From assembly GCF_001182725.1 (NCBI RefSeq), contig NZ_CWHU01000005.1:248001-312000 (forward strand): DNA of 64,000 nt. Reading direction: 5' to 3'. The position numbers and the translations under genes were made by a program. The notes beneath the pieces are model-generated. The model had not been told where the DNA came from and ran no database searches. It was given only the letters and a program-made list of their open reading frames with translations. Origin of the DNA: Anaerococcus jeddahensis (GTDB lineage: Bacteria > Bacillota > Clostridia > Tissierellales > Peptoniphilaceae). Positions 1 to 64,000 of the stretch are shown in pieces (the first letter of the stretch is position 1; each line of letters opens with the position of its first letter).

Positions 1-9
1 GGAGATCTT

Positions 10-546
10 ATGGATTATTACAAATTAAATGTATGTGGACTAGAAAGAAACTTACCAATTATTCAAATTTCAGATAATTTGAAAATTGCATCATTTGTTT
101 TGTTGGGAGATGCGGAGCTTGCAGAAAAAGCAGGTTTAGAACTTAGCAAAAAAGTTGATGCTGATATAATTCTTACAGCAGAAGCTAAGGGAATTTCCCT
201 TGCTCATGAAATTGCAAGAAATATAGGAGAAAAATCATTTGTGGTAGCAAGAAAATCTGAAAAAGCCTATATGAATGATCCGATAAATGTAGAAGTAAAT
301 TCAATTACAACAAAAAACACCCAAAAATTATTTTTGGACTTTAAAGATGTAGAAAAAATAAAAGGAAAAAAAATAGCCCTAGTCGATGATGTCATATCAA
401 CAGGGGAATCTATGAATGCCCTTGAAAGTTTAGTAGAAAAAGCAGGCGGAAAAGTTGTACAAAAACTTGCCATTCTTGCAGAAGGAGATGCAGCGGATAG
501 GGATGATATAATATTTTTAGAAAAACTTCCTATTTTTGAAATTTAA
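10..546 (+). CDS. Phosphoribosyltransferase family protein (adenine phosphoribosyltransferase-like)
   Basis: Likely a type I phosphoribosyltransferase that joins a purine base to PRPP in cytoplasmic salvage. The PRPP-binding motif IALVDDVISTGES is at residues 122-134, preceded by a purine-PRT-like segment (TAEAKGISLAHEIAR, 56-70) and an ARK motif near 80. Length (178 aa) fits the Apt/Xpt class. A GGAG ribosome binding site lies at bases 1-4, so the ATG is well supported. The gene ends just before a terminator that has been split by a small inserted element (585-755). Substrate (adenine, xanthine or other) cannot be fixed from sequence; this clostridial subgroup is often labelled simply as a phosphoribosyltransferase. 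Confidence 0.8.
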   Translation: MDYYKLNVCGLERNLPIIQISDNLKIASFVLLGDAELAEKAGLELSKKVDADIILTAEAKGISLAHEIARNIGEKSFVVARKSEKAYMNDPINVEVNSITTKNTQKLFLDFKDVEKIKGKKIALVDDVISTGESMNALESLVEKAGGKVVQKLAILAEGDAADRDDIIFLEKLPIFEI

Positions 547-584
547 TATAGAAATAACATTAAAAACTTCCATAAATTGGAAGT

Positions 585-755
585 CAGAGCGTAGACAAAG
601 TATGAATGTAGATAATATTTTATTTTAAAATAAAAATTAAGCTACGTACCATCTCGACTAAGTGAGTGAAACGAACGCACGGAGAGATCTCATGAGATTT
701 CTCGACTCACTACGTTCGCTCGAAATGGGCAAATTTTTAGTTTATCAACAGTCTG
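585..755 (+). mobile_element. Family A terminator-inserted MITE-like element, copy A1
   Basis: A 171-bp non-coding element begins CAGAGCGTAGACAAAG and ends TTTATCAACAGTCTG; the ends are imperfect inverted repeats (11 of 15 positions match). It is flanked by two identical 19-bp copies of a terminator hairpin, ACTTCCATAAATTGGAAGT, at 566-584 and 756-774. The interior carries a long imperfect palindrome centred on the ATCTCATGAGAT region near 685-705. A second copy in the opposite orientation, also 171 bp, is at 29587-29757. No ORF of note is inside. Interpretation as a transposon-like insertion with hairpin duplication is inference; the flanking repeats are seen directly. Confidence 0.75.
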
Positions 756-780
756 ACTTCCATAAATTGGAAGTTTTTTA
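756..780 (+). terminator. Rho-independent terminator, right-hand hairpin copy
   Basis: Stem ACTTCC / GGAAGT around loop ATAAATT, followed by TTTTTT. It terminates the phosphoribosyltransferase transcript. The identical left copy at 566-584 is followed by CAGAGC instead of a U-tract, so only this copy should work on the plus strand. Confidence 0.8.
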
Positions 781-792
781 TTGCAAATAAAA

Positions 793-816
793 AGCACTTA
801 TTGTAAAAATAAGTGC
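793..816 (-). terminator. Terminator of mntP overlapping its stop codon
   Basis: Inverted repeat AGCACTTA / TAAGTGCT around an AT-rich loop, followed on the minus strand by a T-rich run (790-780). The stem includes the mntP stop codon. Confidence 0.65.
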
Positions 817-1355
817 TCGATTAATATTTTTGTTCCTAGTATAATCAAAATTATTCCACCAATAAGCTCAGAAATTTGCTTGCTTCTCATTCCTAATTTA
901 TTTCCTATTTTAAAGGCTATTGATGAGAGGATAAAGGTTGTAAATCCTATTATTAAACTTGATGAAAAGATATTTACATCTAAAAATGCAAAGGAAACTC
1001 CGACTGCCATAGCATCAATGCTAGTTGCAATTCCTAGTGAAAAGAGGGATTTTAAACTTAAGCCGTGGCTTATTTCACAACTTGCATCTTTTGATTCCCT
1101 TATCATTTGAAAACCAATTATAAATAATAAAATAAAGGCAACCCAATGATCAATAGCTTTTATTGAATTTGCAAAGCTTGATGCTAGAAAATATCCGAGT
1201 ACGGGCATAAGACCTTGAAAAAATCCAAAACAAAGACCAATGCTAAGGGTATTTTTCATGCTCGTTTCTTTTATTTGAAGTCCTTGGCAGATGCTTGCTG
1301 CAAAAGCATCCATGCTAAGGCCTATTGCTAGTATTAAAATTGAAAAAAGACTCAT
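798..1355 (-). CDS. mntP: Putative manganese efflux pump MntP
   Basis: MntP (former DUF204/YebN) family integral membrane protein that exports Mn2+. Both family signature repeats are present, each with its conserved membrane Asp: LSMDAFAAS (residues 13-21) and ATSIDAMAVG (110-119). About six hydrophobic segments cover the 185 residues, the usual family size. I choose the ATG at 1355 because AGGAG sits 5 nt upstream on the minus strand; an ATG seven codons further upstream lacks a site. I see no yybP-ykoY Mn riboswitch in the short upstream region. It is monocistronic and converges on the phosphoribosyltransferase gene across element A1. Confidence 0.88.
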   Translation of the reverse strand: MSLFSILILAIGLSMDAFAASICQGLQIKETSMKNTLSIGLCFGFFQGLMPVLGYFLASSFANSIKAIDHWVAFILLFIIGFQMIRESKDASCEISHGLSLKSLFSLGIATSIDAMAVGVSFAFLDVNIFSSSLIIGFTTFILSSIAFKIGNKLGMRSKQISELIGGIILIILGTKILIEHLFLQ

Positions 1356-1419
1356 TACTACTCCTTTTTTTACCAAAAGTTATCAACTAAAAAACTATAC
1401 TTGATATTTTTATATAAGC

Positions 1420-1445
1420 AAATAGAAGGCCTTAGCCTTCTATTT
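1420..1445 (-). terminator. Hairpin at the end of the S41 peptidase gene
   Basis: AAATAGAAGGC / GCCTTCTATTT around a 4-nt loop, spanning the stop codon at 1432-1434. The following minus-strand sequence is AT-rich but not a clean U-tract, so termination may be imperfect. Confidence 0.5.
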
Positions 1446-2757
1446 CTATTATTTTTTGTATTATCGGTTGATCTTTTAAATCATCGTACCTGTTTGAATC
1501 TATACTTATATCTGGGTTTGTTTTTTCTATTTCATTTATATAACCTGATTCGGTTAGGCCTATTTCTTTTGGAAATCTTAAGACATAGCCTGAATTTGGT
1601 AAATCAATTTGCAAAGGATCTGTTCCGATTCCTCCACCGTTACTTTGACTTCCTACAAGACTTGCAAGTTTTGTTTCCTTACAAAAACTTGCAAGCATTT
1701 CAGCTGATGAATAAACTGTTGAATCAATTAGTAAATAAATATTTCCCTTAAATTTTATGGAATCTTCGCTTGGATTTATTTGCATTGGGTAGGTTGTGTA
1801 ATAGTCAAATTTTGAAAGAATTTCCTTGGTATCATTTGAAAAATTGCTGGAATTTAAAAATTCGCTCACACCTTCCTTGTATTTTTCTTGGCTTATTACT
1901 TTCTCGTTTAATTGGCCGTCTTTAATAAATGAATAATAATTTGTTGAGTATGGCTTTTCAATTATTAGGGGGAGAATAAAATCTTGCCAATATCTGGAAT
2001 CTCCTCCCGAATTTCCTCTTATATCAATAACCAAGGCTTTTTTATTTTTTATTTTTTTGAGATAAGATTTTAAGATTTTTTGATCTTTTGTGGAATAATC
2101 GTAATTTGTCATAGAATTTATCTTAAAATATCCTATATTTTTATCTATATCTTTTGTTTCTAGATTTTCTGTCTTAAATTCATTTGAATTATTCTTTGAT
2201 TTTCCAACTATATTATTTTTTTCGTTAGGCTTTGGCCCATTTTCATATTGGTTAAATTTTAAAAAGTCATTAATTTTTTTATTATCAAGACCATATCTTC
2301 TTCTTACATTTTCTTTTTCATATATATGGCTTAAATAATGGCGCCAGTCATTTTCTGGCATTTTATAATAAGTTATATACATTTCAACTGCTTGGTTTTG
2401 GTCAATTATTTGTGTGTGGTCGTTGTTAAGCTCATACAAAATTTTATTCATTCTCAAAGCAAAATCCACATCATTTTTTGAATTTCCAATATATTTTTTG
2501 AAATCTTCTTTTTTGCCTAGCCAATCAATACCATTTATTTTCTTATTTATATCAAAATAAGGATAGTAAGTTTCCAAAATATTGTAGGCGTATTCAAAAT
2601 CTTCTATATATTCATCCTTTGTTAAGTCTTTCATTTCTTTTTCTTCAAGGCTTGGAAGATTGATTTTATCAGCATTTTTGGGGCTAGTAAAATTCAAAAA
2701 AGCAAGAATTAATAAAATTGAAATGATAGCAAAGGGAAAAAGTCTTCTTTTTTTCAT
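1432..2757 (-). CDS. Membrane-anchored S41 family peptidase
   Basis: A C-terminal-processing/Tsp-type serine peptidase. An uncleaved N-terminal anchor (residues 7-24, no lipobox Cys) puts the enzyme outside the membrane. The S41 core lies in the C-terminal half: ALVIDIRGNSGG (241-252) is the substrate-strand/oxyanion region and VYSSAEMLA (348-356) contains the likely catalytic Ser351; GSQSNGGGIG follows. Residues 40-200 form a helical region typical of the group with no PDZ domain that I can recognise. It starts 44 nt downstream of the mnmM stop, so it may be the last gene of that cluster or have its own promoter. Substrate is unknown. Confidence 0.82.
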   Translation of the reverse strand: MKKRRLFPFAIISILLILAFLNFTSPKNADKINLPSLEEKEMKDLTKDEYIEDFEYAYNILETYYPYFDINKKINGIDWLGKKEDFKKYIGNSKNDVDFALRMNKILYELNNDHTQIIDQNQAVEMYITYYKMPENDWRHYLSHIYEKENVRRRYGLDNKKINDFLKFNQYENGPKPNEKNNIVGKSKNNSNEFKTENLETKDIDKNIGYFKINSMTNYDYSTKDQKILKSYLKKIKNKKALVIDIRGNSGGDSRYWQDFILPLIIEKPYSTNYYSFIKDGQLNEKVISQEKYKEGVSEFLNSSNFSNDTKEILSKFDYYTTYPMQINPSEDSIKFKGNIYLLIDSTVYSSAEMLASFCKETKLASLVGSQSNGGGIGTDPLQIDLPNSGYVLRFPKEIGLTESGYINEIEKTNPDISIDSNRYDDLKDQPIIQKIIEIEG

Positions 2758-2801
2758 CTAATTATCCTTTCCTTTTTAATTATAACAAATAATATTTTAA
2801 C

Positions 2802-3365
2802 TTACACTTTTCTTATAGAAATTAAGAAGGGAGGGGTGTTAATTTGATTGAAAAAATCATATTTTATAAGTTGAAATTTTTTTTGGTCCAAATTTTTTAG
2901 AAAATCACCAACATATAAAGCCTCGTTTTTGCCAGCTTCATGGCCTGGATAAAAAGTTATTAGGATTAGGCCTTTTTCATTTAAAAGATTTAAAGCCGAT
3001 TCTAGAGATTTTATGACAGACTTATAATTTGTTGTAATTGACTTATCTCCTTTTGGCAAAAATCCTAAATTATAGATAAAAAGGTCGATTTTTTCTCCTA
3101 TATATTTTTCAATATTTTTATGATCATCTAGGATAAATTTAAAATTTTCCCTTTGACCTATAAGTTTTTGGCATCTTTCTTGTGAAAGTTTTTGTATATC
3201 AAAGGCATACAAAATTTTTGGATTTTTCTTATCCAAAATAAACTTTGAATCCTTTCCGTTTCCTGCAGTCATATCGCAGGCCCTTATATTATTCTCAACC
3301 CTGTTTTCTATCAAATAATGGGAAAGTTTTACCGGATTATTTATAATTTCATCAGTATATATCAT
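2802..3365 (-). CDS. mnmM: tRNA U34 methyltransferase MnmM (YtqB family)
   Basis: Class I SAM-dependent methyltransferase of the former rRNA-methylase-like YtqB family, shown in other Firmicutes to turn nm5s2U34 into mnm5s2U34 in tRNA. The SAM motif I is ACDMTAGNGKDS (29-40), and the family signature NLGFLPKGDKSI is at 99-110. Length 187 aa is normal. The start overlaps the end of the ImmA-like gene by 14 nt, so translation is probably coupled and it is co-transcribed with the XRE/ImmA pair, an unexpected partner for a regulator module. Confidence 0.85.
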   Translation of the reverse strand: MIYTDEIINNPVKLSHYLIENRVENNIRACDMTAGNGKDSKFILDKKNPKILYAFDIQKLSQERCQKLIGQRENFKFILDDHKNIEKYIGEKIDLFIYNLGFLPKGDKSITTNYKSVIKSLESALNLLNEKGLILITFYPGHEAGKNEALYVGDFLKNLDQKKFQLIKYDFFNQINTPPFLISIRKV

Positions 3366-3903
3366 GATTTCTTATATCCTTTCCGTTAATATCCTTAAAA
3401 AATCTAGAATCTGCTTCTTCTTTTTTGATTTTCATCCCCATTCTGTGCATTTCATTTAATTTGAAAATCATAAGATTTACATTTACATCATACATAGAGG
3501 CTAGCTGATTGTAGGTGTAGCCTTCTTTTATATCATTTATAAGTTCTTTCTCATCCAAAAGAAGATGGGCTGCAAAAATATTTGCACACAATTCCATTTC
3601 GCTATTTATATCAAAAAGTTCGTATTCAATCAAATTTTCATTTTTTGCCATGTCCCTGTGATAAAGGTCATGGCCTAATTCGTGAGCAAAAACCATATTT
3701 TGAATTCTTCTGTCAACAAAGGGATTGTAAAAGACAAAAGAATTTCTTTTTATAATTTTGTACATGCCCAAAAGCTTTGTATTTTCCTTAAAAGCAATTA
3801 TATTTACCCCTCTTTGAATTAAAATTTCTCTTGGATCTCGGCTGTCATATTTTTTTATTAATTTTTTTACATCATCAAAAATTTGATCGTAGAAAAAAGA
3901 CAT
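3352..3903 (-). CDS. ImmA/IrrE family metallopeptidase
   Basis: Zinc peptidase with HELGH at residues 74-78 and the downstream ligand region MELCANIFAAHLL (103-115), the arrangement of ImmA (ICEBs1) and IrrE (Deinococcus). Family members cleave or destabilise a cognate XRE repressor after a stress signal. Here the partner is the XRE gene 7 nt upstream in the same operon. At 183 aa it is a stand-alone protease domain plus a short C-terminal tail. No integrase, excisionase or phage gene is near, so this looks like a resident chromosomal regulator rather than part of a mobile element. That it cleaves the neighbouring repressor is inference. Confidence 0.85.
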   Translation of the reverse strand: MSFFYDQIFDDVKKLIKKYDSRDPREILIQRGVNIIAFKENTKLLGMYKIIKRNSFVFYNPFVDRRIQNMVFAHELGHDLYHRDMAKNENLIEYELFDINSEMELCANIFAAHLLLDEKELINDIKEGYTYNQLASMYDVNVNLMIFKLNEMHRMGMKIKKEEADSRFFKDINGKDIRNHDIY

Positions 3904-3910
3904 AATTCAC

Positions 3911-4309
3911 CTAATCTTTGTGAGTATTGTATTTTTTATTTTTATTTTTGGCAATATAGTAGGCCTCTTGAATAGAATCAAGAATTGCTTTTTTATCTTC
4001 CTCATCTATTTCTCCACCAGCCATAAGGCCGATTACACCATCAACCATTTCCTTTGCATCCCTTGCTCCCTTGTAGCCGTATTTTTCTCTGGCATTAAGA
4101 ATAAAATTATCCTCATCAGTTACAAGATAATCGTGACTAGTATCTAAAACTTCTGCAAGCTTATCATAAATTTTCCTATATCTTGGTTTTGATTCTCCCA
4201 TTTCATATCTTGAAATAGTTTTTAAAGAAACGCCAACAAGCTTTGCAAGCTCTTCTTGGGTTAAATTTTTATTTTCACGAAGTTGTCTTAACTTAGGTCC
4301 AAAACTCAT
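3911..4309 (-). CDS. XRE family transcriptional regulator
   Basis: N-terminal helix-turn-helix of the Cro/CI type (residues about 8-60; motif LTQEELAKLVGVSLKTISRY) followed by an acidic C-terminal region of about 70 residues. I place the start at the ATG at 4309, which has AAAGGAG just upstream; an in-frame ATG seven codons earlier has none. It is transcribed divergently from dinB and is followed by an ImmA/IrrE protease. Three GACATTAA-type repeats in the 140-nt divergent region are its likely operators, so the protein probably represses both dinB and itself. This is inferred from arrangement; binding has not been shown here. Confidence 0.85.
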   Translation of the reverse strand: MSFGPKLRQLRENKNLTQEELAKLVGVSLKTISRYEMGESKPRYRKIYDKLAEVLDTSHDYLVTDEDNFILNAREKYGYKGARDAKEMVDGVIGLMAGGEIDEEDKKAILDSIQEAYYIAKNKNKKYNTHKD

Positions 4310-4344
4310 ATTTTCTCCTTTAATAGACACTCAAAGGCTTTTAC

Positions 4345-4407
4345 GACATTAAAAGTCTTGACAAAAGACATTAAGCGTCTTAAAATTTAATTAAGTCATT
4401 TAATGTC
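4345..4407. promoter_or_regulatory. Three operator-like 13-bp repeats between XRE regulator and dinB
   Basis: GACATTAAAAGTC (4345-4357), GACATTAAGCGTC (4367-4379) and, on the minus strand, GACATTAAATGAC (4395-4407). The first two start exactly 22 bp apart, two helical turns. The second lies wholly between the -35 and -10 of the dinB promoter. The third overlaps the expected start region of the divergent promoter. The GAC..GTC dyads fit a dimeric HTH repressor, most likely the XRE protein. Confidence 0.65.
4358..4386 (+). promoter_or_regulatory. Sigma-A-type promoter of dinB
   Basis: TTGACA (4358-4363), 17-bp spacer, TAAAAT (4381-4386). The spacer holds the second operator-like repeat, so repressor binding would block RNA polymerase directly. 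Confidence 0.7.
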
Positions 4408-4410
4408 ATA

Positions 4411-4438
4411 ATTATACGTTATTAGTCATTTAGTTCAA
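4411..4438 (-). promoter_or_regulatory. Probable promoter of the XRE-ImmA-MnmM operon
   Basis: On the minus strand TTGAAC (4438-4433), 16-bp spacer, TATAAT (4416-4411). The start point should fall in the third operator-like repeat, which suggests autoregulation. Confidence 0.5.
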
Positions 4439-4448
4439 GGAGGGAAAA

Positions 4449-5687
4449 ATGATTAGAACAATCCTACATTCAGATATGAATTCTTGCTACGCATCAATCG
4501 AAGCTAAATTAAATCCACAATTAAAAAACAAGGCAATGGCAGTTGCAGGCGATCCAAAAAATAGGCACGGGATAATTCTTGCAAAAAGTCAAGAAGCAAA
4601 AATTATGGGAGTAAAAACGGGAGAGGCAATTTGGCAGGCAAAAATTAAATGTCCAAATTTAATTTTAGTTCCTCCTCACTATGAAAAATATTTAGAATTT
4701 TCAAGAAAGGCAAGAAAAATTTATTATTCCTATACAAATAGGGTTGAGCCCTTTGGTCTTGATGAATGTTGGCTTGATGTAAGCGAAAGTTTAAAACTTT
4801 TTGGAAATGGAGAAGAAATTGCTGGTCAAATAAGAGAAAGGATGAAAAAAGAATTGGGAATTACTGTAAGCGTTGGAGTTTCATTTAATAAAATATTTGC
4901 AAAACTTGGTTCAGATTTAAAAAAACCTGACGCAACGACCGTGATAAAAAAAGAAAATTTCAAAGAAATAGTTTGGCCCTTGGATATTTCTTCTATAATT
5001 GGGATAGGAAAGGCAACAAAAAGAAAATTAAATGGAATAGGAATTTACACTTTGGGCGATCTTGCAAAAACAGATTCTGATGCAATAAGAGGAATTTTGG
5101 GAATAAATGGACTTTATTTGTGGCAATATGCAAATGGTCTTGACGATAGGCCGGTAAAAGATTATTCCTACAGGGAAGTAATAAAAACCATAGGAAATTC
5201 ATCAACTCTTGTTGAAGACTTATATACAAATGAGGAAGTCTATAATATTTTTCAAATTTTGGCATTAAATGTTTCAAAAAGACTTAGGGAAGCAAAACTT
5301 TCTTCAATGGGAGTTAAAATTTTTATAAGAGACAATAATTTGTTTTCTTTTGAATTTCAAATGCCAATAAATAATCCAACCCAATCATCCATAATTCTTT
5401 CAGAAAAAGCCATAGAACTTTTTAAGAAAAAATACAAGTGGAACTTTCCCATAAGGGCACTAGGAATTAGGGCAATAAATTTAGTAGACGAAAAAATCCC
5501 AGCCCAAACTGACATATTTTCAGATTATAAAAAAATAGTAAAAAAAGAAAAAATAGACAAGGTTATTTATGATATAAGAAAAAAATACGACAAAAATGTT
5601 TTGACTTTTGCCTCATTAAAAAATAACAAAAAATTTCCAAAAGACAAAACAGAAATAGTAACCCTTCCAAATGGAAGAATTAGATAA
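4449..5687 (+). CDS. dinB: Y-family DNA polymerase (DinB/UmuC type, DNA polymerase IV)
   Basis: Translesion DNA polymerase acting at damaged replication forks. Catalytic carboxylates are Asp9 (HSDMNSCYAS) and Asp105-Glu106 (FGLDECWLDVS). A helix-hairpin-helix thumb (IIGIGKATKRKLNGIGIYTLGDL) precedes the little-finger domain, and QTDIFS about 55 residues from the C-terminus resembles a beta-clamp-binding motif. Length 412 aa is normal for the Gram-positive group. A strong AAGGAGGG site lies 6 nt before ATG. It is transcribed from a canonical promoter overlapped by operator-like repeats next to an XRE/ImmA pair, which suggests damage-inducible expression without LexA; I see no good LexA box here. 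Confidence 0.9.
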   Translation: MIRTILHSDMNSCYASIEAKLNPQLKNKAMAVAGDPKNRHGIILAKSQEAKIMGVKTGEAIWQAKIKCPNLILVPPHYEKYLEFSRKARKIYYSYTNRVEPFGLDECWLDVSESLKLFGNGEEIAGQIRERMKKELGITVSVGVSFNKIFAKLGSDLKKPDATTVIKKENFKEIVWPLDISSIIGIGKATKRKLNGIGIYTLGDLAKTDSDAIRGILGINGLYLWQYANGLDDRPVKDYSYREVIKTIGNSSTLVEDLYTNEEVYNIFQILALNVSKRLREAKLSSMGVKIFIRDNNLFSFEFQMPINNPTQSSIILSEKAIELFKKKYKWNFPIRALGIRAINLVDEKIPAQTDIFSDYKKIVKKEKIDKVIYDIRKKYDKNVLTFASLKNNKKFPKDKTEIVTLPNGRIR

Positions 5688-5712
5688 ATAGGATTTATAT
5701 CCTATTTTTTAT
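5687..5712 (+). terminator. Terminator of dinB
   Basis: AATAGGAT / ATCCTATT around TTAT, overlapping the stop codon and followed by TTTTATT. Confidence 0.75.
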
Positions 5713-5740
5713 TGATAAATTGAAAAAAATATATATAGAC

Positions 5741-5785
5741 GAAAAAAGTTTCTGCTTAGTTTTTATCTAATTAGAAACTTTTTTC
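5741..5785 (-). terminator. Terminator of the VOC-family gene
   Basis: GAAAAAAGTTTCT / AGAAACTTTTTTC around a 19-nt loop, ten nucleotides downstream of the minus-strand gene. The A/T-rich arms supply a U-tract in either direction. Confidence 0.6.
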
Positions 5786-5794
5786 AAAAAAATT

Positions 5795-6202
5795 TTACTC
5801 ATTATCAACTGTAGCAATAATTTGCCAAAAAACCATGTACTTATCTATCAAGGTTGTAAATAATAACTTATTAATTCTTTGAGGTTGCATCAAAACTTTA
5901 GATTCTTGTTTTAATTTTGAATAAGCCTTATATAAATTTTCACTATTTGTTTCTATTACTACTCTTCCGTTATTTCCGCTAACCCAATTTTTGTCATCGG
6001 TAGTGTCAAATAGGTATACATTATTCCCATAAATTTCTAATTTTGAATTATAAATCCTATCTCTAACTTCTTTTGGGAAATTATACATTTCAAAATCAGA
6101 ATATCTGATTAATTTATGAGGTGGATCAAGTTCAAAAATATCGCAATAATATTTTATCGCTTCCAAACATTTTCCATTTTTAAATGATAAGCCAACTGCC
6201 AT
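5795..6202 (-). CDS. VOC superfamily (PhnB/glyoxalase-like) protein
   Basis: A 135-residue single-domain protein with the betaalphabetabetabeta pattern of the vicinal oxygen chelate superfamily. The N-terminal segment resembles PhnB-like proteins (GKCLEAIKYYCDIFEL, residues 10-25, then ...LEIYGNNVYLFDTTDD around 54-70), and the C-terminal half repeats the fold (VVIETNSENLYKAYSKL). The usual acidic and His metal ligands are not obvious, so it may not be an active metalloenzyme. An AAAGGAATTA site precedes the ATG. It is monocistronic and convergent with dinB. Function unknown. Confidence 0.6.
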   Translation of the reverse strand: MAVGLSFKNGKCLEAIKYYCDIFELDPPHKLIRYSDFEMYNFPKEVRDRIYNSKLEIYGNNVYLFDTTDDKNWVSGNNGRVVIETNSENLYKAYSKLKQESKVLMQPQRINKLLFTTLIDKYMVFWQIIATVDNE

Positions 6203-6292
6203 AATAATTCCTTTCTTTATTTAAATTTAACATAAAGGTATAATAAATTCAAGATAATAAATTATGAAAAAAAAATAAAATTGGAGGCGAAA

Positions 6293-7237
6293 ATGAAAAT
6301 TTCTTTAATTGATCCTTTAATTGTTGATGATAAAATAATTAAAAAGCACAAGAAAAAAATTGAGGCTTTGGGCCATGAATTTGAATATTTTGAAAAAAGT
6401 GCATCTTCTGATGATGAAATTATTGAAAGATTGAAAGACAGTGATGTTGCTATTATTACTAATAATAAATTTTCAAAAGATGTTATTGATAATACGGATT
6501 TAAAATTGGTTGACGTAGCTTTTACTGGTTTTAATCATGTTGATATTGAGGCTTGTAATGAAAATGATATTATAGTTGAAAATGCAAGCGGATATTCTGA
6601 CGATTCTGTGGCTGAGCTTGTTATTGGCCTTACAATTTCTATAATGAGAAAATTTGATCAAAATAAAAAAAATATGTTTGAAGATGAATCTTTTAATCTG
6701 CTTGGTCAAATTATTAGGGGAAAAACTGTTGGAATTATTGGTACTGGAAAAATTGGTACAAGAGTTATTGAATTGTTTAAGGCTTTTGGTGCAAATATTT
6801 TGGCCTACAGTCGAAGTGAAAAGGAAAATGTTAAAAATCTTGGGGCAAAATATGTAAGCCTTGATGAGCTTTTGAAAAATTCTGATATTGTTTCTATTCA
6901 CCTTCCTCAAAATGAAAAAACTATTGGATTTATTGGAAAAAATGAGCTTGATCTTATGAAAGATAAGGCGATTTTAATTAATTGTGCAAGAGGTCCTATT
7001 GTTGACAATGATTATTTGGCAAAATTATTGAATGAAGATAAGTTAAGAGCTGGAATTGATGTTTTTGATATGGAGCCTCCAATTGAGGCGGACTATCCTT
7101 TAAGAAATGCAAAAAACGTCCTTCTTACAAATCATGTTGGATTTTTCACTCAAGAAGCTATGGATATAAGGTGCGAAATTGTTTTTGACAACTTGTATAA
7201 GTTTCTTGATGGAAAAATTGTAAATAGAGTGAATTAA
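6293..7237 (+). CDS. D-isomer specific 2-hydroxyacid dehydrogenase
   Basis: NAD(P)-dependent oxidoreductase interconverting a 2-oxoacid and a D-2-hydroxyacid. The Rossmann motif GIIGTGKIGTRVIELF is near residues 145-160; the catalytic triad can be seen as Arg in NCARGPIVD, Glu in IDVFDMEPP and His in TNHVGFF. At 314 aa it has the usual length. The ATG at 6293 follows GGAGG by 5 nt; an upstream in-frame TTG overlaps that site and is rejected. It leads an operon with uridine kinase, GlgB, an unknown protein and ApbE. Substrate (glycerate/hydroxypyruvate, lactate or other) cannot be assigned. Confidence 0.85.
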   Translation: MKISLIDPLIVDDKIIKKHKKKIEALGHEFEYFEKSASSDDEIIERLKDSDVAIITNNKFSKDVIDNTDLKLVDVAFTGFNHVDIEACNENDIIVENASGYSDDSVAELVIGLTISIMRKFDQNKKNMFEDESFNLLGQIIRGKTVGIIGTGKIGTRVIELFKAFGANILAYSRSEKENVKNLGAKYVSLDELLKNSDIVSIHLPQNEKTIGFIGKNELDLMKDKAILINCARGPIVDNDYLAKLLNEDKLRAGIDVFDMEPPIEADYPLRNAKNVLLTNHVGFFTQEAMDIRCEIVFDNLYKFLDGKIVNRVN

Positions 7238-7238
7238 T

Positions 7239-7853
7239 ATGTATACAAAAATTATAGCTATAGCAGGCGGATCTGCTAGTGGAAAATCATCAATAGTTGA
7301 ATATATTAAAAATTATTTTTCAAAAGATTTGTATGTTATCGGCCACGATAATTATTACAAGGCTCATGATGATTTACCTTTTGAAGATAGGGAAAAATTA
7401 AATTATGATAGGCCGGATTCTTTTGATAATGAAATGTTTTTAAAAGATCTTTTGGATTTAAAAGCTGGTAAGGATATTGATATGCCAACTTATGATTATA
7501 ACATTCACACCAGAAGCAAAGAAACCATCCATGTATCTCCAAAAAAAATAATTTTAATTGAGGGGATTTTGGTTTTGTATGATAAAAGAATCAGGGATAT
7601 TTTGGATACTTGTGTATTTATTGACGCAGACAGTGACGTTAGACTTCAAAGAAGAATTTTAAGGGATACCAAGGAAAGATCAAGAAGTTTGGAATCTGTT
7701 TTGACCCAATATATTAAACAAGTTAAGCCCATGCATGAGAAATATGTTGAACCAACCAAAAAATACGCCGACATAATAATTCCAAGAGGTGCAAAAAACA
7801 CAAGAGGAATTGAAATTTTAATTAAGCATATTGAAGATTTGATTGAGGAATGA
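7239..7853 (+). CDS. udk: Uridine kinase
   Basis: Phosphorylates uridine and cytidine to the monophosphates in pyrimidine salvage. Walker A GGSASGKSS is at residues 9-17; NYYKAHDDLPFEDREKLNYD and YDYNIHTR are the family's nucleoside-binding segments; a lid-type arginine cluster RRILRDTKERSR follows near 130. Length 204 aa is normal. It begins 1 nt after the dehydrogenase stop and ends 1 nt before glgB, so it is clearly co-transcribed. Confidence 0.92.
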   Translation: MYTKIIAIAGGSASGKSSIVEYIKNYFSKDLYVIGHDNYYKAHDDLPFEDREKLNYDRPDSFDNEMFLKDLLDLKAGKDIDMPTYDYNIHTRSKETIHVSPKKIILIEGILVLYDKRIRDILDTCVFIDADSDVRLQRRILRDTKERSRSLESVLTQYIKQVKPMHEKYVEPTKKYADIIIPRGAKNTRGIEILIKHIEDLIEE

Positions 7854-7854
7854 G

Positions 7855-9660
7855 ATGGATGTGAAATTGTTTGATGTTGATTATGGAAAAATCGAATCCT
7901 ATTTAAATGGAAATTCTAAAGAAGGCCATAAAATTTTTGGAGCAATAAAAAAAGATGACGGTTATCTTTTTAGGATTTTCGCGCCAAGAGCCGATATGGT
8001 TTATATCAAGGGAGATTTTTCAAATTGGCAAGAGATTCCCATGTTTAAAAATGAAAAATATGGATATTTTTATAAATTTATTAAGGCAAAAATTGGAGAT
8101 TATTATAAATATGTGATTGAATCAAATGGGATGAAATTTGAAAAGTTTGATCCTTATGGAAATTATTTTGATGAATCTCCAGAATTTGCTACAAAAATTA
8201 TCGATACTTCCTATAATTTTTCTGATGAAAAATGGATGGAAAAAAGAGAAAAAAATTTGGATAAGCCTGTAAATATTTATGAAATTCATCCTGGAAGTTG
8301 GTTAAGGTATAATTCTATGCCAAATTTTTTGGATATAGTTGATAAATTAATTTCTTATGTAAAGGATATGGGCTACACCCACATTGAACTTATGCCAATT
8401 ACAGAACACCCATATTATCCTTCTTGGGGCTATCAAGTTTCTGGATTTTTTGCTTCATCTTCAAGGTACGGTTCTATAAATGATTTGCAAAAATTTGTAG
8501 ATCTTTGCCACCAAAATGATATTGGAGTAATTTTAGATTTTGTAATAGTTCATTTTGCGAAAGATTATTATGCCCTAAAATATTTTGATGGTCACAGCCT
8601 TTATGAATCTGATTATGAAGATTTGCAATATTCAGAATGGGGCAGTTTAAATTTTGATTATTCCAAAGGTCATGTAAGAAGTTTTATGAAATCGGCTATC
8701 AATTTTTGGATAGAAAAATGCCATTTTGATGGAGTAAGAATTGATGCTGTTTCTAATATGATTTTTTATGATGGAAATAAAGATAGGGGAGAAAATCCAA
8801 ATAATATTAATTTTTTGAAGGATTTAAATTATAATCTTTCAAAAGATTATCCAAATTTTATGAAAATTGCTGAGGATTCTTCTGCTTATGAATTTGTAAC
8901 TTGTAAAAATTCTAATGATAGCCTAGGTTTTGACTACAAGTGGGACCTTGGTTGGATGAATGATACTTGCAAATATTTTGAAATAGATTCAATAAATAGG
9001 CACATGTATCAAGAAAAAATTAATTTTTCTATGTTTTATTTTTATAGGGAAAATTTTCTCTTACCATTAAGCCATGATGAGGTAGTTCATTTAAAAAAAC
9101 CTATGATTAACAAAATGAATGGTTTTTATGAAGATAGGTTTAAACAGTTGAAATTATTAAATACTTATCAAATGACCCATCCTGGCAAAAAATTAAATTT
9201 TATGGGAAATGAGTTTGCTACTTTTGATGAGTGGGATGAGAATAAATCTTTAAATTGGGATATTTTAAAATATCCAATCCACTCAGCTTTTAAAAATTTT
9301 ATTAGGGATTTAAATTATCTTTACAAGGAAAACCCAAGCTTTTACAAAAATGATTTTGAAGAAAAAGGATTTTTGTGGAAGGTAGTTGATGATAATAAAA
9401 ATTCTGTTTTTGCCTATGAAAGACTTGCAGAAGATCAAAGATTTTTGATAGTATTAAATATGACAAATACTTACAAAAAATCTTATCCTATTTTTTATGA
9501 TGAAGAATTGATTTTTGTTGAAAAAATAAATAATTTGGGTGAAAAATATGGTGGAGATAAATATAAAAGAGAAAATATAAAAATTAGTAAGGGGGAAAAT
9601 CTTAAGCTGGAGCTTTGGGAATATGAGGCTGTGGTTTTTGAAATATTAAAAAATGAGTAG
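7855..9660 (+). CDS. glgB: 1,4-alpha-glucan branching enzyme
   Basis: Introduces alpha-1,6 branches in glycogen. An N-terminal CBM48-like domain (about 20-130; FSNWQEIPMFKNEKYGYF) precedes a GH13 barrel. The catalytic regions are recognisable: DFVIVHF, FDGVRIDAV (nucleophile Asp), KIAEDSS (acid/base Glu) and LSHDEVVH. The 601 residues are shorter than many GlgB proteins because the extra N1 module is absent. I use the ATG at 7855 with GAGGAA upstream, 1 nt after the udk stop. No glgA, glgC, glgD or glgP is in the window, so this branching enzyme is separated from the rest of the glycogen pathway. Confidence 0.9.
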   Translation: MDVKLFDVDYGKIESYLNGNSKEGHKIFGAIKKDDGYLFRIFAPRADMVYIKGDFSNWQEIPMFKNEKYGYFYKFIKAKIGDYYKYVIESNGMKFEKFDPYGNYFDESPEFATKIIDTSYNFSDEKWMEKREKNLDKPVNIYEIHPGSWLRYNSMPNFLDIVDKLISYVKDMGYTHIELMPITEHPYYPSWGYQVSGFFASSSRYGSINDLQKFVDLCHQNDIGVILDFVIVHFAKDYYALKYFDGHSLYESDYEDLQYSEWGSLNFDYSKGHVRSFMKSAINFWIEKCHFDGVRIDAVSNMIFYDGNKDRGENPNNINFLKDLNYNLSKDYPNFMKIAEDSSAYEFVTCKNSNDSLGFDYKWDLGWMNDTCKYFEIDSINRHMYQEKINFSMFYFYRENFLLPLSHDEVVHLKKPMINKMNGFYEDRFKQLKLLNTYQMTHPGKKLNFMGNEFATFDEWDENKSLNWDILKYPIHSAFKNFIRDLNYLYKENPSFYKNDFEEKGFLWKVVDDNKNSVFAYERLAEDQRFLIVLNMTNTYKKSYPIFYDEELIFVEKINNLGEKYGGDKYKRENIKISKGENLKLELWEYEAVVFEILKNE

Positions 9661-10123
9661 AAATAAAGAAGCTATCAATCTTTCTTGGTTGGTGGAAAAA
9701 TGGACTATTTGGGATAATTCATATTTGAAAAATATTTGGCTAAATCTCGATACTTTAGATTTGGTTAGGATTAATGATGAAATTAATGACAATGAAGATA
9801 TTGAAGAATCCTATATTGATATTGAAAATAATATGGACGAATTTGTTTGTATGCCTGGTCGTGAGGCTGTGAATGAAAAACTTGCTAGGGAAGTTTTTAT
9901 GGATTATTTGGATAGCGTTGATAAGGATAGGCTATTTGAAAATTATAATGAATATTCTGCTGATGAAGAATTTTTGGATTTGATTTATGAGCTAGGTCTT
10001 GAAGATAAACTTCAAGATTTTAGGGATAAAGTTGCAGGATCTATCCTTTTAAACTGGGCTAATGAAGAAGATATAAAAGTAAACAAAGACATGGAAGTAA
10101 TAGATTTATATGGTAGGAATTAG
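9653..10123 (+). CDS. Uncharacterised protein, possibly UPF0158-like
   Basis: A 156-residue acidic protein (pI low, many Asp/Glu) overlapping glgB by 8 nt. The C-terminal segment FLDLIYELGLEDKLQDFRDKV followed by a helix ending NWANEEDI has the spacing seen in UPF0158 proteins (LGLE..W..FRDEA...WCEENGI), which is the only similarity I can suggest. The N-terminal half (LSWLVEKWTIWDNSYLKNIWLN) is hydrophobic-aromatic but not membrane-spanning. No catalytic motif is visible. Its fixed place between glgB and apbE says it is co-expressed with them, not what it does. Confidence 0.6.
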   Translation: MSRNKEAINLSWLVEKWTIWDNSYLKNIWLNLDTLDLVRINDEINDNEDIEESYIDIENNMDEFVCMPGREAVNEKLAREVFMDYLDSVDKDRLFENYNEYSADEEFLDLIYELGLEDKLQDFRDKVAGSILLNWANEEDIKVNKDMEVIDLYGRN

Positions 10124-10125
10124 TT

Positions 10126-11274
10126 TTGAAAAATAAAAAAATAAAATTTAGTTGTTTAGTGCTAGGCTTGTGTTTAGCGCTTTCATCTTGTAATAAAAAA
10201 GTTGAAAAAGTGAAATCTGAAGCAAAAAGCAATATAAAAAATGAAATAAGCCAAGAAAATATTAAAAGTTCAAATATTTCAAATGAAGAAGGACTAAAAA
10301 AATATGATGTAACAATTTATGATTATTTTGACACAGTTACAATTTTCACAGCTTATTGTAAAAATGAAGAAGAATTTAATAAGTACAAAGACTTAGTTGA
10401 TAAGAGAATGGCTGAATACCATAAACTTTTTAATAATTATGATAAATTCGAAAATGTAAATAATTTTACAACTATAAATGAAAATGCTGGAAAAGAAAAG
10501 GTTAAGGTTGATCAAAAAATAATCGACATAATTAAAGAAGGTAAAAAATGGTACGATGAAACTGATGGCGATATTGACATTGCCTACGGTAGGGTTTTAA
10601 AAATTTGGCTAGATTTAAGAGAAGCTTACGAAAAGGACAAAGATAAAATTAAACTTCCAAGCGATAAAGAATTAGAAGAAGCCGCAAAGCATAAAAATAT
10701 TGATGCAATTGAAATTGATGAAAAAAATAAAACTGCCTACATCAAGGACAAGGAAGTTCAAATTGATATTGGTGGAATTGGAAAAGGCTATGCAACAGAG
10801 CTTATAAAAAGAGAATTAATGGAAAAGGGATTAAAAACAGGAATTTTATCAGTCGGTGGAGATGTTGCAATAATTGGAGAAAATCCAACAAGAAAATCTG
10901 GGCTTTTCAAAATAGCAATAAAAGATCCTTCTCTTTCAGAAGAACATCCTTACGCTGCAATAGTTTCTGTAAAAAATACTTCAGTTGTAACTAGTGGGGA
11001 CTATGAAAGATACTTTGAATTAAATGGTAAAAGATATCATCATATTATAGATCCTGCAACAAATTATCCATCTACAAAATTTAAATCAGTTTCTGTAATT
11101 ACTGATGATATTGCTAACGCAGACGCTCTTTCAACAGCACTTTTTATAAAAGATTTAGAAGAGGGAAAAAAATTAGCTAAAAAATTTAATGCAGAAGCCT
11201 ACTGGATTGATCAAGACGGAAATACATTTAAAACTGACAATTGGGACAAATATGAAATAGATAATGAAAATTAA
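10126..11274 (+). CDS. apbE: FAD:protein FMN transferase (ApbE), lipoprotein
   Basis: Extracytoplasmic flavin transferase that covalently attaches FMN to Thr/Ser of exported or membrane redox proteins (for example Rnf or Nqr subunits). A lipoprotein signal ends in LALSSC (Cys about 22). ApbE motifs follow: DGDIDIAYGRVLKIW, DIGGIGKGYATELIKREL, LSVGGDVAIIG, VVTSGDYERYFELNGKRYHHIIDP and DALSTALFI. Length 382 aa is typical. The start is a TTG at 10126, 2 nt after the previous stop, with AGGA 8 nt upstream; no ATG is available before the signal peptide. Target flavoproteins are not in this window. Confidence 0.9.
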   Translation: MKNKKIKFSCLVLGLCLALSSCNKKVEKVKSEAKSNIKNEISQENIKSSNISNEEGLKKYDVTIYDYFDTVTIFTAYCKNEEEFNKYKDLVDKRMAEYHKLFNNYDKFENVNNFTTINENAGKEKVKVDQKIIDIIKEGKKWYDETDGDIDIAYGRVLKIWLDLREAYEKDKDKIKLPSDKELEEAAKHKNIDAIEIDEKNKTAYIKDKEVQIDIGGIGKGYATELIKRELMEKGLKTGILSVGGDVAIIGENPTRKSGLFKIAIKDPSLSEEHPYAAIVSVKNTSVVTSGDYERYFELNGKRYHHIIDPATNYPSTKFKSVSVITDDIANADALSTALFIKDLEEGKKLAKKFNAEAYWIDQDGNTFKTDNWDKYEIDNEN

Positions 11275-11291
11275 GATGCGAATTTGCATAT

Positions 11292-11488
11292 ATGATTGTA
11301 TACAACTCCCCAAGCACGAATATCTAACTCCAAAAATTGTTGATTTCTAAATTTCAAAATTCTAAAATCGCAAACTCGCTAAGGCTCAAGCAGTGCGATT
11401 TTTGACGAATTTTTAAATTTGAAATCAAATCAATTTTTTCCGTATGAAATTCTTAGCATGGGAATTTGTATACTTTGTTAAAATAATA
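11292..11488 (+). mobile_element. Family B terminator-inserted MITE-like element, copy B1
   Basis: A 197-bp element aligned along its length with copies B2 and B3 (shared blocks CAAGCACGAATATCT, ATTGTTGATTTCTAAATTT, AAAATCGCAAACTCGCTAA, TTGAAATCAAATCAATTTTT and a GTATACTTT right end). Its left end is diverged (ATGATTGTATACAA where B2 has CAGAGCATAGACAA). Flanks are 18-bp copies of the apbE terminator hairpin: AGATGCGAATTTGCATAT at 11274-11291 and AGATGCAAAATCGCATCT at 11489-11506, with several mismatches. The interior folds on itself into one long imperfect hairpin. The decayed ends and flanks suggest an older insertion. Confidence 0.7.
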
Positions 11489-11515
11489 AGATGCAAAATC
11501 GCATCTTTTTTTTAT
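11489..11515 (+). terminator. Terminator of apbE, right-hand hairpin copy
   Basis: AGATGC / GCATCT around AAAATC, followed by a run of eight T. The left copy overlapping the apbE stop codon has lost pairing on one side and has no U-tract. Confidence 0.8.
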
Positions 11516-11574
11516 TTAGATATTCAAAATTTTTTTCAACTAGTATATAATATTATCTATATTAGGAGGTAAGA

Positions 11575-13053
11575 ATGGTAGAAAATGCTTTTAATAATGA
11601 TAAATATATAAAAATCCAATCGGAAAGAATTGAAGAGAGGATTAAAGAATTTGATAAATTGTACCTAGAATTTGGTGGAAAATTATTTGATGATGCTCAC
11701 GCATCAAGAGTTTTGCCAGGATTTTTGCCTGATTCTAAATTGCAAATGCTTAAAAAATTAAAAGATATTACAGAAATTGTAATTGTAATTAATGCAAATG
11801 ATATTGAATCAAATAAAATAAGATCAGATCTTGATATAGGTTATGATAGTGAGGTTTTAAGGTTAAAAACATCTTTTGAAGATTTGGGATTTTTTGTAAA
11901 TTCAATTGTAATAACCCAATTTGATAACCAACCATCAGCAATAAAATATGGAAAATATCTTGATAGTTTAAATATAAAAAATTATAGAACTTATGATATT
12001 GAAGGTTATCCAAATAATATTCCTCACATTATAAGTAAAGATGGATTTGGAAAAAATGATTATATAGAAACTACAAGAGATTTGGTAGTTGTAACAGGTC
12101 CAGGACCTGGAAGTGGAAAGCTTGCTACTTGTCTTTCACAAATGTATCTTGAAAATGAAAGAGGAGTAAACGCAGGTTATGCAAAATTTGAAACTTTTCC
12201 AGTTTGGAACCTTCCTTTAAAACATCCGGTAAATATTGCCTATGAAGCTGCAACAGCAGATTTAAATGATGTAAATATGATTGATCCTTATCATCTTGAA
12301 GCTTATGGAGAAACAACTGTAAATTATAATAGGGACGTTGAAGCTTTTCCAATTTTAAAACAAATGTTTGAAAAAATTTCTGGATCTTGCCCTTACAAAT
12401 CACCAACAGATATGGGAGTAAATATGGTTGGTTTTTGTATAGATGACGAAGAAAAAACTATAGAAGCTAGTAAAAATGAAATAATAAGAAGATATTATAA
12501 CGCTCTTGTTGACTATAAACTTGCAAAATCAGATTATAAGCCAGTAGAAAAAATTGAAATTTTGATGAGTGGTTTAAATCTTGAAAAAAGCGACAGGAAA
12601 GTTGCAGAAAAAGCAAGAGAAAAACAAAAAGAAAAAAATGCAGAAATTTTTGCAATTGAACTTGGCAAAGGAAAAATTGTTACAGGAAAAAAATCAAAAT
12701 TGATGTCATCACCTGCAGCATGTATTTTAAATGCCTTGAAAGAAATTTCTGGAATAAATGATGAAATACCATTAATATCCCCACACATCCTAGAGCCTGT
12801 AATAAAACTAAAAGAAGATATATTAAAAGAAAGAGACGAATCACTTTCTGTAAATGATGTATTGATTGCTCTTTCAATATCAGCAACAACAAATCCAGTT
12901 AGTCATTTGGCTCTTGAAAATTTAAATAAATTAAAGGGACTTGACGCTCATTCAACAATAATTTTGGACGAAAGCGACAAAAAAACTCTATTAAAAATGC
13001 ATTTTAATTTCACCCAAGATCCTGTTTTATCACAAGGACATTTAAATATTTAA
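11575..13053 (+). CDS. DUF1846 domain-containing protein
   Basis: A 492-residue cytoplasmic protein recognised as the DUF1846 (UPF0371) family, which is found in many fermentative Firmicutes. Characteristic stretches are IQSERIEERIKEFDKLYLEFGGKLFDD at the N-terminus (shown here in part), ARVLPGF-like ASRVLPGF near residue 42, and VTGPGPGSGKLATCLSQMY near 175, a P-loop-like phosphate-binding segment. The C-terminal part carries SPAACILNALKEI. A strong AGGAGG site precedes the ATG and TATAAT lies at 11546-11551. Structures of family members suggest a nucleotide-binding enzyme, but no reaction is established. Confidence 0.85.
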   Translation: MVENAFNNDKYIKIQSERIEERIKEFDKLYLEFGGKLFDDAHASRVLPGFLPDSKLQMLKKLKDITEIVIVINANDIESNKIRSDLDIGYDSEVLRLKTSFEDLGFFVNSIVITQFDNQPSAIKYGKYLDSLNIKNYRTYDIEGYPNNIPHIISKDGFGKNDYIETTRDLVVVTGPGPGSGKLATCLSQMYLENERGVNAGYAKFETFPVWNLPLKHPVNIAYEAATADLNDVNMIDPYHLEAYGETTVNYNRDVEAFPILKQMFEKISGSCPYKSPTDMGVNMVGFCIDDEEKTIEASKNEIIRRYYNALVDYKLAKSDYKPVEKIEILMSGLNLEKSDRKVAEKAREKQKEKNAEIFAIELGKGKIVTGKKSKLMSSPAACILNALKEISGINDEIPLISPHILEPVIKLKEDILKERDESLSVNDVLIALSISATTNPVSHLALENLNKLKGLDAHSTIILDESDKKTLLKMHFNFTQDPVLSQGHLNI

Positions 13054-13074
13054 AAAATCCCCAAAATTGGGATT

Positions 13075-13270
13075 CAGAGCATAGACAAACCCTCAAGCAC
13101 GAATATCTGACTTCAAAAATTGTTGATTTCTAAATTTTAAAATTCTAAAATCGCAAACTCGCTAACGCTCAAACAATGCGATTTTTGTCGAATTTTTAAA
13201 TTTGAAATCAAATCAATTTTTTCCGTATGATATTCTTAGCATGAGGATTTGTATACTTTATCGACAGTCT
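13075..13270 (+). mobile_element. Family B terminator-inserted MITE-like element, copy B2
   Basis: A 196-bp element with the best preserved family B ends: left CAGAGCATAGACAAAC, right TTTATCGACAGTCTG, which are imperfect inverted repeats and match the ends of family A. Flanks are 19-bp copies of the local terminator hairpin, AATCCCCAAAATTGGGATT (13056-13074) and AATCCCCAAAAAGGGGATT (13271-13289), differing only in the loop. The arms CCTCAAGCACGAATATC (about 13090) and GATATTCTTAGCATGAGG (about 13229) pair, so almost the whole element can fold into one hairpin. No coding capacity. Confidence 0.75.
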
Positions 13271-13297
13271 GAATCCCCAAAAAGGGGATTTTTTATT
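13271..13297 (+). terminator. Terminator of the DUF1846 gene, right-hand hairpin copy
   Basis: AATCCCC / GGGGATT with loop AAAAA, followed by TTTTATTT. The left copy at 13056-13074 is followed by CAGAGC and should not terminate plus-strand transcription. Confidence 0.8.
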
Positions 13298-13354
13298 TGC
13301 AAATTTATTTTTTAAAAATTCAAATAAATTTATAATTTTATTTACTATATTTGC

Positions 13355-13381
13355 TTGACAATAATTAATCAATGTTATAAG
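13355..13381 (+). promoter_or_regulatory. Promoter of crotonase gene
   Basis: TTGACA (13355-13360), 15-bp spacer, extended -10 TGTTATAAG (13373-13381). The TG extension compensates for the short spacer. No other promoter is visible before the gene. Confidence 0.55.
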
Positions 13382-13391
13382 ATGAATTTAT

Positions 13392-13405
13392 AGAAAGCGT
13401 TTTTA
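13392..13405 (+). promoter_or_regulatory. cre-like site downstream of the crotonase promoter
   Basis: AGAAAGCGTTTTTA differs at two positions from a CcpA-type catabolite element (TGAAAGCGTTTTCA). It lies about 11 nt after the -10, where CcpA binding would act as a roadblock. Low-complexity AT sequence makes chance possible. Confidence 0.35.
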
Positions 13406-13427
13406 AAAAAATCTTAAAGGAGAAAAT

Positions 13428-14204
13428 ATGAATAACGTAAAAGTAGATGTAAAAAATGAAATTGCTTATGTAACAATTGATAGACCAAAAGCTTTGAATG
13501 CTTTAAATTCAGAAACTTTAAAAGAATTAAATGAAACTTTTTCAGATATAAGAGATAGAAAAGATGTAAAAGTTTTAATTCTTACAGGTGGCGGAGAAAA
13601 ATCTTTTGTAGCTGGTGCTGATATTTCTGAAATGGTAAATGCTACAGCTCAAGAAGGAAGAGCAATGAGTATGCTTGCTTATGAAACTTTCAATATGCTT
13701 GAAGAAATGCCACAAGTTACAATTGCAGCTGTAAATGGCTTTGCTCTTGGTGGCGGTTGCGAAATTTCTATGGCTTGTGATATTAGAGTTGCTTCTAAAA
13801 ATGCTATATTTGGTCAACCTGAAGTTGGTCTTGGAATTATTCCAGGATTTGGTGGAACTCAAAGACTTCCAAGACTTGTTGGAAAAGGAATTGCAAAAGA
13901 ATTAATTTTTACAACAGATTCTATAAAAGCTGACGAAGCTTACAGAATTGGTCTTGTAAATCACGTTGTTGAAAAAGAAGAATTAATTGATTTTTGTACA
14001 AAAATGGCAGAAAAAATTATTTCAAAAGCATCTTATGCAATAACTCTTGCAAAACAAATTATAAATCTTGGACTTGAATCTGACCTTCACACAGGAATCC
14101 AATTAGAAGCAAATACTTTCGCATCAACTTTTGAAACTCACGATAAAAAAGAAGGAATGACAGCCTTTTTAGAAAAAAGAAAAGCAGATTTATCTGATTT
14201 TTAA
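13428..14204 (+). CDS. crt: Enoyl-CoA hydratase/crotonase
   Basis: Cytoplasmic crotonase-fold enzyme, most similar in look to short-chain 3-hydroxybutyryl-CoA dehydratase of clostridial butyrate fermentation. The CoA/oxyanion region is FVAGADISEM (65-74 area) and AAVNGFALGGGCEISMACD, and the second catalytic Glu sits in FGQPEVGLGIIPGFGGTQRL. Length 258 aa is normal. AAAGGAG is placed well before the ATG. It is monocistronic: no thl, hbd, bcd or etfAB is adjacent, so a role in butyrate formation rather than fatty-acid or amino-acid degradation is not settled by context. Confidence 0.85.
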   Translation: MNNVKVDVKNEIAYVTIDRPKALNALNSETLKELNETFSDIRDRKDVKVLILTGGGEKSFVAGADISEMVNATAQEGRAMSMLAYETFNMLEEMPQVTIAAVNGFALGGGCEISMACDIRVASKNAIFGQPEVGLGIIPGFGGTQRLPRLVGKGIAKELIFTTDSIKADEAYRIGLVNHVVEKEELIDFCTKMAEKIISKASYAITLAKQIINLGLESDLHTGIQLEANTFASTFETHDKKEGMTAFLEKRKADLSDF

Positions 14205-14216
14205 TTGAAATTTATT

Positions 14217-14241
14217 AGCCCAGTTTAACTGGGCTTTTTTT
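14217..14241 (+). terminator. Terminator of crt
   Basis: AGCCCAGT / ACTGGGCT around TTA, followed by TTTTTT; a strong intrinsic terminator. Confidence 0.85.
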
Positions 14242-14254
14242 AAAAGGAAAAATT

Positions 14255-14845
14255 ATGAAAAACAAATTTATATATTTACTTTTTTTGGCCCTGATTTTAT
14301 CTGGGTGTTCAAAAAAATCTACAAGAATTATTGAAAATGATTCGAATACTAATGATGAAATTATTTCAAGTGATTTTAGTGAAAAAAATTCACCTGATAA
14401 GACTTCTATAAAAAGTAATAATCTTGAAAAAAATTCAGCTAAAAAAACTGAAAAAAAGGATAATGAAGATCAAAAAGAAAATTTAAATCTTTTGACCGAT
14501 ACTGGATCTTACTCAGCAACTTTAATTGATAAATCTCAAGCAGATCCTAGATTTGGATATATTGATAATGTAAAATTTGAAAATGGATACTTAGTTTTCA
14601 CTGGTGTTTTAAATTATAATGAAAACTTACATGAAGGAAGTGGAGATACAGTTTTTGATCAAGGAGAATACAAGTTTAAACTTGATGAAAATGTAAAATT
14701 ATTTGCAAGAAGTGGCCTTGCAGAACCTGAGTATATGAATCAAAAAGAATTTATGGATTATGTAAATGAATGTATGGGAAGTGGTTTGGCATTTATTATA
14801 AATGTTGAAGATTCTCTTGCAAAAGAAATTATCATTTCAAGTTAA
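14255..14845 (+). CDS. Putative lipoprotein of unknown function
   Basis: A 196-residue lipoprotein: signal peptide with lipobox LILSGC (Cys about 18), then a Ser/Asn/Lys-rich low-complexity linker to about residue 85, then a compact C-terminal domain (about 88-196, containing SGDTVFDQGEYKFKLDENVK) of no family I recognise. It is surface-exposed on the membrane by inference. AAAAGGA precedes the ATG. It stands alone between two terminators; the crt terminator upstream leaves only a short space, so any promoter must overlap that region. Confidence 0.6.
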   Translation: MKNKFIYLLFLALILSGCSKKSTRIIENDSNTNDEIISSDFSEKNSPDKTSIKSNNLEKNSAKKTEKKDNEDQKENLNLLTDTGSYSATLIDKSQADPRFGYIDNVKFENGYLVFTGVLNYNENLHEGSGDTVFDQGEYKFKLDENVKLFARSGLAEPEYMNQKEFMDYVNECMGSGLAFIINVEDSLAKEIIISS

Positions 14846-14894
14846 AAAAACTCTTGCAAAAAATTTAATGGTTAAAATTTTTTGCAAGAGTTTT
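14846..14894. terminator. Bidirectional terminator between lipoprotein and metallophosphoesterase genes
   Basis: Long inverted repeat with arms AAAAAACTCTTGCAAAAAAT and its near complement ending GCAAGAGTTTTTT. It serves two convergent genes, with T-runs on either strand. Confidence 0.8.
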
Positions 14895-17036
14895 TTATTT
14901 TTCATCTTCATATTCCACATATGAAAAATAGTGGTCTCTTTCGTTTAAATCTTCATTTTCGTAAGTTTCTATTACTTCCTTGTTGATTGATTTTACCAAA
15001 TCTATTATATATGATCTTAGATTTGCTCTTCCAAACATTTTTTTGCCCAAATTTTGTTTTATACTTGTAACTTTTTGATAATTTACTATATATTTTGCAA
15101 GATCAACTCCTTGGACTCTTCTTTTTTTGACAATAAATTTTGATATAAAGGTCAAAAGATCATAGAGTGTGTTTGATTTTCTTTTTAAATATCTTATCAA
15201 GCTTCTAAAAAATAATCCCTTTATGGAAACTAGCTTGTCAAAAAAGGCATCTTTTGATCCGTCTATTTCAAATCTTATATTTTTAGTTAAAAATTCAAAA
15301 ATTTCATTTATTTCTTCTTGGCAATAATCTATAAATTCATCTGTGATTGAATATTGTGGATTATTTAATTTTGCCATAAATTCTACTACAAAAGAAGGAG
15401 TAGTTTTTTCATCAAGGGCCCTATACTGGTAAATATAATTTGCAAAATCGTAAAGAGTATGGCCATCTTTTGAAATTTTCATAGAAAGTCCCTTTTTCAT
15501 GATCTTATCGTAATAATAAATCATATTATCGGTAGTCATAATTTTTTCTTCAAATTGTTTTATTAAAATTTCCAAACATTCTTCCAAATTTTTCGCCTTA
15601 ATCAAGGCGTGGGACTTGTATGAATCAATTTTTATAAAAATTTCCCCATCAGCCTCAAGAATATTTACAAAACCTAATTTTTTTAAGTGAATAGGAAAGA
15701 TATTTTTATAAATTTTTAAAAGTTCATTTATATATCCATTTTCTGGAAGTATATATCCATTTTCTGGAAGCCTTATTTTTAAATTTGAATTTAGCCTATC
15801 AAGGGCAAATTTTTTTATATCCATTTCAGAAATTAAAGGATTTTTTGCCATTGAATGAACGTAATTAAACAAGACATCCTTTAGGGACAATTGGTTTTTT
15901 AGGGCATAGGCTATTGAATTATCAACTTTTATTAACTCATCCGATAAATTTGTAAAGGTAAATGATTTTATTAGTTGAGTTTTTGAATCAAGGGAGAAGC
16001 CTTGAAATTCTTTTACATCATCCAAAATATTAAGGTGTCTTATTGGGAGGGGATAGGTCACGGTTGAACCTGTTTGAATATTAAATATTTCATTTCCCAA
16101 AGCTGACTTATATTTTGCAGTTCCATTTTCGTGCAAGTGACCTGTAAATAAAAATTTCACTCCCATATCAGCCAAAACTTCTATTGGAAGTTTATCGTTA
16201 ACTCTTGGATCACTATCTTTGTATTTTTCATTCCAATTTTTTATGATAAAGGGTCCCAAAACCAGTCTTTGGTCTCTAAAATTTGGAATAAAAGCATGGT
16301 GAGAAATTACAAAAACCATATCAGCTCTTTTTTTGGCCTCATCTATTTTTTCTATTGCCCATTTTATTAAATTTTTATCAAGAGCACCAACAACATTATT
16401 TTTTCCGTCTTTGTGATTTTGCTCGTAATCACAAGAATAAATTGAAGTATCAAGAAAAATTAAGGATAGGGAGTTTTTTTCTTTTAAATTTGTATTTATT
16501 CTTGCAACATATGAACCATATCCTTGACCGTAATAGGAATTTTTAAAATTTCTATTATATTTTTTATTAATGAAATCAAGATAGGATTTAAAAATTCCTG
16601 TATCCTTATAAAATTCTAAAACTTTATCCTTGTACAAAAAATCATAAATTTCAAAAAATTCTTTAGGCCCAATCCAATCGGTACTTTTTAAATTTTTATA
16701 GTCAAAAGCCTGCTTATTATTTATGTCGTGGTTTCCTGGAATTAAAAAAATTCTTCTTGAAGGATCTTCGTCTATCCAAGTTTTTAAAATTTCTTTTACT
16801 TCATAATGAGAAAGTTTTTCCCCGTCTTTTGTCAAATCACCAGGAATTATTATATATTTGCTATCATTTAAACTGGAAAGATTCAAAGCTTCTTTCAAAA
16901 GGCCTTGTCCTTCAACCAAAAATTTTCTATCATATCTAATAGCCATATTAAATTCTTTATTATCAGCCATAAATTCTCTTGCCAAAATATGGGTGTCAGA
17001 GATAATGCTTAATTTTATATTTTTTTCATTTTTCAT
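14895..17036 (-). CDS. Calcineurin-like metallophosphoesterase
   Basis: Large (713 aa) metallophosphoesterase. The dinuclear metal site motifs are near the N-terminus: ISDTHI, IPGDLTKDGE, IPGNHDINN, ISHHAF and FTGHLHENG, in order over residues 10-300. The C-terminal 400 residues are helical with no domain I recognise; similar architectures are found in clostridial surface or cytosolic phosphoesterases. No signal peptide is present. I start at the ATG at 17036, preceded by GGAAGTGGA, rather than the ATG seven codons upstream. A 21-bp tandem duplication lies at 15730-15771. Substrate unknown. Confidence 0.8.
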   Translation of the reverse strand: MKNEKNIKLSIISDTHILAREFMADNKEFNMAIRYDRKFLVEGQGLLKEALNLSSLNDSKYIIIPGDLTKDGEKLSHYEVKEILKTWIDEDPSRRIFLIPGNHDINNKQAFDYKNLKSTDWIGPKEFFEIYDFLYKDKVLEFYKDTGIFKSYLDFINKKYNRNFKNSYYGQGYGSYVARINTNLKEKNSLSLIFLDTSIYSCDYEQNHKDGKNNVVGALDKNLIKWAIEKIDEAKKRADMVFVISHHAFIPNFRDQRLVLGPFIIKNWNEKYKDSDPRVNDKLPIEVLADMGVKFLFTGHLHENGTAKYKSALGNEIFNIQTGSTVTYPLPIRHLNILDDVKEFQGFSLDSKTQLIKSFTFTNLSDELIKVDNSIAYALKNQLSLKDVLFNYVHSMAKNPLISEMDIKKFALDRLNSNLKIRLPENGYILPENGYINELLKIYKNIFPIHLKKLGFVNILEADGEIFIKIDSYKSHALIKAKNLEECLEILIKQFEEKIMTTDNMIYYYDKIMKKGLSMKISKDGHTLYDFANYIYQYRALDEKTTPSFVVEFMAKLNNPQYSITDEFIDYCQEEINEIFEFLTKNIRFEIDGSKDAFFDKLVSIKGLFFRSLIRYLKRKSNTLYDLLTFISKFIVKKRRVQGVDLAKYIVNYQKVTSIKQNLGKKMFGRANLRSYIIDLVKSINKEVIETYENEDLNERDHYFSYVEYEDEK
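15730..15771 (-). repeat. Two-copy 21-bp tandem duplication within the phosphoesterase gene
   Basis: Units at 15730-15750 and 15751-15771 differ only in the last base and encode the heptad LPENGYI twice in frame. This looks like a recent in-frame slippage duplication. Confidence 0.85.
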
Positions 17037-17174
17037 AAATTCCACTTCCCTTTTCATCTTAATTTAAATATACCCCATAAAGAAAAATATGTTTTGAATT
17101 TGCATTTTAAAAATAAAAAATTAAAATAGCAATTGAATAATTTTTTTGAAGATAAAAAAATTTTAAATTTAATC

Positions 17175-17202
17175 TTGACTAAATTAGTATGGATTGTATA
17201 AT
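17175..17202 (+). promoter_or_regulatory. Promoter of the Cys T-box transporter operon
   Basis: TTGACT (17175-17180), 16-bp spacer, TATAAT (17197-17202). The transcript would start close to 17209, just before the T-box leader. Confidence 0.65.
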
Positions 17203-17208
17203 ATTTTC

Positions 17209-17452
17209 GTAATATAAAAAAGCAATGAAAAGAAGAGTAGGTTTGTCATACTTTACAGAGAGGTTATTTGCTGAGATTAACCAAGTTAAAACAAATTGAA
17301 ATGCATCTTAGAGTTCTACACCGATATTAGGCTGTAGCGGCTTCTCCCGTTAAAGAGATAAGGGTTAATAGACCCTGAGAGATTTTTATTATTTAATGAA
17401 AATAAAAAGGTGGAATCACGGTAGCTCGTCCTTTGTTAGGACGGGCTTTTTC
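17209..17452 (+). ncRNA. T-box leader with TGC (Cys) specifier
   Basis: tRNA-sensing leader RNA. Visible parts: AGAGTA of the specifier loop 5' side (17234 area), CAGAGAG and the GCTG apical motif of Stem I, then ACAAATT pairing back to GGTTTGT. The 3' side of the loop reads GAAA-TGC-ATCTTAGAG, aligning with the known pattern GAAA-codon-A-TTCTTGAG, so the specifier is TGC (17302-17304), cysteine. The antiterminator T-box is AAGGTGGAATCACG (17407-17420). The competing terminator is AGCTCGTCCT / AGGACGGGCT (17423-17446) plus TTTTT. Uncharged tRNA-Cys should switch on the ABC transporter downstream. Confidence 0.85.
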
Positions 17453-17487
17453 TATTGTTTTTTATAAAAAAATATTTAGGAGGATTT

Positions 17488-18591
17488 ATGAAAATAAAAT
17501 CAAAAATTGTTGGAGTCTTACTTATTGGATCTCTTGTTTTTACAGGATGCCAAAGTCAAATAAATAATGGAGAAAATTCAACTGAAAAGAAAAGTTCAGT
17601 TTCAAGTGAAGTAAGTAAAAAAGATAAAAGATTTGAAGATGTTCAAAAAATTGCCGCTGAAAATGCAAAAAAAGATATCAAAGAGGAGCCAAGATACAAG
17701 GATAAAATAAAATTAGGATATTCTGGTGACTTGTGCTTGGGTGGACCAAATATTGCAAATTTAAATGGATATTTTAAAAATCGTGATGTTGAAGTTGAAT
17801 TTGTAAATACAAAAAATCCTAAAGATGCTCTTGGAAGTGGAAAACTTGATGGTTTAGTTGGAGAGTTTGCAGCCATGGTTGTTCCTGCTACAAAAGGACT
17901 TGATATAGTATTTTCATCAGCATCTCACACAGGATGTAAATCACTTTATGTTTTAAATGAAAGCAAAATTACAAAAACAAAAGAGCTTGAAGGAAAAAAT
18001 CTTGCAATAACAAATGGAATTGGAAATTCAAATCACAATACTGCTTTAAGATTTTTTAACCACGATGATGTTGATCCTGATAAGGTTACTTACAAACAAG
18101 TTGATAATGCAGCAGTTATCCAAGCAATGAAAGATGGAGAAATTGATTCTGCAGTTTTGGATGATCAATTTGCCAAAAAATTTGTTGATAAGGGAGAAAT
18201 TAGAGCTATTAGATCTATGACTCATGATGATGATTTTGGAAAAGAAGTTTGCTGTGTCCTTGCCTTTAATGGAAAATTTGCAAAAGAAAATCCATTAATA
18301 GCTGAAAAGATTGCATCTGCTATCCAAGAAGCAAATTCTTACATGCAAAATAATCCGAAAGAGGCTACACAAAAATTATTTGACAATAAGCTTGCAAGTG
18401 GAGATTTTGATGCAGGACTTGAGCTTATAAAATCTTATGATTATTCTGTAAAAAATGATCTTGCAGAAAAAACTTTAAAATCAATTTTCACAGATTATAA
18501 AGAAATTGGTCTAATTGAAGATGAAAGAAGTGTTGATGAGTTAATGAAATCATACTGGCTTCCAATGGGAAGTTTTTATGATGAAAAATAA
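17488..18591 (+). CDS. ABC transporter substrate-binding lipoprotein (SsuA/TauA/NMT1-like)
   Basis: Solute-binding lipoprotein: signal ending LVFTGC (Cys about 21), then a two-lobed periplasmic-binding-protein fold of the sulfonate/nitrate/pyrimidine-precursor (NMT1) type, with IKLGYSGDLCLGGPNIA, a central LEGKNLAITNGIGNSNH lobe junction and IDSAVLDDQFAKKFV. The ATG at 17488 follows TAGGAGG; an upstream in-frame ATG has no site and lies in the leader. Control by a Cys-specific T-box argues that the ligand is a cysteine precursor or sulfur source (sulfonate, cysteine derivative), which the fold also permits. Exact ligand is inference. Extra Cys residues in the mature protein are notable for a secreted protein. 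Confidence 0.85.
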   Translation: MKIKSKIVGVLLIGSLVFTGCQSQINNGENSTEKKSSVSSEVSKKDKRFEDVQKIAAENAKKDIKEEPRYKDKIKLGYSGDLCLGGPNIANLNGYFKNRDVEVEFVNTKNPKDALGSGKLDGLVGEFAAMVVPATKGLDIVFSSASHTGCKSLYVLNESKITKTKELEGKNLAITNGIGNSNHNTALRFFNHDDVDPDKVTYKQVDNAAVIQAMKDGEIDSAVLDDQFAKKFVDKGEIRAIRSMTHDDDFGKEVCCVLAFNGKFAKENPLIAEKIASAIQEANSYMQNNPKEATQKLFDNKLASGDFDAGLELIKSYDYSVKNDLAEKTLKSIFTDYKEIGLIEDERSVDELMKSYWLPMGSFYDEK

Positions 18592-18610
18592 AATTAAAAA
18601 AGGATAAAAT

Positions 18611-19576
18611 ATGGAAGAGATTAAAGACGATAATGGAAAAAAAATAATTTTTAGAAAAATTTTGCCAATAATTTTTGGGATATTTTCAATTTTAGAATAT
18701 TTATATTTTCCAAACTATGACAAAGAAATGATAGCTACGCCCGTATATTTATATTTTTTGATAAGTTTACTGGCAATTTATGGGATGTTTTTTATAATAT
18801 CATTTAAAAATGAAAAGTTAAGCGAAAATTTGGATTATAAGGCGCCCTTATTTGCCTTTGTCTTTTTGCTTTTAACAATTTATGATCTTTTAACTTTAAA
18901 ATTTTCGATTTTACCATTGCCATATTTTGCATGGCTTGATATGATCATGAATTCTATGATTGCCGACAAGGGATTTTTGCTTGAATCAACTCTTGCAAGT
19001 TTGAAATTATTATTTACAGGATATTTTATAGGATCAATTATAGGAATTACTACTGGAATTTTTGCTGGATATTCAAAAAAAGTTGATTATTGGGTTGATC
19101 CTTTTTTAAAATTATTGGGACCAATTCCTACAACAACTTGGATTCCTGTAGTTATGGTTCTTGCGACAAGTCTTTTTGGTGGAGCTGTTTTTATAATTGG
19201 ACTTGGTGTTTGGTTTCAAACAACTCTTGCAACAATGACAGGAATTAAAAATGTCGATAAATCTTATTATGAAGCTGCCAAAACTTTGGGAGCAAGCCAA
19301 AATGAATTGGTAAGAAAAATTGCTCTTCCATCAGCAAGTCCAAATATTTTTCAAGGATTAATTTCAGCCATGAGCTCAGCTTGTACATCACTAATTGTTG
19401 CAGAAATGCTCGGTGTAGAATCTGGACTTGGTTGGTATATAACTTGGAAATCTTCATGGGCAGATTATTCTTCAATGTATGGAGCAATAATTATTTTGGC
19501 CCTTACCTTTATAATAGTAAATGTAATTTTAAAAAAGATTTCTAACAGGGCCTTAAGTTGGCAAAAGGAAGTGTAG
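18611..19576 (+). CDS. ABC transporter permease (SsuC/TauC-like)
   Basis: Membrane component of the same transporter. The C-terminal 200 residues hold the binding-protein-dependent permease domain with the EAA-type loop YYEAAKTLGASQNELVRKIALPSASPNIFQGL that docks with the ATPase. The N-terminal part has about three extra hydrophobic segments (roughly residues 13-105), making 321 aa, longer than minimal SsuC. An AAAAAAGGA site is upstream. It lies 19 nt after the binding protein and 1 nt before the ATPase gene. Confidence 0.88.
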   Translation: MEEIKDDNGKKIIFRKILPIIFGIFSILEYLYFPNYDKEMIATPVYLYFLISLLAIYGMFFIISFKNEKLSENLDYKAPLFAFVFLLLTIYDLLTLKFSILPLPYFAWLDMIMNSMIADKGFLLESTLASLKLLFTGYFIGSIIGITTGIFAGYSKKVDYWVDPFLKLLGPIPTTTWIPVVMVLATSLFGGAVFIIGLGVWFQTTLATMTGIKNVDKSYYEAAKTLGASQNELVRKIALPSASPNIFQGLISAMSSACTSLIVAEMLGVESGLGWYITWKSSWADYSSMYGAIIILALTFIIVNVILKKISNRALSWQKEV

Positions 19577-19577
19577 A

Positions 19578-20324
19578 ATGGAAAAATTAGAATTAAAAAA
19601 TGTATCAAAAGTTTTTGAAAAAATTGACGAAAATGAAAAAACACACGCTCTTAAAAATATAAATTTATCAATAAAAAATAATGAATTTGTTTCGATAGTT
19701 GGCCCATCGGGTTGTGGAAAATCAACCATGTTAAGATTGATTTCAGGTCTAATTAAACCAAGTCAAGGTGAAATTTTATTGGATAAGAAAATTATTGATA
19801 AACCCTCATCAAGAAAGGGCATGGTCTTTCAAAAACCCACACTTTTTCCTTGGCTAAGTGTTGGAGAAAATGTAGGATTTTCTGGATCCTTAAAAAATGA
19901 AGAAAAAATTGACGAGAAAGAAATTGATCAAATGTTAAAAAAAGTAGGCCTTTATGAATTTAAAAATTCTTATCCAAAAGAATTATCAGGAGGAATGGCT
20001 CAAAGAGTTTCATTAATTAGGACTATGATTTCAAAACCAGAAATATTTTTGCTTGATGAGCCTTTGGGAAGCCTTGATGCTTTCACAAGAATGAATATGC
20101 AAGATGAAATTTTAAATTTGTGGCAAGAAATTAAAAATCTTATGATTATGGTAACTCATGATGTGGAAGAAGCTGTTTATATGTCTACAAAAATTATAAT
20201 AATGGAACCAAGACCAGGAAGAGTTAAAGAAGTTGTAGATATTAATTTGGATTATCCAAGAGATAGGACAAGCCAAAAATTTATTGAATACAGAAATAAA
20301 ATTTTAAAAGTTTTAAATTATTAA
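19578..20324 (+). CDS. ABC transporter ATP-binding protein (SsuB/TauB-like)
   Basis: Cytoplasmic ATPase powering the transporter. Walker A GPSGCGKST (residues about 41-49), Q-loop VFQKPTLFPWLSV, signature LSGGMAQRV, Walker B FLLDEPLGSLD and the switch His in MVTHDVEEAVYMS are all intact. The sequence style (PWLSVGENV, EPRPGRVKEV) is that of the nitrate/sulfonate/taurine subfamily. It is last in the Cys-T-box operon and is followed by a strong terminator. Confidence 0.9.
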   Translation: MEKLELKNVSKVFEKIDENEKTHALKNINLSIKNNEFVSIVGPSGCGKSTMLRLISGLIKPSQGEILLDKKIIDKPSSRKGMVFQKPTLFPWLSVGENVGFSGSLKNEEKIDEKEIDQMLKKVGLYEFKNSYPKELSGGMAQRVSLIRTMISKPEIFLLDEPLGSLDAFTRMNMQDEILNLWQEIKNLMIMVTHDVEEAVYMSTKIIIMEPRPGRVKEVVDINLDYPRDRTSQKFIEYRNKILKVLNY

Positions 20325-20347
20325 TTTATTTTTTAAAAAATCAAATT

Positions 20348-20382
20348 AAGCTAACCTTATTTTTTGGTTAGCTTTTTTTTGT
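20348..20382 (+). terminator. Terminator of the ABC transporter operon
   Basis: AAGCTAACC / GGTTAGCTT around a T-rich loop, followed by TTTTTT. Confidence 0.85.
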
Positions 20383-20434
20383 AAAAATTGTATAATTTAT
20401 GTGATAAACATCCTAAAAAATAGAAAGGATTTTT

Positions 20435-21322
20435 ATGGTTGATTCTAAAAAAAATGAAAGAGTAAGTGCAATAATCTTTGGACTTATAAATGTAGGACTT
20501 GTTTTTCTTTCTACATATTATTTGATTTTTGCATTTTGTGTGCCGATTTTTACGGCTATAAAATTGTGGGATTTGGATGATAAAAATAAGCCAATATTTT
20601 TATTTGTTAGCGGATTATTTTTGGCTTTAATTGATAGAAATTTAGCTTATTTTCTCATGCTTCCAATGTTAATAGCTGGACTTGTAATTTATTACATAAT
20701 TAAAAGAAATAAAACTGACAAGGATTCAATAAAAATTCTTACACTAATATTTTCAGTTTTATCTTTGGCGATTATTGGGTATCTTTACACTAAGACAGGT
20801 TTAAAAATAAATGATTTAGTAAAAAATATAGAAAAAGTATTTGTTGAACAAGATTTTAAATTTGATAAGGAAATAATAAGAAAAAGTTTAAAAACTATGC
20901 CATCTCTTGTAGTTTTCTTCTCATTAATTTATAGTATGATTTCTTTAAAATTGGTTAGAAATTACTTGAATTATAAAAATGAAAATATAAGGGATTTAAG
21001 AAGAGTTAATACAATAAGAATTGAAGTTAAAGATTTAATACTTATTTTTGCCTCTTTGATTATTTCTATAGTTTTAAGTAAACTCTTAGGATTTTCAAAA
21101 GAATTTATATATTTAAATTCAATAATGACTTTAAAATTAATATTTTCTATAAATGGAATTTTACTTATAGATTATTTTGTAACATTAAGGAAAAACAAAT
21201 TATCAAGAGTCTTTAATTGGTTTTTATTGTTTATATTATTTTCCTACGCTGGAGAAATAATTGCCCTTATTGGTCTTATTGATACATTTGTTAATCTTAG
21301 AAAAAAAGTGAGGATAAGATGA
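20435..21322 (+). CDS. DUF2232 (YybS-like) membrane protein
   Basis: A 295-residue polytopic membrane protein with about eight hydrophobic segments. Position immediately before gdpP, rplI and dnaB matches the yybS-yybT-rplI-dnaC order of Bacillus, and the C-terminal SRVFNWFLLFILFSYAGEIIALIGLIDTFVNLRKK is in keeping with DUF2232. The assignment relies more on synteny and topology than on motifs. It overlaps gdpP by 4 nt. AGAAAGGA precedes the ATG. Molecular role is unknown. Confidence 0.75.
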   Translation: MVDSKKNERVSAIIFGLINVGLVFLSTYYLIFAFCVPIFTAIKLWDLDDKNKPIFLFVSGLFLALIDRNLAYFLMLPMLIAGLVIYYIIKRNKTDKDSIKILTLIFSVLSLAIIGYLYTKTGLKINDLVKNIEKVFVEQDFKFDKEIIRKSLKTMPSLVVFFSLIYSMISLKLVRNYLNYKNENIRDLRRVNTIRIEVKDLILIFASLIISIVLSKLLGFSKEFIYLNSIMTLKLIFSINGILLIDYFVTLRKNKLSRVFNWFLLFILFSYAGEIIALIGLIDTFVNLRKKVRIR

Positions 21323-23322
21323 AAGATAAATTAAGGTATTTTACAAAAGAAAATTATATATTTATACTGATATTGCCTCTTATTATTTCTTTAATCTTAT
21401 TTTTTTATGAAAAAATATTTGCAACTATTGGTCTAATTTTTGTGGTTTTATTATATTTTTACATAAAAAAAATAGATGATCACAATGAAGATTATTTTCA
21501 AGCTTATATTGATGAGATGGATTATTCTTTTGATGAAATAACCAAAAACGTAGTATTTCAAATGCCATTTCCAATAGTAATTTTGGAAGATGGAAAAACA
21601 ATCAAGTGGCATAATTCAAATTTTAAAGAATTGTTCGAAGCTAAAAATTTGATAGGAAAAAGTGTAAATAACTTTATAGCAGATTTTAATTCAATTGATT
21701 TTACAAAAAAATCCACAGATCCTATAACAGTTGATATTTACGGTAAGGTTTATGAATTTTATTATTCTACAATAAAAAGAGAAAAATTTGATGATGAGCT
21801 TACCTTTGTCTATGGAATTGACAATACAAGTGATGAAAATATTAAAAAAATATTTAAAGATAGAAGACTTGTAGTTTTAACGATGTATATTGATAATTTT
21901 GATGATTTAAGACAATCAACCAAGGCAAGTGACAGGTCATCACTTACTGGAGAAATTGATAGGCTAATAATGAATTATTTTGACAAATATGGTGCCATGG
22001 TCAGAAAATATGAAAATGATAGGTACATGGTAATGATTCATTTTGAAGATTATAAAAAAATTTATGACAGTAAATTTAAAATTTTGGATATGGTAAGGGA
22101 TGTCAAAAAAGGAAATTCTATCCAACCAACCCTATCTGTTGGTGTTGGTTTATCTGGATCAAAACCATTTGACGTTTATGAAGAATCAAGGATTTCAATA
22201 GACATTGCCCTATCCCGTGGAGGAGATCAAGTTGTAATTAAAGAAGGAGATAATTACGAATATTTTGGAGGAAAATCAAAAGCAACAGAAAAAATTTCCA
22301 AAGTAAGAAGTCGTGTTATTTCTCAAACTTTAAAAAGATTGGTAGAAAATTCATCAAAAGTTTTTGTCATGGGCCACAACAATCCAGACATGGATTCTTT
22401 TGGATCATCTCTTGGAATTTATGAGGGAATAAAAAGTATTGGAAAAGATTGTTATTTCGTTTTAAATGATATAAACAAACCAATTGAAAATATTTATAAT
22501 AGAACAGTTGAAGATTTGGAAGGCTTTAGGGAAGATATAGTTACAGAAATTAAGGCTTTGGAATTAATGGACCAAGGTTCTTTAGTAATTGTAACTGATA
22601 ATCACAGAAAAAATTCTACAGAAGCTCCATCACTTTTGGATAAAACTGATCAAATTGTAATAATTGATCATCACAGAAGGGGAAATGATTATATTAGAAA
22701 TGCTACAATTTCTTACATCGAACCTTACGCATCTAGTGCAAGTGAGCTTGTAACAGAAATTTTAAATTACTTTGATGAATCATTTAAGGCAAGAGTTCCA
22801 GTTGCAGAAGCTCTTCTTGCAGGTTTAACTGTAGATACTAAAAATTTTGTCTACCAAACAGGAGTAAGAACTTTTGAAGCTGCATCAATTTTAAAAAGAT
22901 GGGGAGCAGATTCTATTATAATTAAAAGAATGTTCAAAGATGATTTTGAAATAGTTAAATATAAATCAGAAGTTATAGCTGATTCGACAGTTGTTTATGA
23001 TTTTATAGCAATTGGTCATTTTAATAGGGAAATGGACGGCTCAACTTTGATAGCAAGTCAAGCGGCTGATGATTTATTAAATATAAAAGGTGTTAAGGCA
23101 AGTTTTGTTTTAACAAGATCAAACGATAAAATTCACATATCAGGAAGAAGTTTGGGAGATATTTCAGTTCAATTAATTTTGGAAAGAATAGGTGGAGGAG
23201 GACATTTGACCTCAGCTGCAACCCAACTTGATATGAGTATTGAAGAAGCAGAAATTATGCTTAAAAAAGCAATTAAGGAATATTTAGAGGAGGAAATACA
23301 AGATGAAGATAATATTGACTGA
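21319..23322 (+). CDS. gdpP: Cyclic-di-AMP phosphodiesterase GdpP
   Basis: Membrane-bound c-di-AMP phosphodiesterase. Two N-terminal transmembrane helices (14-30, 35-50), a PAS-like domain (about 78-170), a degenerate GGDEF domain (about 180-310, no GGDEF signature), then DHH/DHHA1 (340-660). Catalytic motifs: GHNNPDMDS (352-360), TDNH (427-430), DHHRRG (450-455) and GGGGHLTSAATQL near the C-terminus. Length 667 aa is normal. It controls c-di-AMP, hence potassium and cell-wall homeostasis in Gram-positives. It overlaps rplI by 20 nt. Confidence 0.93.
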   Translation: MKDKLRYFTKENYIFILILPLIISLILFFYEKIFATIGLIFVVLLYFYIKKIDDHNEDYFQAYIDEMDYSFDEITKNVVFQMPFPIVILEDGKTIKWHNSNFKELFEAKNLIGKSVNNFIADFNSIDFTKKSTDPITVDIYGKVYEFYYSTIKREKFDDELTFVYGIDNTSDENIKKIFKDRRLVVLTMYIDNFDDLRQSTKASDRSSLTGEIDRLIMNYFDKYGAMVRKYENDRYMVMIHFEDYKKIYDSKFKILDMVRDVKKGNSIQPTLSVGVGLSGSKPFDVYEESRISIDIALSRGGDQVVIKEGDNYEYFGGKSKATEKISKVRSRVISQTLKRLVENSSKVFVMGHNNPDMDSFGSSLGIYEGIKSIGKDCYFVLNDINKPIENIYNRTVEDLEGFREDIVTEIKALELMDQGSLVIVTDNHRKNSTEAPSLLDKTDQIVIIDHHRRGNDYIRNATISYIEPYASSASELVTEILNYFDESFKARVPVAEALLAGLTVDTKNFVYQTGVRTFEAASILKRWGADSIIIKRMFKDDFEIVKYKSEVIADSTVVYDFIAIGHFNREMDGSTLIASQAADDLLNIKGVKASFVLTRSNDKIHISGRSLGDISVQLILERIGGGGHLTSAATQLDMSIEEAEIMLKKAIKEYLEEEIQDEDNID

Positions 23323-23743
23323 AGATGTTAAAAAAATTGGTAAAAAAGGTGAAGTAGTAAATGTAAAACAAGGTTACTTTAGAAATTTTATTTTGCCAAA
23401 CAATCTCGGTGTAGAAGCAAATAAAGAAAATTTAGCTAAACTTAATGAGCACTTAAAAGAGCTTCAAAAAGAAGAAGATAAAAATATTAAAGAAGCTAAT
23501 GAAAATAAAGAAAAAATTGAAAATACAGAAGTAACAATCAAGGTAAAAGCTGGAGAAAATGGAAAATTATTTGGTTCAATTACAAATATGGATATTAAAA
23601 AAGCTCTTGATGAGAAAAATATAGAAGTTGATAAGAAAAAAATCGACAAGGCTGATATTGATTCCTTAGGATCATATGAAGTTGTAATTAAACTCTACCA
23701 ACAAATTTCTGCAAAATTAAAAGTGAATGTAGAGGCCGAATAA
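23303..23743 (+). CDS. rplI: 50S ribosomal protein L9
   Basis: Large-subunit ribosomal protein. N-terminal globular domain MKIILTEDVKKIGKKGEVV.VKQGYFRNFI..N (family signature), then a long charged connecting helix (about 40-75) and the C-terminal rRNA-binding domain (GENGKLFGSIT). Length 146 aa is normal. The AGGAGG site lies inside the gdpP coding end, so translation is coupled with gdpP. Confidence 0.96.
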   Translation: MKIILTEDVKKIGKKGEVVNVKQGYFRNFILPNNLGVEANKENLAKLNEHLKELQKEEDKNIKEANENKEKIENTEVTIKVKAGENGKLFGSITNMDIKKALDEKNIEVDKKKIDKADIDSLGSYEVVIKLYQQISAKLKVNVEAE

Positions 23744-25065
23744 TGGAAGAGTCTCTAAGGCAAATGCCTAGTGACATTAATTCAGAAATGGCCATAATTG
23801 GTTGTATAATTAAAAAAAGTGAAACCATAGACCAGGCTATACAATTAGTAAAGCCATATGAGTTTTATGATTCAAGATGCCAAAGAATTTATAAGACTTT
23901 AGTTAATATGTATCAAAAAGATATAAAAATAGATGAAGTAAGTCTTATTTCAAAATTAAAATCAGAGAACATCTTGGAAGAAGTTGGGGGAGAGAAGTTT
24001 ATTTTAGAGATAACACTCTCCTCATTTTATACTCCAAACATGGACCAATACTGTGAAAATGTCAAAGAAAAAGCCTTACTTAGAGCTTTAATTGGAGCTT
24101 GCGATGATATAGTTGGAAAATCTTACGAGCAAAAAAAAGATGCCAAAGAAGTAATCGAGATGGCGGAATCAAAAATTTTTGAAATAAGCCAAAAAAATCT
24201 TGAAAAAGGTCTTGTTAGAGTTTCAGAAACTATGGATGAAACAATCAAACAATTGGAGCTTCTAAGTTTAAATGATGGAAAAATCACTGGAGTTACTACA
24301 GGAATTTCAAGTGTCGACAACAAATTATCAGGTCTTCAAAATTCTCAATTAATTTTACTTGCAGCAAGACCTGCAATGGGAAAAACTGCTCTTGGACTTA
24401 CTATGGGTTGGAATGCAGCAAATGCTGGAAAATCGGTTGCCTTTTTTTCATTAGAAATGTCAACCTACCAATTAAATCAAAGATTAATTTCTATGGTTTC
24501 CATGATTGATCTTGAAAAAATAATTACAGGAAATTTGGAAGCTGACGAGTGGATTGAAATAATAAATGCAATTACAAAAATTAAAGAAAAAGAAATTTAT
24601 GTTGACGAAACTCCAGGCATAACTTTGTCAGAGCTTAGGAGTAAGTGCAAAAGATTAAAAGCTGAAGAGGGATTAGATTTAATTGTAATTGATTATTTGC
24701 AACTTATGACAGGCGAGGGAAGATTTGATAACAGGCAACAAGAAATTGCACAAATTTCAAGAGGATTAAAATCTTTATCAAAAGAAATAAATTGTCCGGT
24801 TTTATCTCTAGCCCAATTATCTCGTGAGGCCGACAAAAGATCTGACCACAAGCCAATTTTATCAGACCTTCGTGAATCTGGAGCAATCGAGCAAGATGCT
24901 GATGTTGTTATGCTTTTGTTTAGGGAAGATTATTATGATGAAGATGATAATCCAAATGTTGCAAAAGTTATTTTGGCAAAGCACAGAAATGGGCCAACAG
25001 GTCTTATGGAATTATTTTTCCACAAACAATGTACGACTTTTAAAGATTTAAAACACGAAGATTAA
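23743..25065 (+). CDS. dnaB: Replicative DNA helicase DnaB
   Basis: Hexameric 5'-3' helicase of the replication fork (called DnaC in Bacillus). N-terminal domain SEMAIIGCIIKKSETI, linker, and RecA-like C-terminal motor with Walker A AARPAMGKTAL (207-217), FSLEMS, Walker B LDLIVIDYLQLM and the DnaB signature LSREADKR...LRESGAIEQDADVV. Length 440 aa is normal and no intein is present. It shares one base with the end of rplI. The helicase loader and a DnaD-like gene follow two to three genes later. Confidence 0.95.
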   Translation: MEESLRQMPSDINSEMAIIGCIIKKSETIDQAIQLVKPYEFYDSRCQRIYKTLVNMYQKDIKIDEVSLISKLKSENILEEVGGEKFILEITLSSFYTPNMDQYCENVKEKALLRALIGACDDIVGKSYEQKKDAKEVIEMAESKIFEISQKNLEKGLVRVSETMDETIKQLELLSLNDGKITGVTTGISSVDNKLSGLQNSQLILLAARPAMGKTALGLTMGWNAANAGKSVAFFSLEMSTYQLNQRLISMVSMIDLEKIITGNLEADEWIEIINAITKIKEKEIYVDETPGITLSELRSKCKRLKAEEGLDLIVIDYLQLMTGEGRFDNRQQEIAQISRGLKSLSKEINCPVLSLAQLSREADKRSDHKPILSDLRESGAIEQDADVVMLLFREDYYDEDDNPNVAKVILAKHRNGPTGLMELFFHKQCTTFKDLKHED

Positions 25066-25066
25066 A

Positions 25067-25630
25067 ATGAAAATAATTGGAAAAGACGAAGACATATATT
25101 TAAAAAAATTAGACTTAGATGATGCCTATGATTTAAGAAAATGGTCAATGAACGATGATGAAAGACTAAAAGGCTACAATTATGGAAATTTTTCTCAAAT
25201 TGACTGCGAAGTTTGGTTTATGAATGTAAATATTTATAGAAAAAGATATTTTGCAGTAAGAAAAATTGATAACGATGAATTTATTGCCTTTATTGGTCTA
25301 AAAAATTACAACCCAATTTTAAGGAAAAGTGAATTGGGCATTGTTTTTGATCCAAAATATACATCGAAGGGTTTTGGCTATAAGGCTATGAAAATTTTAC
25401 TTGATTATTATTTTAATGATTTAAATTTTCACGAGTTAAATCTGGATGTAAATAATTTTAATAAAAGAGCAATTTCCTTGTACGAAAAATTAGGTTTTAA
25501 AAAAATTGGAAATACAACAGAAATTTTTGAAAATCAGGAAGTTTTTCCAGATGACCAATATTTTTTTACAAGAAATGGCAAAATTTATAGTTTAATTACA
25601 AAAATGAAAATAAGAAAAGATGGAAGGTAA
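25067..25630 (+). CDS. GNAT family N-acetyltransferase
   Basis: RimJ/RimL-like acetyltransferase of 187 residues: DIYLKKLDLDDAYDLRKWSMND at the start, acetyl-CoA-binding strand-loop GIVFDPKYTSKGFGYKAMKILLDYYF (about 95-120) and the typical ending LNLDVNNFNKRAISLYEKLGFKKIG. It is embedded in the replication operon (1 nt after dnaB; overlapping the DnaD-like gene by 11 nt). The substrate, protein N-terminus or small molecule, is not predictable. Confidence 0.82.
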   Translation: MKIIGKDEDIYLKKLDLDDAYDLRKWSMNDDERLKGYNYGNFSQIDCEVWFMNVNIYRKRYFAVRKIDNDEFIAFIGLKNYNPILRKSELGIVFDPKYTSKGFGYKAMKILLDYYFNDLNFHELNLDVNNFNKRAISLYEKLGFKKIGNTTEIFENQEVFPDDQYFFTRNGKIYSLITKMKIRKDGR

Positions 25631-26381
25631 TAATTTGGAATTTAAAATTCAAAATTTAAGTTTGGATATGGGTGAAACTTCATTTGAAAATATGTTTTTA
25701 AATACATATGTTCCCATGGCAGACGGAGATAGCCTAAAAGTTTTTTTGCTTATATATAAGGATTTAAAATCTTGTGGAGAAGTTGATTTAGAAAAAATAA
25801 AAAAACAACTCATTTTTGATGATGAGAAAATGAATGAAATAATTTCATATTGGATAAATATGGGAGTGTTTAGAAAAAAAGATAGGGGCGATGGGAGCTT
25901 TTATTTTGAAATAATTTCTCTAAGACAAGCTTATTTTGGAAATTCTAATGAAGTGAAAGCTGAAACCATGCTTGATATTTCAAAAAGAAAATCTGTCATG
26001 TTTGATCAGGTTGAAAGAATTATCCAAAGACAATTGACCCCACAAGATATTAGAAGAATCCAAGAAACTTTGGAAGAATATAAGCAAGATCCTGAGCTTG
26101 TTACTGAAGCTTTTAGGCAGGCAAAAGAAGTTAATAATGTTGATGTAAAATATGTAATGGGATTTTTAAAAACTTGGAGAGACCAAAGTGTTTTTTCTTT
26201 AAATGATTTAAAAATTAAAGAAGAAAGAGCAAAATTATTGAGGGAAAAATCTCCAAGAAAATATAAAAGTGCAAAGAAAGTTTATAGGTCAAAAAATAGA
26301 AATCCAAATGAAAAATCTTTTGCCGAAAAGGCAAGGGAAGAAAGATTTAGAAGAATTCTTGAAGGAGGGGATAAAAAATGA
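25620..26381 (+). CDS. DnaD domain-containing replication initiation protein
   Basis: Probable primosome protein of the DnaD/DnaB_2 family. Residues about 1-110 form a winged-helix-like N-terminal domain (LKVFLLIYKDLKSCGEVDLEKIKKQL...YWINMGVFR); residues about 130-195 carry the DnaD C-terminal signature (VERIIQRQLTPQDIRRIQETLEEY...VKYVMGFLKTWRDQSV, YxxxIxxxW-like). A basic tail follows. It precedes the DnaI-like loader, as in other Firmicutes. The start may be this ATG or a TTG five codons later that is better placed after AAGGT; the difference is small. Confidence 0.82.
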   Translation: MEGNNLEFKIQNLSLDMGETSFENMFLNTYVPMADGDSLKVFLLIYKDLKSCGEVDLEKIKKQLIFDDEKMNEIISYWINMGVFRKKDRGDGSFYFEIISLRQAYFGNSNEVKAETMLDISKRKSVMFDQVERIIQRQLTPQDIRRIQETLEEYKQDPELVTEAFRQAKEVNNVDVKYVMGFLKTWRDQSVFSLNDLKIKEERAKLLREKSPRKYKSAKKVYRSKNRNPNEKSFAEKAREERFRRILEGGDKK

Positions 26382-27337
26382 GTCCCAATGATAATATTTC
26401 AAGAATAATTGAAAAAAGAAGAATAGATAATTTAAAAAATCAAGAAGAAAGAAAAAAAGAAATCTACGAAAAATTTCCAAGAATTAGGGTTATTGACAAA
26501 ACTATTGCATCACTTGGTCAACAAGGAGCAAAAATCGCCCAAGGTGGAATGGATGTAGAAGAATATAAAAGAAAATTAAAAGAGCTTGATAGGGAAAAAG
26601 AGGAAATTTTAGTTAAAAATTCCTATCCTAAAGATTATTTGAAAATCCACTATCATTGTGAAATTTGCAAAGACACTGGTTTTGTAAATACTAAAACTTG
26701 CTCTTGCAGGAAAAAACTTATAATTGAGGAAAAATATACTCAATCAAATATAAGTAGACTTATTCAAAGAGAAAATTTTAGGACTTTTAATCCGAATTTA
26801 TATTCAAAAAATCTATACGAAAATTATCCAATAAGTCCTTATGAAAATATAAAAAGAGTTGCAAACCAGGCCAAGGCCTACGCTGATAATTTCCCAAAAT
26901 CTTACAGGAATCTTTATATATTTGGAGATGTTGGAAGGGGAAAAACTTTTTTGATAAATTCTATAGCCAAGGAAATTTTGGATAAAAATTATTCAGTCCT
27001 TTATCTTACAGCCACAAAATTATTTTCTTTTATGAACGATTATTTGTATGCATTTTCTGAAAGAAAAGAAGAATTAAAGGGAATGTACGATTTAATTTTT
27101 GAGTCAGATCTTTTGATAATTGATGATTTGGGTAGTGAAAATGATAGAAATTCAAATGAATCAAATTTATTTGAAATTGTAAATGATAGGATTATTAACA
27201 AAAAACCTATAATTTTTTCATCAAATTATTCTGAAGATGAGCTTATGGAATTTTATGGAGATAGGATTTTTTCAAGGATAATTGGTTCAAGCGATGTAAT
27301 GGAAATTTTTGGAGAAGATTTAAGACTTTTATTTTAG
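26378..27337 (+). CDS. dnaI: Helicase loader ATPase (DnaI/DnaC family)
   Basis: AAA+ ATPase that loads DnaB at origins and restart forks. The N-terminal part has a zinc-binding cluster HCEICKDTG...CSC (Cys94, Cys97, Cys108, Cys110) as in Bacillus DnaI. Walker A GDVGRGKTF is at 183-191, Walker B LLIIDDLG follows near 250, and SNYSEDELM..YGDRIFSRI is sensor/arginine-finger type sequence. Length 319 aa fits. It overlaps the DnaD-like gene by 4 nt, and the pair with dnaB gives a complete loading module in one operon. Confidence 0.9.
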   Translation: MSPNDNISRIIEKRRIDNLKNQEERKKEIYEKFPRIRVIDKTIASLGQQGAKIAQGGMDVEEYKRKLKELDREKEEILVKNSYPKDYLKIHYHCEICKDTGFVNTKTCSCRKKLIIEEKYTQSNISRLIQRENFRTFNPNLYSKNLYENYPISPYENIKRVANQAKAYADNFPKSYRNLYIFGDVGRGKTFLINSIAKEILDKNYSVLYLTATKLFSFMNDYLYAFSERKEELKGMYDLIFESDLLIIDDLGSENDRNSNESNLFEIVNDRIINKKPIIFSSNYSEDELMEFYGDRIFSRIIGSSDVMEIFGEDLRLLF

Positions 27338-27345
27338 GAGATATT

Positions 27346-28008
27346 ATGCTTGTAGTAGATAGACAAACCATGCAAAATATTGATAGCTATGCCATAAACG
27401 AGATTAAAATTCCATCCCTTTGTTTGGTTGAAAGAGCAGCTCTTTCTGTGATGGATAATATAAATCTTGATATTAGACACTCTTTTGCAATTATTGTTTC
27501 TTGTGGAAATAACGGAGCCGATGGACTTGCTCTAGCAAGAAATTTGCTAGCACTTGGAAAAAATTGCCATATTTATATTATTGGAAATAAAGAGAAGGCA
27601 AGCAGAGATTTTATCATTAATTATAATGCTTGTAAAAATCTTACGAAAGAAATTTATCCGATTGAAACTATTGAAGATATGAATTTTTTGAGGGAAAATC
27701 TTGATAAGGTTAATACAATTATTGATGGGATTTTTGGAACAGGTTTAAATAGGCCTGTTTCTGGAATTTATGCAAATATTATTGAATTAATAAATGAAAA
27801 AAATATCTACACAATTTCCATAGATCTTCCTTCAGGTTTTGACGCAAATGGTGAAAATAATTATGGATCTTATGTTGATAGTGATTTAATTGTTTGCATG
27901 CAAATTTTAAAAAAGGGTCTTTATGAAGATAATTATTTTAGAGATAAAACTGTAGTTTGCGATATAGGCCTTCCAAAAATCGCAATCGAAAAATTTATAA
28001 ATATTTGA
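27346..28008 (+). CDS. nnrE: NAD(P)H-hydrate epimerase
   Basis: YjeF N-terminal domain protein that epimerises damaged (hydrated) NAD(P)H so that a dehydratase can repair it. Motifs: SLCLVERAALSV, SCGNNGADGLALARNLLALGK (about 50-70), TIIDGIFGTGLNRPVSG and ISIDLPSGFDANG. At 220 aa only the epimerase domain is present; the dehydratase NnrD, often fused, must be elsewhere. A TTTTAGGAG site precedes the ATG. Its stop codon falls in the -35 box of the serS promoter. Confidence 0.9.
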   Translation: MLVVDRQTMQNIDSYAINEIKIPSLCLVERAALSVMDNINLDIRHSFAIIVSCGNNGADGLALARNLLALGKNCHIYIIGNKEKASRDFIINYNACKNLTKEIYPIETIEDMNFLRENLDKVNTIIDGIFGTGLNRPVSGIYANIIELINEKNIYTISIDLPSGFDANGENNYGSYVDSDLIVCMQILKKGLYEDNYFRDKTVVCDIGLPKIAIEKFINI

Positions 28009-28032
28009 AAAAAAAAAAAATAAAAGTATATT
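28005..28032 (+). promoter_or_regulatory. Promoter of serS
   Basis: TTGAAA (28005-28010), 16-bp spacer of A-rich sequence, TATATT (28027-28032). The -35 overlaps the nnrE stop codon. Confidence 0.5.
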
Positions 28033-28038
28033 AGAATT

Positions 28039-28227
28039 AATTGAATAAAGCTGTGATGAGAAGTAGTAATTAAAAATAGCCTCTAGAGAGAAGATGGTTG
28101 GTGAAAATCTTTGGTGAAAGTTAATGAATCCGTCTTTGAGCTTATAAATTAAAAGTGAATGAATTTATTTCATTAAATTGGGTGGTACCGCGATAATCTC
28201 GTCCCTTTTTGGGACGGGATTTTTTTG
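28039..28227 (+). ncRNA. T-box leader with TCC (Ser) specifier
   Basis: Leader of serS. Stem I contains AGAAGTAGTAA, CTAGAGAG and a GGTG apical loop; the specifier loop reads TGAA-TCC-GTCTTTGAG, giving TCC (28129-28131), serine, which agrees with the gene. The antiterminator T-box GGGTGGTACCGCG is at 28180-28192. The terminator ATCTCGTCCC / GGGACGGGAT (28196-28220) is followed by TTTTTT. Confidence 0.92.
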
Positions 28228-28248
28228 TAAAAAAATTTAGGAGGAAAG

Positions 28249-29538
28249 ATGTTAGACATAAAATTTGTTAGAGAAAATCCAGAACTAGTTAAGGAAAATA
28301 TTAAGAAAAAATTCCAAGATGAAAAATTAGTTTTGGTAGATGAAGTTATTGAACTTGATGAAAAATTAAGGGATGTAAAAACTGAAGGAGATAATTTAAG
28401 GGCAAAAAGAAATAAAACTTCAAAACAAATCGGTGCTCTTATGGGCCAAGGTAAAAAAGAAGAAGCTGAAGAAGTTAAAAAAGAAGTTGGAGATATTAAC
28501 GACAGACTTGTTCAAATTGAAGAAGATACAAGAAAATTCCAAGACCAATTAAAAGAAAAAATGCAAGTTATTCCACAAATGATTGACGATTCAGTTCCAA
28601 TAGGAAAAGATGATACAGAAAATGTGGAAATCGAAAGATTTGGAGAAAATGTAACTCCAGATTATGAAGTTCCTTACCATGTTGATATTATGGAAACATT
28701 TAATGGAATTGATTTAGATTCTGCAAGGGATACATCAGGTGCTGGATTTTATTATCTAAAAGGAGATATTGCAAGACTTCATTCAGCAATTCTTTCTTAC
28801 GCAAGAGATTTTATGATTGACAAGGGATATGAATATCACATTCCTCCATTTATGATTAGATCTGACGTTGTTACAGGAGTAATGAGCTTTTCTGAGATGG
28901 AAGATATGATGTATAAAATCGAAGGCGAAGACTTATATTTAATTGGAACAAGTGAGCATTCAATGATTGGTAAATTTATAAATTCAATCACAGACGAAGA
29001 TGATATGCCATTAAAAATGACTTCATATTCACCATGTTTTAGAAAAGAAGTTGGAGCTCATGGAATTGAAGAACGTGGAGTTTATAGAATTCACCAATTT
29101 GAAAAGCAAGAAATGGTTATAATTTGTAAACCAGAAGATTCAAAGAAATTTTACGATGAATTGTGGCAAAATACTGTAGAATTTTTCAGATCTTTAGAAA
29201 TTCCAGTAAGAACACTCGAATGTTGTTCAGGAGATTTGGCAGATTTAAAAGTAAAATCTTGTGATGTTGAAGCATGGAGCCCAAGACAAGGAAAATATTT
29301 TGAAGTTGGTTCATGCTCAAATCTTGGAGATGCTCAAGCAAGAAGACTTAAAATAAGATTAAGAGGAGAAAAAGGAAACTATTTTGCCCACACATTAAAT
29401 AACACAGTAGTAGCTCCTCCAAGAATGTTAATTGCATTTTTAGAAAATTTATTACAAGAAGATGGCTCAGTAAAAATTCCAAAACCACTACAAATGTATA
29501 TGGGTGGAATGGAAAAACTTGTTCCAAAAAATAAATAA
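28249..29538 (+). CDS. serS: Seryl-tRNA synthetase
   Basis: Class II aminoacyl-tRNA synthetase charging tRNA-Ser. The N-terminal coiled-coil arm (about 28-110; DEKLRDVKTEGDNLRAKRNK) binds the long variable arm of tRNA-Ser. Motif 2 is SPCFRKEVGAHGIEERGVYRIHQFEKQE, and motif 3 reads HTLNNTVVAPPRMLIAFLEN where most bacterial enzymes have TLNGSGLA..R. The length (429 aa) and AGGAGG site are typical. It is alone behind a Ser T-box and is followed by the split terminator containing element A2. Confidence 0.95.
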   Translation: MLDIKFVRENPELVKENIKKKFQDEKLVLVDEVIELDEKLRDVKTEGDNLRAKRNKTSKQIGALMGQGKKEEAEEVKKEVGDINDRLVQIEEDTRKFQDQLKEKMQVIPQMIDDSVPIGKDDTENVEIERFGENVTPDYEVPYHVDIMETFNGIDLDSARDTSGAGFYYLKGDIARLHSAILSYARDFMIDKGYEYHIPPFMIRSDVVTGVMSFSEMEDMMYKIEGEDLYLIGTSEHSMIGKFINSITDEDDMPLKMTSYSPCFRKEVGAHGIEERGVYRIHQFEKQEMVIICKPEDSKKFYDELWQNTVEFFRSLEIPVRTLECCSGDLADLKVKSCDVEAWSPRQGKYFEVGSCSNLGDAQARRLKIRLRGEKGNYFAHTLNNTVVAPPRMLIAFLENLLQEDGSVKIPKPLQMYMGGMEKLVPKNK

Positions 29539-29586
29539 AAAAAACTCATAATAAATACTAAAAAAATCCTAGCCAAATGGCTAGGA

Positions 29587-29757
29587 CATACTGTTGACAA
29601 ACTAAAAATTTTTCCATTTCGACCGAGTGCAACGAGCGGAGAAATCTCATGAGATCTCTCCGTGCGTTCGTTTCACTCACTTAGTCGAGATGGATTTTAG
29701 CTTAATTTTATTTTTAAATCATTAATGAATTATTAAACTGACTTTGTCTACGCTCTG
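29587..29757 (-). mobile_element. Family A terminator-inserted MITE-like element, copy A2 (reverse orientation)
   Basis: A 171-bp element, the same length as A1 and largely its reverse complement. On the plus strand it begins CATACTGTTGACAAACT and ends CTTTGTCTACGCTCTG, the latter the exact complement of the A1 left end. Flanks are 20-bp copies of a perfect terminator dyad: TCCTAGCCAAATGGCTAGGA (29567-29586) and TCCTAGCCAAATGGCTGGGA (29758-29777), one mismatch. The left copy is preceded by AAAAAA and the right copy followed by TTTTT, so a bidirectional terminator serving serS and the convergent folate gene has been split. The interior palindrome around CATGAGATCTCTCC is conserved. Confidence 0.78.
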
Positions 29758-29782
29758 TCCTAGCCAAATGGCTGGGATTTTT
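29758..29782 (+). terminator. Terminator of serS, right-hand hairpin copy
   Basis: TCCTAGCC / GGCTGGGA around AAAT, followed by TTTTT. The left copy (29567-29586) plays the same role for minus-strand transcription. Confidence 0.8.
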
Positions 29783-30317
29783 AATATGTGTTTTTATCTG
29801 TAATTATTAAATCTAATTTTTGGTCAAAATGATCAAAATTTAATTTGTAAGATTTATTTATTTGGTAAAATAAACCGATGTAAAAGGACTTGTGATTTTT
29901 TATATAATTATCATAAAATCCTCCGCCATAGCCAAGTCTGTATTTATTTTCATCAAATGAAAGTCCTGGTACTATAGTAAGGTCTATTTTTTCGCTAGAT
30001 TTTTCTAATTTTGATGTTTTAATATTATATTTTCCATTAACAAGATCATCAAATGATCTTAGTAAAACTGCTTTCATTTGATGTTTTCCTGTAATCTTTG
30101 GTATATAAACTTCCTTTTTATCTAAAAATGCTTTTTTTATTATTTCTTTCGTGTCAATCTCATCATCCATTGAATAATAAATAAAAATTGATTTTGCATT
30201 TTTATAATAATTACTAGATAAAAGTTTATTCTTTATCTTCTCATCAAAAATTTTTTTATCGGATGGGGAAATTTTTTTTCTATTATTTATAAAATATCTT
30301 CTAAGCTCATTTTTCAT
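29781..30317 (-). CDS. 5-formyltetrahydrofolate cyclo-ligase
   Basis: ATP-dependent conversion of 5-formyl-THF to 5,10-methenyl-THF in one-carbon metabolism. The family signature LGYGGGFYDNYI is near residues 128-139, with FVPGLSFD-like IVPGLSFDENKYR before it and a basic N-terminus ELRRYFINNRKKIS. Length 178 aa is normal. It is the last gene of a four-gene minus-strand operon and its start codon shares one base with the radical SAM gene stop. Confidence 0.9.
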   Translation of the reverse strand: MKNELRRYFINNRKKISPSDKKIFDEKIKNKLLSSNYYKNAKSIFIYYSMDDEIDTKEIIKKAFLDKKEVYIPKITGKHQMKAVLLRSFDDLVNGKYNIKTSKLEKSSEKIDLTIVPGLSFDENKYRLGYGGGFYDNYIKNHKSFYIGLFYQINKSYKLNFDHFDQKLDLIITDKNTY

Positions 30318-31009
30318 CAGCCTACTCCAAAATCTGTAATATTATATAGGTAGTCAATTTTTGGATTTTCTTTTAATTTATCGTGGTATTTTTCTAAAAA
30401 CCAAGCCAAAAGTTCATCATCTCTTTTTACATCAGTTGAATTTTCATTAAAAACATTTACTGTTGCATGGGAGAAATGATTAAAAATTATATCCATGTCA
30501 TTTTCAATCATTTCTTTTGTTTGTCCCTTTATTCCAACCATAATGCAAGGAGAATCAAAATATTTTAAAACATCTTCGTAAGTTTTAAAGCTTGCTCCTT
30601 TTTTTAGATAATTTTCACGAAAATCATTGTCAAAAGTTTCTACACCAGTTTTAATAATTATTTTTTGATTTTTAAAATATTCTCTAATCTCTTTCACTTT
30701 TTTTCTATAAATCCAATGACATTCAAAAAAGAGGGTGTGGATATTTTTTGAATCGACAAGATCTTTTATTATTTTTTTGGTATTTTCTGTTAATTCAAAA
30801 AATGATGCTGAATCTATTACTTCTAAAACGCCATATTTTCCTGTAATTTTTTCCAAAACTTTTTTATTAATTTGGTCAATTTTTTCTTCATCAATTTCGT
30901 TATCTTCTATATAATCGCAAAACCTACATTTTCCCCACCTACATGGTCTTGCTTTTAGAAGAACTATTTCTCTTTTATATTTTTTATCAATTTCTGCGTA
31001 TCTTTCCAT
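30317..31009 (-). CDS. Radical SAM family protein
   Basis: A 230-residue protein with the iron-sulfur cluster motif RPCRWGKCRFCDY (Cys24, Cys29, Cys32; CX4CX2C) and a radical-SAM barrel: GVLEVIDSASFFEL, IKTGVETFDNDFRENYLKKGA and CIMVGIKGQTKEM. There is no C-terminal auxiliary-cluster domain. Its start overlaps the YihY stop by one base and its stop overlaps the cyclo-ligase start, so all are co-translated. Reaction unknown; the link to folate is only positional. Confidence 0.8.
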   Translation of the reverse strand: MERYAEIDKKYKREIVLLKARPCRWGKCRFCDYIEDNEIDEEKIDQINKKVLEKITGKYGVLEVIDSASFFELTENTKKIIKDLVDSKNIHTLFFECHWIYRKKVKEIREYFKNQKIIIKTGVETFDNDFRENYLKKGASFKTYEDVLKYFDSPCIMVGIKGQTKEMIENDMDIIFNHFSHATVNVFNENSTDVKRDDELLAWFLEKYHDKLKENPKIDYLYNITDFGVG

Positions 31010-31884
31010 TATTTTAATTTCCTAAAAGTATTTTTTGTTTTCATATAAGCTGCTATGATTTCTGCTCCTAAAATTATAGTAAGGGAAAATAAAAGCATCC
31101 AAACCAAAAGGGCAATTATTCCAGCAAGAGCCCCATAAATTACTGACATATTGCTTAAATTATTTAAGAAAAATGAGTAGGCAAAACTTGTTATCGTAAT
31201 CATAATTCCAGTTGAAATTGATCCTACCAAAGCATCTTTAAAACTTATTTTTACAGAATTGTTGTAGGGTGCAAATTTGTAAAGAAGACTTAGGCCTAAT
31301 ATTAAAATTAGTGGTGGGACTATTCCTGAAACTAAATTTACTAGCCATGAAAATTCTTTTATTGAAAAATCGGAATTTACAAGTTTTAAAATATCATCAA
31401 TCAAATTAAATATTCCCTTTGAATAAATTCTTAACAAAAATATAAAAATAAGGATAAAAATTAATACAAAAGTGTACAAAAATCCAAATATTTTATTTTT
31501 TATCATAGAATGATCATCTTCAATACCGTAGGCAACGTTAATTGCAAGAATTATTTTTGAAACACCCTTTGATGCTGACCAGAGGGCAAATATTAAAGTT
31601 ATGGTCGAAATTGTAGAAACTGAAGAGGAATCAAAAATAGATTTTACAATTACCATTATTACTCCTCTTATGGAATCTGGTAAAAGTTTTATAAAATCAA
31701 TTACCACATCCTCATTTCCTCTCATATAAGTTGTCACCAAATTTAATAAAACCAAAAGCATTGGAATCGCGGCTGACAAAAAATAATAGGAAAGGGAAGA
31801 GGCAAGGGTCATTAGGTCGTGATTTTTTATTCTTTCAATTAAATTCACAATGAATTTTTTAGAATTTCTCTGATTTATTTTCAT
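31009..31884 (-). CDS. YihY/virulence factor BrkB family membrane protein
   Basis: Integral membrane protein of 291 residues with about six transmembrane helices. Family features include the N-terminal DLMTLASSLSYYFLSAAIPMLLVLLNL, LWSASKGVSKIILAINVAYG and a C-terminal IYGALAGIIALLVWMLLFSLTIILGAEI. The family was once called ribonuclease BN by mistake; its transport or structural role is unsettled. The start overlaps the S9 peptidase stop by 4 nt. Confidence 0.87.
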   Translation of the reverse strand: MKINQRNSKKFIVNLIERIKNHDLMTLASSLSYYFLSAAIPMLLVLLNLVTTYMRGNEDVVIDFIKLLPDSIRGVIMVIVKSIFDSSSVSTISTITLIFALWSASKGVSKIILAINVAYGIEDDHSMIKNKIFGFLYTFVLIFILIFIFLLRIYSKGIFNLIDDILKLVNSDFSIKEFSWLVNLVSGIVPPLILILGLSLLYKFAPYNNSVKISFKDALVGSISTGIMITITSFAYSFFLNNLSNMSVIYGALAGIIALLVWMLLFSLTIILGAEIIAAYMKTKNTFRKLK

Positions 31885-33791
31885 TTTAAAAACCTATCAA
31901 ACCATTCTTTTATAGCCTCAAGCCTTTTTATTCTTGCTTTTGGCTTTCCTGATCTTGACAACTCGTGATTTTCTCCGTGGAAAATATACATTTTTGATTC
32001 GACTCCGTTTTCTTTTATTCTTGTATACATTTGAAGACCTTGTTCCAATGGACACCTATAATCTTCGTCAGAATGAATAAACATAGTTGGAGTTTTTACA
32101 TTTTTTGCATATTTTATTGGGGATTGATCCCACATTTTTTCTAGATTATCCCAAGGATTTGCTCCAGTTTGGTCTGGACCAAAATAATATCCAATATCAG
32201 ATGTTCCATAAAATGAAGTCCAATTTGAAATAGATCTTTGAGAATTTGCAGCCTTAAACCTGTTTGTATGAGAAATAATCCAATTTGTCATAAAACCACC
32301 GTAAGATCCTCCATAAACTCCCATTTTATTTTTATCAATTTGTGGAAATTTTTCTATTGCAAAATCTGTAAAATTCATCAAATCTTGGTAATCAATTGAA
32401 CCATATTTTCCTCTTATATCAGAAAATTTCACTCCATTTCCGCTTGAACCATGAGGATTTGTATAAATAATTATATATCCTTCATTTGCAAAAACTTGGT
32501 GCTCGTGGTGGAAAATATTTGAAAGTTCTGTTTTTGGTCCCCCGTGAATTGATAAAAGTGTTGGATATTTTTTGTTTTTATCAAAATCTACTGGAAAAAG
32601 GATATAGCCTCTAATTTTATCACCGTTTGATTCATAGAAAAATTCTTCGATTTTTCCAAGAGATGAATTTATTTTATTATCAAGTAAAATTTTTCCGCTT
32701 TTTTTATCTTTTAAGTGAGAGAGCCTATCTTCTGTCATGGCGAAATAATAAATATTTTCATCAGAAACTACAAAGTCTTCAACACATCCTGAAATTTCTA
32801 GTTTTAAATTTTTATTTTTATCAAAGGAATAAAGTTTTGACTCTTCTTTTTCTGTAACTAAAAAATAAAGTTTTTGATTTTTGTAAGAAAAAGTTTTAAA
32901 GGATTCAAACCTTGCATCACTTCCTATAGAATTTCCAAAAGATTTGTCAAAATCATCTGGAGAAATTTTTTCGAAATTTCCAGATAGATCACTTTTATAA
33001 ATAAAGGCATCTTCATTTATTCCGCCTTTTCTCATATCAGTTGCAACAAAAATCAAATTATCTTCTTCATCAAAAAATAAATCATAAAAAGAAAAATTAT
33101 TTTCTATTATGATTTTTTCTTTCATTGTTTTTAAATCTAAAATTATTAAATCTTCCCTTAGTCTTGAAACTTCATTGTCATTTTTTCCAATAACAATGGC
33201 AAGTTTATCTTTATTTTCATTAATTGCAAAAGCATCTAAACTCACATCAGAAAATTCTCTTAATTTTTTTAAGCTTTGGTCATCTTTTTTGTACAAATAA
33301 AGGCTTTCTGGATCATTTTTTATAAAACCTGAACCGTTAAAGTAAAAAGGTACTTTTGTAATTTCCGTGTAAAAAGAATTTTCCTTTTCTTCATCTTTTT
33401 GTTTTTTTTCTTTTTTTTCACTTGCTTTTATTAGATAATATCCATTTTTTAAATCTTTAAGGTAGGATACATTTTTATTTATTTTAAAATAAAGTTCTCC
33501 TACTCCTACAGACCTATCTTTTTTGTAAAAATAATCAAAGTCATCGTCTGATTTTTCCTTATAAATTAAATTATCATCTTGATCGAAAATAAATTGATTT
33601 ATTGAATTATTTTCAGAAATTTTATAATTTTTGTTTTTTTCTATATCGAAAAGATAAAGATAGGAATTGTATTTATTTTTATCTAAATTTGCATTTGTTT
33701 TTAAAAATGCAAGAAATTTTTGATCATTTGATATTTCAAGATTTGAATAAAAATCATAAGTTAAAATATCCTTTATTTTTGTTTTCTCCAT
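31881..33791 (-). CDS. S9 family peptidase (acylaminoacyl-/oligopeptidase)
   Basis: Cytoplasmic serine peptidase of the prolyl-oligopeptidase clan, 636 residues. The N-terminal 370 residues form a beta-propeller (repeated DxxN/LYxYDK-like blades), and the C-terminal 260 an alpha/beta hydrolase. Catalytic residues: Ser in GVYGGSYGGFMTNW, Asp in FIHSDEDYRCP and His in FHGENHELSRSG. No signal peptide. GGAGG precedes the ATG at 33791. It leads the minus-strand operon and probably degrades short peptides, in keeping with an amino-acid-fermenting lifestyle. Confidence 0.9.
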   Translation of the reverse strand: MEKTKIKDILTYDFYSNLEISNDQKFLAFLKTNANLDKNKYNSYLYLFDIEKNKNYKISENNSINQFIFDQDDNLIYKEKSDDDFDYFYKKDRSVGVGELYFKINKNVSYLKDLKNGYYLIKASEKKEKKQKDEEKENSFYTEITKVPFYFNGSGFIKNDPESLYLYKKDDQSLKKLREFSDVSLDAFAINENKDKLAIVIGKNDNEVSRLREDLIILDLKTMKEKIIIENNFSFYDLFFDEEDNLIFVATDMRKGGINEDAFIYKSDLSGNFEKISPDDFDKSFGNSIGSDARFESFKTFSYKNQKLYFLVTEKEESKLYSFDKNKNLKLEISGCVEDFVVSDENIYYFAMTEDRLSHLKDKKSGKILLDNKINSSLGKIEEFFYESNGDKIRGYILFPVDFDKNKKYPTLLSIHGGPKTELSNIFHHEHQVFANEGYIIIYTNPHGSSGNGVKFSDIRGKYGSIDYQDLMNFTDFAIEKFPQIDKNKMGVYGGSYGGFMTNWIISHTNRFKAANSQRSISNWTSFYGTSDIGYYFGPDQTGANPWDNLEKMWDQSPIKYAKNVKTPTMFIHSDEDYRCPLEQGLQMYTRIKENGVESKMYIFHGENHELSRSGKPKARIKRLEAIKEWFDRFLK

Positions 33792-33904
33792 ATTTCCTCC
33801 TCATTTTATCTCATTATACAATATATTTTAATAAAGAAAAAACTAAAGGTTTACATAAACTTTATAGGGGTATATATATAATATCAAAACGATGGAGGTT
33901 CAAT

Positions 33905-34438
33905 ATGAAACTTAATATTAAAGGTAAAAACATCAATGTTTATGAAAGCTTAAAAGAAGAAGCTAAGGAAAAATTTGATAGGCTTGACAAATACTTCAAC
34001 AAGGAAGAAGAAATGGACCTCAAATTTTCTACCGAAGGTAATTTAAAAAAAGTTGAATCAACCATTTTTCTAAAAGGTGGAACAATTCTAAGGGCAGAAG
34101 AGGTAAATGATAATTTCTCAACTGGAATTGACAAGGTAATTGATGCCTTGGTTCGCCAAATTAGAAAGCAAAAAACAAAACTTCAAAGAAATAGAAGAAA
34201 TGGCGAGTCAATCAAATTTGAATCATTTGAAAGTTATGAAGAAGAAAAAGAAGAAAATCTTCCAAAAATCAAAAGAGAAAAAGAAATAGCTCTAAGACCT
34301 ATGAGCGACGAAGAAGCTTGTATGCAAATGGAACTTTTAAATCACGATTTCTTTTTATATCTTGATGACCAAGAAATGAAAACTAGACTTGTATATAAAA
34401 GAAAAGATGGACATTACGGATTAATCATTCCTGAATAA
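33905..34438 (+). CDS. hpf: Ribosome hibernation-promoting factor (long form)
   Basis: HPF that dimerises 70S ribosomes into inactive 100S particles in stationary phase. The N-terminal ribosome-binding domain MKLNIKGKNINVYESLKEEAKEKFDRLDKYF spans about 1-100; a linker leads to the C-terminal dimerisation domain (about 122-177, PMSDEEACMQMELLNHDFFLYLD...VYKRKDGHYGLI). Length 177 aa fits the long form. The correct start is the ATG at 33905 with GGAGG upstream; the open frame extends far upstream but there is no other site. A TTTACA-N17-TATATA promoter is visible at 33850-33878. Confidence 0.93.
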   Translation: MKLNIKGKNINVYESLKEEAKEKFDRLDKYFNKEEEMDLKFSTEGNLKKVESTIFLKGGTILRAEEVNDNFSTGIDKVIDALVRQIRKQKTKLQRNRRNGESIKFESFESYEEEKEENLPKIKREKEIALRPMSDEEACMQMELLNHDFFLYLDDQEMKTRLVYKRKDGHYGLIIPE

Positions 34439-34447
34439 ATAAATTAG

Positions 34448-34480
34448 CTGCTGCAAATTATTTTGCAGCAGTATTTTTTT
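34448..34480 (+). terminator. Terminator of hpf
   Basis: CTGCTGCAAA / TTTGCAGCAG around a TTAT-like loop, followed by TATTTTTTT. Confidence 0.85.
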
Positions 34481-34549
34481 GCCTACAATTTGATATAATA
34501 TATTTAAGTAAATTTTGAAAAATATTTTTTAAAAAAAGAAAGAGAAAAA

Positions 34550-35581
34550 ATGAAATTAAGAGTTGATTTGGAAAACCCCTATGAAATAGAAATAGGTTCA
34601 AATATTATAAAAAAATTAAATAGGTATTTAAAAGAAAACTACAAAAATTCAAAAATTTTGATAATAAGTGATGATTTGGTATATGAAATTCATGGAAAAA
34701 AACTTGAAAGAGAACTTGAAGGGTTTTCTTATAAAAGATTTATTTTAAAAAATGGAGAAGAATCAAAGTCTACAGAAAATTTGGTGAAAATTTTAGAATT
34801 TGCAGCAGAAAATGAATACAGGAGAAATGATTTGTTTATTGCCTTAGGGGGAGGAGTTGTTGGAGATATTTCTGCTCTTTCTGCTTCTTTATATTTAAGA
34901 GGACTTGATTTTATAATGATTCCTACTACATTTTTATCATCAATCGATTCATCAGTTGGTGGGAAAACTGCAGTAAATCTAAAGGCAGGGAAAAATCTTT
35001 GTGGAAGCTTTTACCAGCCAAAAAAAGTTTTTATAGATACAGATTTTTTAAAAACTCTATCAGATTATTATTTTAAGGATGGTTTGGCTGAAGCAATAAA
35101 ATACGGAATGATCAGGGATAAGTCTATTTTTGATGAAATTTCAAAAGAAAATGTAAGTAAAACTTATGAAAATCTTCCAGAAATTATAAAAAAATGCTTA
35201 GAAATAAAAAAAGAAGTGGTTAAAGAAGATGAAAAAGACTTTGGGATAAGGCAAATTCTAAATTATGGCCACACCTTTGCCCATGCAATCGAAATAAATT
35301 CAAATTTCAAAATTAGTCACGGTCATGCAGTAGCCCTTGGTATGAAAATTATGGTAAAAAATTTTTATCCAGAATTTTTTGATGATTTTGTAAAAGTTTT
35401 AAAAAAATATGACCTGGACTATAATATAAATTTTGATACAAACGAAATTATAAAAATTTGCAAGTTAGACAAAAAATCAAGAAAAGATAAAATCAACATT
35501 ATTGTTGTAAAAAAACTTGGAACTTGCGAGATTTTAAATATAGATTTTAAGGATTTGAGGGAAATTTATGAAAACAGATAA
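34550..35581 (+). CDS. aroB: 3-dehydroquinate synthase
   Basis: Second step of the shikimate pathway (DAHP to 3-dehydroquinate, NAD+ and metal dependent). Motifs: NGEESKS, ALGGGVVGDISALSASLYLRG, PTTFLSSIDSSVGGKTAVN and the metal-binding NYGHTFAHAIE with a further His in ISHGHAV. Length 343 aa is normal. First gene of the aro operon; it overlaps aroA by 14 nt. TATAAT at about 34494 is a likely -10. Confidence 0.95.
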   Translation: MKLRVDLENPYEIEIGSNIIKKLNRYLKENYKNSKILIISDDLVYEIHGKKLERELEGFSYKRFILKNGEESKSTENLVKILEFAAENEYRRNDLFIALGGGVVGDISALSASLYLRGLDFIMIPTTFLSSIDSSVGGKTAVNLKAGKNLCGSFYQPKKVFIDTDFLKTLSDYYFKDGLAEAIKYGMIRDKSIFDEISKENVSKTYENLPEIIKKCLEIKKEVVKEDEKDFGIRQILNYGHTFAHAIEINSNFKISHGHAVALGMKIMVKNFYPEFFDDFVKVLKKYDLDYNINFDTNEIIKICKLDKKSRKDKINIIVVKKLGTCEILNIDFKDLREIYENR

Positions 35582-36797
35582 TATTTTAATCCACCCATCA
35601 AGGCTTGAAGGTGAAATTGACGCTATTTCTTCAAAATCTTTTGCCCATAGAGCTTTAATTTTGGCTGGACTTTGCAAAAAGCCAACAAATATTTATATAA
35701 ATGAATTTTCAAAAGATATAAATGTTACAATAGAAGCTTTAAAAAATTTGGGAGTAGAAATCGAAAAAAATGAAAATTTTGTAAAAATAAATCCCCCAAA
35801 GGAAAAAATAGAAAATTCTACAATAGATATGTACGAATCAGGATCTTCTTTAAGATTTTTCACAGGAGTTTGCTCTCATTTTTCAAAAAATACAAAAATT
35901 ATTGGAGAAAAAAGACTTGGCCAAAGACCAAATCTAGAATTAATAGATAATTTGAGAAAAAACGGCCTAGAAATTTCATCTGATAAAATTCCATATTTTG
36001 TAAAAGGAGAATTAAAAGCGGGGGAATTTGAATTCTTGGAAAATAAATCAAGCCAATACATAAGCTCAATTATGCTTGCATCAAGCAAAATAGCTGGAAA
36101 AATTTATATAAAATTAAAAGAAAAACCAGAATCAATTGGCTATATTGATATAACAAGGAAAGTTTTAAAAGACTTTGGAGTTGATGTTAAAAAAGAAAAT
36201 AATTCCTGTTTTATCGAAAATCCCCAAATAAAATCTCCAAAAAATTACTATGTAGAAGGTGATTGGTCAAATGCAGCCTTTTTTTATGGGGCAAATCTTA
36301 TAAATTCCAATATAAAAATAAATAATTTAAAGGAAGATTCCATGCAAAAAGACAGGGAAATTGTAGAAATTTGCCAAAAAATAAAAAAATGTAAAAGAGA
36401 AAATGAGAAACTAACCATAGATATTTCCCAAATTCCAGATCTTTGTCCTATAGTAGCAGTCTTACTTACTTTTCTTGATAAAAAATCTTATATTGTAAAT
36501 GGGAAAAGATTAAGGCTAAAAGAAAGCGACAGGCTTGAATCAACTTCAAAAATGTTAAATGATTTGGGAGCAAAGTGTGAAATTATTGGAGATGGTCTAG
36601 AAATTTCTGGAAAAATCATAGGAGGAGAAGTCGACTCCTTTAACGATCATAGAATCGTTATGGCTACAAGTATAGGATCTTTAATGGCAAAAGATGATAT
36701 TGTTATAAAAAATTATAAGGCAGTAAACAAATCCTATCCTTCATTTTTTAAAACTTTTGAAAAATTAGGAGGAAAAATCGAGTATTTAGGAGCTTAA
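35568..36797 (+). CDS. aroA: 3-phosphoshikimate 1-carboxyvinyltransferase (EPSP synthase)
   Basis: Transfers enolpyruvyl from PEP to shikimate-3-phosphate. N-terminal SKSFAHRALILAGL (substrate Lys/Ser), YESGSSLRFFTGV, EKRLGQRPNLELIDNLRKNG, the central QYISSIMLAS and C-terminal KESDRLESTSKMLNDLGA and FNDHRIVMATSIGSLM are family landmarks. It has GSSLRF in the place of the GNAGTA/T..RP loop of class I enzymes, a divergent active-site loop. At 409 aa it is slightly short. It abuts the next gene with no gap. Confidence 0.92.
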   Translation: MKTDNILIHPSRLEGEIDAISSKSFAHRALILAGLCKKPTNIYINEFSKDINVTIEALKNLGVEIEKNENFVKINPPKEKIENSTIDMYESGSSLRFFTGVCSHFSKNTKIIGEKRLGQRPNLELIDNLRKNGLEISSDKIPYFVKGELKAGEFEFLENKSSQYISSIMLASSKIAGKIYIKLKEKPESIGYIDITRKVLKDFGVDVKKENNSCFIENPQIKSPKNYYVEGDWSNAAFFYGANLINSNIKINNLKEDSMQKDREIVEICQKIKKCKRENEKLTIDISQIPDLCPIVAVLLTFLDKKSYIVNGKRLRLKESDRLESTSKMLNDLGAKCEIIGDGLEISGKIIGGEVDSFNDHRIVMATSIGSLMAKDDIVIKNYKAVNKSYPSFFKTFEKLGGKIEYLGA

Positions 36798-38285
36798 ATG
36801 GAAGATTTAAAAGAAATTAGAAATCAAATTAATAAAATTGATAAAGAAATTATAGATTTATTGGAAAAAAGATTTGACCTTTCAAAAAAAGTTAGGGCCT
36901 ACAAAATTTCTCACAATAAAAAAATTTATGATCCAGTAAGAGAAAAAGAAATATTAAAAAAAATCAAAGATAATAATCCAAAATACGGAAAATATTTTGT
37001 AGGGATTTACCAAGAAATAATGGACCAATCCAAAAACCTACAAAAAGAAAATGAAAATTATGGACTTTTGGGAGAAAAACTTGGTCATTCTTATTCAAAA
37101 ATAATTCATGAAAAAATCGGATATTATAATTACCAATATTTTGAAAAAAACGAAGAAGATTTGGATGAATTTTTTGAAAAAAAAGATTTTAAGGGGATAA
37201 ATGTAACAATTCCCTACAAAAAAACTGTAATAAAATACCTTGATCATGTATCGGATAAGTCAAAAAAAATTGGAGCAGTAAATACAATAGTTAATAAAAA
37301 CGGAAAACTTTACGGCTATAATACGGATTATTTTGGATTTTTCTTTAATCTTAATAAAAATAAGATTGATATAAAGGATAAAAAGTGTCTGATTTTGGGA
37401 AAAGGCGCCTCATCAAAAACTGTAGAAGAAGTTTTGAAAGATATGGGTGCAAAAGAAATTGTATTTTTATCAAGAAGATTTGAACCTTTTTTCAATGACG
37501 AAAAAACTTATAGGGATTTTGAAATAATTATAAATACAACACCTGTTGGCATGTATCCAAAAAATGGAGAGTTTTTAAAAGATATAAAGCTTGATAATTT
37601 CAAAAATTTAGAAGCTGTTGTGGATTTAATTTATAATCCAAATATGACAAAAATTTTAATTGATGGAAAATTAAAAAATATAAAATATGCTTGCGGGATT
37701 GATATGTTGATTGCCCAAGCAGTGAAAGCTTGCGAATTATTTTTGGATAAAAAATTTGACGATTCTATGATTAAAAGAATTAGAGATTCCCTAATGAAAG
37801 ATCAAATAAATCTTGCCCTAATTGGCATGCCAGGATCAGGAAAAACATCTCTTGGAAAAATTTTGGCTAAAAATATGAATAGAAAATTTATTGACCTTGA
37901 CCTAGAATTTGAAAAAAAATATGGAAATATAGAAAAATTTTTCAAAAAATATGGGGAAGATGAGTTTAGAGATAAGGAAATTCAAATACTTAAAGAATTT
38001 TCAAAAAAAACAGGGCTAATTATAAGCTGTGGCGGTGGAATTGTTGAAAAAGAAGAAAATTATTATAGGCTTAAAGAAAATTCTCTGATTGTAAATGTAA
38101 AAAGAGATTTAGAAAAATTAGAAGTTGATGGAAGGCCTCTTTCAAAAAAATATAAAATCACAGACCTTTATAATAAAAGAAAAAATTTATATGATGAATT
38201 TAAGGACTTTGAAGTTGAAAATAATAATTTAAAAACTTGCGCAAAAAAAATCGAGGAGAAATTTTATGAGAATATTAGTAATTAA
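36798..38285 (+). CDS. Trifunctional chorismate mutase - shikimate dehydrogenase - shikimate kinase fusion
   Basis: One 495-residue protein with three pathway domains. Residues 1-85: AroQ-type chorismate mutase (IRNQINKIDKEIIDLLEKRFDLSKKV, with Arg11-like, Lys and Glu active-site positions). Residues 88-335: shikimate dehydrogenase AroE (GLLGEKLGHSYS, NVTIPYKK, GAVNTIV, GYNTDYFG, ILGKGASSK, INTTPVGMYP). Residues 337-495: shikimate kinase AroK (Walker A GMPGSGKTS 343-351, IDLDLEFE, FRDKE 390-394, SCGGGIV, DGRPL). All key residues look intact. Two domains catalyse consecutive shikimate steps; the mutase acts after chorismate. It overlaps aroQ by 20 nt. Confidence 0.92.
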   Translation: MEDLKEIRNQINKIDKEIIDLLEKRFDLSKKVRAYKISHNKKIYDPVREKEILKKIKDNNPKYGKYFVGIYQEIMDQSKNLQKENENYGLLGEKLGHSYSKIIHEKIGYYNYQYFEKNEEDLDEFFEKKDFKGINVTIPYKKTVIKYLDHVSDKSKKIGAVNTIVNKNGKLYGYNTDYFGFFFNLNKNKIDIKDKKCLILGKGASSKTVEEVLKDMGAKEIVFLSRRFEPFFNDEKTYRDFEIIINTTPVGMYPKNGEFLKDIKLDNFKNLEAVVDLIYNPNMTKILIDGKLKNIKYACGIDMLIAQAVKACELFLDKKFDDSMIKRIRDSLMKDQINLALIGMPGSGKTSLGKILAKNMNRKFIDLDLEFEKKYGNIEKFFKKYGEDEFRDKEIQILKEFSKKTGLIISCGGGIVEKEENYYRLKENSLIVNVKRDLEKLEVDGRPLSKKYKITDLYNKRKNLYDEFKDFEVENNNLKTCAKKIEEKFYENISN

Positions 38286-38694
38286 TGGACCAAATATAAA
38301 TATGCTAGGAATTAGAGAAAAAAATATATATGGAAATAAAAATTACAAGGATTTGATAAAATATATAAAAGATTTTGCAAATGAAAATAATATAGAAATA
38401 GAAATTTACCAATCAAATTCTGAAGGGCATATTATTAATAAAATCCAAGAATCTTACAATTCTTATGATGGAATTATTATAAATCCTGCAGCCTATACCC
38501 ATACATCAATTGCAATTTTGGATGCATTAAAAGCTGTAAATATTCCAACTGTTGAAGTACATTTGACTGATATTGAAAATAGGGAAGATTTTAGAAAAAA
38601 ATCCTACGTATCTTATTTTGCAAAAAAAACCATAAAAGGCAAGGGATTTGACGGCTACATTGATGCTATTAAATATTTGAAAGAAAATTTTTAA
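38266..38694 (+). CDS. aroQ: 3-dehydroquinate dehydratase, type II
   Basis: Converts 3-dehydroquinate to 3-dehydroshikimate by the type II (trans) mechanism. NGPNINMLGIREKNIYG (N-terminal signature), catalytic Tyr in IYG, SNSEGHIINKIQES (lid), INPAAYTHTSIAILDAL (His) and VEVHLTDIENREDFRKKSYVS are clear. Length 142 aa is normal. It closes the aro operon, which lacks DAHP synthase and chorismate synthase genes. Confidence 0.95.
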   Translation: MRILVINGPNINMLGIREKNIYGNKNYKDLIKYIKDFANENNIEIEIYQSNSEGHIINKIQESYNSYDGIIINPAAYTHTSIAILDALKAVNIPTVEVHLTDIENREDFRKKSYVSYFAKKTIKGKGFDGYIDAIKYLKENF

Positions 38695-38823
38695 ATAAAT
38701 TGAATAAATTATTTTACATTTGATAAAATTTCATTTAATATTATATGAGTGATAGTTTAATCTTACTCGTTGATAAAAGGTCATAAAAAGGGTAGGATAT
38801 AGATTGAATTAGAGGTGAAAGAT
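38695..38823 (+). promoter_or_regulatory. Intergenic region with probable secA promoter
   Basis: About 130 nt without a gene. TTGATA (38720-38725), 16-bp spacer and TATATG (38742-38747) is the best promoter candidate. No terminator hairpin for the aro operon is obvious, so read-through into secA is possible. Confidence 0.4.
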
Positions 38824-41538
38824 TTGGCGTTATTAAATATATTTAAATCATTTAGTCAAAAAGAAATTGCCAACAACCAAAAATTAGTTGACAAAATTTT
38901 ATCACTAGATGAAGACATGCAAAAATTAACAGATGAACAGTTACAAGCAAAAACAGATGAATTCAAAGAAAGACTAAAAAATGGTGAAAGCCTTGATGAT
39001 CTTTTGGTAGAAGCATTTGCTACAGTAAGAGAAGCAAGTGATAGGGTTTTGGGAATGAAACACTATCCAGTGCAATTACTCGGAGGAATTGTTCTACATA
39101 ATGGACAAATTGCAGAAATGAAAACAGGAGAAGGAAAAACTTTGGTTGAAACTCTCCCTGCTTATTTAAATGCACTTGATGGAAAAGGAGTCCATATAGT
39201 AACAGTAAATGATTACCTAGCAAAGCGTGACCAAGAGTGGATGGGAAAAGTTTATTCATTTTTAGGTCTTACTGTAGGTTGTATTATTTATGGACTTACA
39301 AATTCTGAAAGACAAAAAAATTACAATTGTGATATAACTTATGGAACAAACAACCAATTTGGTTTTGATTACCTAAGAGATAACATGGTTATTTATAAAG
39401 ACAACATGGTTCAAAGAGGCCTTCATTATGCTATAGTCGATGAGGTCGATTCAATTTTAATAGATGAGGCTAGAACTCCACTTATTATTTCTGGAGAAGG
39501 CGACGAATCCACAGATACTTATGTAAAAGCAGATGAATTTATTAAAGGTCTTGAAGGAAGAATTTTAGATCCAAACGAAGATTTAGACCAAGATCCTTTC
39601 GACAGAGAATTTGTTGTAGAAAAAGTAGACTTCTTGGTTGATGAAAAAAGAAAATCATCAAATCTTACAGAACAAGGTACAGCAAAAGCCGAAAAATTCT
39701 TTGGAATTGAAAATTTATCAGACCCAGAGCACCTTGAGCTTGCCCACTACATTAACAATGCCCTAAAAGCAAACACAACAATGACAAGAGATATTGATTA
39801 TGTTGTAAATAATGGCGAGGTTATGATTGTAGATGAATTTACAGGTCGTATCATGCAAGGAAGAAGATATTCAGATGGTCTTCACCAAGCAATTGAAGCA
39901 AAAGAAGGAGTTGAAGTTCAATCAGAATCCAAAACTCTTGCAACAATCACCTTCCAAAATTACTTTAGGATGTATGATAAATTATCAGGAATGACTGGTA
40001 CTGCAAAAACTGAAGAAGAAGAATTTTCAGAAATTTACAGCTTAGATGTTGTAGAAATTCCAACAAATAGACCAATTCAAAGAGTTGATGATGTTGATCA
40101 CGTTTATATAAACGAAAACGGTAAATATAATGCAATTATTGAAGAAATCAAAAGAGTTCATGCAACAGGTCAACCAATCCTTGTTGGTACAATTTCAATT
40201 GAAAATTCTGAAAAATTATCAAATGCTCTTAAAAAAGAAAAAATTAAACACGTTGTACTAAATGCTAAAAACCATGAAAGAGAAGCTGATATAGTTGCTC
40301 AAGCTGGTAGATTTGGATCAGTTACAATTGCAACAAACATGGCAGGCCGTGGTACTGATATTATGCTTGGTGGAAATGCCGATCACATGGCAAAACAAAG
40401 ATTAAAAAGAGAAGGAATATCAGAAGAATTACTAGAACAAGTTGACTCCTTCCAAGAAACAGACAACCAAGAAATTTTAGAAGCTAGAAAAAAATATAAA
40501 CATTATAAATCTCTAGTAAAACCTGGTATTGATGAAGAAGCTGAAAAAGTTAGAGCAGTTGGTGGGCTTTATATAATTGGTTCAGAAAGACACGAATCTC
40601 GAAGAATAGATAACCAATTGAGAGGACGTTCAGGAAGACAAGGAGATCCAGGAAAGTCAAGATTTTTCATTTCATTAAAAGATGATTTGATCAGACTTAA
40701 TGTTGGAGAACAAATTTCAAAATTTGTAGAAAACTACAATTATCCTGAAGATGAACCAATTGTTTCAAGAATGGTTACAAGATCAATTGAAAAGGCTCAA
40801 ACAAGAGTAGAAGCAAACAACTTTGCAACAAGAAAAAGAGTCCTTCAATACGATGATGTTATGAATAAACAAAGAACAATTATCTACAATGAAAGAAAAC
40901 AAGTTCTTTATGGAGAAAACATGAGAGATTCAATTCTTGGAATGATCAAAGATTCAATCTCCCAAGCAGTTTATTCATTTACAAATCCACAAGTAAAACC
41001 TGAAAATTGGGAAATGGTAGCCCTACTAAATCATTTAAAATCAATTGCAATTCCTGTTGAAGTATTAAGATTTGAAAACATAAATGATTTTACTCAAGAA
41101 AAACTCATAGATTATATTTACCAAACAACTCTAAATAAATATGAAGAGAAAGAAAAACAATTTGGTGATGAAAACATGAGAGAAGTTGAAAGAGTTGTTT
41201 TATTAAGAGTTATTGATACAAAATGGATGGAGCACATCGATTCAATGGATCAAATGAGAAAAGAAATTGGTGTAAGAGCAATGGGAAATGATGATCCTGT
41301 AAGAGCTTATACAAATACTGGATTTGATATGTACGAAGAGATGACAAATGCTATCCAAGAAGAAACTGTTAGACTTATGATGGGTGTTGAAATTAGACAA
41401 AATATTGAAAGAAAACAAGTTCTAAAACCAGACGAAGAAGGATTTGAAAATCCAGAAAACCCAGAAGAAGCAAACAACAGAGCTGAAAGAAGAAGATTAA
41501 AAAGAGAAGCCAAAAAAGGAAATATCAAGGGTAATTAG
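38824..41538 (+). CDS. secA: Protein translocase ATPase SecA
   Basis: Motor ATPase of Sec protein export. Motifs: Walker A AEMKTGEGKTLV, VDEVDSILIDEARTPLIISG (Walker B), TGTAKTEEEEF, ITIATNMAGRGTDI and RGRSGRQGDPG. It ends in a basic RRRLKREAKKGN tail without the Cys-rich SEC-C zinc domain found in many SecA proteins. I prefer the TTG at 38824 (MALLNIFKSF, as typical SecA N-termini), placed 6 nt after AGAGGTG; the GTG at 38815 overlaps that site. Length about 904 aa. It is followed directly by prfB. Confidence 0.93.
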   Translation: MALLNIFKSFSQKEIANNQKLVDKILSLDEDMQKLTDEQLQAKTDEFKERLKNGESLDDLLVEAFATVREASDRVLGMKHYPVQLLGGIVLHNGQIAEMKTGEGKTLVETLPAYLNALDGKGVHIVTVNDYLAKRDQEWMGKVYSFLGLTVGCIIYGLTNSERQKNYNCDITYGTNNQFGFDYLRDNMVIYKDNMVQRGLHYAIVDEVDSILIDEARTPLIISGEGDESTDTYVKADEFIKGLEGRILDPNEDLDQDPFDREFVVEKVDFLVDEKRKSSNLTEQGTAKAEKFFGIENLSDPEHLELAHYINNALKANTTMTRDIDYVVNNGEVMIVDEFTGRIMQGRRYSDGLHQAIEAKEGVEVQSESKTLATITFQNYFRMYDKLSGMTGTAKTEEEEFSEIYSLDVVEIPTNRPIQRVDDVDHVYINENGKYNAIIEEIKRVHATGQPILVGTISIENSEKLSNALKKEKIKHVVLNAKNHEREADIVAQAGRFGSVTIATNMAGRGTDIMLGGNADHMAKQRLKREGISEELLEQVDSFQETDNQEILEARKKYKHYKSLVKPGIDEEAEKVRAVGGLYIIGSERHESRRIDNQLRGRSGRQGDPGKSRFFISLKDDLIRLNVGEQISKFVENYNYPEDEPIVSRMVTRSIEKAQTRVEANNFATRKRVLQYDDVMNKQRTIIYNERKQVLYGENMRDSILGMIKDSISQAVYSFTNPQVKPENWEMVALLNHLKSIAIPVEVLRFENINDFTQEKLIDYIYQTTLNKYEEKEKQFGDENMREVERVVLLRVIDTKWMEHIDSMDQMRKEIGVRAMGNDDPVRAYTNTGFDMYEEMTNAIQEETVRLMMGVEIRQNIERKQVLKPDEEGFENPENPEEANNRAERRRLKREAKKGNIKGN

Positions 41539-42648
41539 ATGGCAGAAATTTATGAGTTAAGAGAAATCATTAAAGAACTTGATAAAAATCTAGAGATGAT
41601 TGGATCCCATCTTGACCCTAAAAAGCTAAATGAAGAAATAAAAAAAATTGAAAAACAAACTTTACAAGAAGATTTTTGGGATGATAGCCAAAAAGCCCAA
41701 GAAATAATGGCAGATTTTTCCGATAAAAAAGAAAATTTCAAAACTTTTAAAAAATTTGAAGAGGATTTAAAAGATCAATCGGATCTTTTGGATATAATTG
41801 AAGAAAGCAATGAAGATTTGGAAAGCTTGGATGAAATTGAGGAGATTTTAAATTCTTTAAAAAAAGAAATTGGATCTTTTAAAATTAAAACTGAGCTTGA
41901 TGGAGAATATGATAAAAATAATGCTTATCTTGTAATACACGCAGGAGCGGGCGGTCTTGAGGCGACTGATTGGGCAGAGATGCTCATGAGAATGTACACC
42001 AGGTTTTTTGAAAGACGTAATTTTAAATTTGATATTACAGATTTAAATAATGAAGAAGCTGGTGGTATAAAATCTGCAACAATCCATGTAAAAGGATCTT
42101 TTGCTTATGGATATTTAAAAGGAGAAAAAGGAGTTCACAGACTTGTTAGAATTTCTCCTTTTGACTCATCAAAAAGACGCCACACTTCTTTTGCTTCAGT
42201 TGATATTTTCCCGGAGCTAAATGACGATATGAGTGTAGAAATTGATCCAAAGGATTTAAGAATTGATACTTATAGGGCAAGTGGAGCTGGTGGTCAACAC
42301 GTAAATAAAACAGATTCTGCTGTAAGAATTACTCATATTCCTACAGGAGTTATAGCTTCAAGTCAGGCTGAAAGAAGTCAAACTCAAAATAAAGAAACTG
42401 CGATGAAACTTCTTTTGGCAAAACTTACCCAAATAAAAGAAGAAGAGCACAGGGAAAAAATTGAAGATATTCAAGGAAATTACACCCAAATAGCTTGGGG
42501 AAGTCAAATAAGATCTTATGTATTTCACCCATACACTTTGGTCAAAGATCATAGAACAAATTTTGAAGTTGGAAATGTAGAAAGTGTAATGGATGGAGAT
42601 ATTGACGGATTTATAGATGCATATTTAGCTAATAAGGGAAGGAAATAA
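41539..42648 (+). CDS. prfB: Peptide chain release factor 2
   Basis: RF2 terminates translation at UGA and UAA. The codon-recognition tripeptide SPF (206-208) and the catalytic GGQ (251-253) are present. At 369 aa the gene is a single open frame: the usual internal UGA with +1 frameshift near codon 25 is absent. At the corresponding place the sequence reads CAT CTT GAC (Leu25-Asp26), exactly what remains when one T is removed from the canonical CTT-TGA-C. So RF2 here is probably not autoregulated by frameshifting. It starts immediately after the secA stop. Confidence 0.95.
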   Translation: MAEIYELREIIKELDKNLEMIGSHLDPKKLNEEIKKIEKQTLQEDFWDDSQKAQEIMADFSDKKENFKTFKKFEEDLKDQSDLLDIIEESNEDLESLDEIEEILNSLKKEIGSFKIKTELDGEYDKNNAYLVIHAGAGGLEATDWAEMLMRMYTRFFERRNFKFDITDLNNEEAGGIKSATIHVKGSFAYGYLKGEKGVHRLVRISPFDSSKRRHTSFASVDIFPELNDDMSVEIDPKDLRIDTYRASGAGGQHVNKTDSAVRITHIPTGVIASSQAERSQTQNKETAMKLLLAKLTQIKEEEHREKIEDIQGNYTQIAWGSQIRSYVFHPYTLVKDHRTNFEVGNVESVMDGDIDGFIDAYLANKGRK

Positions 42649-42668
42649 TCTTTCCCTTATTTTTTATT
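42631..42668 (+). terminator. Terminator overlapping the prfB stop codon
   Basis: AATAAGGGAA / TTCCCTTATT with an 11-nt loop that includes the stop codon, then TTTTATT. Only about 14 nt separate it from the trpS start. Confidence 0.75.
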
Positions 42669-42681
42669 AAAAGGAGAAAAA

Positions 42682-43779
42682 ATGAAAGATATAATATTAA
42701 CTGGTGACAGACCAACAGGAAAACTTCACTTGGGTCATTATGTTGGATCTTTGAGAAATAGGGTTAAAATTCAAAATGAGGGAAATTATGACAAAATGTA
42801 TGTAATGATTGCCGATGCCCAAGCCCTTACAGATAATTTTGATAATCCAAAAAAAATTAGAGAAAATATTACGGAAGTTATGCTTGATTATTTGTCAGTT
42901 GGTCTTGATCCAAACAAGGTAACATTTTTTGTTCAATCATATGTAAAAGAGCTAACAGAGCTAACTTTTTATTTATTAAATTTAGTTACCTTATCAAGAC
43001 TTGAGAGAAATCCTACAGTAAAAAGTGAAATAAAATCTAAAAATTTTGAAACAAGCCTTCCAACAGGATTTTTAATTTATCCTGTAAGCCAAACTTCAGA
43101 TATAATTTTATTTGACTCAAATATCGTGCCAGTTGGGGAAGATCAAGAGCCTATGCTTGAGCAAGCAAGAGAATTAGTCAGGTCTTTTAATAGCACTTAC
43201 AAAGAAATTTTTAGGGAGCCAAAGGCAATGATTCCAGAAAATAAAGTTTGTAGAAGACTTCCTGGAATTGATGGAAATGCTAAAATGAGTAAATCTTTGA
43301 ATAATTGTATTTACTTATCAGATTCAAAAAAGGAAGTAAAGAGAAAAGTTATGGCCATGTTTACCGATCCAGGCCATATAAAAGTATCGGATCCTGGAAA
43401 AGTTGAGGGAAATTCTGTCTTTACTTACCTTGATGCTTTTTGTGAAGATTACCATTTTGAAAAATTCTTGCCAGAATATAAAAATTTGGATGAATTAAAA
43501 GCCCATTACAGAAAAGGTGGCCTTGGTGATGTAAAAATTAAAAAATTCTTGAATAAAGTTTTGGAAGATTTTCTTGAACCAATTAGGGAAAGAAGGAAAT
43601 ATTATGCAAAAGATATTTCTAAACTTTTTGAGATTATGGAAAATGGTTCAAAAGAAGCGAGTGATTATGGAAAAATGAAACTCGAACAGGTGAAAGAAGC
43701 TATGGGAATAAATTACTTTGACGATAAAAAATTAATTAATGAACTTCAAAGAAAATATGACCAGGAATGTGAAAATTAA
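42682..43779 (+). CDS. trpS: Tryptophanyl-tRNA synthetase
   Basis: Class I synthetase for tRNA-Trp. N-terminal TGDRPTGKLHLGHYVGSL (HIGH motif LHLGHY), DAQALTDNF and KMSKSLNN (KMSKS) are clear. Length 365 aa is in range, and an AAAAGGAG site precedes the ATG. No T-box leader is seen, unlike serS and valS. The gene sits 33 nt after prfB, with an intrinsic terminator between them, so expression must come from read-through or from a promoter inside prfB. Confidence 0.94.
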   Translation: MKDIILTGDRPTGKLHLGHYVGSLRNRVKIQNEGNYDKMYVMIADAQALTDNFDNPKKIRENITEVMLDYLSVGLDPNKVTFFVQSYVKELTELTFYLLNLVTLSRLERNPTVKSEIKSKNFETSLPTGFLIYPVSQTSDIILFDSNIVPVGEDQEPMLEQARELVRSFNSTYKEIFREPKAMIPENKVCRRLPGIDGNAKMSKSLNNCIYLSDSKKEVKRKVMAMFTDPGHIKVSDPGKVEGNSVFTYLDAFCEDYHFEKFLPEYKNLDELKAHYRKGGLGDVKIKKFLNKVLEDFLEPIRERRKYYAKDISKLFEIMENGSKEASDYGKMKLEQVKEAMGINYFDDKKLINELQRKYDQECEN

Positions 43780-43793
43780 ATAGATAATTGTTA

Positions 43794-43823
43794 AAAAAAG
43801 TGCAATTTAATTTGCGCTTTTTT
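43794..43823 (+). terminator. Terminator of trpS
   Basis: AAAAAAAGTGCAA / TTGCGCTTTTTT with one G-U pair around a 6-nt loop. Confidence 0.7.
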
Positions 43824-43915
43824 ATTTTTTGCCTTATAATGAAAAGGTAGTCATGAAACGAGCTATATATATTGTACATATGAAATATAGCTAAAAAAGG
43901 AGTGTTTAAATTTTT

Positions 43916-45166
43916 ATGAGTAAATCTGAAAAGAAAAAACTTGGTTTAATACCAAAATTATTGATAGCGATTGCCTTGGGTACTTTAGCAGGTTTATATT
44001 TGCCTGAATGGTTTGTTAGAATTGCAGTTACATTCTCATCCATTTTCGGTGCATTTTTAAACTTTGTTATTCCACTTATGATTATCGCTTTTGTTACTAA
44101 AGGAATAGCTGACCTTGGAGAGGGAGCTGGAAGGTTACTTGCAGTAACCGTTCTTATTGCTTATGCATCAACTTTAGTTGGTGGTACTTTATCTTATTTA
44201 ATGAGTTCTAATATTTTCCCAGCTTTTATAAGCCAAGATCAAGTTTCTAAAATTCAAGCTTCAAGTAAAATTGAAGTAAATCCATTTTTTGAAGTACCTA
44301 TCACACCATTTTTTGATGTTACATCAGCAATTATTTTTGCTTTTATGATGGGAATTTCAATTTCTTGGTTAAGAAAACACGGCAAGGGTGAATATTCTTA
44401 TGGTTTAATTGGAGAATTTAATGATATAATTACAAAAGTTTTATCAACTGCAATTGTTCCATTATTACCATTTTTTATTTTTGGTAATTTCTCAAAAATG
44501 GCCTTCACGGGATCTGTTTTTGCAGTTTTATCAATATTCTGGAAAATATTCTTATGTGTAATTGCCCTTCACTTATTATATATATCTGCTTTATTTATAA
44601 TAAATGGCCTTTATACAAAGAAAAATCCTCTTGTTTTAATCAAAAATCAAATCAAAGGATATTTAACAGCAGTTGGAACTCAATCATCTGTTGCTACAAT
44701 TCCTGTAAACTTAGAATGTGCTAAATCAAACAGTGTTAGCAAGGGAATAAGAGATTTTGTTATTCCTCTTGGAGCTACAGTTCACATGCCAGGTTCTATG
44801 ATTACAATCACAGCTTGTACATTTACAATTTTAACCATGTATGGAATGGATCATTCTTACTTATTAATGTTAAGATATATGGCAATTTTAGGAATTGCTA
44901 TGGTTGCAGCACCAGGAGCACCAGGTGGAGCTGTAATGAGCGCCCTACCATTTTTACCAGTTGTAGGAATTCCTTCAGAAGGTGAACTTGCATCATTATT
45001 GATTACACTTTATCTAACACAAGATTCATTTGGAACCGCAGCAAATATATCAGGAGATACAGCAATCTCAGTTGGTATAGATAAAATCTTTAATAAACAT
45101 ATAGTTAAAAATGATGACTACAAAGATGGTTTCAATGATGAGATTATAAATGCTGAAGAAATTTAA
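43916..45166 (+). CDS. Dicarboxylate/amino acid:cation symporter (DAACS family)
   Basis: Secondary transporter of 416 residues with about eight transmembrane helices plus re-entrant loops. Recognisable parts: IPKLLIAIALGTLAGLYLPEWFVRI, the scaffold helix FVIPLMIIAFVTKGIADL, AVGTQSSVATIPVNLE (HP1 serine-rich loop), LGATVHMPGSMITITACTF (TM7) and VAAPGAPGGAVMSALPFL (HP2). It probably imports serine/threonine, glutamate/aspartate or a dicarboxylate with Na+ or H+. TATAAT at 43835 and an 8-bp inverted repeat (AGCTATAT, 43861 and 43885) lie upstream. Confidence 0.9.
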   Translation: MSKSEKKKLGLIPKLLIAIALGTLAGLYLPEWFVRIAVTFSSIFGAFLNFVIPLMIIAFVTKGIADLGEGAGRLLAVTVLIAYASTLVGGTLSYLMSSNIFPAFISQDQVSKIQASSKIEVNPFFEVPITPFFDVTSAIIFAFMMGISISWLRKHGKGEYSYGLIGEFNDIITKVLSTAIVPLLPFFIFGNFSKMAFTGSVFAVLSIFWKIFLCVIALHLLYISALFIINGLYTKKNPLVLIKNQIKGYLTAVGTQSSVATIPVNLECAKSNSVSKGIRDFVIPLGATVHMPGSMITITACTFTILTMYGMDHSYLLMLRYMAILGIAMVAAPGAPGGAVMSALPFLPVVGIPSEGELASLLITLYLTQDSFGTAANISGDTAISVGIDKIFNKHIVKNDDYKDGFNDEIINAEEI

Positions 45167-45173
45167 TTTAAAA

Positions 45174-45200
45174 AACTAGGCCTTGTGCCTAGTTTTTTTA
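45174..45200. terminator. Bidirectional terminator after the symporter
   Basis: AACTAGGC / GCCTAGTT followed by TTTTT; A-run on the left lets it also serve the convergent histidine kinase gene. Confidence 0.8.
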
Positions 45201-45217
45201 TCTTTAAAAACAATTTT

Positions 45218-46342
45218 TTATAAATTTGAAATTGGCAAGCTTACTTTTATTAGGCTGCCTTTTTCTTTATTTAAAACTTGTATTTCTCCCCCATGGATTT
45301 TTATTGTTTCTTTCACAAGAGATAGGCCAAGGCCTGATCCTTTTTCTTCGTTTCCTTCTATCCTATAAAAGGCCTTGAAAATATTATCTTTTTCTTTTGA
45401 ATCTATACCAATACCGCTGTCTTCTACGAAAATTTCTACAAAATTATTTTTTATTTTTGAGTAAATTTTTATATAACCGTGATTTTTGTTGTATTTTATG
45501 GCGTTTTCAATTAGGTTGTAAAAGGCCCTATAAATTAAAATATCACTTCCTTCTATATAGATTTCCTTACAATTATTTTCTATATTTATTTCTTTTTTAT
45601 CTAAAAGAGGTGCTAGATCTTGAATAGCTTCTTCAATTAAAGAGGAAAGTTCAATTTTTTCATTTCTTGAAACTGACCTTAATTCGCTTAATTCCAAAAG
45701 ACTTGTTACAAGTTTTGCTAGCCTATCTGATTCGTTTTTTATCATAGTCATAAGGTTATTTACTTCATTTTCATCTATATTTTTTTCTTCAAATAGGTCA
45801 ATTTGGGAATTTATTATGGTTAGGGGGGTCCTTAGTTCGTGGGCTGCTCTTGCTGTAAATTCTCTTTCGTTTTTATAGGATTCGTTTAATCTTTCAAGCA
45901 TTTGATTAAAAGAGGTAGTTAGTTTTTGAAATTCTTTTATGGGATTTTCTTTTACTTCATAGTCTGTAATATTTTTAAGCTGGATTTGCTCAATTTGTCT
46001 GGAAAATTTATCCAAGGGTTCCAAAAATTTCCCGCTTAAAAAATATGAAATAATTCCTCCAAAAATAGTAACTAAACTTGTAATAAGCCAAGATTTTTTT
46101 GAAAAATCATCCTTGGAATTTGTGACCTTATCTGAGAAAGTATTTTGAAAATCATCGATTTTATCTTCATCAATATTTATATATAAATCTTTTTTATTTT
46201 CTATATTATCAACATAGCCACCAAGTGAATCTATATAAAAATATGCGGTTTTGTTCATGAAAAAATTCATGGTCAAACTTGTAAGAGCAATCAAAATACT
46301 TGTTAAAATGGCAATTCTAAGCCTTAATGACATTTTTTTCAT
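45218..46342 (-). CDS. Sensor histidine kinase
   Basis: Membrane sensor kinase. TM1 8-28, an extracytoplasmic loop of about 55 residues (29-83), TM2 84-104, HAMP 105-155, HisKA with phospho-acceptor His168 (RAAHELRTPLT), and HATPase_c with NLIENAIKYN, VEDSGIGID and GSGLGLSLVKETI. All catalytic boxes are intact; 374 aa. Its start overlaps the response regulator stop by 4 nt. The signal is unknown; the divergent membrane redox operon is its natural candidate target. Confidence 0.92.
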   Translation of the reverse strand: MKKMSLRLRIAILTSILIALTSLTMNFFMNKTAYFYIDSLGGYVDNIENKKDLYINIDEDKIDDFQNTFSDKVTNSKDDFSKKSWLITSLVTIFGGIISYFLSGKFLEPLDKFSRQIEQIQLKNITDYEVKENPIKEFQKLTTSFNQMLERLNESYKNEREFTARAAHELRTPLTIINSQIDLFEEKNIDENEVNNLMTMIKNESDRLAKLVTSLLELSELRSVSRNEKIELSSLIEEAIQDLAPLLDKKEINIENNCKEIYIEGSDILIYRAFYNLIENAIKYNKNHGYIKIYSKIKNNFVEIFVEDSGIGIDSKEKDNIFKAFYRIEGNEEKGSGLGLSLVKETIKIHGGEIQVLNKEKGSLIKVSLPISNL

Positions 46343-47013
46343 TTTATTTTCCTCAAAAGATAGCCCACACCAATCCTATTTTCAATTGGATCATAGCCAA
46401 GCTCATTTTTTAATTTTTTCCTAAGGGCTGAAATGTGAACCCTAATCGAATTACTCAACAAATCTACACTAGAATCCCAAACATGGTCAATCAATTCTTC
46501 TTGACTTACAGGGCGTCCTTGGTTTAAGAGTAAATATTCTAAAATTCCAGATTCTTTTCTGGTTAGTTTTAATTCTTTTTCATCGACAAAGGTAAGTCTT
46601 TTTTTGCTATCAAATTTTATCCTATCAAAGGTAAGATTTGTTTGATTTTGGATAAAATTTCTACGAGTTAAAGACCTTACTCTTGCCTTTAATTCGTCTA
46701 AATGAAAGGGCTTTTGCAAAAAATCATTAGCTCCTGCATCAAGACCTTCAACCTTATCTTTAATTTGACTTCTTGCGGAAAGAATTAAAACTTTTGTTTC
46801 TTCATCTTCTTTTCTTAAATTTTTCAAAATTTCCATCCCATCCATGTTTGGAAGATTTAAATCCAAAACAATAAGGTCGTAGGATTCAATTTCTATCATC
46901 TCCATTGCTTCAAAGCCGTCAAAAGCTGATTCAACCTCATATCCTGCTTTTTTTAAAGATTTACTTATGGTATCATTTAATATTTTTTCATCTTCTACAA
47001 TTAAAATTTTCAT
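46339..47013 (-). CDS. OmpR/PhoB family response regulator
   Basis: Receiver domain with phospho-acceptor Asp51 (LIVLDLNLPNMDG), Thr/Ser switch in VLILSARSQ and Lys in LQKPF, followed by a winged-helix DNA-binding domain (about 125-224, LTRKESGILEYLLLNQGRPVSQEELIDHVW). Length 224 aa. An AAAGGAG site precedes the ATG. It is divergent from the CXXC-microprotein/polyferredoxin operon, and a TTAAGA/TTAACA repeat between them fits a binding site for this family. Confidence 0.93.
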   Translation of the reverse strand: MKILIVEDEKILNDTISKSLKKAGYEVESAFDGFEAMEMIEIESYDLIVLDLNLPNMDGMEILKNLRKEDEETKVLILSARSQIKDKVEGLDAGANDFLQKPFHLDELKARVRSLTRRNFIQNQTNLTFDRIKFDSKKRLTFVDEKELKLTRKESGILEYLLLNQGRPVSQEELIDHVWDSSVDLLSNSIRVHISALRKKLKNELGYDPIENRIGVGYLLRKIK

Positions 47014-47058
47014 CTTTTCTCCTTTATATGTATTATATCAAATCAAAATAAAATAGAT

Positions 47059-47076
47059 GTTAAGAAAATCTTAACA
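47059..47076 (+). promoter_or_regulatory. Probable response-regulator box and -35 of the redox operon
   Basis: GTTAAGAAAATCTTAAC is a perfect dyad, and TTAAGA/TTAACA (47060 and 47071) form direct repeats 11 bp apart, as for PhoB/PhoP-type regulators. TTAACA could also be the -35 with TGTTAT (47095-47100) as -10. Confidence 0.5.
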
Positions 47077-47117
47077 GAAAATTTATAGGAGCCATGTTAT
47101 TATTAATTTGTAAAGAG

Positions 47118-47273
47118 GTGATTGTTATAGAAATAAGAAAAAAGAAAAATATGCAAATTGGTTTTTTAATTTTGAGTCTAATTTTTATCACTTACGGTGC
47201 CTTTCGTGGAGAAGTCGATACGGTTTTAAGTAAGGCAGTAAAACTATGTCTGGAGTGTGTTGGAATTGGATAA
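47118..47273 (+). CDS. CD1871A-type CXXC motif microprotein
   Basis: A small membrane protein of 40-51 residues. From the ATG at 47151 it reads MQIGFLILSLIFITYGAF, RGEVDTVLSKAVKLCLECVGIG: one transmembrane helix, a conserved RGE after it and a terminal CLEC-x-GIG, the hallmark of the CD1871A family of clostridial CXXC microproteins. The frame is open from a GTG at 47118, but the good site AGAGGTG covers that GTG, so the real start may be a rare ATA at 47127 or the ATG at 47151. It overlaps the polyferredoxin gene. A role in membrane thiol or metal-cluster redox chemistry is inference. Confidence 0.75.
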   Translation: MIVIEIRKKKNMQIGFLILSLIFITYGAFRGEVDTVLSKAVKLCLECVGIG

Positions 47274-48150
47274 AATAAAATTAAATATTTTGGCAAAATA
47301 TAGGCGGCTTATTCAATTGTTAGCAAGCCTTCTTACCAATATTCACATACCTAATTTTTTAAAAGGGGTAATTTATAGGGGGGATTTTAAAAGAATTTGC
47401 GTACCGGGGCTTAATTGTTATTCCTGTCCTGCAGCTTCTGGAGCTTGTCCCATAGGAGCCTATCAGGCGGTAGTAGGCTCATCAAAGTTTAAATTTTCCT
47501 ATTATGTGAGTGGATTTTTAATTTTTGTTGGAGTAATGTTTGGAAGACTTGTTTGTGGATTTTTGTGTCCTTTTGGATTTTTCCAAGAAATTTTACATAA
47601 AATCCCGTCAAAAAAATTTTCAACAAAAAAATTAAAGCCATTACGCTACATAAAATATTTTATACTTGTACTAACGGTTGTAATTTTACCAGTTTTATTA
47701 GTAAATGACTTGGGCATGGGCAATCCATATTTTTGTAAGTATATATGTCCTGCTGGAGTTTTGGAAGGAGCAATTCCACTTTCCTTGGTAGATTCATCAA
47801 TAAGGGCAAGCCTAGGATCATTATTTAACTTAAAACTTACAATTCTAATAATAAGCGTAGTCCTATCAATAATATTTTTTAGACCCTTTTGCAAGTGGAT
47901 TTGTCCATTGGGAGCATTTTATGCATTATTTAATAAAATTTCCCTATTTAAAATAATTTTCGACAATAATAAGTGCATATCTTGCAAAAAATGTCAAAAG
48001 GCTTGTAAAATGGATGTAGATGTTAGAAAAGACCAAAATCACACAGAATGTATAAGGTGTGGAATGTGCATTAAATCATGTCCAACTTGTGCTTTAAAAT
48101 ACCAATTTGGATTTGATAAAAAAGATGAAAAAGAAAAAATAAAAAATTAA
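47260..48150 (+). CDS. 4Fe-4S polyferredoxin-like membrane protein (NapH/CcdA-associated type)
   Basis: Membrane iron-sulfur protein of about 296 residues. N-terminal CVPGLNCYSCPAASGACPIGA, then transmembrane segments with repeated FxCP motifs (GFLCPFGF, KYICPAGV, KWICPLGA) as in NapH/NosR proteins, and a C-terminal ferredoxin domain with CISCKKCQKAC and CIRCGMCIKSCPTCAL, two 4Fe-4S sites. The start is a TTG (47260, or 47266) or GTG (47257) next to GGAG and overlaps the CXXC microprotein gene, implying coupled translation. It could carry electrons across the membrane to the following thioredoxin-like lipoprotein; this is inference from order. Confidence 0.85.
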   Translation: MELDKIKLNILAKYRRLIQLLASLLTNIHIPNFLKGVIYRGDFKRICVPGLNCYSCPAASGACPIGAYQAVVGSSKFKFSYYVSGFLIFVGVMFGRLVCGFLCPFGFFQEILHKIPSKKFSTKKLKPLRYIKYFILVLTVVILPVLLVNDLGMGNPYFCKYICPAGVLEGAIPLSLVDSSIRASLGSLFNLKLTILIISVVLSIIFFRPFCKWICPLGAFYALFNKISLFKIIFDNNKCISCKKCQKACKMDVDVRKDQNHTECIRCGMCIKSCPTCALKYQFGFDKKDEKEKIKN

Positions 48151-48164
48151 TTAAGGAGAAAAAA

Positions 48165-49112
48165 ATGAAATTAAAAAAAATAAAAGTATCAGCCCTAGCT
48201 TTAGCTTTGGCATTAAGTTTTACAGCTTGTTCAAAAAAAGAAGACAAAAATGAAATGTCAAGCAACAAAAAAAGTGTTGAAAGCAATATGACAGATAAAA
48301 AAGAATCAAATAAAAAAGATAGTGAAAATCCATCATCAACAGATGAGTCAGTAGATCAGTTAATGGAAAAACAAAATAAAATCATTGAAAGCCACAATAA
48401 ACAATGGCAAGTTGCATTTTCAAAAGCTGACAAAAGCAAGGTAGCGGGGGAAGCTAGCGTATCTTATGATATGTACCTTCTAGATTTGGTAGAAAAATCA
48501 AAAGATGAACTTTCAAAAGAAGATTACGACCTACTTAAAAAAGATGTAGAAGAAATTGGAAAAATCGAGAAAATTATTAACAAAAAAAAGGGAATAGATA
48601 GCCAATTTAATAATGGTTACAACAAAAATGAAAAATCATCAACCAAAGAATTAAAAGCCTTCCCAGAATTTAAATCAAAAGATTTTGATGGAAAAGAGGT
48701 GACAAAAGAAATTTTCAAAGACAAAAAACTAACCCTAGTTAATTTCTGGTTTAATGGATGTGCACCATGCGTTGGAGAAATTCCAAAATTACAACAATTA
48801 AATGAAGAAGTTGAAAAAATGGGCGGACAAGTTATAGGAATAAACTCAGAAGCCAAAGTAGGGGATGAAGATACAATAAAAGAAGCTAAAAAAATCCTAA
48901 AAAAACAAGGAGCAAAATATAGAAATATAAGTATAGACAAAGACAGTGAACTTGAAAAATATACCGAAACAATTATGTCATACCCAACATCAATTCTTGT
49001 AGATAGCGAAGGAAATATAGTTGGTGATCCAATTGTAGGAGCTATAGATAAAGAAGATACCTACAAGAAGGTAAAAGATATGATGGAAAAAATAATAAAA
49101 GACGAAATATAA
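48165..49112 (+). CDS. TlpA/ResA-like thioredoxin-fold lipoprotein
   Basis: Surface-anchored thiol-disulfide oxidoreductase. Lipoprotein signal ending LSFTAC (Cys about 19-20), a Ser/Lys/Asn-rich linker to about residue 65, a helical region (65-160), then a redoxin domain (about 165-310): TLVNFWFNGCAPCVGEIPKLQQL with active site CAPC, and cis-Pro loop in MSYPTSILVD. Length 315 aa. It is third in the redox operon, 14 nt after the polyferredoxin, and ends before a perfect terminator. Likely partner of an extracytoplasmic thiol-reduction pathway. Confidence 0.9.
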   Translation: MKLKKIKVSALALALALSFTACSKKEDKNEMSSNKKSVESNMTDKKESNKKDSENPSSTDESVDQLMEKQNKIIESHNKQWQVAFSKADKSKVAGEASVSYDMYLLDLVEKSKDELSKEDYDLLKKDVEEIGKIEKIINKKKGIDSQFNNGYNKNEKSSTKELKAFPEFKSKDFDGKEVTKEIFKDKKLTLVNFWFNGCAPCVGEIPKLQQLNEEVEKMGGQVIGINSEAKVGDEDTIKEAKKILKKQGAKYRNISIDKDSELEKYTETIMSYPTSILVDSEGNIVGDPIVGAIDKEDTYKKVKDMMEKIIKDEI

Positions 49113-49150
49113 GAAATAAATTTAGATTTATTTATCCTTCTTGAAAATAA

Positions 49151-49180
49151 AAATACCAGAGCTTAAGCTCTGGTATTTTG
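49151..49180. terminator. Perfect bidirectional terminator between tlpA-like gene and ppdK
   Basis: A 28-bp perfect dyad with arms AAATACCAGAGCTT and AAGCTCTGGTATTT. It has T-rich flanks on both strands and serves two convergent operons. Confidence 0.88.
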
Positions 49181-49189
49181 TGTATAAAA

Positions 49190-51820
49190 TTATTTATTTC
49201 TTGGATGTTCAATAGCTTCTTGAGCTGCAGCAAGTTTTGCAATTGGAACTCTAAATGGTGAACAAGATACATAATCAAGTCCTACATTGTACAAATATTT
49301 TACAGTTGTAGGTTCTCCACCGTGTTCTCCACAGATTCCTAAGTGTAGGTTTGGATTTGCTTTTTTACCACGTTCTACAGCAGTTTCAACCAAGAAACCA
49401 ACACCTTTTTGATCTAAAACTTGGAAAGGATCTTTGGCAAAAATATCTTTATCAAGGTAAAGATCTAAGAATTTGCCAGCATCATCTCTTGAAAGACCAA
49501 AGGTCATTTGTGTTAAGTCGTTTGTTCCGAATGAGAAGAAGTCAGTGATTTCACCGATTTCATCAGCTGTTATTGCAGCTCTAGGAATTTCAATCATTGT
49601 TCCTAATAAGTAATCAATTTTCTTTCCTTTTTCTTCGAAAACTTTTTCGATTTCTTCTCTAACTTGAGTTTTTACATAAGCAAGTTCTTTTACATCAGAT
49701 GAAAGTGGGATCATTATTTCTGGAACAACATTTATTCCATCTTCGTGACAATGCAAAGCAGCTTGGATTATTGCACGAGCTTGCATTTTTGAAATTTCAG
49801 GATATCTAACTCCAAGTCTAAGTCCTCTAAATCCAAGCATTGGGTTTACTTCTTCAAGATCAAGGATTCTTTTTTTAACTTCAGCAATTTCCATATTTAA
49901 ATCTTCAGCAAGAGTTCTAATTTCTTCTTGTCCTCTTGGTAAAAATTCATGAAGAGGTGGATCAAGAAGTCTTACTGTAACAGGTCTTTCTCCCATTAGA
50001 GAATAAATTTGGTAGAAATCATCTTCTTGCATTGGAAGGATCATATCCAAAGCTTCTTTTCTAGTTTCAGCATTGTGAGCCAAAATCATTTTTCTAACTT
50101 GGAAAATTCTGTCAGCTTTAAAGAACATGTGTTCAGTTCTACATAAACCAATTCCTTCAGCTCCAAATTGTAGTGCTTGTTCAGCATCGTGAGGAGTATC
50201 AGCATTTGTTCTAACTTTCATATCACGATATTTATCAACCCAGCCCATAAATTCGCCGAAGTTTCCTTCAAGTTTTGGACTTTCTGTTTCAAGTGCTCCA
50301 GCATAAATATTTCCAGTTGAACCATCTATTGATAGAACATCTTGGTCAGAATATTTCTTTCCATCGATTCTTACAAATCTTTCAACTTCATCAACATAAA
50401 TATCATGAGCTCCAGATACACAACATTTTCCCATTCCTCTTGCAACAACAGCAGCATGGCTTGTCATACCACCTCTAGCAGTAAGAATACCACTTGCTGA
50501 AACCATTCCTTCAAGATCTTCTGGAGAAGTTTCTTCACGAACAAGGATTACATCAACACCTTTTGCTGCTCTTTTTTTGGCTTCTTTTGCAGTAAAGGCA
50601 ATGTAACCAACAGCAGCTCCTGGACTTGCAGCAAGACCTTTTGCAATAGGATTATTTTCTTTTATAGATTTTTGAGAAAGAGTTGGGTGGAGAAGACCAT
50701 CAAGATCTTTTGGATCAATTCTTAAAATTGCTTCTTTTTCATCAAGAAGACCTTCATGAACCATATCAACAGCAACTTTTACAGCAGCTTGAGCAGTTCT
50801 CTTACCATTTCTTGTTTGAAGTAAGAATAATTTACCTTCTTGAATGGTAAATTCCATATCTTGCATGTCCTTGTAATGTTGTTCAAGTTTTTCTGCAGTA
50901 TCATGGAATTGATCAAAAACTTCTGGTAAAGAATCTTTTAAAGTTTGAATTTCTTTTGGTGTTCTAACTCCAGCAACAACGTCCTCACCTTGAGCGTTCA
51001 TTAAATATTCACCAAATAATTTGTTTTCACCAGTAGCAGGGTTTCTTGAAAAAGCAACGCCAGTTCCAGAAGTATCACCCATATTTCCAAATACCATTGT
51101 TTGAACATTTACAGCAGTTCCCATAGAATCATCAATATCATTTATTCTTCTATATAAAATTGCACGTTCATTATTCCAAGAAGCAAAAACAGCATTTATA
51201 GCTTTGTTTAATTGTTCTCTTGGCTCTTGTGGGAAATCTTCACCCTCTATATCTTTATAAACTTTTTTATATTTTTCTACTACATCTTTTAAATCTTCAG
51301 CAGTAAGTTCTGTATCTTCACTAACGCCTTTTTCGTCTTTTTTAGCACTAAGAACCTTTTCAAAATTATTTTTATTAATTCCCATTGCTACGTCAGCAAA
51401 CATTTGAATAAATCTTCTGTATGAATCGTAGGCAAATCTTTCATTATTTGTTTTTTTACTAAGACCAATAACAGCGTCATCATTCAAGCCAAGATTAAGG
51501 ATAGTATCCATCATTCCAGGCATAGAAATTGGAGCACCACTTCTTACTGATACAAGGAGTGGATCTTCAGTTGATCCAAAAGTTTTTTCGTTGTGACTTT
51601 CAAGATCTTTTATGTGATTTGAAATTTCATCATTAAGATCTTCCCAGATTTTTTGATCTTCTTTATAAAATCTTGCACAAGCTTCAGTTGTAACTGTAAA
51701 ACCATATGGAACATTTATTCCCATGTTTGTCATTTCTGCTAAATTTGCGCCTTTACCACCAAGCAAAGAGCGCATGTCCTTGTCTCCTTCGTTAAAATTG
51801 TATACATATTTTTCAGTCAT
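49190..51820 (-). CDS. ppdK: Pyruvate, phosphate dikinase
   Basis: Interconverts pyruvate + ATP + Pi and PEP + AMP + PPi; in anaerobes often used in glycolysis or PEP formation. Domain order: N-terminal ATP-grasp nucleotide-binding domain (LGGKGANLAEMTNMGINVPYGFTVTTEAC), the swivelling phosphohistidine domain ARGGMTSHAAVVARGMGKCCVSG (catalytic His about 450) and C-terminal PEP-binding barrel with GLCRTEHMFF, MLGFRGLRLG, FSFGTNDLTQMTFG and GICGEHGGEP (catalytic Cys). Length 876 aa is typical. GAAAGGGG precedes the ATG; it overlaps the upstream regulator gene by 8 nt. Confidence 0.96.
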   Translation of the reverse strand: MTEKYVYNFNEGDKDMRSLLGGKGANLAEMTNMGINVPYGFTVTTEACARFYKEDQKIWEDLNDEISNHIKDLESHNEKTFGSTEDPLLVSVRSGAPISMPGMMDTILNLGLNDDAVIGLSKKTNNERFAYDSYRRFIQMFADVAMGINKNNFEKVLSAKKDEKGVSEDTELTAEDLKDVVEKYKKVYKDIEGEDFPQEPREQLNKAINAVFASWNNERAILYRRINDIDDSMGTAVNVQTMVFGNMGDTSGTGVAFSRNPATGENKLFGEYLMNAQGEDVVAGVRTPKEIQTLKDSLPEVFDQFHDTAEKLEQHYKDMQDMEFTIQEGKLFLLQTRNGKRTAQAAVKVAVDMVHEGLLDEKEAILRIDPKDLDGLLHPTLSQKSIKENNPIAKGLAASPGAAVGYIAFTAKEAKKRAAKGVDVILVREETSPEDLEGMVSASGILTARGGMTSHAAVVARGMGKCCVSGAHDIYVDEVERFVRIDGKKYSDQDVLSIDGSTGNIYAGALETESPKLEGNFGEFMGWVDKYRDMKVRTNADTPHDAEQALQFGAEGIGLCRTEHMFFKADRIFQVRKMILAHNAETRKEALDMILPMQEDDFYQIYSLMGERPVTVRLLDPPLHEFLPRGQEEIRTLAEDLNMEIAEVKKRILDLEEVNPMLGFRGLRLGVRYPEISKMQARAIIQAALHCHEDGINVVPEIMIPLSSDVKELAYVKTQVREEIEKVFEEKGKKIDYLLGTMIEIPRAAITADEIGEITDFFSFGTNDLTQMTFGLSRDDAGKFLDLYLDKDIFAKDPFQVLDQKGVGFLVETAVERGKKANPNLHLGICGEHGGEPTTVKYLYNVGLDYVSCSPFRVPIAKLAAAQEAIEHPRNK

Positions 51821-52634
51821 TTTTTTCCCCTTTCCTACTGTTAATATGATTGATTATAATATCAGCCGTTTCTTCTATGGACCTATTCGTAACATCAATT
51901 ATTACACAATCCAAATCATCCATTATCTCTTTTGCATGGTCTAATTCTTTTTGGATATTTCTCAAATCTGAATATTGACTTTTACCAAACAAATTTAGAC
52001 TTTTAAGTCTTTCTTCCCTGAAAGATTTCAAAATATTTTTATCAATAGTAAGACCGAATAATTTATTTTTATCGATTTCAAAAAGTTCATCGGGAAGTTT
52101 GGTATTCAAAAGTATAGGAATATTGCAAACTTTATAACCCTTGCTTGCCATATAAATTGATAAGGGAGTTTTAGAAGAACGAGATACACCAATAATTGCT
52201 ATATCACAGGCTTTTAGCGATCTAAAATCTTTGCCATCATCATATTTAATGGCAAAATCTAAAGAATTTAATGCTTTAAATCGGTCAGTTTCATAAAGGG
52301 ACTCATCAGAAAAAGAATATTTTGGTTCTAAATCAAGTTTTTTAGAAATGGTCCTTATGGAATAGCCGGTTATATCAACATAAGTAATATCATTTAGTTC
52401 ACAAAAGTCATTGATATAAACGTTCATCCTTGAATCTTGGAATGAGTGATAGATTATAAAATTTTCGCCAGTTTCAATTATAAAATTTAAAATATCCTTT
52501 AGAGATTGTATATCTCTTACATCTGGATAAATATTTGTAATTGTTTCAACATCAAATTGACTAAGGGATACATTTACAATTTTTTCTATAGCATAGCCAC
52601 TTGTGTCAGAGATAATGTTTACATTAAGCTTCAT
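51813..52634 (-). CDS. PPDK regulatory protein (ADP-dependent kinase/Pi-dependent phosphorylase)
   Basis: DUF299 family bifunctional enzyme that phosphorylates a Thr near the catalytic His of PPDK using ADP and removes it with Pi. The P-loop-like signature GVSRSSKTPLS is at 149-159; N-terminal IISDTSGYAIEKIV and IYHSF are family features. Length 273 aa is normal. Its position immediately before ppdK in the same operon supports PPDK rather than PEP synthetase as its target. AGAGGTGAT precedes the ATG. Confidence 0.92.
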   Translation of the reverse strand: MKLNVNIISDTSGYAIEKIVNVSLSQFDVETITNIYPDVRDIQSLKDILNFIIETGENFIIYHSFQDSRMNVYINDFCELNDITYVDITGYSIRTISKKLDLEPKYSFSDESLYETDRFKALNSLDFAIKYDDGKDFRSLKACDIAIIGVSRSSKTPLSIYMASKGYKVCNIPILLNTKLPDELFEIDKNKLFGLTIDKNILKSFREERLKSLNLFGKSQYSDLRNIQKELDHAKEIMDDLDCVIIDVTNRSIEETADIIINHINSRKGEKND

Positions 52635-52785
52635 CCTATCACCTCTTTAATATAAGATTCTACTAATATTATAGCATTTTTAAATAAAAATCCAAGACTT
52701 GAAAACATTTTTCAATCATAAAAACTAATAATTATTAGTTTTTAAACAAATAGATAATTTTTTTATTTCTTAAATTTTTACAAAA

Positions 52786-52813
52786 TTGACAAAAAGAATA
52801 TTTAAAATATAAT
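52786..52813 (+). promoter_or_regulatory. Promoter of valS
   Basis: TTGACA (52786-52791), 16-bp spacer, TATAAT (52808-52813), ahead of the T-box leader. Confidence 0.75.
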
Positions 52814-52819
52814 AAGAGA

Positions 52820-53032
52820 AGAAATGAATAAAAAACTTTGACAAAAAGGAGTAGTAGGGGAAATTTTTTTAGAGAGAAGACGGATGGTGAAAGTCTTTAA
52901 ATTAATCCTATGAAGGTTGTTTTGAAATAGTTTAATGTAGCATGCATGTATGCAAATAAGAGCCTTTTTTAAAAAAAGGAAGATAGGTGGTAACGCGATA
53001 ATCTCGTCCTTGAGAGTTGTGTTACTTTTTTT
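52820..53032 (+). ncRNA. T-box leader with GTT (Val) specifier
   Basis: Leader of valS. Stem I shows GGAGTAGTA, AGAGAGAAGACGG and a GGTG apical loop; the specifier loop reads TGAAG-GTT-GTTTTGAAA, placing GTT (Val) at 52916-52918. The T-box GGTGGTAACGCG is at 52986-52997. The terminator pairs GTAAC (52990) with GTTAC (53021) and TCTC with GAGA, followed by TTTTTTT. Confidence 0.88.
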
Positions 53033-53074
53033 ATTATTTATTTTTAATTTTTATTTTGAAATTAAGGAGAATTT

Positions 53075-55702
53075 ATGCAAACAAAATACGAGCCACAAAA
53101 ATTTGAAAAAGAAATTTATAAAAAATGGGAAGATGGTGGATATTTTAAAGCAAGGGTAGATGAAAATAAAAAACCATTTACTATTGTAATGCCACCACCA
53201 AATATTACAGGAAAACTACACTTGGGTCATGCTTTAAATAATACAATTCAAGATATTATTATTAGATATAAAAGAATGCAAGGATTTGAAGCTTGTTGGA
53301 TTCCAGGAACTGACCACGCATCAATTTCAACTGAAGCAAAAGTTGTAGAAAAAATAAAAAATGAAGGCAAATCCAAAGATGATTTGGGTCGTGATAAATT
53401 TTTGGAAGAATGTTGGGACTGGACCAAAGAGTACGGTGGAACAATAAAAAGACAATTAAGAACTGTAGGAGTTTCTTGTGATTGGGACCGTGATTCTTTT
53501 ACTATGGATAAAAATCTTACAAGGGCTGTAAGAAAAGTTTTCAAAAAAATGTATGATGAAGGCCTAATTTATAGGGGAAATAGGATTGTAAATTGGGATC
53601 CTGAGGCAAAAACCGCTCTTTCTGATGCAGAAGTTTACCACAAAGACCAAGAAGGACATTTATGGTATATAAAATATTTCTTTGAAGATAGTGATGATTT
53701 TATTACAATTGCCACAACAAGACCTGAGACCATGCTTGGAGACTTGGCTGTTGCAGTAAACCCAGAAGATGCGAGATTTAAAGATAAAATTGGAAAAAAT
53801 TTAATTTTACCACTTGTAGGAAGAAAAATTCCTTTGATTGAAGATTCTTATGTAGATATGGAATTTGGTACAGGTTGTGTAAAAATAACTCCTTCCCATG
53901 ACCCTAACGATTTTGAAGTTGGAAAAAGACATGGTCTTGGCCAATGCATAGTTATTGATGAAGGTGCAAATATTAAAGAAGGATACGGAAAATATTCTGG
54001 TCTTGATAGGTATGATGCTCGTAAATTAATGATTGAAGATTTGGAAAAAGAAAATCTTTTGGTAAAAACTGAAACAATTGAGCATGCAGTTGGATACAGT
54101 GAAAGAACAAATGTTGTAATTGAACCATTAATTTCAAAACAATGGTTTGTTAAAATGGAAGATTTGGCAAAAGATGCAATCGAAGTTTATAAAAATGGAG
54201 ATTTGAATTTAATTCCAGATTCTTTAGGAAAAACCTACATGAATTGGCTAGAAAATATTAGAGATTGGTGTATTTCTAGACAATTGTGGTGGGGACACAG
54301 ACTTCCAGTTTTCTATACTGAAGATGGAGAAATTATTGTTTCAGAAGATGATCCAGATGAAAATGGATATTTGAATGGGAAAAAAGTCACTCAAGAAGAA
54401 GATACTCTTGATACTTGGTTTTCATCAGCTCTTTGGCCTTTTGCAACCTTGGGATGGCCAGAAGAAACTGAAGATTATAAATATTTCTTCCCAACAGATA
54501 TTCTTGTAACAGGTTATGATATTATATTTTTCTGGGTTATAAGAATGGTATTTTCATCTCTTTACAATACTAAGGAAACTCCTTTTGACCATGTACTTTT
54601 CACAGGTCTAATTAGAGATTCTCAAGGAAGAAAAATGAGTAAATCTCTTGGAAATGGAGTTGATCCAATTGACGTTGTAAATAAATATGGAGCAGATGCC
54701 CTTAGATTTACAATAATAACAGGAAATTCTCCTGGAAATGATATGCGCTATGATGAAAAAAGAATTGTAGCAAGCAGAAATTTTGCCAACAAATTATGGA
54801 ATGCAACAAGATTTGTTTTGATGAATATTGATGAAGATGATGATATTGAATTTAAAAATTTAGATTTAAGTCTTGAAGATAAGTGGATTTTAAAAAGATT
54901 GAATAATGTTATAGAAGAAGTTTCTAAAAATCTGGATAATTATGAAATTGGTCTTGCTGCAAGTAGGATTGAAGATTTTATTTGGGAAGAATTTTGCGAT
55001 TGGTATATTGAATTTGCTAAAGAAAGATTAAATTCTGATGATGAAAATAAAAAATCAACTGTTAAAAAAGTTCTACTTTATGTTTTAAAAGACATGATTT
55101 CACTTCTTCATCCATTTATGCCATTTATTACTGAGGAAATTTATAAGCAATTGCCAAATAAAAAAGATATGCTTATAGTTGAATCTTGGCCTAAGGTTAG
55201 GGATGATTTTAATTTTGACAGCGAGGCAAGAGTTGTTGATGGAGCAATTGAGGCTATAAAATCTATAAGAAATCAAAGACAAACTCTAAATCTTGGTTCA
55301 AAAACAAGACAAGATTTAATAATTTACTCATCTGATGAAAATACTAGAAATTTCCTAGAAATTTTGAAGGGTCAATTTGTGAATCTTTCAAAATCTGGAG
55401 AAATTACAATAATAGATAAGGACAAAGAAGTTGAAGATGCAGTATCTTTGATTTTCAATGATTTTAAAATTTATATTCCTTTAAAAAATCTAATTGATTA
55501 TGACAAGGAAAGAAATAGATTAAAAGATGAAATTAAAAAACTTGAATCTGAAATTAAAAGAGCTGAGGGTAAATTAAATAACCAAGGTTTTATTTCAAAA
55601 GCACCTGAAGCTGTTGTAAATGAAGAACGTGAAAAATTAGAAAAATATAAGGACTTACTTGTAAAAACTCAAGAATCTTACAAGGAAATAGAAGATAAAT
55701 AA
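53075..55702 (+). CDS. valS: Valyl-tRNA synthetase
   Basis: Class I synthetase with editing domain for tRNA-Val. HIGH motif GKLHLGHALNN near residue 48, editing domain with TTRPETMLGD, KMSKS motif GRKMSKSLGNG near 525, anticodon-binding domain and a C-terminal coiled-coil arm (about 805-875, ERNRLKDEIKKLESEIKRAEGKL). Length 875 aa is normal. TAAGGAG precedes the ATG. It heads an operon with a methyltransferase, cold-shock protein and hydrolase. Confidence 0.96.
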   Translation: MQTKYEPQKFEKEIYKKWEDGGYFKARVDENKKPFTIVMPPPNITGKLHLGHALNNTIQDIIIRYKRMQGFEACWIPGTDHASISTEAKVVEKIKNEGKSKDDLGRDKFLEECWDWTKEYGGTIKRQLRTVGVSCDWDRDSFTMDKNLTRAVRKVFKKMYDEGLIYRGNRIVNWDPEAKTALSDAEVYHKDQEGHLWYIKYFFEDSDDFITIATTRPETMLGDLAVAVNPEDARFKDKIGKNLILPLVGRKIPLIEDSYVDMEFGTGCVKITPSHDPNDFEVGKRHGLGQCIVIDEGANIKEGYGKYSGLDRYDARKLMIEDLEKENLLVKTETIEHAVGYSERTNVVIEPLISKQWFVKMEDLAKDAIEVYKNGDLNLIPDSLGKTYMNWLENIRDWCISRQLWWGHRLPVFYTEDGEIIVSEDDPDENGYLNGKKVTQEEDTLDTWFSSALWPFATLGWPEETEDYKYFFPTDILVTGYDIIFFWVIRMVFSSLYNTKETPFDHVLFTGLIRDSQGRKMSKSLGNGVDPIDVVNKYGADALRFTIITGNSPGNDMRYDEKRIVASRNFANKLWNATRFVLMNIDEDDDIEFKNLDLSLEDKWILKRLNNVIEEVSKNLDNYEIGLAASRIEDFIWEEFCDWYIEFAKERLNSDDENKKSTVKKVLLYVLKDMISLLHPFMPFITEEIYKQLPNKKDMLIVESWPKVRDDFNFDSEARVVDGAIEAIKSIRNQRQTLNLGSKTRQDLIIYSSDENTRNFLEILKGQFVNLSKSGEITIIDKDKEVEDAVSLIFNDFKIYIPLKNLIDYDKERNRLKDEIKKLESEIKRAEGKLNNQGFISKAPEAVVNEEREKLEKYKDLLVKTQESYKEIEDK

Positions 55703-56430
55703 TGTATAAAGATTTTGCTTATATTTATGACAAATTATCTTTTGACCTAGATTATGAGAAATATGCAGAAAATATAAAATCTTTGGTCAAGAAAAATAAG
55801 ATTAAAAAAGAAAAAATGTTGGAGTTAGCGTGCGGAACTGGCATGCTAACCAATCATTTTTTTGATTTTTTTGAAAAAATTGATGCCTTGGACTTATCAA
55901 AATCTATGCTCGAAGTTTTTTCGAAAAAATATCAAGAAGAAAATGTATCTTTGTATAATTATGATATGGTTGATTTTCAAAATGAAAATTCCTATGATTT
56001 AATTGTGATTTTGCTTGATTCTATAAATTATATTTTGGATGAAATTGATTTAAAAAAATTGATGGAAAATTCTTATAAAAATTTGAAAGAGGGTGGACTT
56101 TTAATTTTTGATATAAATTCAGAATATAAAATGAAAGAAGTTTTCGGTTTGAAATCTTATATTTATGAGTATGAGGATATTTTTTATACCTGGGATAATA
56201 TTAAAACTGATGATATTATTGATATGGAGCTAAATTTTTTTGTTGAAAACGAGGATGGGACTTACCAAAGAATAATTGAAAATCAGGTTGAAAGAATATA
56301 TACTGTAGATTTTATGGAAAAAATTTTGAAAGAAAATAATTTTTCTGATATTGAAATTTTTGATGAAGATGATATGGGAAAGATTAAGGATAATACTTTG
56401 AGGATTTTATTTAAGGCTAAAAAGGAGTAA
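55702..56430 (+). CDS. Class I SAM-dependent methyltransferase
   Basis: A 242-residue methyltransferase. Motif I LELACGTGMLTNHF (about 38-51), acidic motif II DALDLSKSML, and motif post-I YNYDMVDF and DLIVILLDSINYI. The first residues YKDFAYIYDKLSFDLDYEKYA resemble the clostridial group annotated next to valS or comEA-like genes. Its ATG shares a base with the valS stop. Substrate unknown. Confidence 0.85.
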   Translation: MYKDFAYIYDKLSFDLDYEKYAENIKSLVKKNKIKKEKMLELACGTGMLTNHFFDFFEKIDALDLSKSMLEVFSKKYQEENVSLYNYDMVDFQNENSYDLIVILLDSINYILDEIDLKKLMENSYKNLKEGGLLIFDINSEYKMKEVFGLKSYIYEYEDIFYTWDNIKTDDIIDMELNFFVENEDGTYQRIIENQVERIYTVDFMEKILKENNFSDIEIFDEDDMGKIKDNTLRILFKAKKE

Positions 56431-56432
56431 AA

Positions 56433-56633
56433 ATGGAAGGAAAAGTTAAATTTTTTGATGAAAAAAAGGGATATGGTTTTATAGAATCAGAAAGTGGCGA
56501 CTATTTTTTTCATTATTCTGAAATAATTTCTGATAAGGATTATAAAACTATTGAAAATGGAGCAAGTGTTGAATTTGATGTGAAAGATTTGGGCAGGGGA
56601 GATACTGCCTTTAATGTGAAAAAAAGGGGCTAA
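56433..56633 (+). CDS. Cold-shock domain protein
   Basis: A 66-residue OB-fold RNA/ssDNA-binding protein. N-terminal GKVKFFDEKKGYGFIE contains RNP1 (KGYGFI); RNP2 is DYFFHYSEI where typical members read DVFVHFSAI. Length matches CspA/CspB. It is unusual in being the third gene of an operon, 2 nt after a methyltransferase and 1 nt before a hydrolase, with no long 5' leader, so it is probably not regulated like classic cold-shock csp genes. Confidence 0.92.
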   Translation: MEGKVKFFDEKKGYGFIESESGDYFFHYSEIISDKDYKTIENGASVEFDVKDLGRGDTAFNVKKRG

Positions 56634-56634
56634 G

Positions 56635-57642
56635 ATGAAATATTTTATTTTGATTTTGTTTTTGATTTTTCTTCCTCAAATTTATTATTTGTACAAGAAA
56701 AAAACTTATCTTGATTTAAAAAATGGGTCAAAATTTTTTATTAAAGAAGAAAGTTTAATTAAGAATAATAGGTGCAAGGTTATTCTTACAAATTCAGATG
56801 GTTTTGATATTTATGCTAACCGTTTTGATGTTGAAAATCCAAAAGCTGTTGTTCAAATTGTCCATGGTATGCTTGAGCATTCACTTAATTATTTGCATTT
56901 TGTTAAATTTTTAAATGAAAGAGGCTATGCTGTTGTAATTTCAGATAATAGGGGACATGGAAAATCTATTTCTGAAAATCACCCTTCTGGATTTATTAAA
57001 GAAAAAGATGAGCTTGTTGATGACCAATTTGTTATAAATAAATATATTAGAATGTATTACAAGGACAAAAAAGTTTATATGTTGGGTCATTCTATGGGGT
57101 CTTTGATTTGTAGAAATTATTTGCAAAAATATGATTATACTATTGATAAATTAGTTTTGACAGGAACTGTAGCTTATATTCCAATTGCAAAACTTGGAAT
57201 TTTTATTGGAAATATTGTCACATTTTATTTGGGTGAGAAAAGAAAATCACATTTGCTTGATGCACTTTCTGGTATTTCTTCTAAGGATTCTTCTTGGATT
57301 TCTTATAATGAGGAAAATGTTAGAATGAAAGATAATGATCCAATGCGTTTAAGTGGATTTTTGGCAAGAAGTAATGTTTGCTTGTTTACTCTTGTAAATG
57401 ATTTAAATAAAAACAATAAATACAAAGTTAAAAATAAAGATTTACAAATAGCTTCCTTAAATGGAGTTGATGATGATGTTACTGGTGGAGATAAGGGGTT
57501 AATGAATACAAAGAATATTTTATCATCCATTGGATACAAAAATCTATATTTTAAAACTTATGATCATATGAAACATGAAGTTTTAAATGAAGACAACAGG
57601 ATGGAAGTTTTTGAAGATATTGATATGTTTTTTAAAAAATGA
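56635..57642 (+). CDS. Membrane-anchored alpha/beta hydrolase (monoglyceride lipase-like)
   Basis: Serine hydrolase of the S33/Hydrolase_4 type, 335 residues. An N-terminal hydrophobic segment (3-17) anchors it. Family landmarks: VQIVHGMLEHSLNY (oxyanion), DNRGHGKS, nucleophile GHSMGSLICRNY, then Asp in SLNGVDDDVTGG-like region and His in YDHMKHEVLNED. Likely a lysophospholipase or monoacylglycerol lipase; exact substrate not known. Last gene of the valS operon. Confidence 0.87.
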   Translation: MKYFILILFLIFLPQIYYLYKKKTYLDLKNGSKFFIKEESLIKNNRCKVILTNSDGFDIYANRFDVENPKAVVQIVHGMLEHSLNYLHFVKFLNERGYAVVISDNRGHGKSISENHPSGFIKEKDELVDDQFVINKYIRMYYKDKKVYMLGHSMGSLICRNYLQKYDYTIDKLVLTGTVAYIPIAKLGIFIGNIVTFYLGEKRKSHLLDALSGISSKDSSWISYNEENVRMKDNDPMRLSGFLARSNVCLFTLVNDLNKNNKYKVKNKDLQIASLNGVDDDVTGGDKGLMNTKNILSSIGYKNLYFKTYDHMKHEVLNEDNRMEVFEDIDMFFKK

Positions 57643-57660
57643 GTTTAGGCTCATTTTTTT
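57635..57660 (+). terminator. Terminator of the valS operon
   Basis: AAAAATGAG / CTCATTTTT around TTTAGG, overlapping the stop codon and followed by TTT. Confidence 0.75.
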
Positions 57661-57680
57661 AATGAAAAAAAGGATTTATA

Positions 57681-58988
57681 ATGATTGAAGAAGATCTTAT
57701 TAGATTAAGAAGACATTTTCACAAATATGCAGAGCCTGCATGGATGGAATTTTTGACAACTGCAAAAATAATTGAAGAATTAAAGCCTTATGACCTAAAA
57801 CTTTTTTATGGAAAAGAAATTTATTTTAACAAAAGAATGGGACTGCCAGAAAAAGATGAAATTAATTCTTATAGAAACTCTATTGAAATTTCTGATATAG
57901 AAAAAAAGGATGAAATTTTAGATTCATATACTGGTCTAATTGCAGTTTTGGATACAAAAAAACCTGGGCCAAATATTGGATTTAGATTTGATATCGATGC
58001 AAATGAACTAGAGGAAACAGATTCAGCTGGCCATCTACCAAATATTTTAAATTTTTCGTCAAAAAATTCCTTTGCCATGCACGCTTGCGGTCACGATGCC
58101 CACATGTCAATTGGAATTGAGCTTGCAAAAATTCTTTCATCAAATAAGGATAAGTTAAAAGGGAAAATAATTTTTATTTTTCAACCTGCAGAAGAGGGAG
58201 TAAGGGGAGCCTATTCTTTGATGAATAATCCCATAATTGATAATTTTGATTATATGGCAGGAATGCATATTGGAATGGATGTAAAAAGTGGTCAAATTGG
58301 AGTCGGAAGTCATGGATTTCTTGCTACAAAAAAAATAGATATTATTTTTAAGGGCAAGGCTTCACATGCTGGAGCAAGTCCTGAAAAAGGACACAATGCT
58401 CTCCTTGCTGCATCTAGTGCAGTTTTAAATTTTAATAGCCTTGCCCAACATTCTATGGGAGAAGCTAGAATTAATGTAGGAAAATTAAATGCAGGAAGCG
58501 GAAGAAATATCATTGCAAACAAGGCGAAAATCGAAATGGAAATTAGGGGAGAAAATGATCAAATAATTTCTTATTTGTATAATGGTGTAAATAGAATTAT
58601 AAAGGGATCTGCAATTTCCTATGACTGCTCCTATGAAATTGAAATAAAGGGCCAAGCTCCATCTCTTATGCCTTATGATGAAAATTTTATAAAAAAATTA
58701 AGAGAGTATTATAAGGAAAAATCCTATAAACTGGTTGATGCCGAATTAAAGGGATCTGAAGATATTGCATATTTTTTAAATGAAGTAAGAAGAAGCGGTG
58801 GAAAAACTGTGCATTTTATTTTAGGATCAAATTTAAAAGACAGCCACCACAGCGAAAATTTTGATATAAATGAAAAAGATATGCTAAGAGGGGTAAATCT
58901 CTTGGTTGATTTTGTAAAATATATTGAAAAAATTGATGGAATTGAATATGAAAGGATGGAAAATGAAAATTTTACTTACAGGATTTGA
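57681..58988 (+). CDS. M20 family amidohydrolase (AbgA-like)
   Basis: Zinc-dependent amidohydrolase of 435 residues. RRHFHKYAEPAWMEF, FRFDIDANEL, HACGHDAHMSIGIELA (metal His and Asp), FQPAEEGVRGA (catalytic Glu-Glu), MHIGMD and the dimerisation insert KGKASHAGASPEKGHNAL are present. Length and the extended N-terminus resemble p-aminobenzoyl-glutamate hydrolase subunit A; a general N-acyl amino acid amidohydrolase is also possible. An AAAAAGGA site precedes the ATG. It overlaps pcp by 26 nt. Confidence 0.85.
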   Translation: MIEEDLIRLRRHFHKYAEPAWMEFLTTAKIIEELKPYDLKLFYGKEIYFNKRMGLPEKDEINSYRNSIEISDIEKKDEILDSYTGLIAVLDTKKPGPNIGFRFDIDANELEETDSAGHLPNILNFSSKNSFAMHACGHDAHMSIGIELAKILSSNKDKLKGKIIFIFQPAEEGVRGAYSLMNNPIIDNFDYMAGMHIGMDVKSGQIGVGSHGFLATKKIDIIFKGKASHAGASPEKGHNALLAASSAVLNFNSLAQHSMGEARINVGKLNAGSGRNIIANKAKIEMEIRGENDQIISYLYNGVNRIIKGSAISYDCSYEIEIKGQAPSLMPYDENFIKKLREYYKEKSYKLVDAELKGSEDIAYFLNEVRRSGGKTVHFILGSNLKDSHHSENFDINEKDMLRGVNLLVDFVKYIEKIDGIEYERMENENFTYRI

Positions 58989-59604
58989 TCCTTTTGATAA
59001 AGAAAAAATAAATCCATCTATTGAACTTGTGAAAAAAGTTGATGGGAAAATTGGAAGTGCCCAAATATTTAAATTAGAAATTCCTACAGTTTTTAAAAAA
59101 TCTGGTCAAATTTTGGAAGAAAATATAAAAAAAATAAGGCCAGATGTAATTTTGTGTATTGGTCAAGCTGGTGGAAGAAGTTCTATTACTGTTGAAAGAA
59201 TTGCTATTAATATTGATGATGCAAGAATTTTTGACAATGATGGTAAAAAGCCGATTGATGAAAAAATAAGAGATGATGGAGAAAATGCTTATTTTTCAAA
59301 TTTATCAATTAAAAAAATAGTTGAAGAGATAAAAAAAGAAAATATTCCAGCAGAAATTTCAAATTCAGCAGGAACTTTTGTTTGTAATCATTTGATGTAT
59401 GAGGCCTTGTATTTGGCAAAAAAATATAAAAACATAAGGGCAGGATTTATTCACATTCCATATTTGCCAGAACAAGTTATAAATAAGACAAATATTTCTT
59501 CAATGGATTTGGAAAATTCATTAAAAGCAATAAATATTGCCATAAAAACTATAATAAATCATAATGGAGAAGATGTAAAAATTTCTGGTGGAAAAATTTC
59601 ATAA
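58963..59604 (+). CDS. pcp: Pyroglutamyl-peptidase I
   Basis: Cysteine peptidase (C15) removing N-terminal pyroglutamate. Catalytic Glu79 (TVERIAIN), Cys141 (SNSAGTFVCNHLMY) and His164 (GFIHIPYLPEQ) are all present; N-terminal LLTGFDPFDKEKINPS is the family signature. Length 213 aa. The ATG at 58963 is preceded by AAAGGATGGA inside the amidohydrolase gene; an upstream in-frame ATG is rejected. With the amidohydrolase and S9 peptidase it fits peptide scavenging. Confidence 0.93.
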   Translation: MKILLTGFDPFDKEKINPSIELVKKVDGKIGSAQIFKLEIPTVFKKSGQILEENIKKIRPDVILCIGQAGGRSSITVERIAINIDDARIFDNDGKKPIDEKIRDDGENAYFSNLSIKKIVEEIKKENIPAEISNSAGTFVCNHLMYEALYLAKKYKNIRAGFIHIPYLPEQVINKTNISSMDLENSLKAINIAIKTIINHNGEDVKISGGKIS

Positions 59605-59631
59605 ATTTTAAAAGCAAGTTTTGAGCTTGCT

Positions 59632-59952
59632 CAGAGCTTATACAAACCCTCAAGCACGAATATCTGACTTCAAAAATTGTTGATTTCTAAATTTCAAAAT
59701 TCTAAAATCGCAAACTCGCTAAGGCGATGACAGATAAATAGCTTAAAATTGTGCCAGTGGCACGATTTTAATATTTATCCCTCGGAGTAAACCGAAGAAT
59801 TTAAATTTAATTGAATTTAATTTATTTAACAAATAAGTCATAGCTTTAAAATTTAGAGTGCGATTTTTGACGAATTTTCAAATTTGAAATCAAATTAATT
59901 TTTTACGTATGATATTCTTAGCGTGAGGATTTGTATACTTTGTCAAAAGTTT
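59632..59952 (+). mobile_element. Family B terminator-inserted element, copy B3, carrying a nested insertion
   Basis: A 321-bp copy of family B. The left part (CAGAGCTTATACAAACC through AAACTCGCTAAGGC) and the right part (AGTGCGATTTTTGACG to GTATACTTTGTCAAAAG) align with B1 and B2, but about 131 bp (59726-59856) replace the six bases found there. The insert contains its own hairpin, TTAAAATTGTGCC / GGCACGATTTTAA. Flanks are 20-bp copies of the pcp terminator, AAGCAAGTTTTGAGCTTGCT (59612-59631) and AAGCAAGTTTTGTACTTGCT (59953-59972), two mismatches. It is non-coding. Confidence 0.72.
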
Positions 59953-59982
59953 AAGCAAGTTTTGTACTTGCTTATTTTTTTG
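59953..59982 (+). terminator. Terminator of pcp, right-hand hairpin copy
   Basis: AAGCAAG / CTTGCTT around a T-rich loop followed by ATTTTTTTG. The left copy at 59612-59631 is followed by CAGAGC. Confidence 0.78.
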
Positions 59983-60058
59983 TTATAATGAAAAAAGATT
60001 ATTGATGAAGCAATATTATTTTTAATAAATTAAATATAAATAAATTAAAGGAGTTTTT

Positions 60059-60814
60059 ATGAAACTTGAGATAAAAAATCTTTCCAAGACTTTTGGTAAA
60101 AAAGAAGTTTTGAAAAATATAGATTACACTTTTGAACAGGGAGTTGTTTATGCTCTTTTGGGAAGAAATGGGGCAGGAAAAACTACGCTTTTTTCTTTGA
60201 TTAGTGAACAAATTAAAAAAGATTCTGGAAATATTTATCTTCTTGATGAAAATGGAAAGAAAGAACTTGATTTTAGGGACGTATTTTTCATGGTTGCAGA
60301 GCCAGACCTTCCAAAATTTCTTACTGGACGAGAATTTATAAAATTTTTTGTAGAGGCTAATAAGGAAAATATTAAAAATGAAAAATCAATAGAAGAATAT
60401 TTTTCTCTTGTGGATTTTGATATTGAAGATACCGATAGGCTTATCCAAGATTATTCAACAGGGATGAAAAATAAACTTCAAATGCTTATGTTTTTGATTT
60501 TAAGACCAAAGGTTATTTTGATGGATGAGCCTCTTACAAGCCTTGATGTAGTTGTTCAACTTGAAATGAAAAAAATAATTAGAGATATTCACAAGGACCA
60601 TATAATTATTTTTTCAACTCATATTTTACAACTTGCAAAAGATATTTGTGATGATATTGTCCTTCTCCATGATAAGAATTTACAAAAAGTTGATAAGATG
60701 GTTTCAGAAGATAAGGATTTTGAAGATAAAATAATAAAGCTTTTGACAAGTAAAAATGTCGAAAATATTGATATAAATTTAGATGATGAAAATTTGGGTG
60801 ATAAAGATGAGTAG
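60059..60814 (+). CDS. ABC transporter ATP-binding protein
   Basis: ABC-2/exporter-type ATPase of 251 residues. Walker A GRNGAGKTT (35-43), signature YSTGMKNKLQM (in place of LSGGQ, as common in this group), Walker B VILMDEPLTSLD and switch His FSTHIL are present. It overlaps the following membrane gene (its stop contains the ATG of the next). AAAGGAG precedes the ATG. Likely exports a peptide, lipid or drug, but nothing in context identifies it. Confidence 0.87.
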   Translation: MKLEIKNLSKTFGKKEVLKNIDYTFEQGVVYALLGRNGAGKTTLFSLISEQIKKDSGNIYLLDENGKKELDFRDVFFMVAEPDLPKFLTGREFIKFFVEANKENIKNEKSIEEYFSLVDFDIEDTDRLIQDYSTGMKNKLQMLMFLILRPKVILMDEPLTSLDVVVQLEMKKIIRDIHKDHIIIFSTHILQLAKDICDDIVLLHDKNLQKVDKMVSEDKDFEDKIIKLLTSKNVENIDINLDDENLGDKDE

Positions 60815-62438
60815 GTATTTTTCCAAATTTCTATTAATTGAAAGAATAAAGATCACCAAAGTTTTTAATGGGATGGTTTACGGGATAAGAAAAGTTCCTT
60901 TAATTGGAAAACACTTGGGCGACAAGTATTATTTTTATGATTTAAAAGAAATCATAAATACATTTGTTCCGATTTTTTCAATAATATGGCAATTTATCAA
61001 ATCAATATTAACCTTTGGCTTTGCAGTTTTTATTTCAAGGACTTTATTAAAGTTTTTATTTGAAATTTCTGATAAATCTCCCTTATTTTTTAGGAGTGAT
61101 TTTGATTTAAGTCTTGGATCAGTTATACTTACTTGCTTTCCTTTTAGTTTTTATATTACAAATATGATAACATCATCATTATTAACAGATAATGGGAATG
61201 CCTTTTCTGATTTAAGTAAAAATTTCAATTTTTTTCCAAATGATTTGGCGCGCATATTTTTGTATTTAGAGCCATTTTTGATTTTTATTGGAAGGACTTT
61301 GGGATTTGTGATTTTTGGTAAAATTTTTGCAAATATAAATCCTATTTACACATTTTTATTTAGTCTTGGTATTTATTTTTATAATATAAATATTACGGGA
61401 TTTTGGACAAAAATATATGAAAGAAGAAAAAAATCATTTTTTGAAGATAGATCATTTTTACAAATCATTTTGATTTTAATTTTGGATTTGGCAATAAGTT
61501 TGTTAGTTTTAATAATAAAACTTGATTTTAAAGTTTTAAGTCTTGGATTTTTCTTTATAAATTTAATTTTATTTCCCTTTGTTGTGAAATATTTTAAAAA
61601 TTTCAAGGGCTATGACAAAATAATCGAAAAAACAATAAATGTATATAAACTAGCAGTAGAAAATTCAAAAGATATGCAAAATAATGTTGTAAAAATTGAA
61701 AATAAAGATGTAAATAACAAAGAAAAGATTAAAGGTGAAGGATTTGTATATCTAAATAATTTGTTTTTTAAAAGGCACAAAAGACATCTTTTAAAACCAA
61801 CTTTAATAAAAAGTGGTATTTTTCTTATTTTAGGAATTGGTGGATTTTTATTTGCATCAAGCCTTACAATAAAGGTGAAAGAAGTTTATAAAATTTTAAT
61901 ATTTATAATTCCAATAATTTCATATATTTTATTTAAACAAGATTTAATACTAATGGCATTTTATAAAAACTGTGACTCGTCACTTTTGTATTACAATTTT
62001 TATAGGGAAGATAAGAATTTATTGAAAATGTTTTGGTTAAGATTTAATTCAGTTTTTAAACTTATGTCAATTCCTATGGGAGCTATGTTTATAATTTATA
62101 TTTGTTTTGCAATAAAATTTTTGACAAAAACTGATTTAAATTTATCATTACCAATTTTTTATATAGTATTAAATGCAATATTTTTTACAGTTTTGCCCTT
62201 GTTTCAGTATTATATAATTCAACCTTTTGATAAAGAAGGAAAACAGAAATCTGTAGTTTTAGTTTTAATGAATATGTTTTTGTATTATATATTTATATTT
62301 GGACTTCCGGCTTTGGCAACAAAAATTGGAGAGATTAAATTTATGTTAATAATTTCAATTTTTATAATAGGATTTGTAGGACTTGCAAGTTTTTTAATAT
62401 ATAAATTTGCACAAAAAACTTTTAAAATAAAACAATAA
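60807..62438 (+). CDS. ABC transporter membrane protein of unknown family
   Basis: A 543-residue polytopic membrane protein with about ten to twelve hydrophobic segments in two halves separated by a hydrophilic loop (about 275-330). I see no conserved motif beyond topology; similar large permeases accompany ABC-2 type ATPases in Firmicutes. The ATG at 60807 overlaps the ATPase stop and follows TGGGTGAT; an in-frame ATG eight codons earlier is less likely. The pairing with the upstream ATPase is the main evidence for transport. Confidence 0.72.
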   Translation: MSRYFSKFLLIERIKITKVFNGMVYGIRKVPLIGKHLGDKYYFYDLKEIINTFVPIFSIIWQFIKSILTFGFAVFISRTLLKFLFEISDKSPLFFRSDFDLSLGSVILTCFPFSFYITNMITSSLLTDNGNAFSDLSKNFNFFPNDLARIFLYLEPFLIFIGRTLGFVIFGKIFANINPIYTFLFSLGIYFYNINITGFWTKIYERRKKSFFEDRSFLQIILILILDLAISLLVLIIKLDFKVLSLGFFFINLILFPFVVKYFKNFKGYDKIIEKTINVYKLAVENSKDMQNNVVKIENKDVNNKEKIKGEGFVYLNNLFFKRHKRHLLKPTLIKSGIFLILGIGGFLFASSLTIKVKEVYKILIFIIPIISYILFKQDLILMAFYKNCDSSLLYYNFYREDKNLLKMFWLRFNSVFKLMSIPMGAMFIIYICFAIKFLTKTDLNLSLPIFYIVLNAIFFTVLPLFQYYIIQPFDKEGKQKSVVLVLMNMFLYYIFIFGLPALATKIGEIKFMLIISIFIIGFVGLASFLIYKFAQKTFKIKQ

Positions 62439-62464
62439 AAAAAGACCCCGAGTGGGTCTTTTAT
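62439..62464. terminator. Bidirectional terminator after the ABC exporter
   Basis: AAAAAAGACCC / GGGTCTTTTA around CGAGT, with A- and T-runs serving both convergent genes. Confidence 0.85.
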
Positions 62465-62733
62465 TTATTTTCTTCTACATATTCGATTTTTTCCTTTTCC
62501 ATTACAGAATCAGGAATCATTTTGCTTGTTATATAAATTAAAAATGGAAGGACGATTGCATCATCCAAAATTCCCAAAAATGGGATCATATCATTTATCA
62601 AATCAGCTGGCATTACTGCATATAAAATTGCTCCAAGTCCCAAAAGTTTTGCAAGTTTTGGAGTATTTTTATCTTTCATAGCCCTAAAATATACTGGTAT
62701 AAAATTTATGATTTTAGAAAATTTATTTTTCAT
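62461..62733 (-). CDS. DUF1232 (YkvA family) small membrane protein
   Basis: A 90-residue protein with the DUF1232 core AKLLGLGAILYAVMPADLINDMIPFLGILDDAIVLPFLIY (residues about 30-70), including the conserved P-x-DL-x-D-x-IP-x-G-x-xDD pattern. One or two membrane-associated helices are expected. Function is unknown across the family. It is monocistronic and convergent with the ABC exporter. Confidence 0.85.
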   Translation of the reverse strand: MKNKFSKIINFIPVYFRAMKDKNTPKLAKLLGLGAILYAVMPADLINDMIPFLGILDDAIVLPFLIYITSKMIPDSVMEKEKIEYVEENK

Positions 62734-62913
62734 TATCTATCCCTTACTTTCTTTTTTAAAATAATATTAAGTATTTTTATTTTCATTTTAATTATACTGT
62801 AATAAATGCAATTGTAAATTAATTTTATTAAACTTCATTTTAAATTAATCCTACAAGATTAGTATATTATGATTTTTTTAATTTTCAAGTTATAATATTA
62901 AAAAGGAGTTATT
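62734..62913. other. Intergenic region, divergent promoters expected
   Basis: 180 nt of very AT-rich sequence between the divergent DUF1232 and macro-domain genes. I see only generic promoter-like boxes (for example TATAAT-like at about 62891) and no RNA structure. Confidence 0.3.
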
Positions 62914-63405
62914 ATGACATTACAAGTAGTTGATATTGATATTTTAAAATTAAAAGTTGATGCAGTTGTAAATGCAGCAAATGTTGATTTGATAGAAGGT
63001 GGGGAAATTTGTGGACAAATTTTTGAAAAAGCTGGAAGAGAAAAGCTAAAAGAATCTTGCCAAAAATTATCCCCAATTAAACCAGGAGAGGCTGTAATTA
63101 CAGAGGGATTTGATCTTTATCAAAAACATATAATCCATGCGGTAGGCCCAATTTATAATAAAATATACAAGGAAGCTTGCGAAAAAATTTTATCAGATGC
63201 TTATAAAAATTCTTTAAATCTTGCCAAGGAAAATAAAATAAAATCTATAGCCTTTCCTTTAATTTCTGCAGGAATTTATGGTTATCCAGAAAAAGATGCT
63301 TTTTTTATAGCAAAAAGAACAATCGATGAATTTTTAAAAGATAATGAAATGGAAGTATATCTTTCTACCTTTGGAAAAGATATCTTGTCTTTAATTATGG
63401 GATGA
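62914..63405 (+). CDS. Macro domain-containing protein
   Basis: A 163-residue stand-alone macro domain that binds ADP-ribose or derivatives (de-ADP-ribosylation or O-acetyl-ADP-ribose hydrolysis). VDAVVNAANVDL (15-26) and FPLISAGIYGYPEKDA (catalytic/phosphate loop, about 110-125) are clear, with VITEGFDLYQKHIIHAVGPIY between. The first loop reads IEGGEICGQIF where many members have LLGGGGVDGAIH. AAAAAGGAG precedes the ATG. No ADP-ribosyltransferase is adjacent. Confidence 0.88.
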   Translation: MTLQVVDIDILKLKVDAVVNAANVDLIEGGEICGQIFEKAGREKLKESCQKLSPIKPGEAVITEGFDLYQKHIIHAVGPIYNKIYKEACEKILSDAYKNSLNLAKENKIKSIAFPLISAGIYGYPEKDAFFIAKRTIDEFLKDNEMEVYLSTFGKDILSLIMG

Positions 63406-63497
63406 GTAAAATATTATTAAAATTTGAAAGAAATAATTTTTTCCGGTATAAATATTATTGTAGAAAATTTACAAGTTATTACCTAAGGAGGTAAAAT

Positions 63498-63626
63498 ATG
63501 AAAATTTTTGAAACAATAAAAAATAGATGGGAAAAATTCTTAAAAAATCTAGCAAAAGAAAATAAAAAATCTTTTGGAAATGAAAAATTAGATTGTTGTA
63601 CAATGAACAAAAGAGAATATAAATAA
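63498..63626 (+). CDS. LDCC-motif putative metal-binding microprotein
   Basis: A 42-residue basic microprotein: amphipathic N-terminus MKIFETIKNRWEKFLKNLAK, then ENKKSFGNEKLDCCTMNK. The LDCC motif (31-34) after a lysine-rich stretch matches the clostridial LDCC microprotein family, thought to bind metal. A near-perfect TAAGGAGG site lies 6 nt before the ATG at 63498, which strongly supports translation. The IS3-family element begins 17 nt after its stop. Confidence 0.75.
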   Translation: MKIFETIKNRWEKFLKNLAKENKKSFGNEKLDCCTMNKREYK

Positions 63627-63642
63627 AGAAAATGACCTTGGC

Positions 63643-64000
63643 TGACCTGAACCCGTAAACGCGGAATAATTTAATAATATTTTAAGCGGAATGTAATCTG
63701 TACATGACAGGGGACATTCCGTTTAATTTTGTTTTAATTCTATCCTCATTGTACCATTTAATATATTTTTCTATCTCAATAACTAATTCATTATAGTTTT
63801 TAAATTCCGCCCCATAATACATTTCTTGTTTCAAGATTCCAAAGAAGTTTTCCATAGGAGAATTGTCTAAGCAATTTCCTTTTCTTGACATACTTTGCCT
63901 AATATTCATTTTTTCTAGTTTTTTAGTCCATGAACTGTGTTGATAATGGAATCCTTGGTCTGAGTGTATAGTTAAATCTTTAATGTCTTTATTTTCTTCT
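63643..64000. mobile_element. IS3-family insertion sequence, right end, truncated by window
   Basis: The probable IS terminus begins near 63643 with TGACCTGAACCCG, like ends of IS150-group elements; the transposase gene follows on the minus strand and runs off the window. The other end and target duplication are outside the window. Confidence 0.6.
63682..64000 (-). CDS. IS3-family transposase OrfB (partial)
   Basis: C-terminal part of an rve/DDE integrase-type transposase, open to the window edge and therefore incomplete at the N-terminus. Visible: TIHSDQGFHYQHSSW (second catalytic Asp), SMSRKGNCLDNSPMENFFGILKQEM (catalytic Glu in the NSPMENFF block), YIKWYNEDRIKTKLNGMSPVMYR (family ending). 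The frame is intact, so the element may be functional. The upstream OrfA is not visible. Confidence 0.88.
   Translation of the reverse strand, partial: EENKDIKDLTIHSDQGFHYQHSSWTKKLEKMNIRQSMSRKGNCLDNSPMENFFGILKQEMYYGAEFKNYNELVIEIEKYIKWYNEDRIKTKLNGMSPVMYRLHSA

Follow-up and report, generated by a model that had tools for sequence, protein, structure and literature searches.

In Anaerococcus and in many related anaerobes, the gene for the translesion polymerase DinB appears, judging from the sequences, to be kept shut by a repressor of its own, an XRE protein encoded next to it. By analogy with known repressor–protease pairs, a neighbouring protease probably destroys this repressor upon DNA damage. 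We consider it likely (a probability of about 0.7) that this switch is dedicated to inducing a single translesion polymerase independently of LexA; it seems to replace the classical SOS (LexA) response on the scale of one gene. The locus was analysed in a window of 64 kb from A. jeddahensis, the whole stretch of DNA of 64,000 nucleotides (Table 1). A sequence-only reading had already proposed LexA-independent control of dinB. The evidence for it now includes the anatomy and conserved synteny of the locus, operator positions in both promoters, the co-variation of repressor and operator and a relocated dinB which has kept its operators, all read directly from the genomes, as well as the lack of a LexA DNA-binding domain in Anaerococcus and an ImmR-like motif at the position where ImmR is cut.

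Gene calls and family matches agree in placing the genes for the XRE protein and the M78 protease divergently from dinB, as that reading had described; family-model scans at the locus covered seven proteins. The immA gene lies downstream of xre in the same direction, and the MnmM gene is probably an operon partner of immA, outside the switch. The dinB product has similar scores with the DNA polymerase IV models PRK03103 and PRK01810, below both cut-offs.

Table 1. Genes, promoters and predicted operators of the xre-immA/dinB locus (positions in the window).
Feature	Position	Strand	Remarks
MnmM tRNA methyltransferase gene	2802–3365	−	Start overlaps the end of immA
immA, ImmA/IrrE-type M78 metallopeptidase	3352–3903	−	183 aa; HELGH; PF06114, 8.4e-12
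xre, XRE repressor	3911–4309	−	132 aa; HTH at residues 1–62, PF01381, 1.6e-15
Fourth, weaker dyad	4325–4339		Close to the xre start codon
Third dyad	4344–4358		Immediately 5' of the dinB −35
dinB promoter	4358–4386	+	TTGACA (4358–4363), 17 nt, TAAAAT (4381–4386)
Main operator (predicted)	4366–4380		AGAC-N7-GTCT, exactly filling the dinB promoter spacer
Second operator	4395–4407		Imperfect dyad at the predicted xre-immA transcription start (start inferred)
xre-immA promoter	4411–4438	−	TTGAAC (4438–4433), 16 nt, TATAAT (4416–4411)
dinB, Y-family translesion DNA polymerase	4449–5687	+	From translation and model matches

The same reading had noted three repeats, one in the dinB spacer and one at the divergent start, and their coordinates are confirmed: GACATTAA is found at 4345–4352 (+), 4367–4374 (+) and 4400–4407 (−). 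The window has five copies of it against a chance mean of 3.9, and three of the five lie inside 63 bp. A half-site, AGTC (4424–4427), is also present inside the xre-immA promoter spacer. With at most one mismatch, AGAC-N7-GTCT matches nine times in the window against 8.2 expected. As this count is at chance level, conservation across genomes has to decide. GAC-N7-GTC is in fact conserved in Anaerococcus: GAC occupies spacer positions 4–6 in all 26 dinB promoters and GTC positions 14–16 in 25 of them, and the bases in between vary. A 27th promoter (L021), excluded from this count, belongs to a broken dinB and reads TTGATA...TAAACT; it also retains GAC-N7-GTC.

Across clades the position of the dyad in the spacer is constant, and its sequence shifts with the recognition helix of the repressor. 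The dyad is centred in the spacer with a combined p of 7e-7 for 19 module promoters, a value which, like the Fisher test given below, ignores the relatedness of the rows. Three poorly fitting promoters (G067, G095 and G073) were retained in the combined palindrome test. When each clade is represented by one promoter (n = 13), p is 4.7e-4 using the strongest g2 promoter; it rises to 0.0016 if the median promoter of each clade is taken and to 0.014 if the weakest is. Seven promoters with neither the module nor a LexA box give p 0.63. Taken individually, five of the 19 spacers reach p < 0.05 as palindromes, and a test with a free centre is mostly not significant for single promoters. The recognition region (residues 28–44) co-varies with the operator when the rest of the protein is controlled for (partial r 0.385, N 18); no permutation out of 5000 gave so high a value (p 2e-4). 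There is a counter-example: L123 and L124 share the recognition region, yet their spacer half-sites differ.

We have searched 31 Anaerococcus genomes for other promoters of this type (TTGACA-N3-GAC-N7-GTC-N-TANAAT, up to three mismatches); among the matches listed, the only exact one in the genome of origin is that of dinB. When one mismatch is allowed, AGAC-N7-GTCT shows no enrichment (295 sites vs 424 for the reversed control). Among 12 exact sites listed in the genome of origin, only that of dinB sits in a promoter. Nine lie inside open reading frames of at least 90 aa, and another (L065) is a terminator-like hairpin. One of the listed sites (L056) is intergenic. A search for the dyad near other repair genes had been suggested. 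In recA, the one examined, the exact operator is found in none of 30 Anaerococcus upstream regions (a 31st locus is outside the count); six have a one-mismatch version, which in four of these sits at an identical position. With no second such promoter found in the genome of origin and no exact operator at recA, the switch looks like a one-target device and not a damage regulon.

The XRE model matches the DNA-binding domain of ImmR (Z 12.1), and nearly all its fold matches span the HTH only. A search of solved-structure sequences returns only HTH-type proteins, one of them aligned over nearly the whole length (6.5e-9). In the model, a helix (65–96) is followed by a loop (97–102) and a second helix (103–130), with the motif GLMAGG beside the loop. 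Residues G94, L95, G98 and G99, at the end of the first helix and the start of the loop, are invariant in all 17 aligned XREs; the motif is absent from a distant XRE (L126). According to the accessible text of the reports, ImmR has 127 aa, is cut at F95–M96 between two C-terminal helices and has its sites in the control regions of a pair of oppositely transcribed promoters (PMC8960796, PMC10233336). By analogy, the XRE cut site is predicted at L95–M96, the same residue numbers, although the ImmR cut is reported in a linker and the predicted one falls at a helix end in our model. The protease has H74, E75 and H78 invariant in 16 rows. Its best fold matches are CapP (7t5t, Z 15.9) and PprI (Z 12.3), and a search of solved-structure sequences gives no relative, only two irrelevant weak matches.

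The switch could operate as follows. XRE, probably as a dimer, would bind the GAC-N7-GTC dyads; on the dyad between −35 and −10 it would block the dinB promoter, and on the dyad at the opposite start it would limit its own synthesis and that of ImmA. A damage-linked signal would lead ImmA to cut XRE in or beside the loop that joins the C-terminal helices (L95–M96), and the last helix would come away from the DNA-binding part. With the operators then empty, dinB would be made together with fresh repressor, which resets the switch. Repressor binding, cleavage, the cut site and damage as the signal are proposed here on the model of ImmR/ImmA, DdrO/PprI and CapH/CapP.

ImmR–ImmA of ICEBs1 in Bacillus subtilis and immRA of TnSmu1 resemble our pair, in the accessible descriptions, in combining a short XRE repressor with an adjoining M78-type protease, and ImmR–ImmA also in having sites at two opposed promoters and a similar cut position. 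They control mobile elements, whereas the Anaerococcus pair is found in the core chromosome beside dinB. DdrO–PprI/IrrE of Deinococcus is, in the accessible text, another system in which DNA-repair genes are controlled without LexA, through cleavage of a repressor (PMC8072749, PMC10904395), a cleavage that is presumed for our pair; it governs a regulon which includes recA, unlike the single target found here. CapP, the closest fold match of ImmA, cleaves the CapH repressor with stimulation by ssDNA, as far as the accessible text states (PMC10233336, PMC10904395), but CapH–CapP controls an anti-phage suicide system, CBASS. We have not found an XRE/ImmA pair coupled to dinB in the literature, searched mostly in openly available papers, absence being unproven.

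The signal is a separate question. PprI is described, in the accessible text, as needing a GAF-like domain for activation by ssDNA, and ImmA has no room for one: it has 183 aa vs 240–278 residues in PprI and CapP (278 in the CapP structure), Pfam gives an M78 domain only, the final helix in the model stops at residue 154 and residues 163–183 are of low confidence. The signal is therefore uncertain; ssDNA, RecA or metal ions may be the input. The same repressor–protease switch might respond to something other than DNA damage, such as metal ions, oxidative stress or a peptide, and zinc has been speculated for such short homologues in the accessible part of a review. We regard this as unlikely: the sole target found is a translesion polymerase, and the characterised relatives are damage-responsive in the accounts available.

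The placing of the pair beside dinB in a clostridial-type genome, as first noted, is real, and far from being confined to a single genome the module is spread over the order and the class. Of the 27 Anaerococcus genomes with this dinB, 26 have xre in divergent orientation to it. In the exception (G022), dinB has moved to a different contig (locus L074) with both operators, and xre-immA has retained its own, which is what control in trans would predict. Within the order, 64 genomes bear dinB: 51 have the divergent module, 12 have no xre beside dinB, and in one (G049) the neighbouring xre and dinB point the same way. In the class it is found in 11 of 80 sampled genomes, the first 80 of 134 further dinB-bearing genomes as regards ImmA.

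A prophage or conjugative element might have left the pair behind, its job being or having been immunity control and its neighbour dinB incidental. Such pairs are common on mobile elements according to the accessible literature, and a related pair (39% identity) exists in nine Anaerococcus genomes, near a recombinase-like gene in the one neighbourhood read (L103). Nevertheless, this origin is very unlikely for the dinB-linked pair, since xre is present in all 31 Anaerococcus genomes, where the locus is core chromosomal, the operator is fixed in the dinB promoter across families and dinB has been relocated together with its operators. As initially noted, no recombinase, relaxase or phage structural gene is recognised nearby, judging from translations of open reading frames of at least 50 aa in positions 1–12000 and at least 150 aa beyond. 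A toxin–antitoxin-like pair with the protease as toxin is most improbable: XRE–COG2856 pairs were formerly listed as candidates, in the accessible text, and both proteins are weakly similar to the spr1629 repressor/antitoxin model, but both score below 30 bits vs a cut-off of 335, and the dinB promoter holds operator-like dyads.

The remaining explanation, equally improbable and already largely refuted, is an unrecognised LexA or a self-cleaving repressor triggered by RecA. Proteins of three Anaerococcus genomes (G009, G012 and G023) exceed the cut-off of the LexA model, and matches of some kind occur in 20 of 31; among the matches listed, all but that of G009 (profile 15–199) lie in the peptidase half, starting no earlier than profile position 57. 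The LexA DNA-binding domain (PF01726) is found in none of the 31 Anaerococcus genomes, and no GAAC-N4-GTTC box occurs within 260 bases upstream of Anaerococcus dinB (at most one mismatch) or at 30 recA upstream regions. HdiR, like CI, is a repressor of the S24 self-cleaving type. Pfam detects no S24 domain in the 132-aa XRE, which matches only HTH-bearing models.

PF01726 is present in 79 of 99 other genomes of the family, including all 21 relatives which carry the module. As both coexist there, the switch probably did not arise in response to the loss of LexA. Of the earlier proposal of a LexA-independent damage switch, the pair placed for LexA-free control of dinB stands, qualified by the presence of LexA in these relatives. 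At the dinB gene itself, module and LexA box are largely mutually exclusive: 92 loci comprise 54 with the module only, 17 with the box only, one with both and 20 with neither (Fisher 1.5e-7, relatedness again ignored), so that 17 of 37 loci without an adjoining module have the box. Four of the 20 (L154, L157, L159 and L169) have ImmA 3.6–5 kb away, and L074 is the relocated dinB. The 92 tree rows were chosen by us, leaving out broken or near-duplicate Anaerococcus loci (L021, L028, L029, L038 and L039), extra records of included genomes and another polymerase subfamily. Of the 89 inner branches of the tree, 39 have good support and 32 are open.

LexA control of YqjW-type polymerases is similar in having an operator in or over a Y-family polymerase promoter; yqjW is SOS-induced in B. 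subtilis, in the accessible text (PMC6511836). Repressor family, box and inactivation are different, and the two controls have been swapped at orthologous dinB genes between lineages. Tentatively, with somewhat less than even confidence, the dinB promoter may be seen as containing an interchangeable slot which governs translesion synthesis in a large part of Clostridia; parsimony, on a tree that is not fully resolved, gives about five swaps there between LexA and XRE–ImmA. SOS would then survive in Anaerococcus, a genus without LexA, only as a mutagenesis response of a single gene that may be independent of RecA.

If the dedicated dinB switch is confirmed, damage-induced mutagenesis gains a defined LexA-free control in these bacteria, several of which are human-associated, and ImmR/ImmA-type pairs shift from mobile elements to core DNA-damage biology. 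The many co-varying pairs of operator and repressor lend themselves to working out the rules of XRE recognition, and with so few parts the circuit could be rebuilt in a laboratory strain. The pair may also have an additional role, as four Anaerococcus genomes (G010, G027, G028 and G029) have an intact xre-immA without this dinB; the second operator is retained even in genomes without dinB.

The gap between xre and dinB (139 bp) contains two divergent promoter-like sequences and four dyads. The three GACATTAA repeats described in the sequence-only reading are exact, and three of the five copies in the window fall inside 63 bp. The window spans C5:248001-312000 of the source genome, which measures 1.9 Mb and is 99% complete; its closest named relatives by dinB identity are Anaerococcus ihuae (95%), A. 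hydrogenalis (94%) and A. senegalensis (89%). Judging from sequence, we give a probability of about 70% to XRE-ImmA being a conserved core switch of the translesion polymerase gene dinB.

Features of the xre-immA/dinB region and of a nearby repeat (window positions)
Feature	Position	Strand	Remark
xre	3911-4309	minus	
immA	3352-3903	minus	
mnmM	2802-3365	minus	start overlaps immA end
dinB	4449-5687	plus	
Operator, AGAC-N7-GTCT	4366-4380		dinB promoter spacer
Second dyad, imperfect	4395-4407		predicted xre-immA start
ACTTCCATAAATTGGAAGT repeat pair	566-774		
Piece of the stretch between ACTTCCATAAATTGGAAGT copies	701-727		27 bases

All 31 Anaerococcus genomes contain an XRE orthologue, with 66-100% identity. 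An arrangement divergent from dinB had been read as a damage-response switch: The observation is real and the interpretation appears mostly right. The divergence is found in 26 of the 27 Anaerococcus genomes with this dinB. A few genomes (G013, G011, G015) have apparently broken dinB copies. The intergenic alignment gives TTGACA-nnnGAC-N7-GTCn-TATAAT as the dinB promoter; counted without locus L021, GAC is present in 26/26 spacers and GTC in 25/26, while the bases between them vary. A second conserved block, AGTCATTTATTGTCT, followed by TATAAT on the opposite strand, marks the xre promoter.

One difficulty is found in four genomes (loci L030, L019, L020 and L018, in G010, G027, G028 and G029), which lack this dinB and keep xre and immA as open frames; a dinB switch does not explain them. 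The xre-side operator is retained in all four, with one base different in L020. The dinB-side operator is gone in three, and in L020 it has one altered base and a weakened -35. The two operators are thus separable by function in these genomes. Either xre-immA is worth retaining without this dinB, or the dinB losses are recent; the intact pair hints at another target. In another genome, G022, dinB lies on a separate contig, adjoining a sigma-factor-like gene, and retains the operator in its spacer as well as the second one. There, xre-immA also keeps its own operator, so that operators are found on both sides of the split locus, as repression in trans would predict.

The dinB switch reading is also favoured by its spread, although the counts come from related genomes: In the order, XRE matches are found in 131 of 249 genomes (E up to 1e-12) and this dinB in 64 (E up to 1e-80), 51 of which have the divergent module. 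Twenty-five of these modules lie outside Anaerococcus, where they are spread over 13 more genus codes and three more family codes. The exceptions are one genome (G049), in which the adjoining xre is co-directional with dinB, and 12 genomes without an adjoining xre. In a class sample this dinB is present in 141 of 391 genomes; an ImmA profile, run against 80 of these, matches in 22, within 6.5 kb of dinB in 16 and divergently within 1.3 kb in 11.

Two loci have unusual arrangements. In L139 (G055:C3:1400-5800) a tandem dinB pair (59% and 49% to the query) is directed away from xre-immA, the first copy 3' of a dyad-bearing promoter. In L128 (G057:C18:20800-24000) a match to a different Y-family polymerase (29%) comes after xre-immA and is co-directional with it; the dinB orthologue of that genome is on a different contig.

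Across module-bearing clades the dyad in this same dinB promoter spacer differs. The half-site is GAC in Anaerococcus and families f15 and f18, cGCAA in g2 (one half only in g4 and g32, cGCAT in g16), tGC(A/T/C)A in g7, g8 and f8, and GAAG in g26, g27 and g31, except for GCAG in L124. Taken singly, the promoters have weak dyads (5 of 19 significant); the combined p for a spacer-centred dyad over the 19 is 7e-7, in promoters picked by best hexamer match, and with one promoter per clade it ranges from 4.7e-4 to 0.014, according to promoter choice. Seven control promoters give p 0.63. The XRE recognition region (residues 28-44) varies with the half-site beyond general protein divergence (partial Mantel r 0.385, N 18, matched by 0 of 5000 permutations). 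A counter-example is the pair L123 and L124, with an identical recognition region and differing spacer half-sites. It is this pair, together with the dependence of the palindrome test on promoter choice, which holds down our confidence in the switch. On balance, the sequence evidence favours binding of these dyads by these XREs.

Of 130 family genomes, 79 have the LexA DNA-binding domain, and none of the 31 Anaerococcus genomes is among them; matches to the peptidase half of LexA do occur in Anaerococcus. The switch probably did not arise as a replacement of lost LexA, since a LexA match above cut-off is present in each of the 21 module-bearing family genomes that are not Anaerococcus. Module-less dinB orthologues often show GAAC-N4-GTTC, the LexA box, at their promoters (L005-L009, L077, L142, L143; also nine class loci). 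Among 92 dinB loci, 54 have only the module, 17 only the box, one both (L156) and 20 neither. Parsimony on the dinB tree requires a minimum of five changes between the two states, with the "neither" and "both" loci excluded and many inner branches weak. The XRE-ImmA pair family is already known; in the literature searched we have not found such a pair described as a conserved core switch next to a translesion polymerase gene, or as trading places with LexA in one promoter slot.

In the XRE model (mean pLDDT 85) an HTH (1-62) is followed by a long helix (65-96), a loop (97-102) and a final helix (103-130). According to PMC8960796, ImmR of ICEBs1 is predicted to form helices 64-88 and 103-126, with cleavage between the two at F95-M96. 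L95-M96 of XRE has the same residue numbers but lies at the helix end, not inside the loop; it falls within a conserved motif, G-L-[M/F]-[A/S]-G-G, absent from L126. The ImmA model (mean pLDDT 79) resembles CapP at Z 15.9 (rmsd 2.7, 157 aligned) and, at Z 12.3, PprI with ssDNA. Activation of PprI by ssDNA requires its GAF-like domain, according to PMC10904395. Unlike PprI, ImmA is too short for this domain, and is short like the mobile-element homologues discussed in PMC8072749. Its activation might therefore be RecA-dependent, or triggered directly by ssDNA, or by metal; RecA-dependent sensing is reported for ICEBs1 in PMC10233336.

Among the 12 exact operator-like places listed in the source genome, only the dinB copy is in a promoter. 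A search for the dyad near other repair genes had been suggested: None of 30 recA loci has an exact operator upstream, nor a LexA box. From these places and the recA upstream regions, a one-target switch is provisionally suggested. One-mismatch dyads are present upstream of recA in 6 of the 30, four of them at a shared place, -26 (L190, L199, L202 and L203, from four Anaerococcus genomes); this is either chance or a clade-specific recA operator.

A second XRE-ImmA pair, with 39% identity to the first, is found in nine Anaerococcus genomes. Its matches are near-identical across these and several other family genomes, which suggests an element that has spread recently. In the one neighbourhood examined, L103 (G008:C1:532000-542000), it lies near recombinase-like and sigma-like genes; the proximity of the former indicates that the XRE-ImmA class is mobile in other settings, a point against the dinB switch reading.

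Elsewhere in the window, a perfect 19-bp palindromic repeat, ACTTCCATAAATTGGAAGT, is found in two copies 190 bp apart, 3' of a phosphoribosyltransferase gene. A 27-base piece of the stretch between them (701-727) occurs once in the window, and the repeat pair may represent a small insertion at a terminator.
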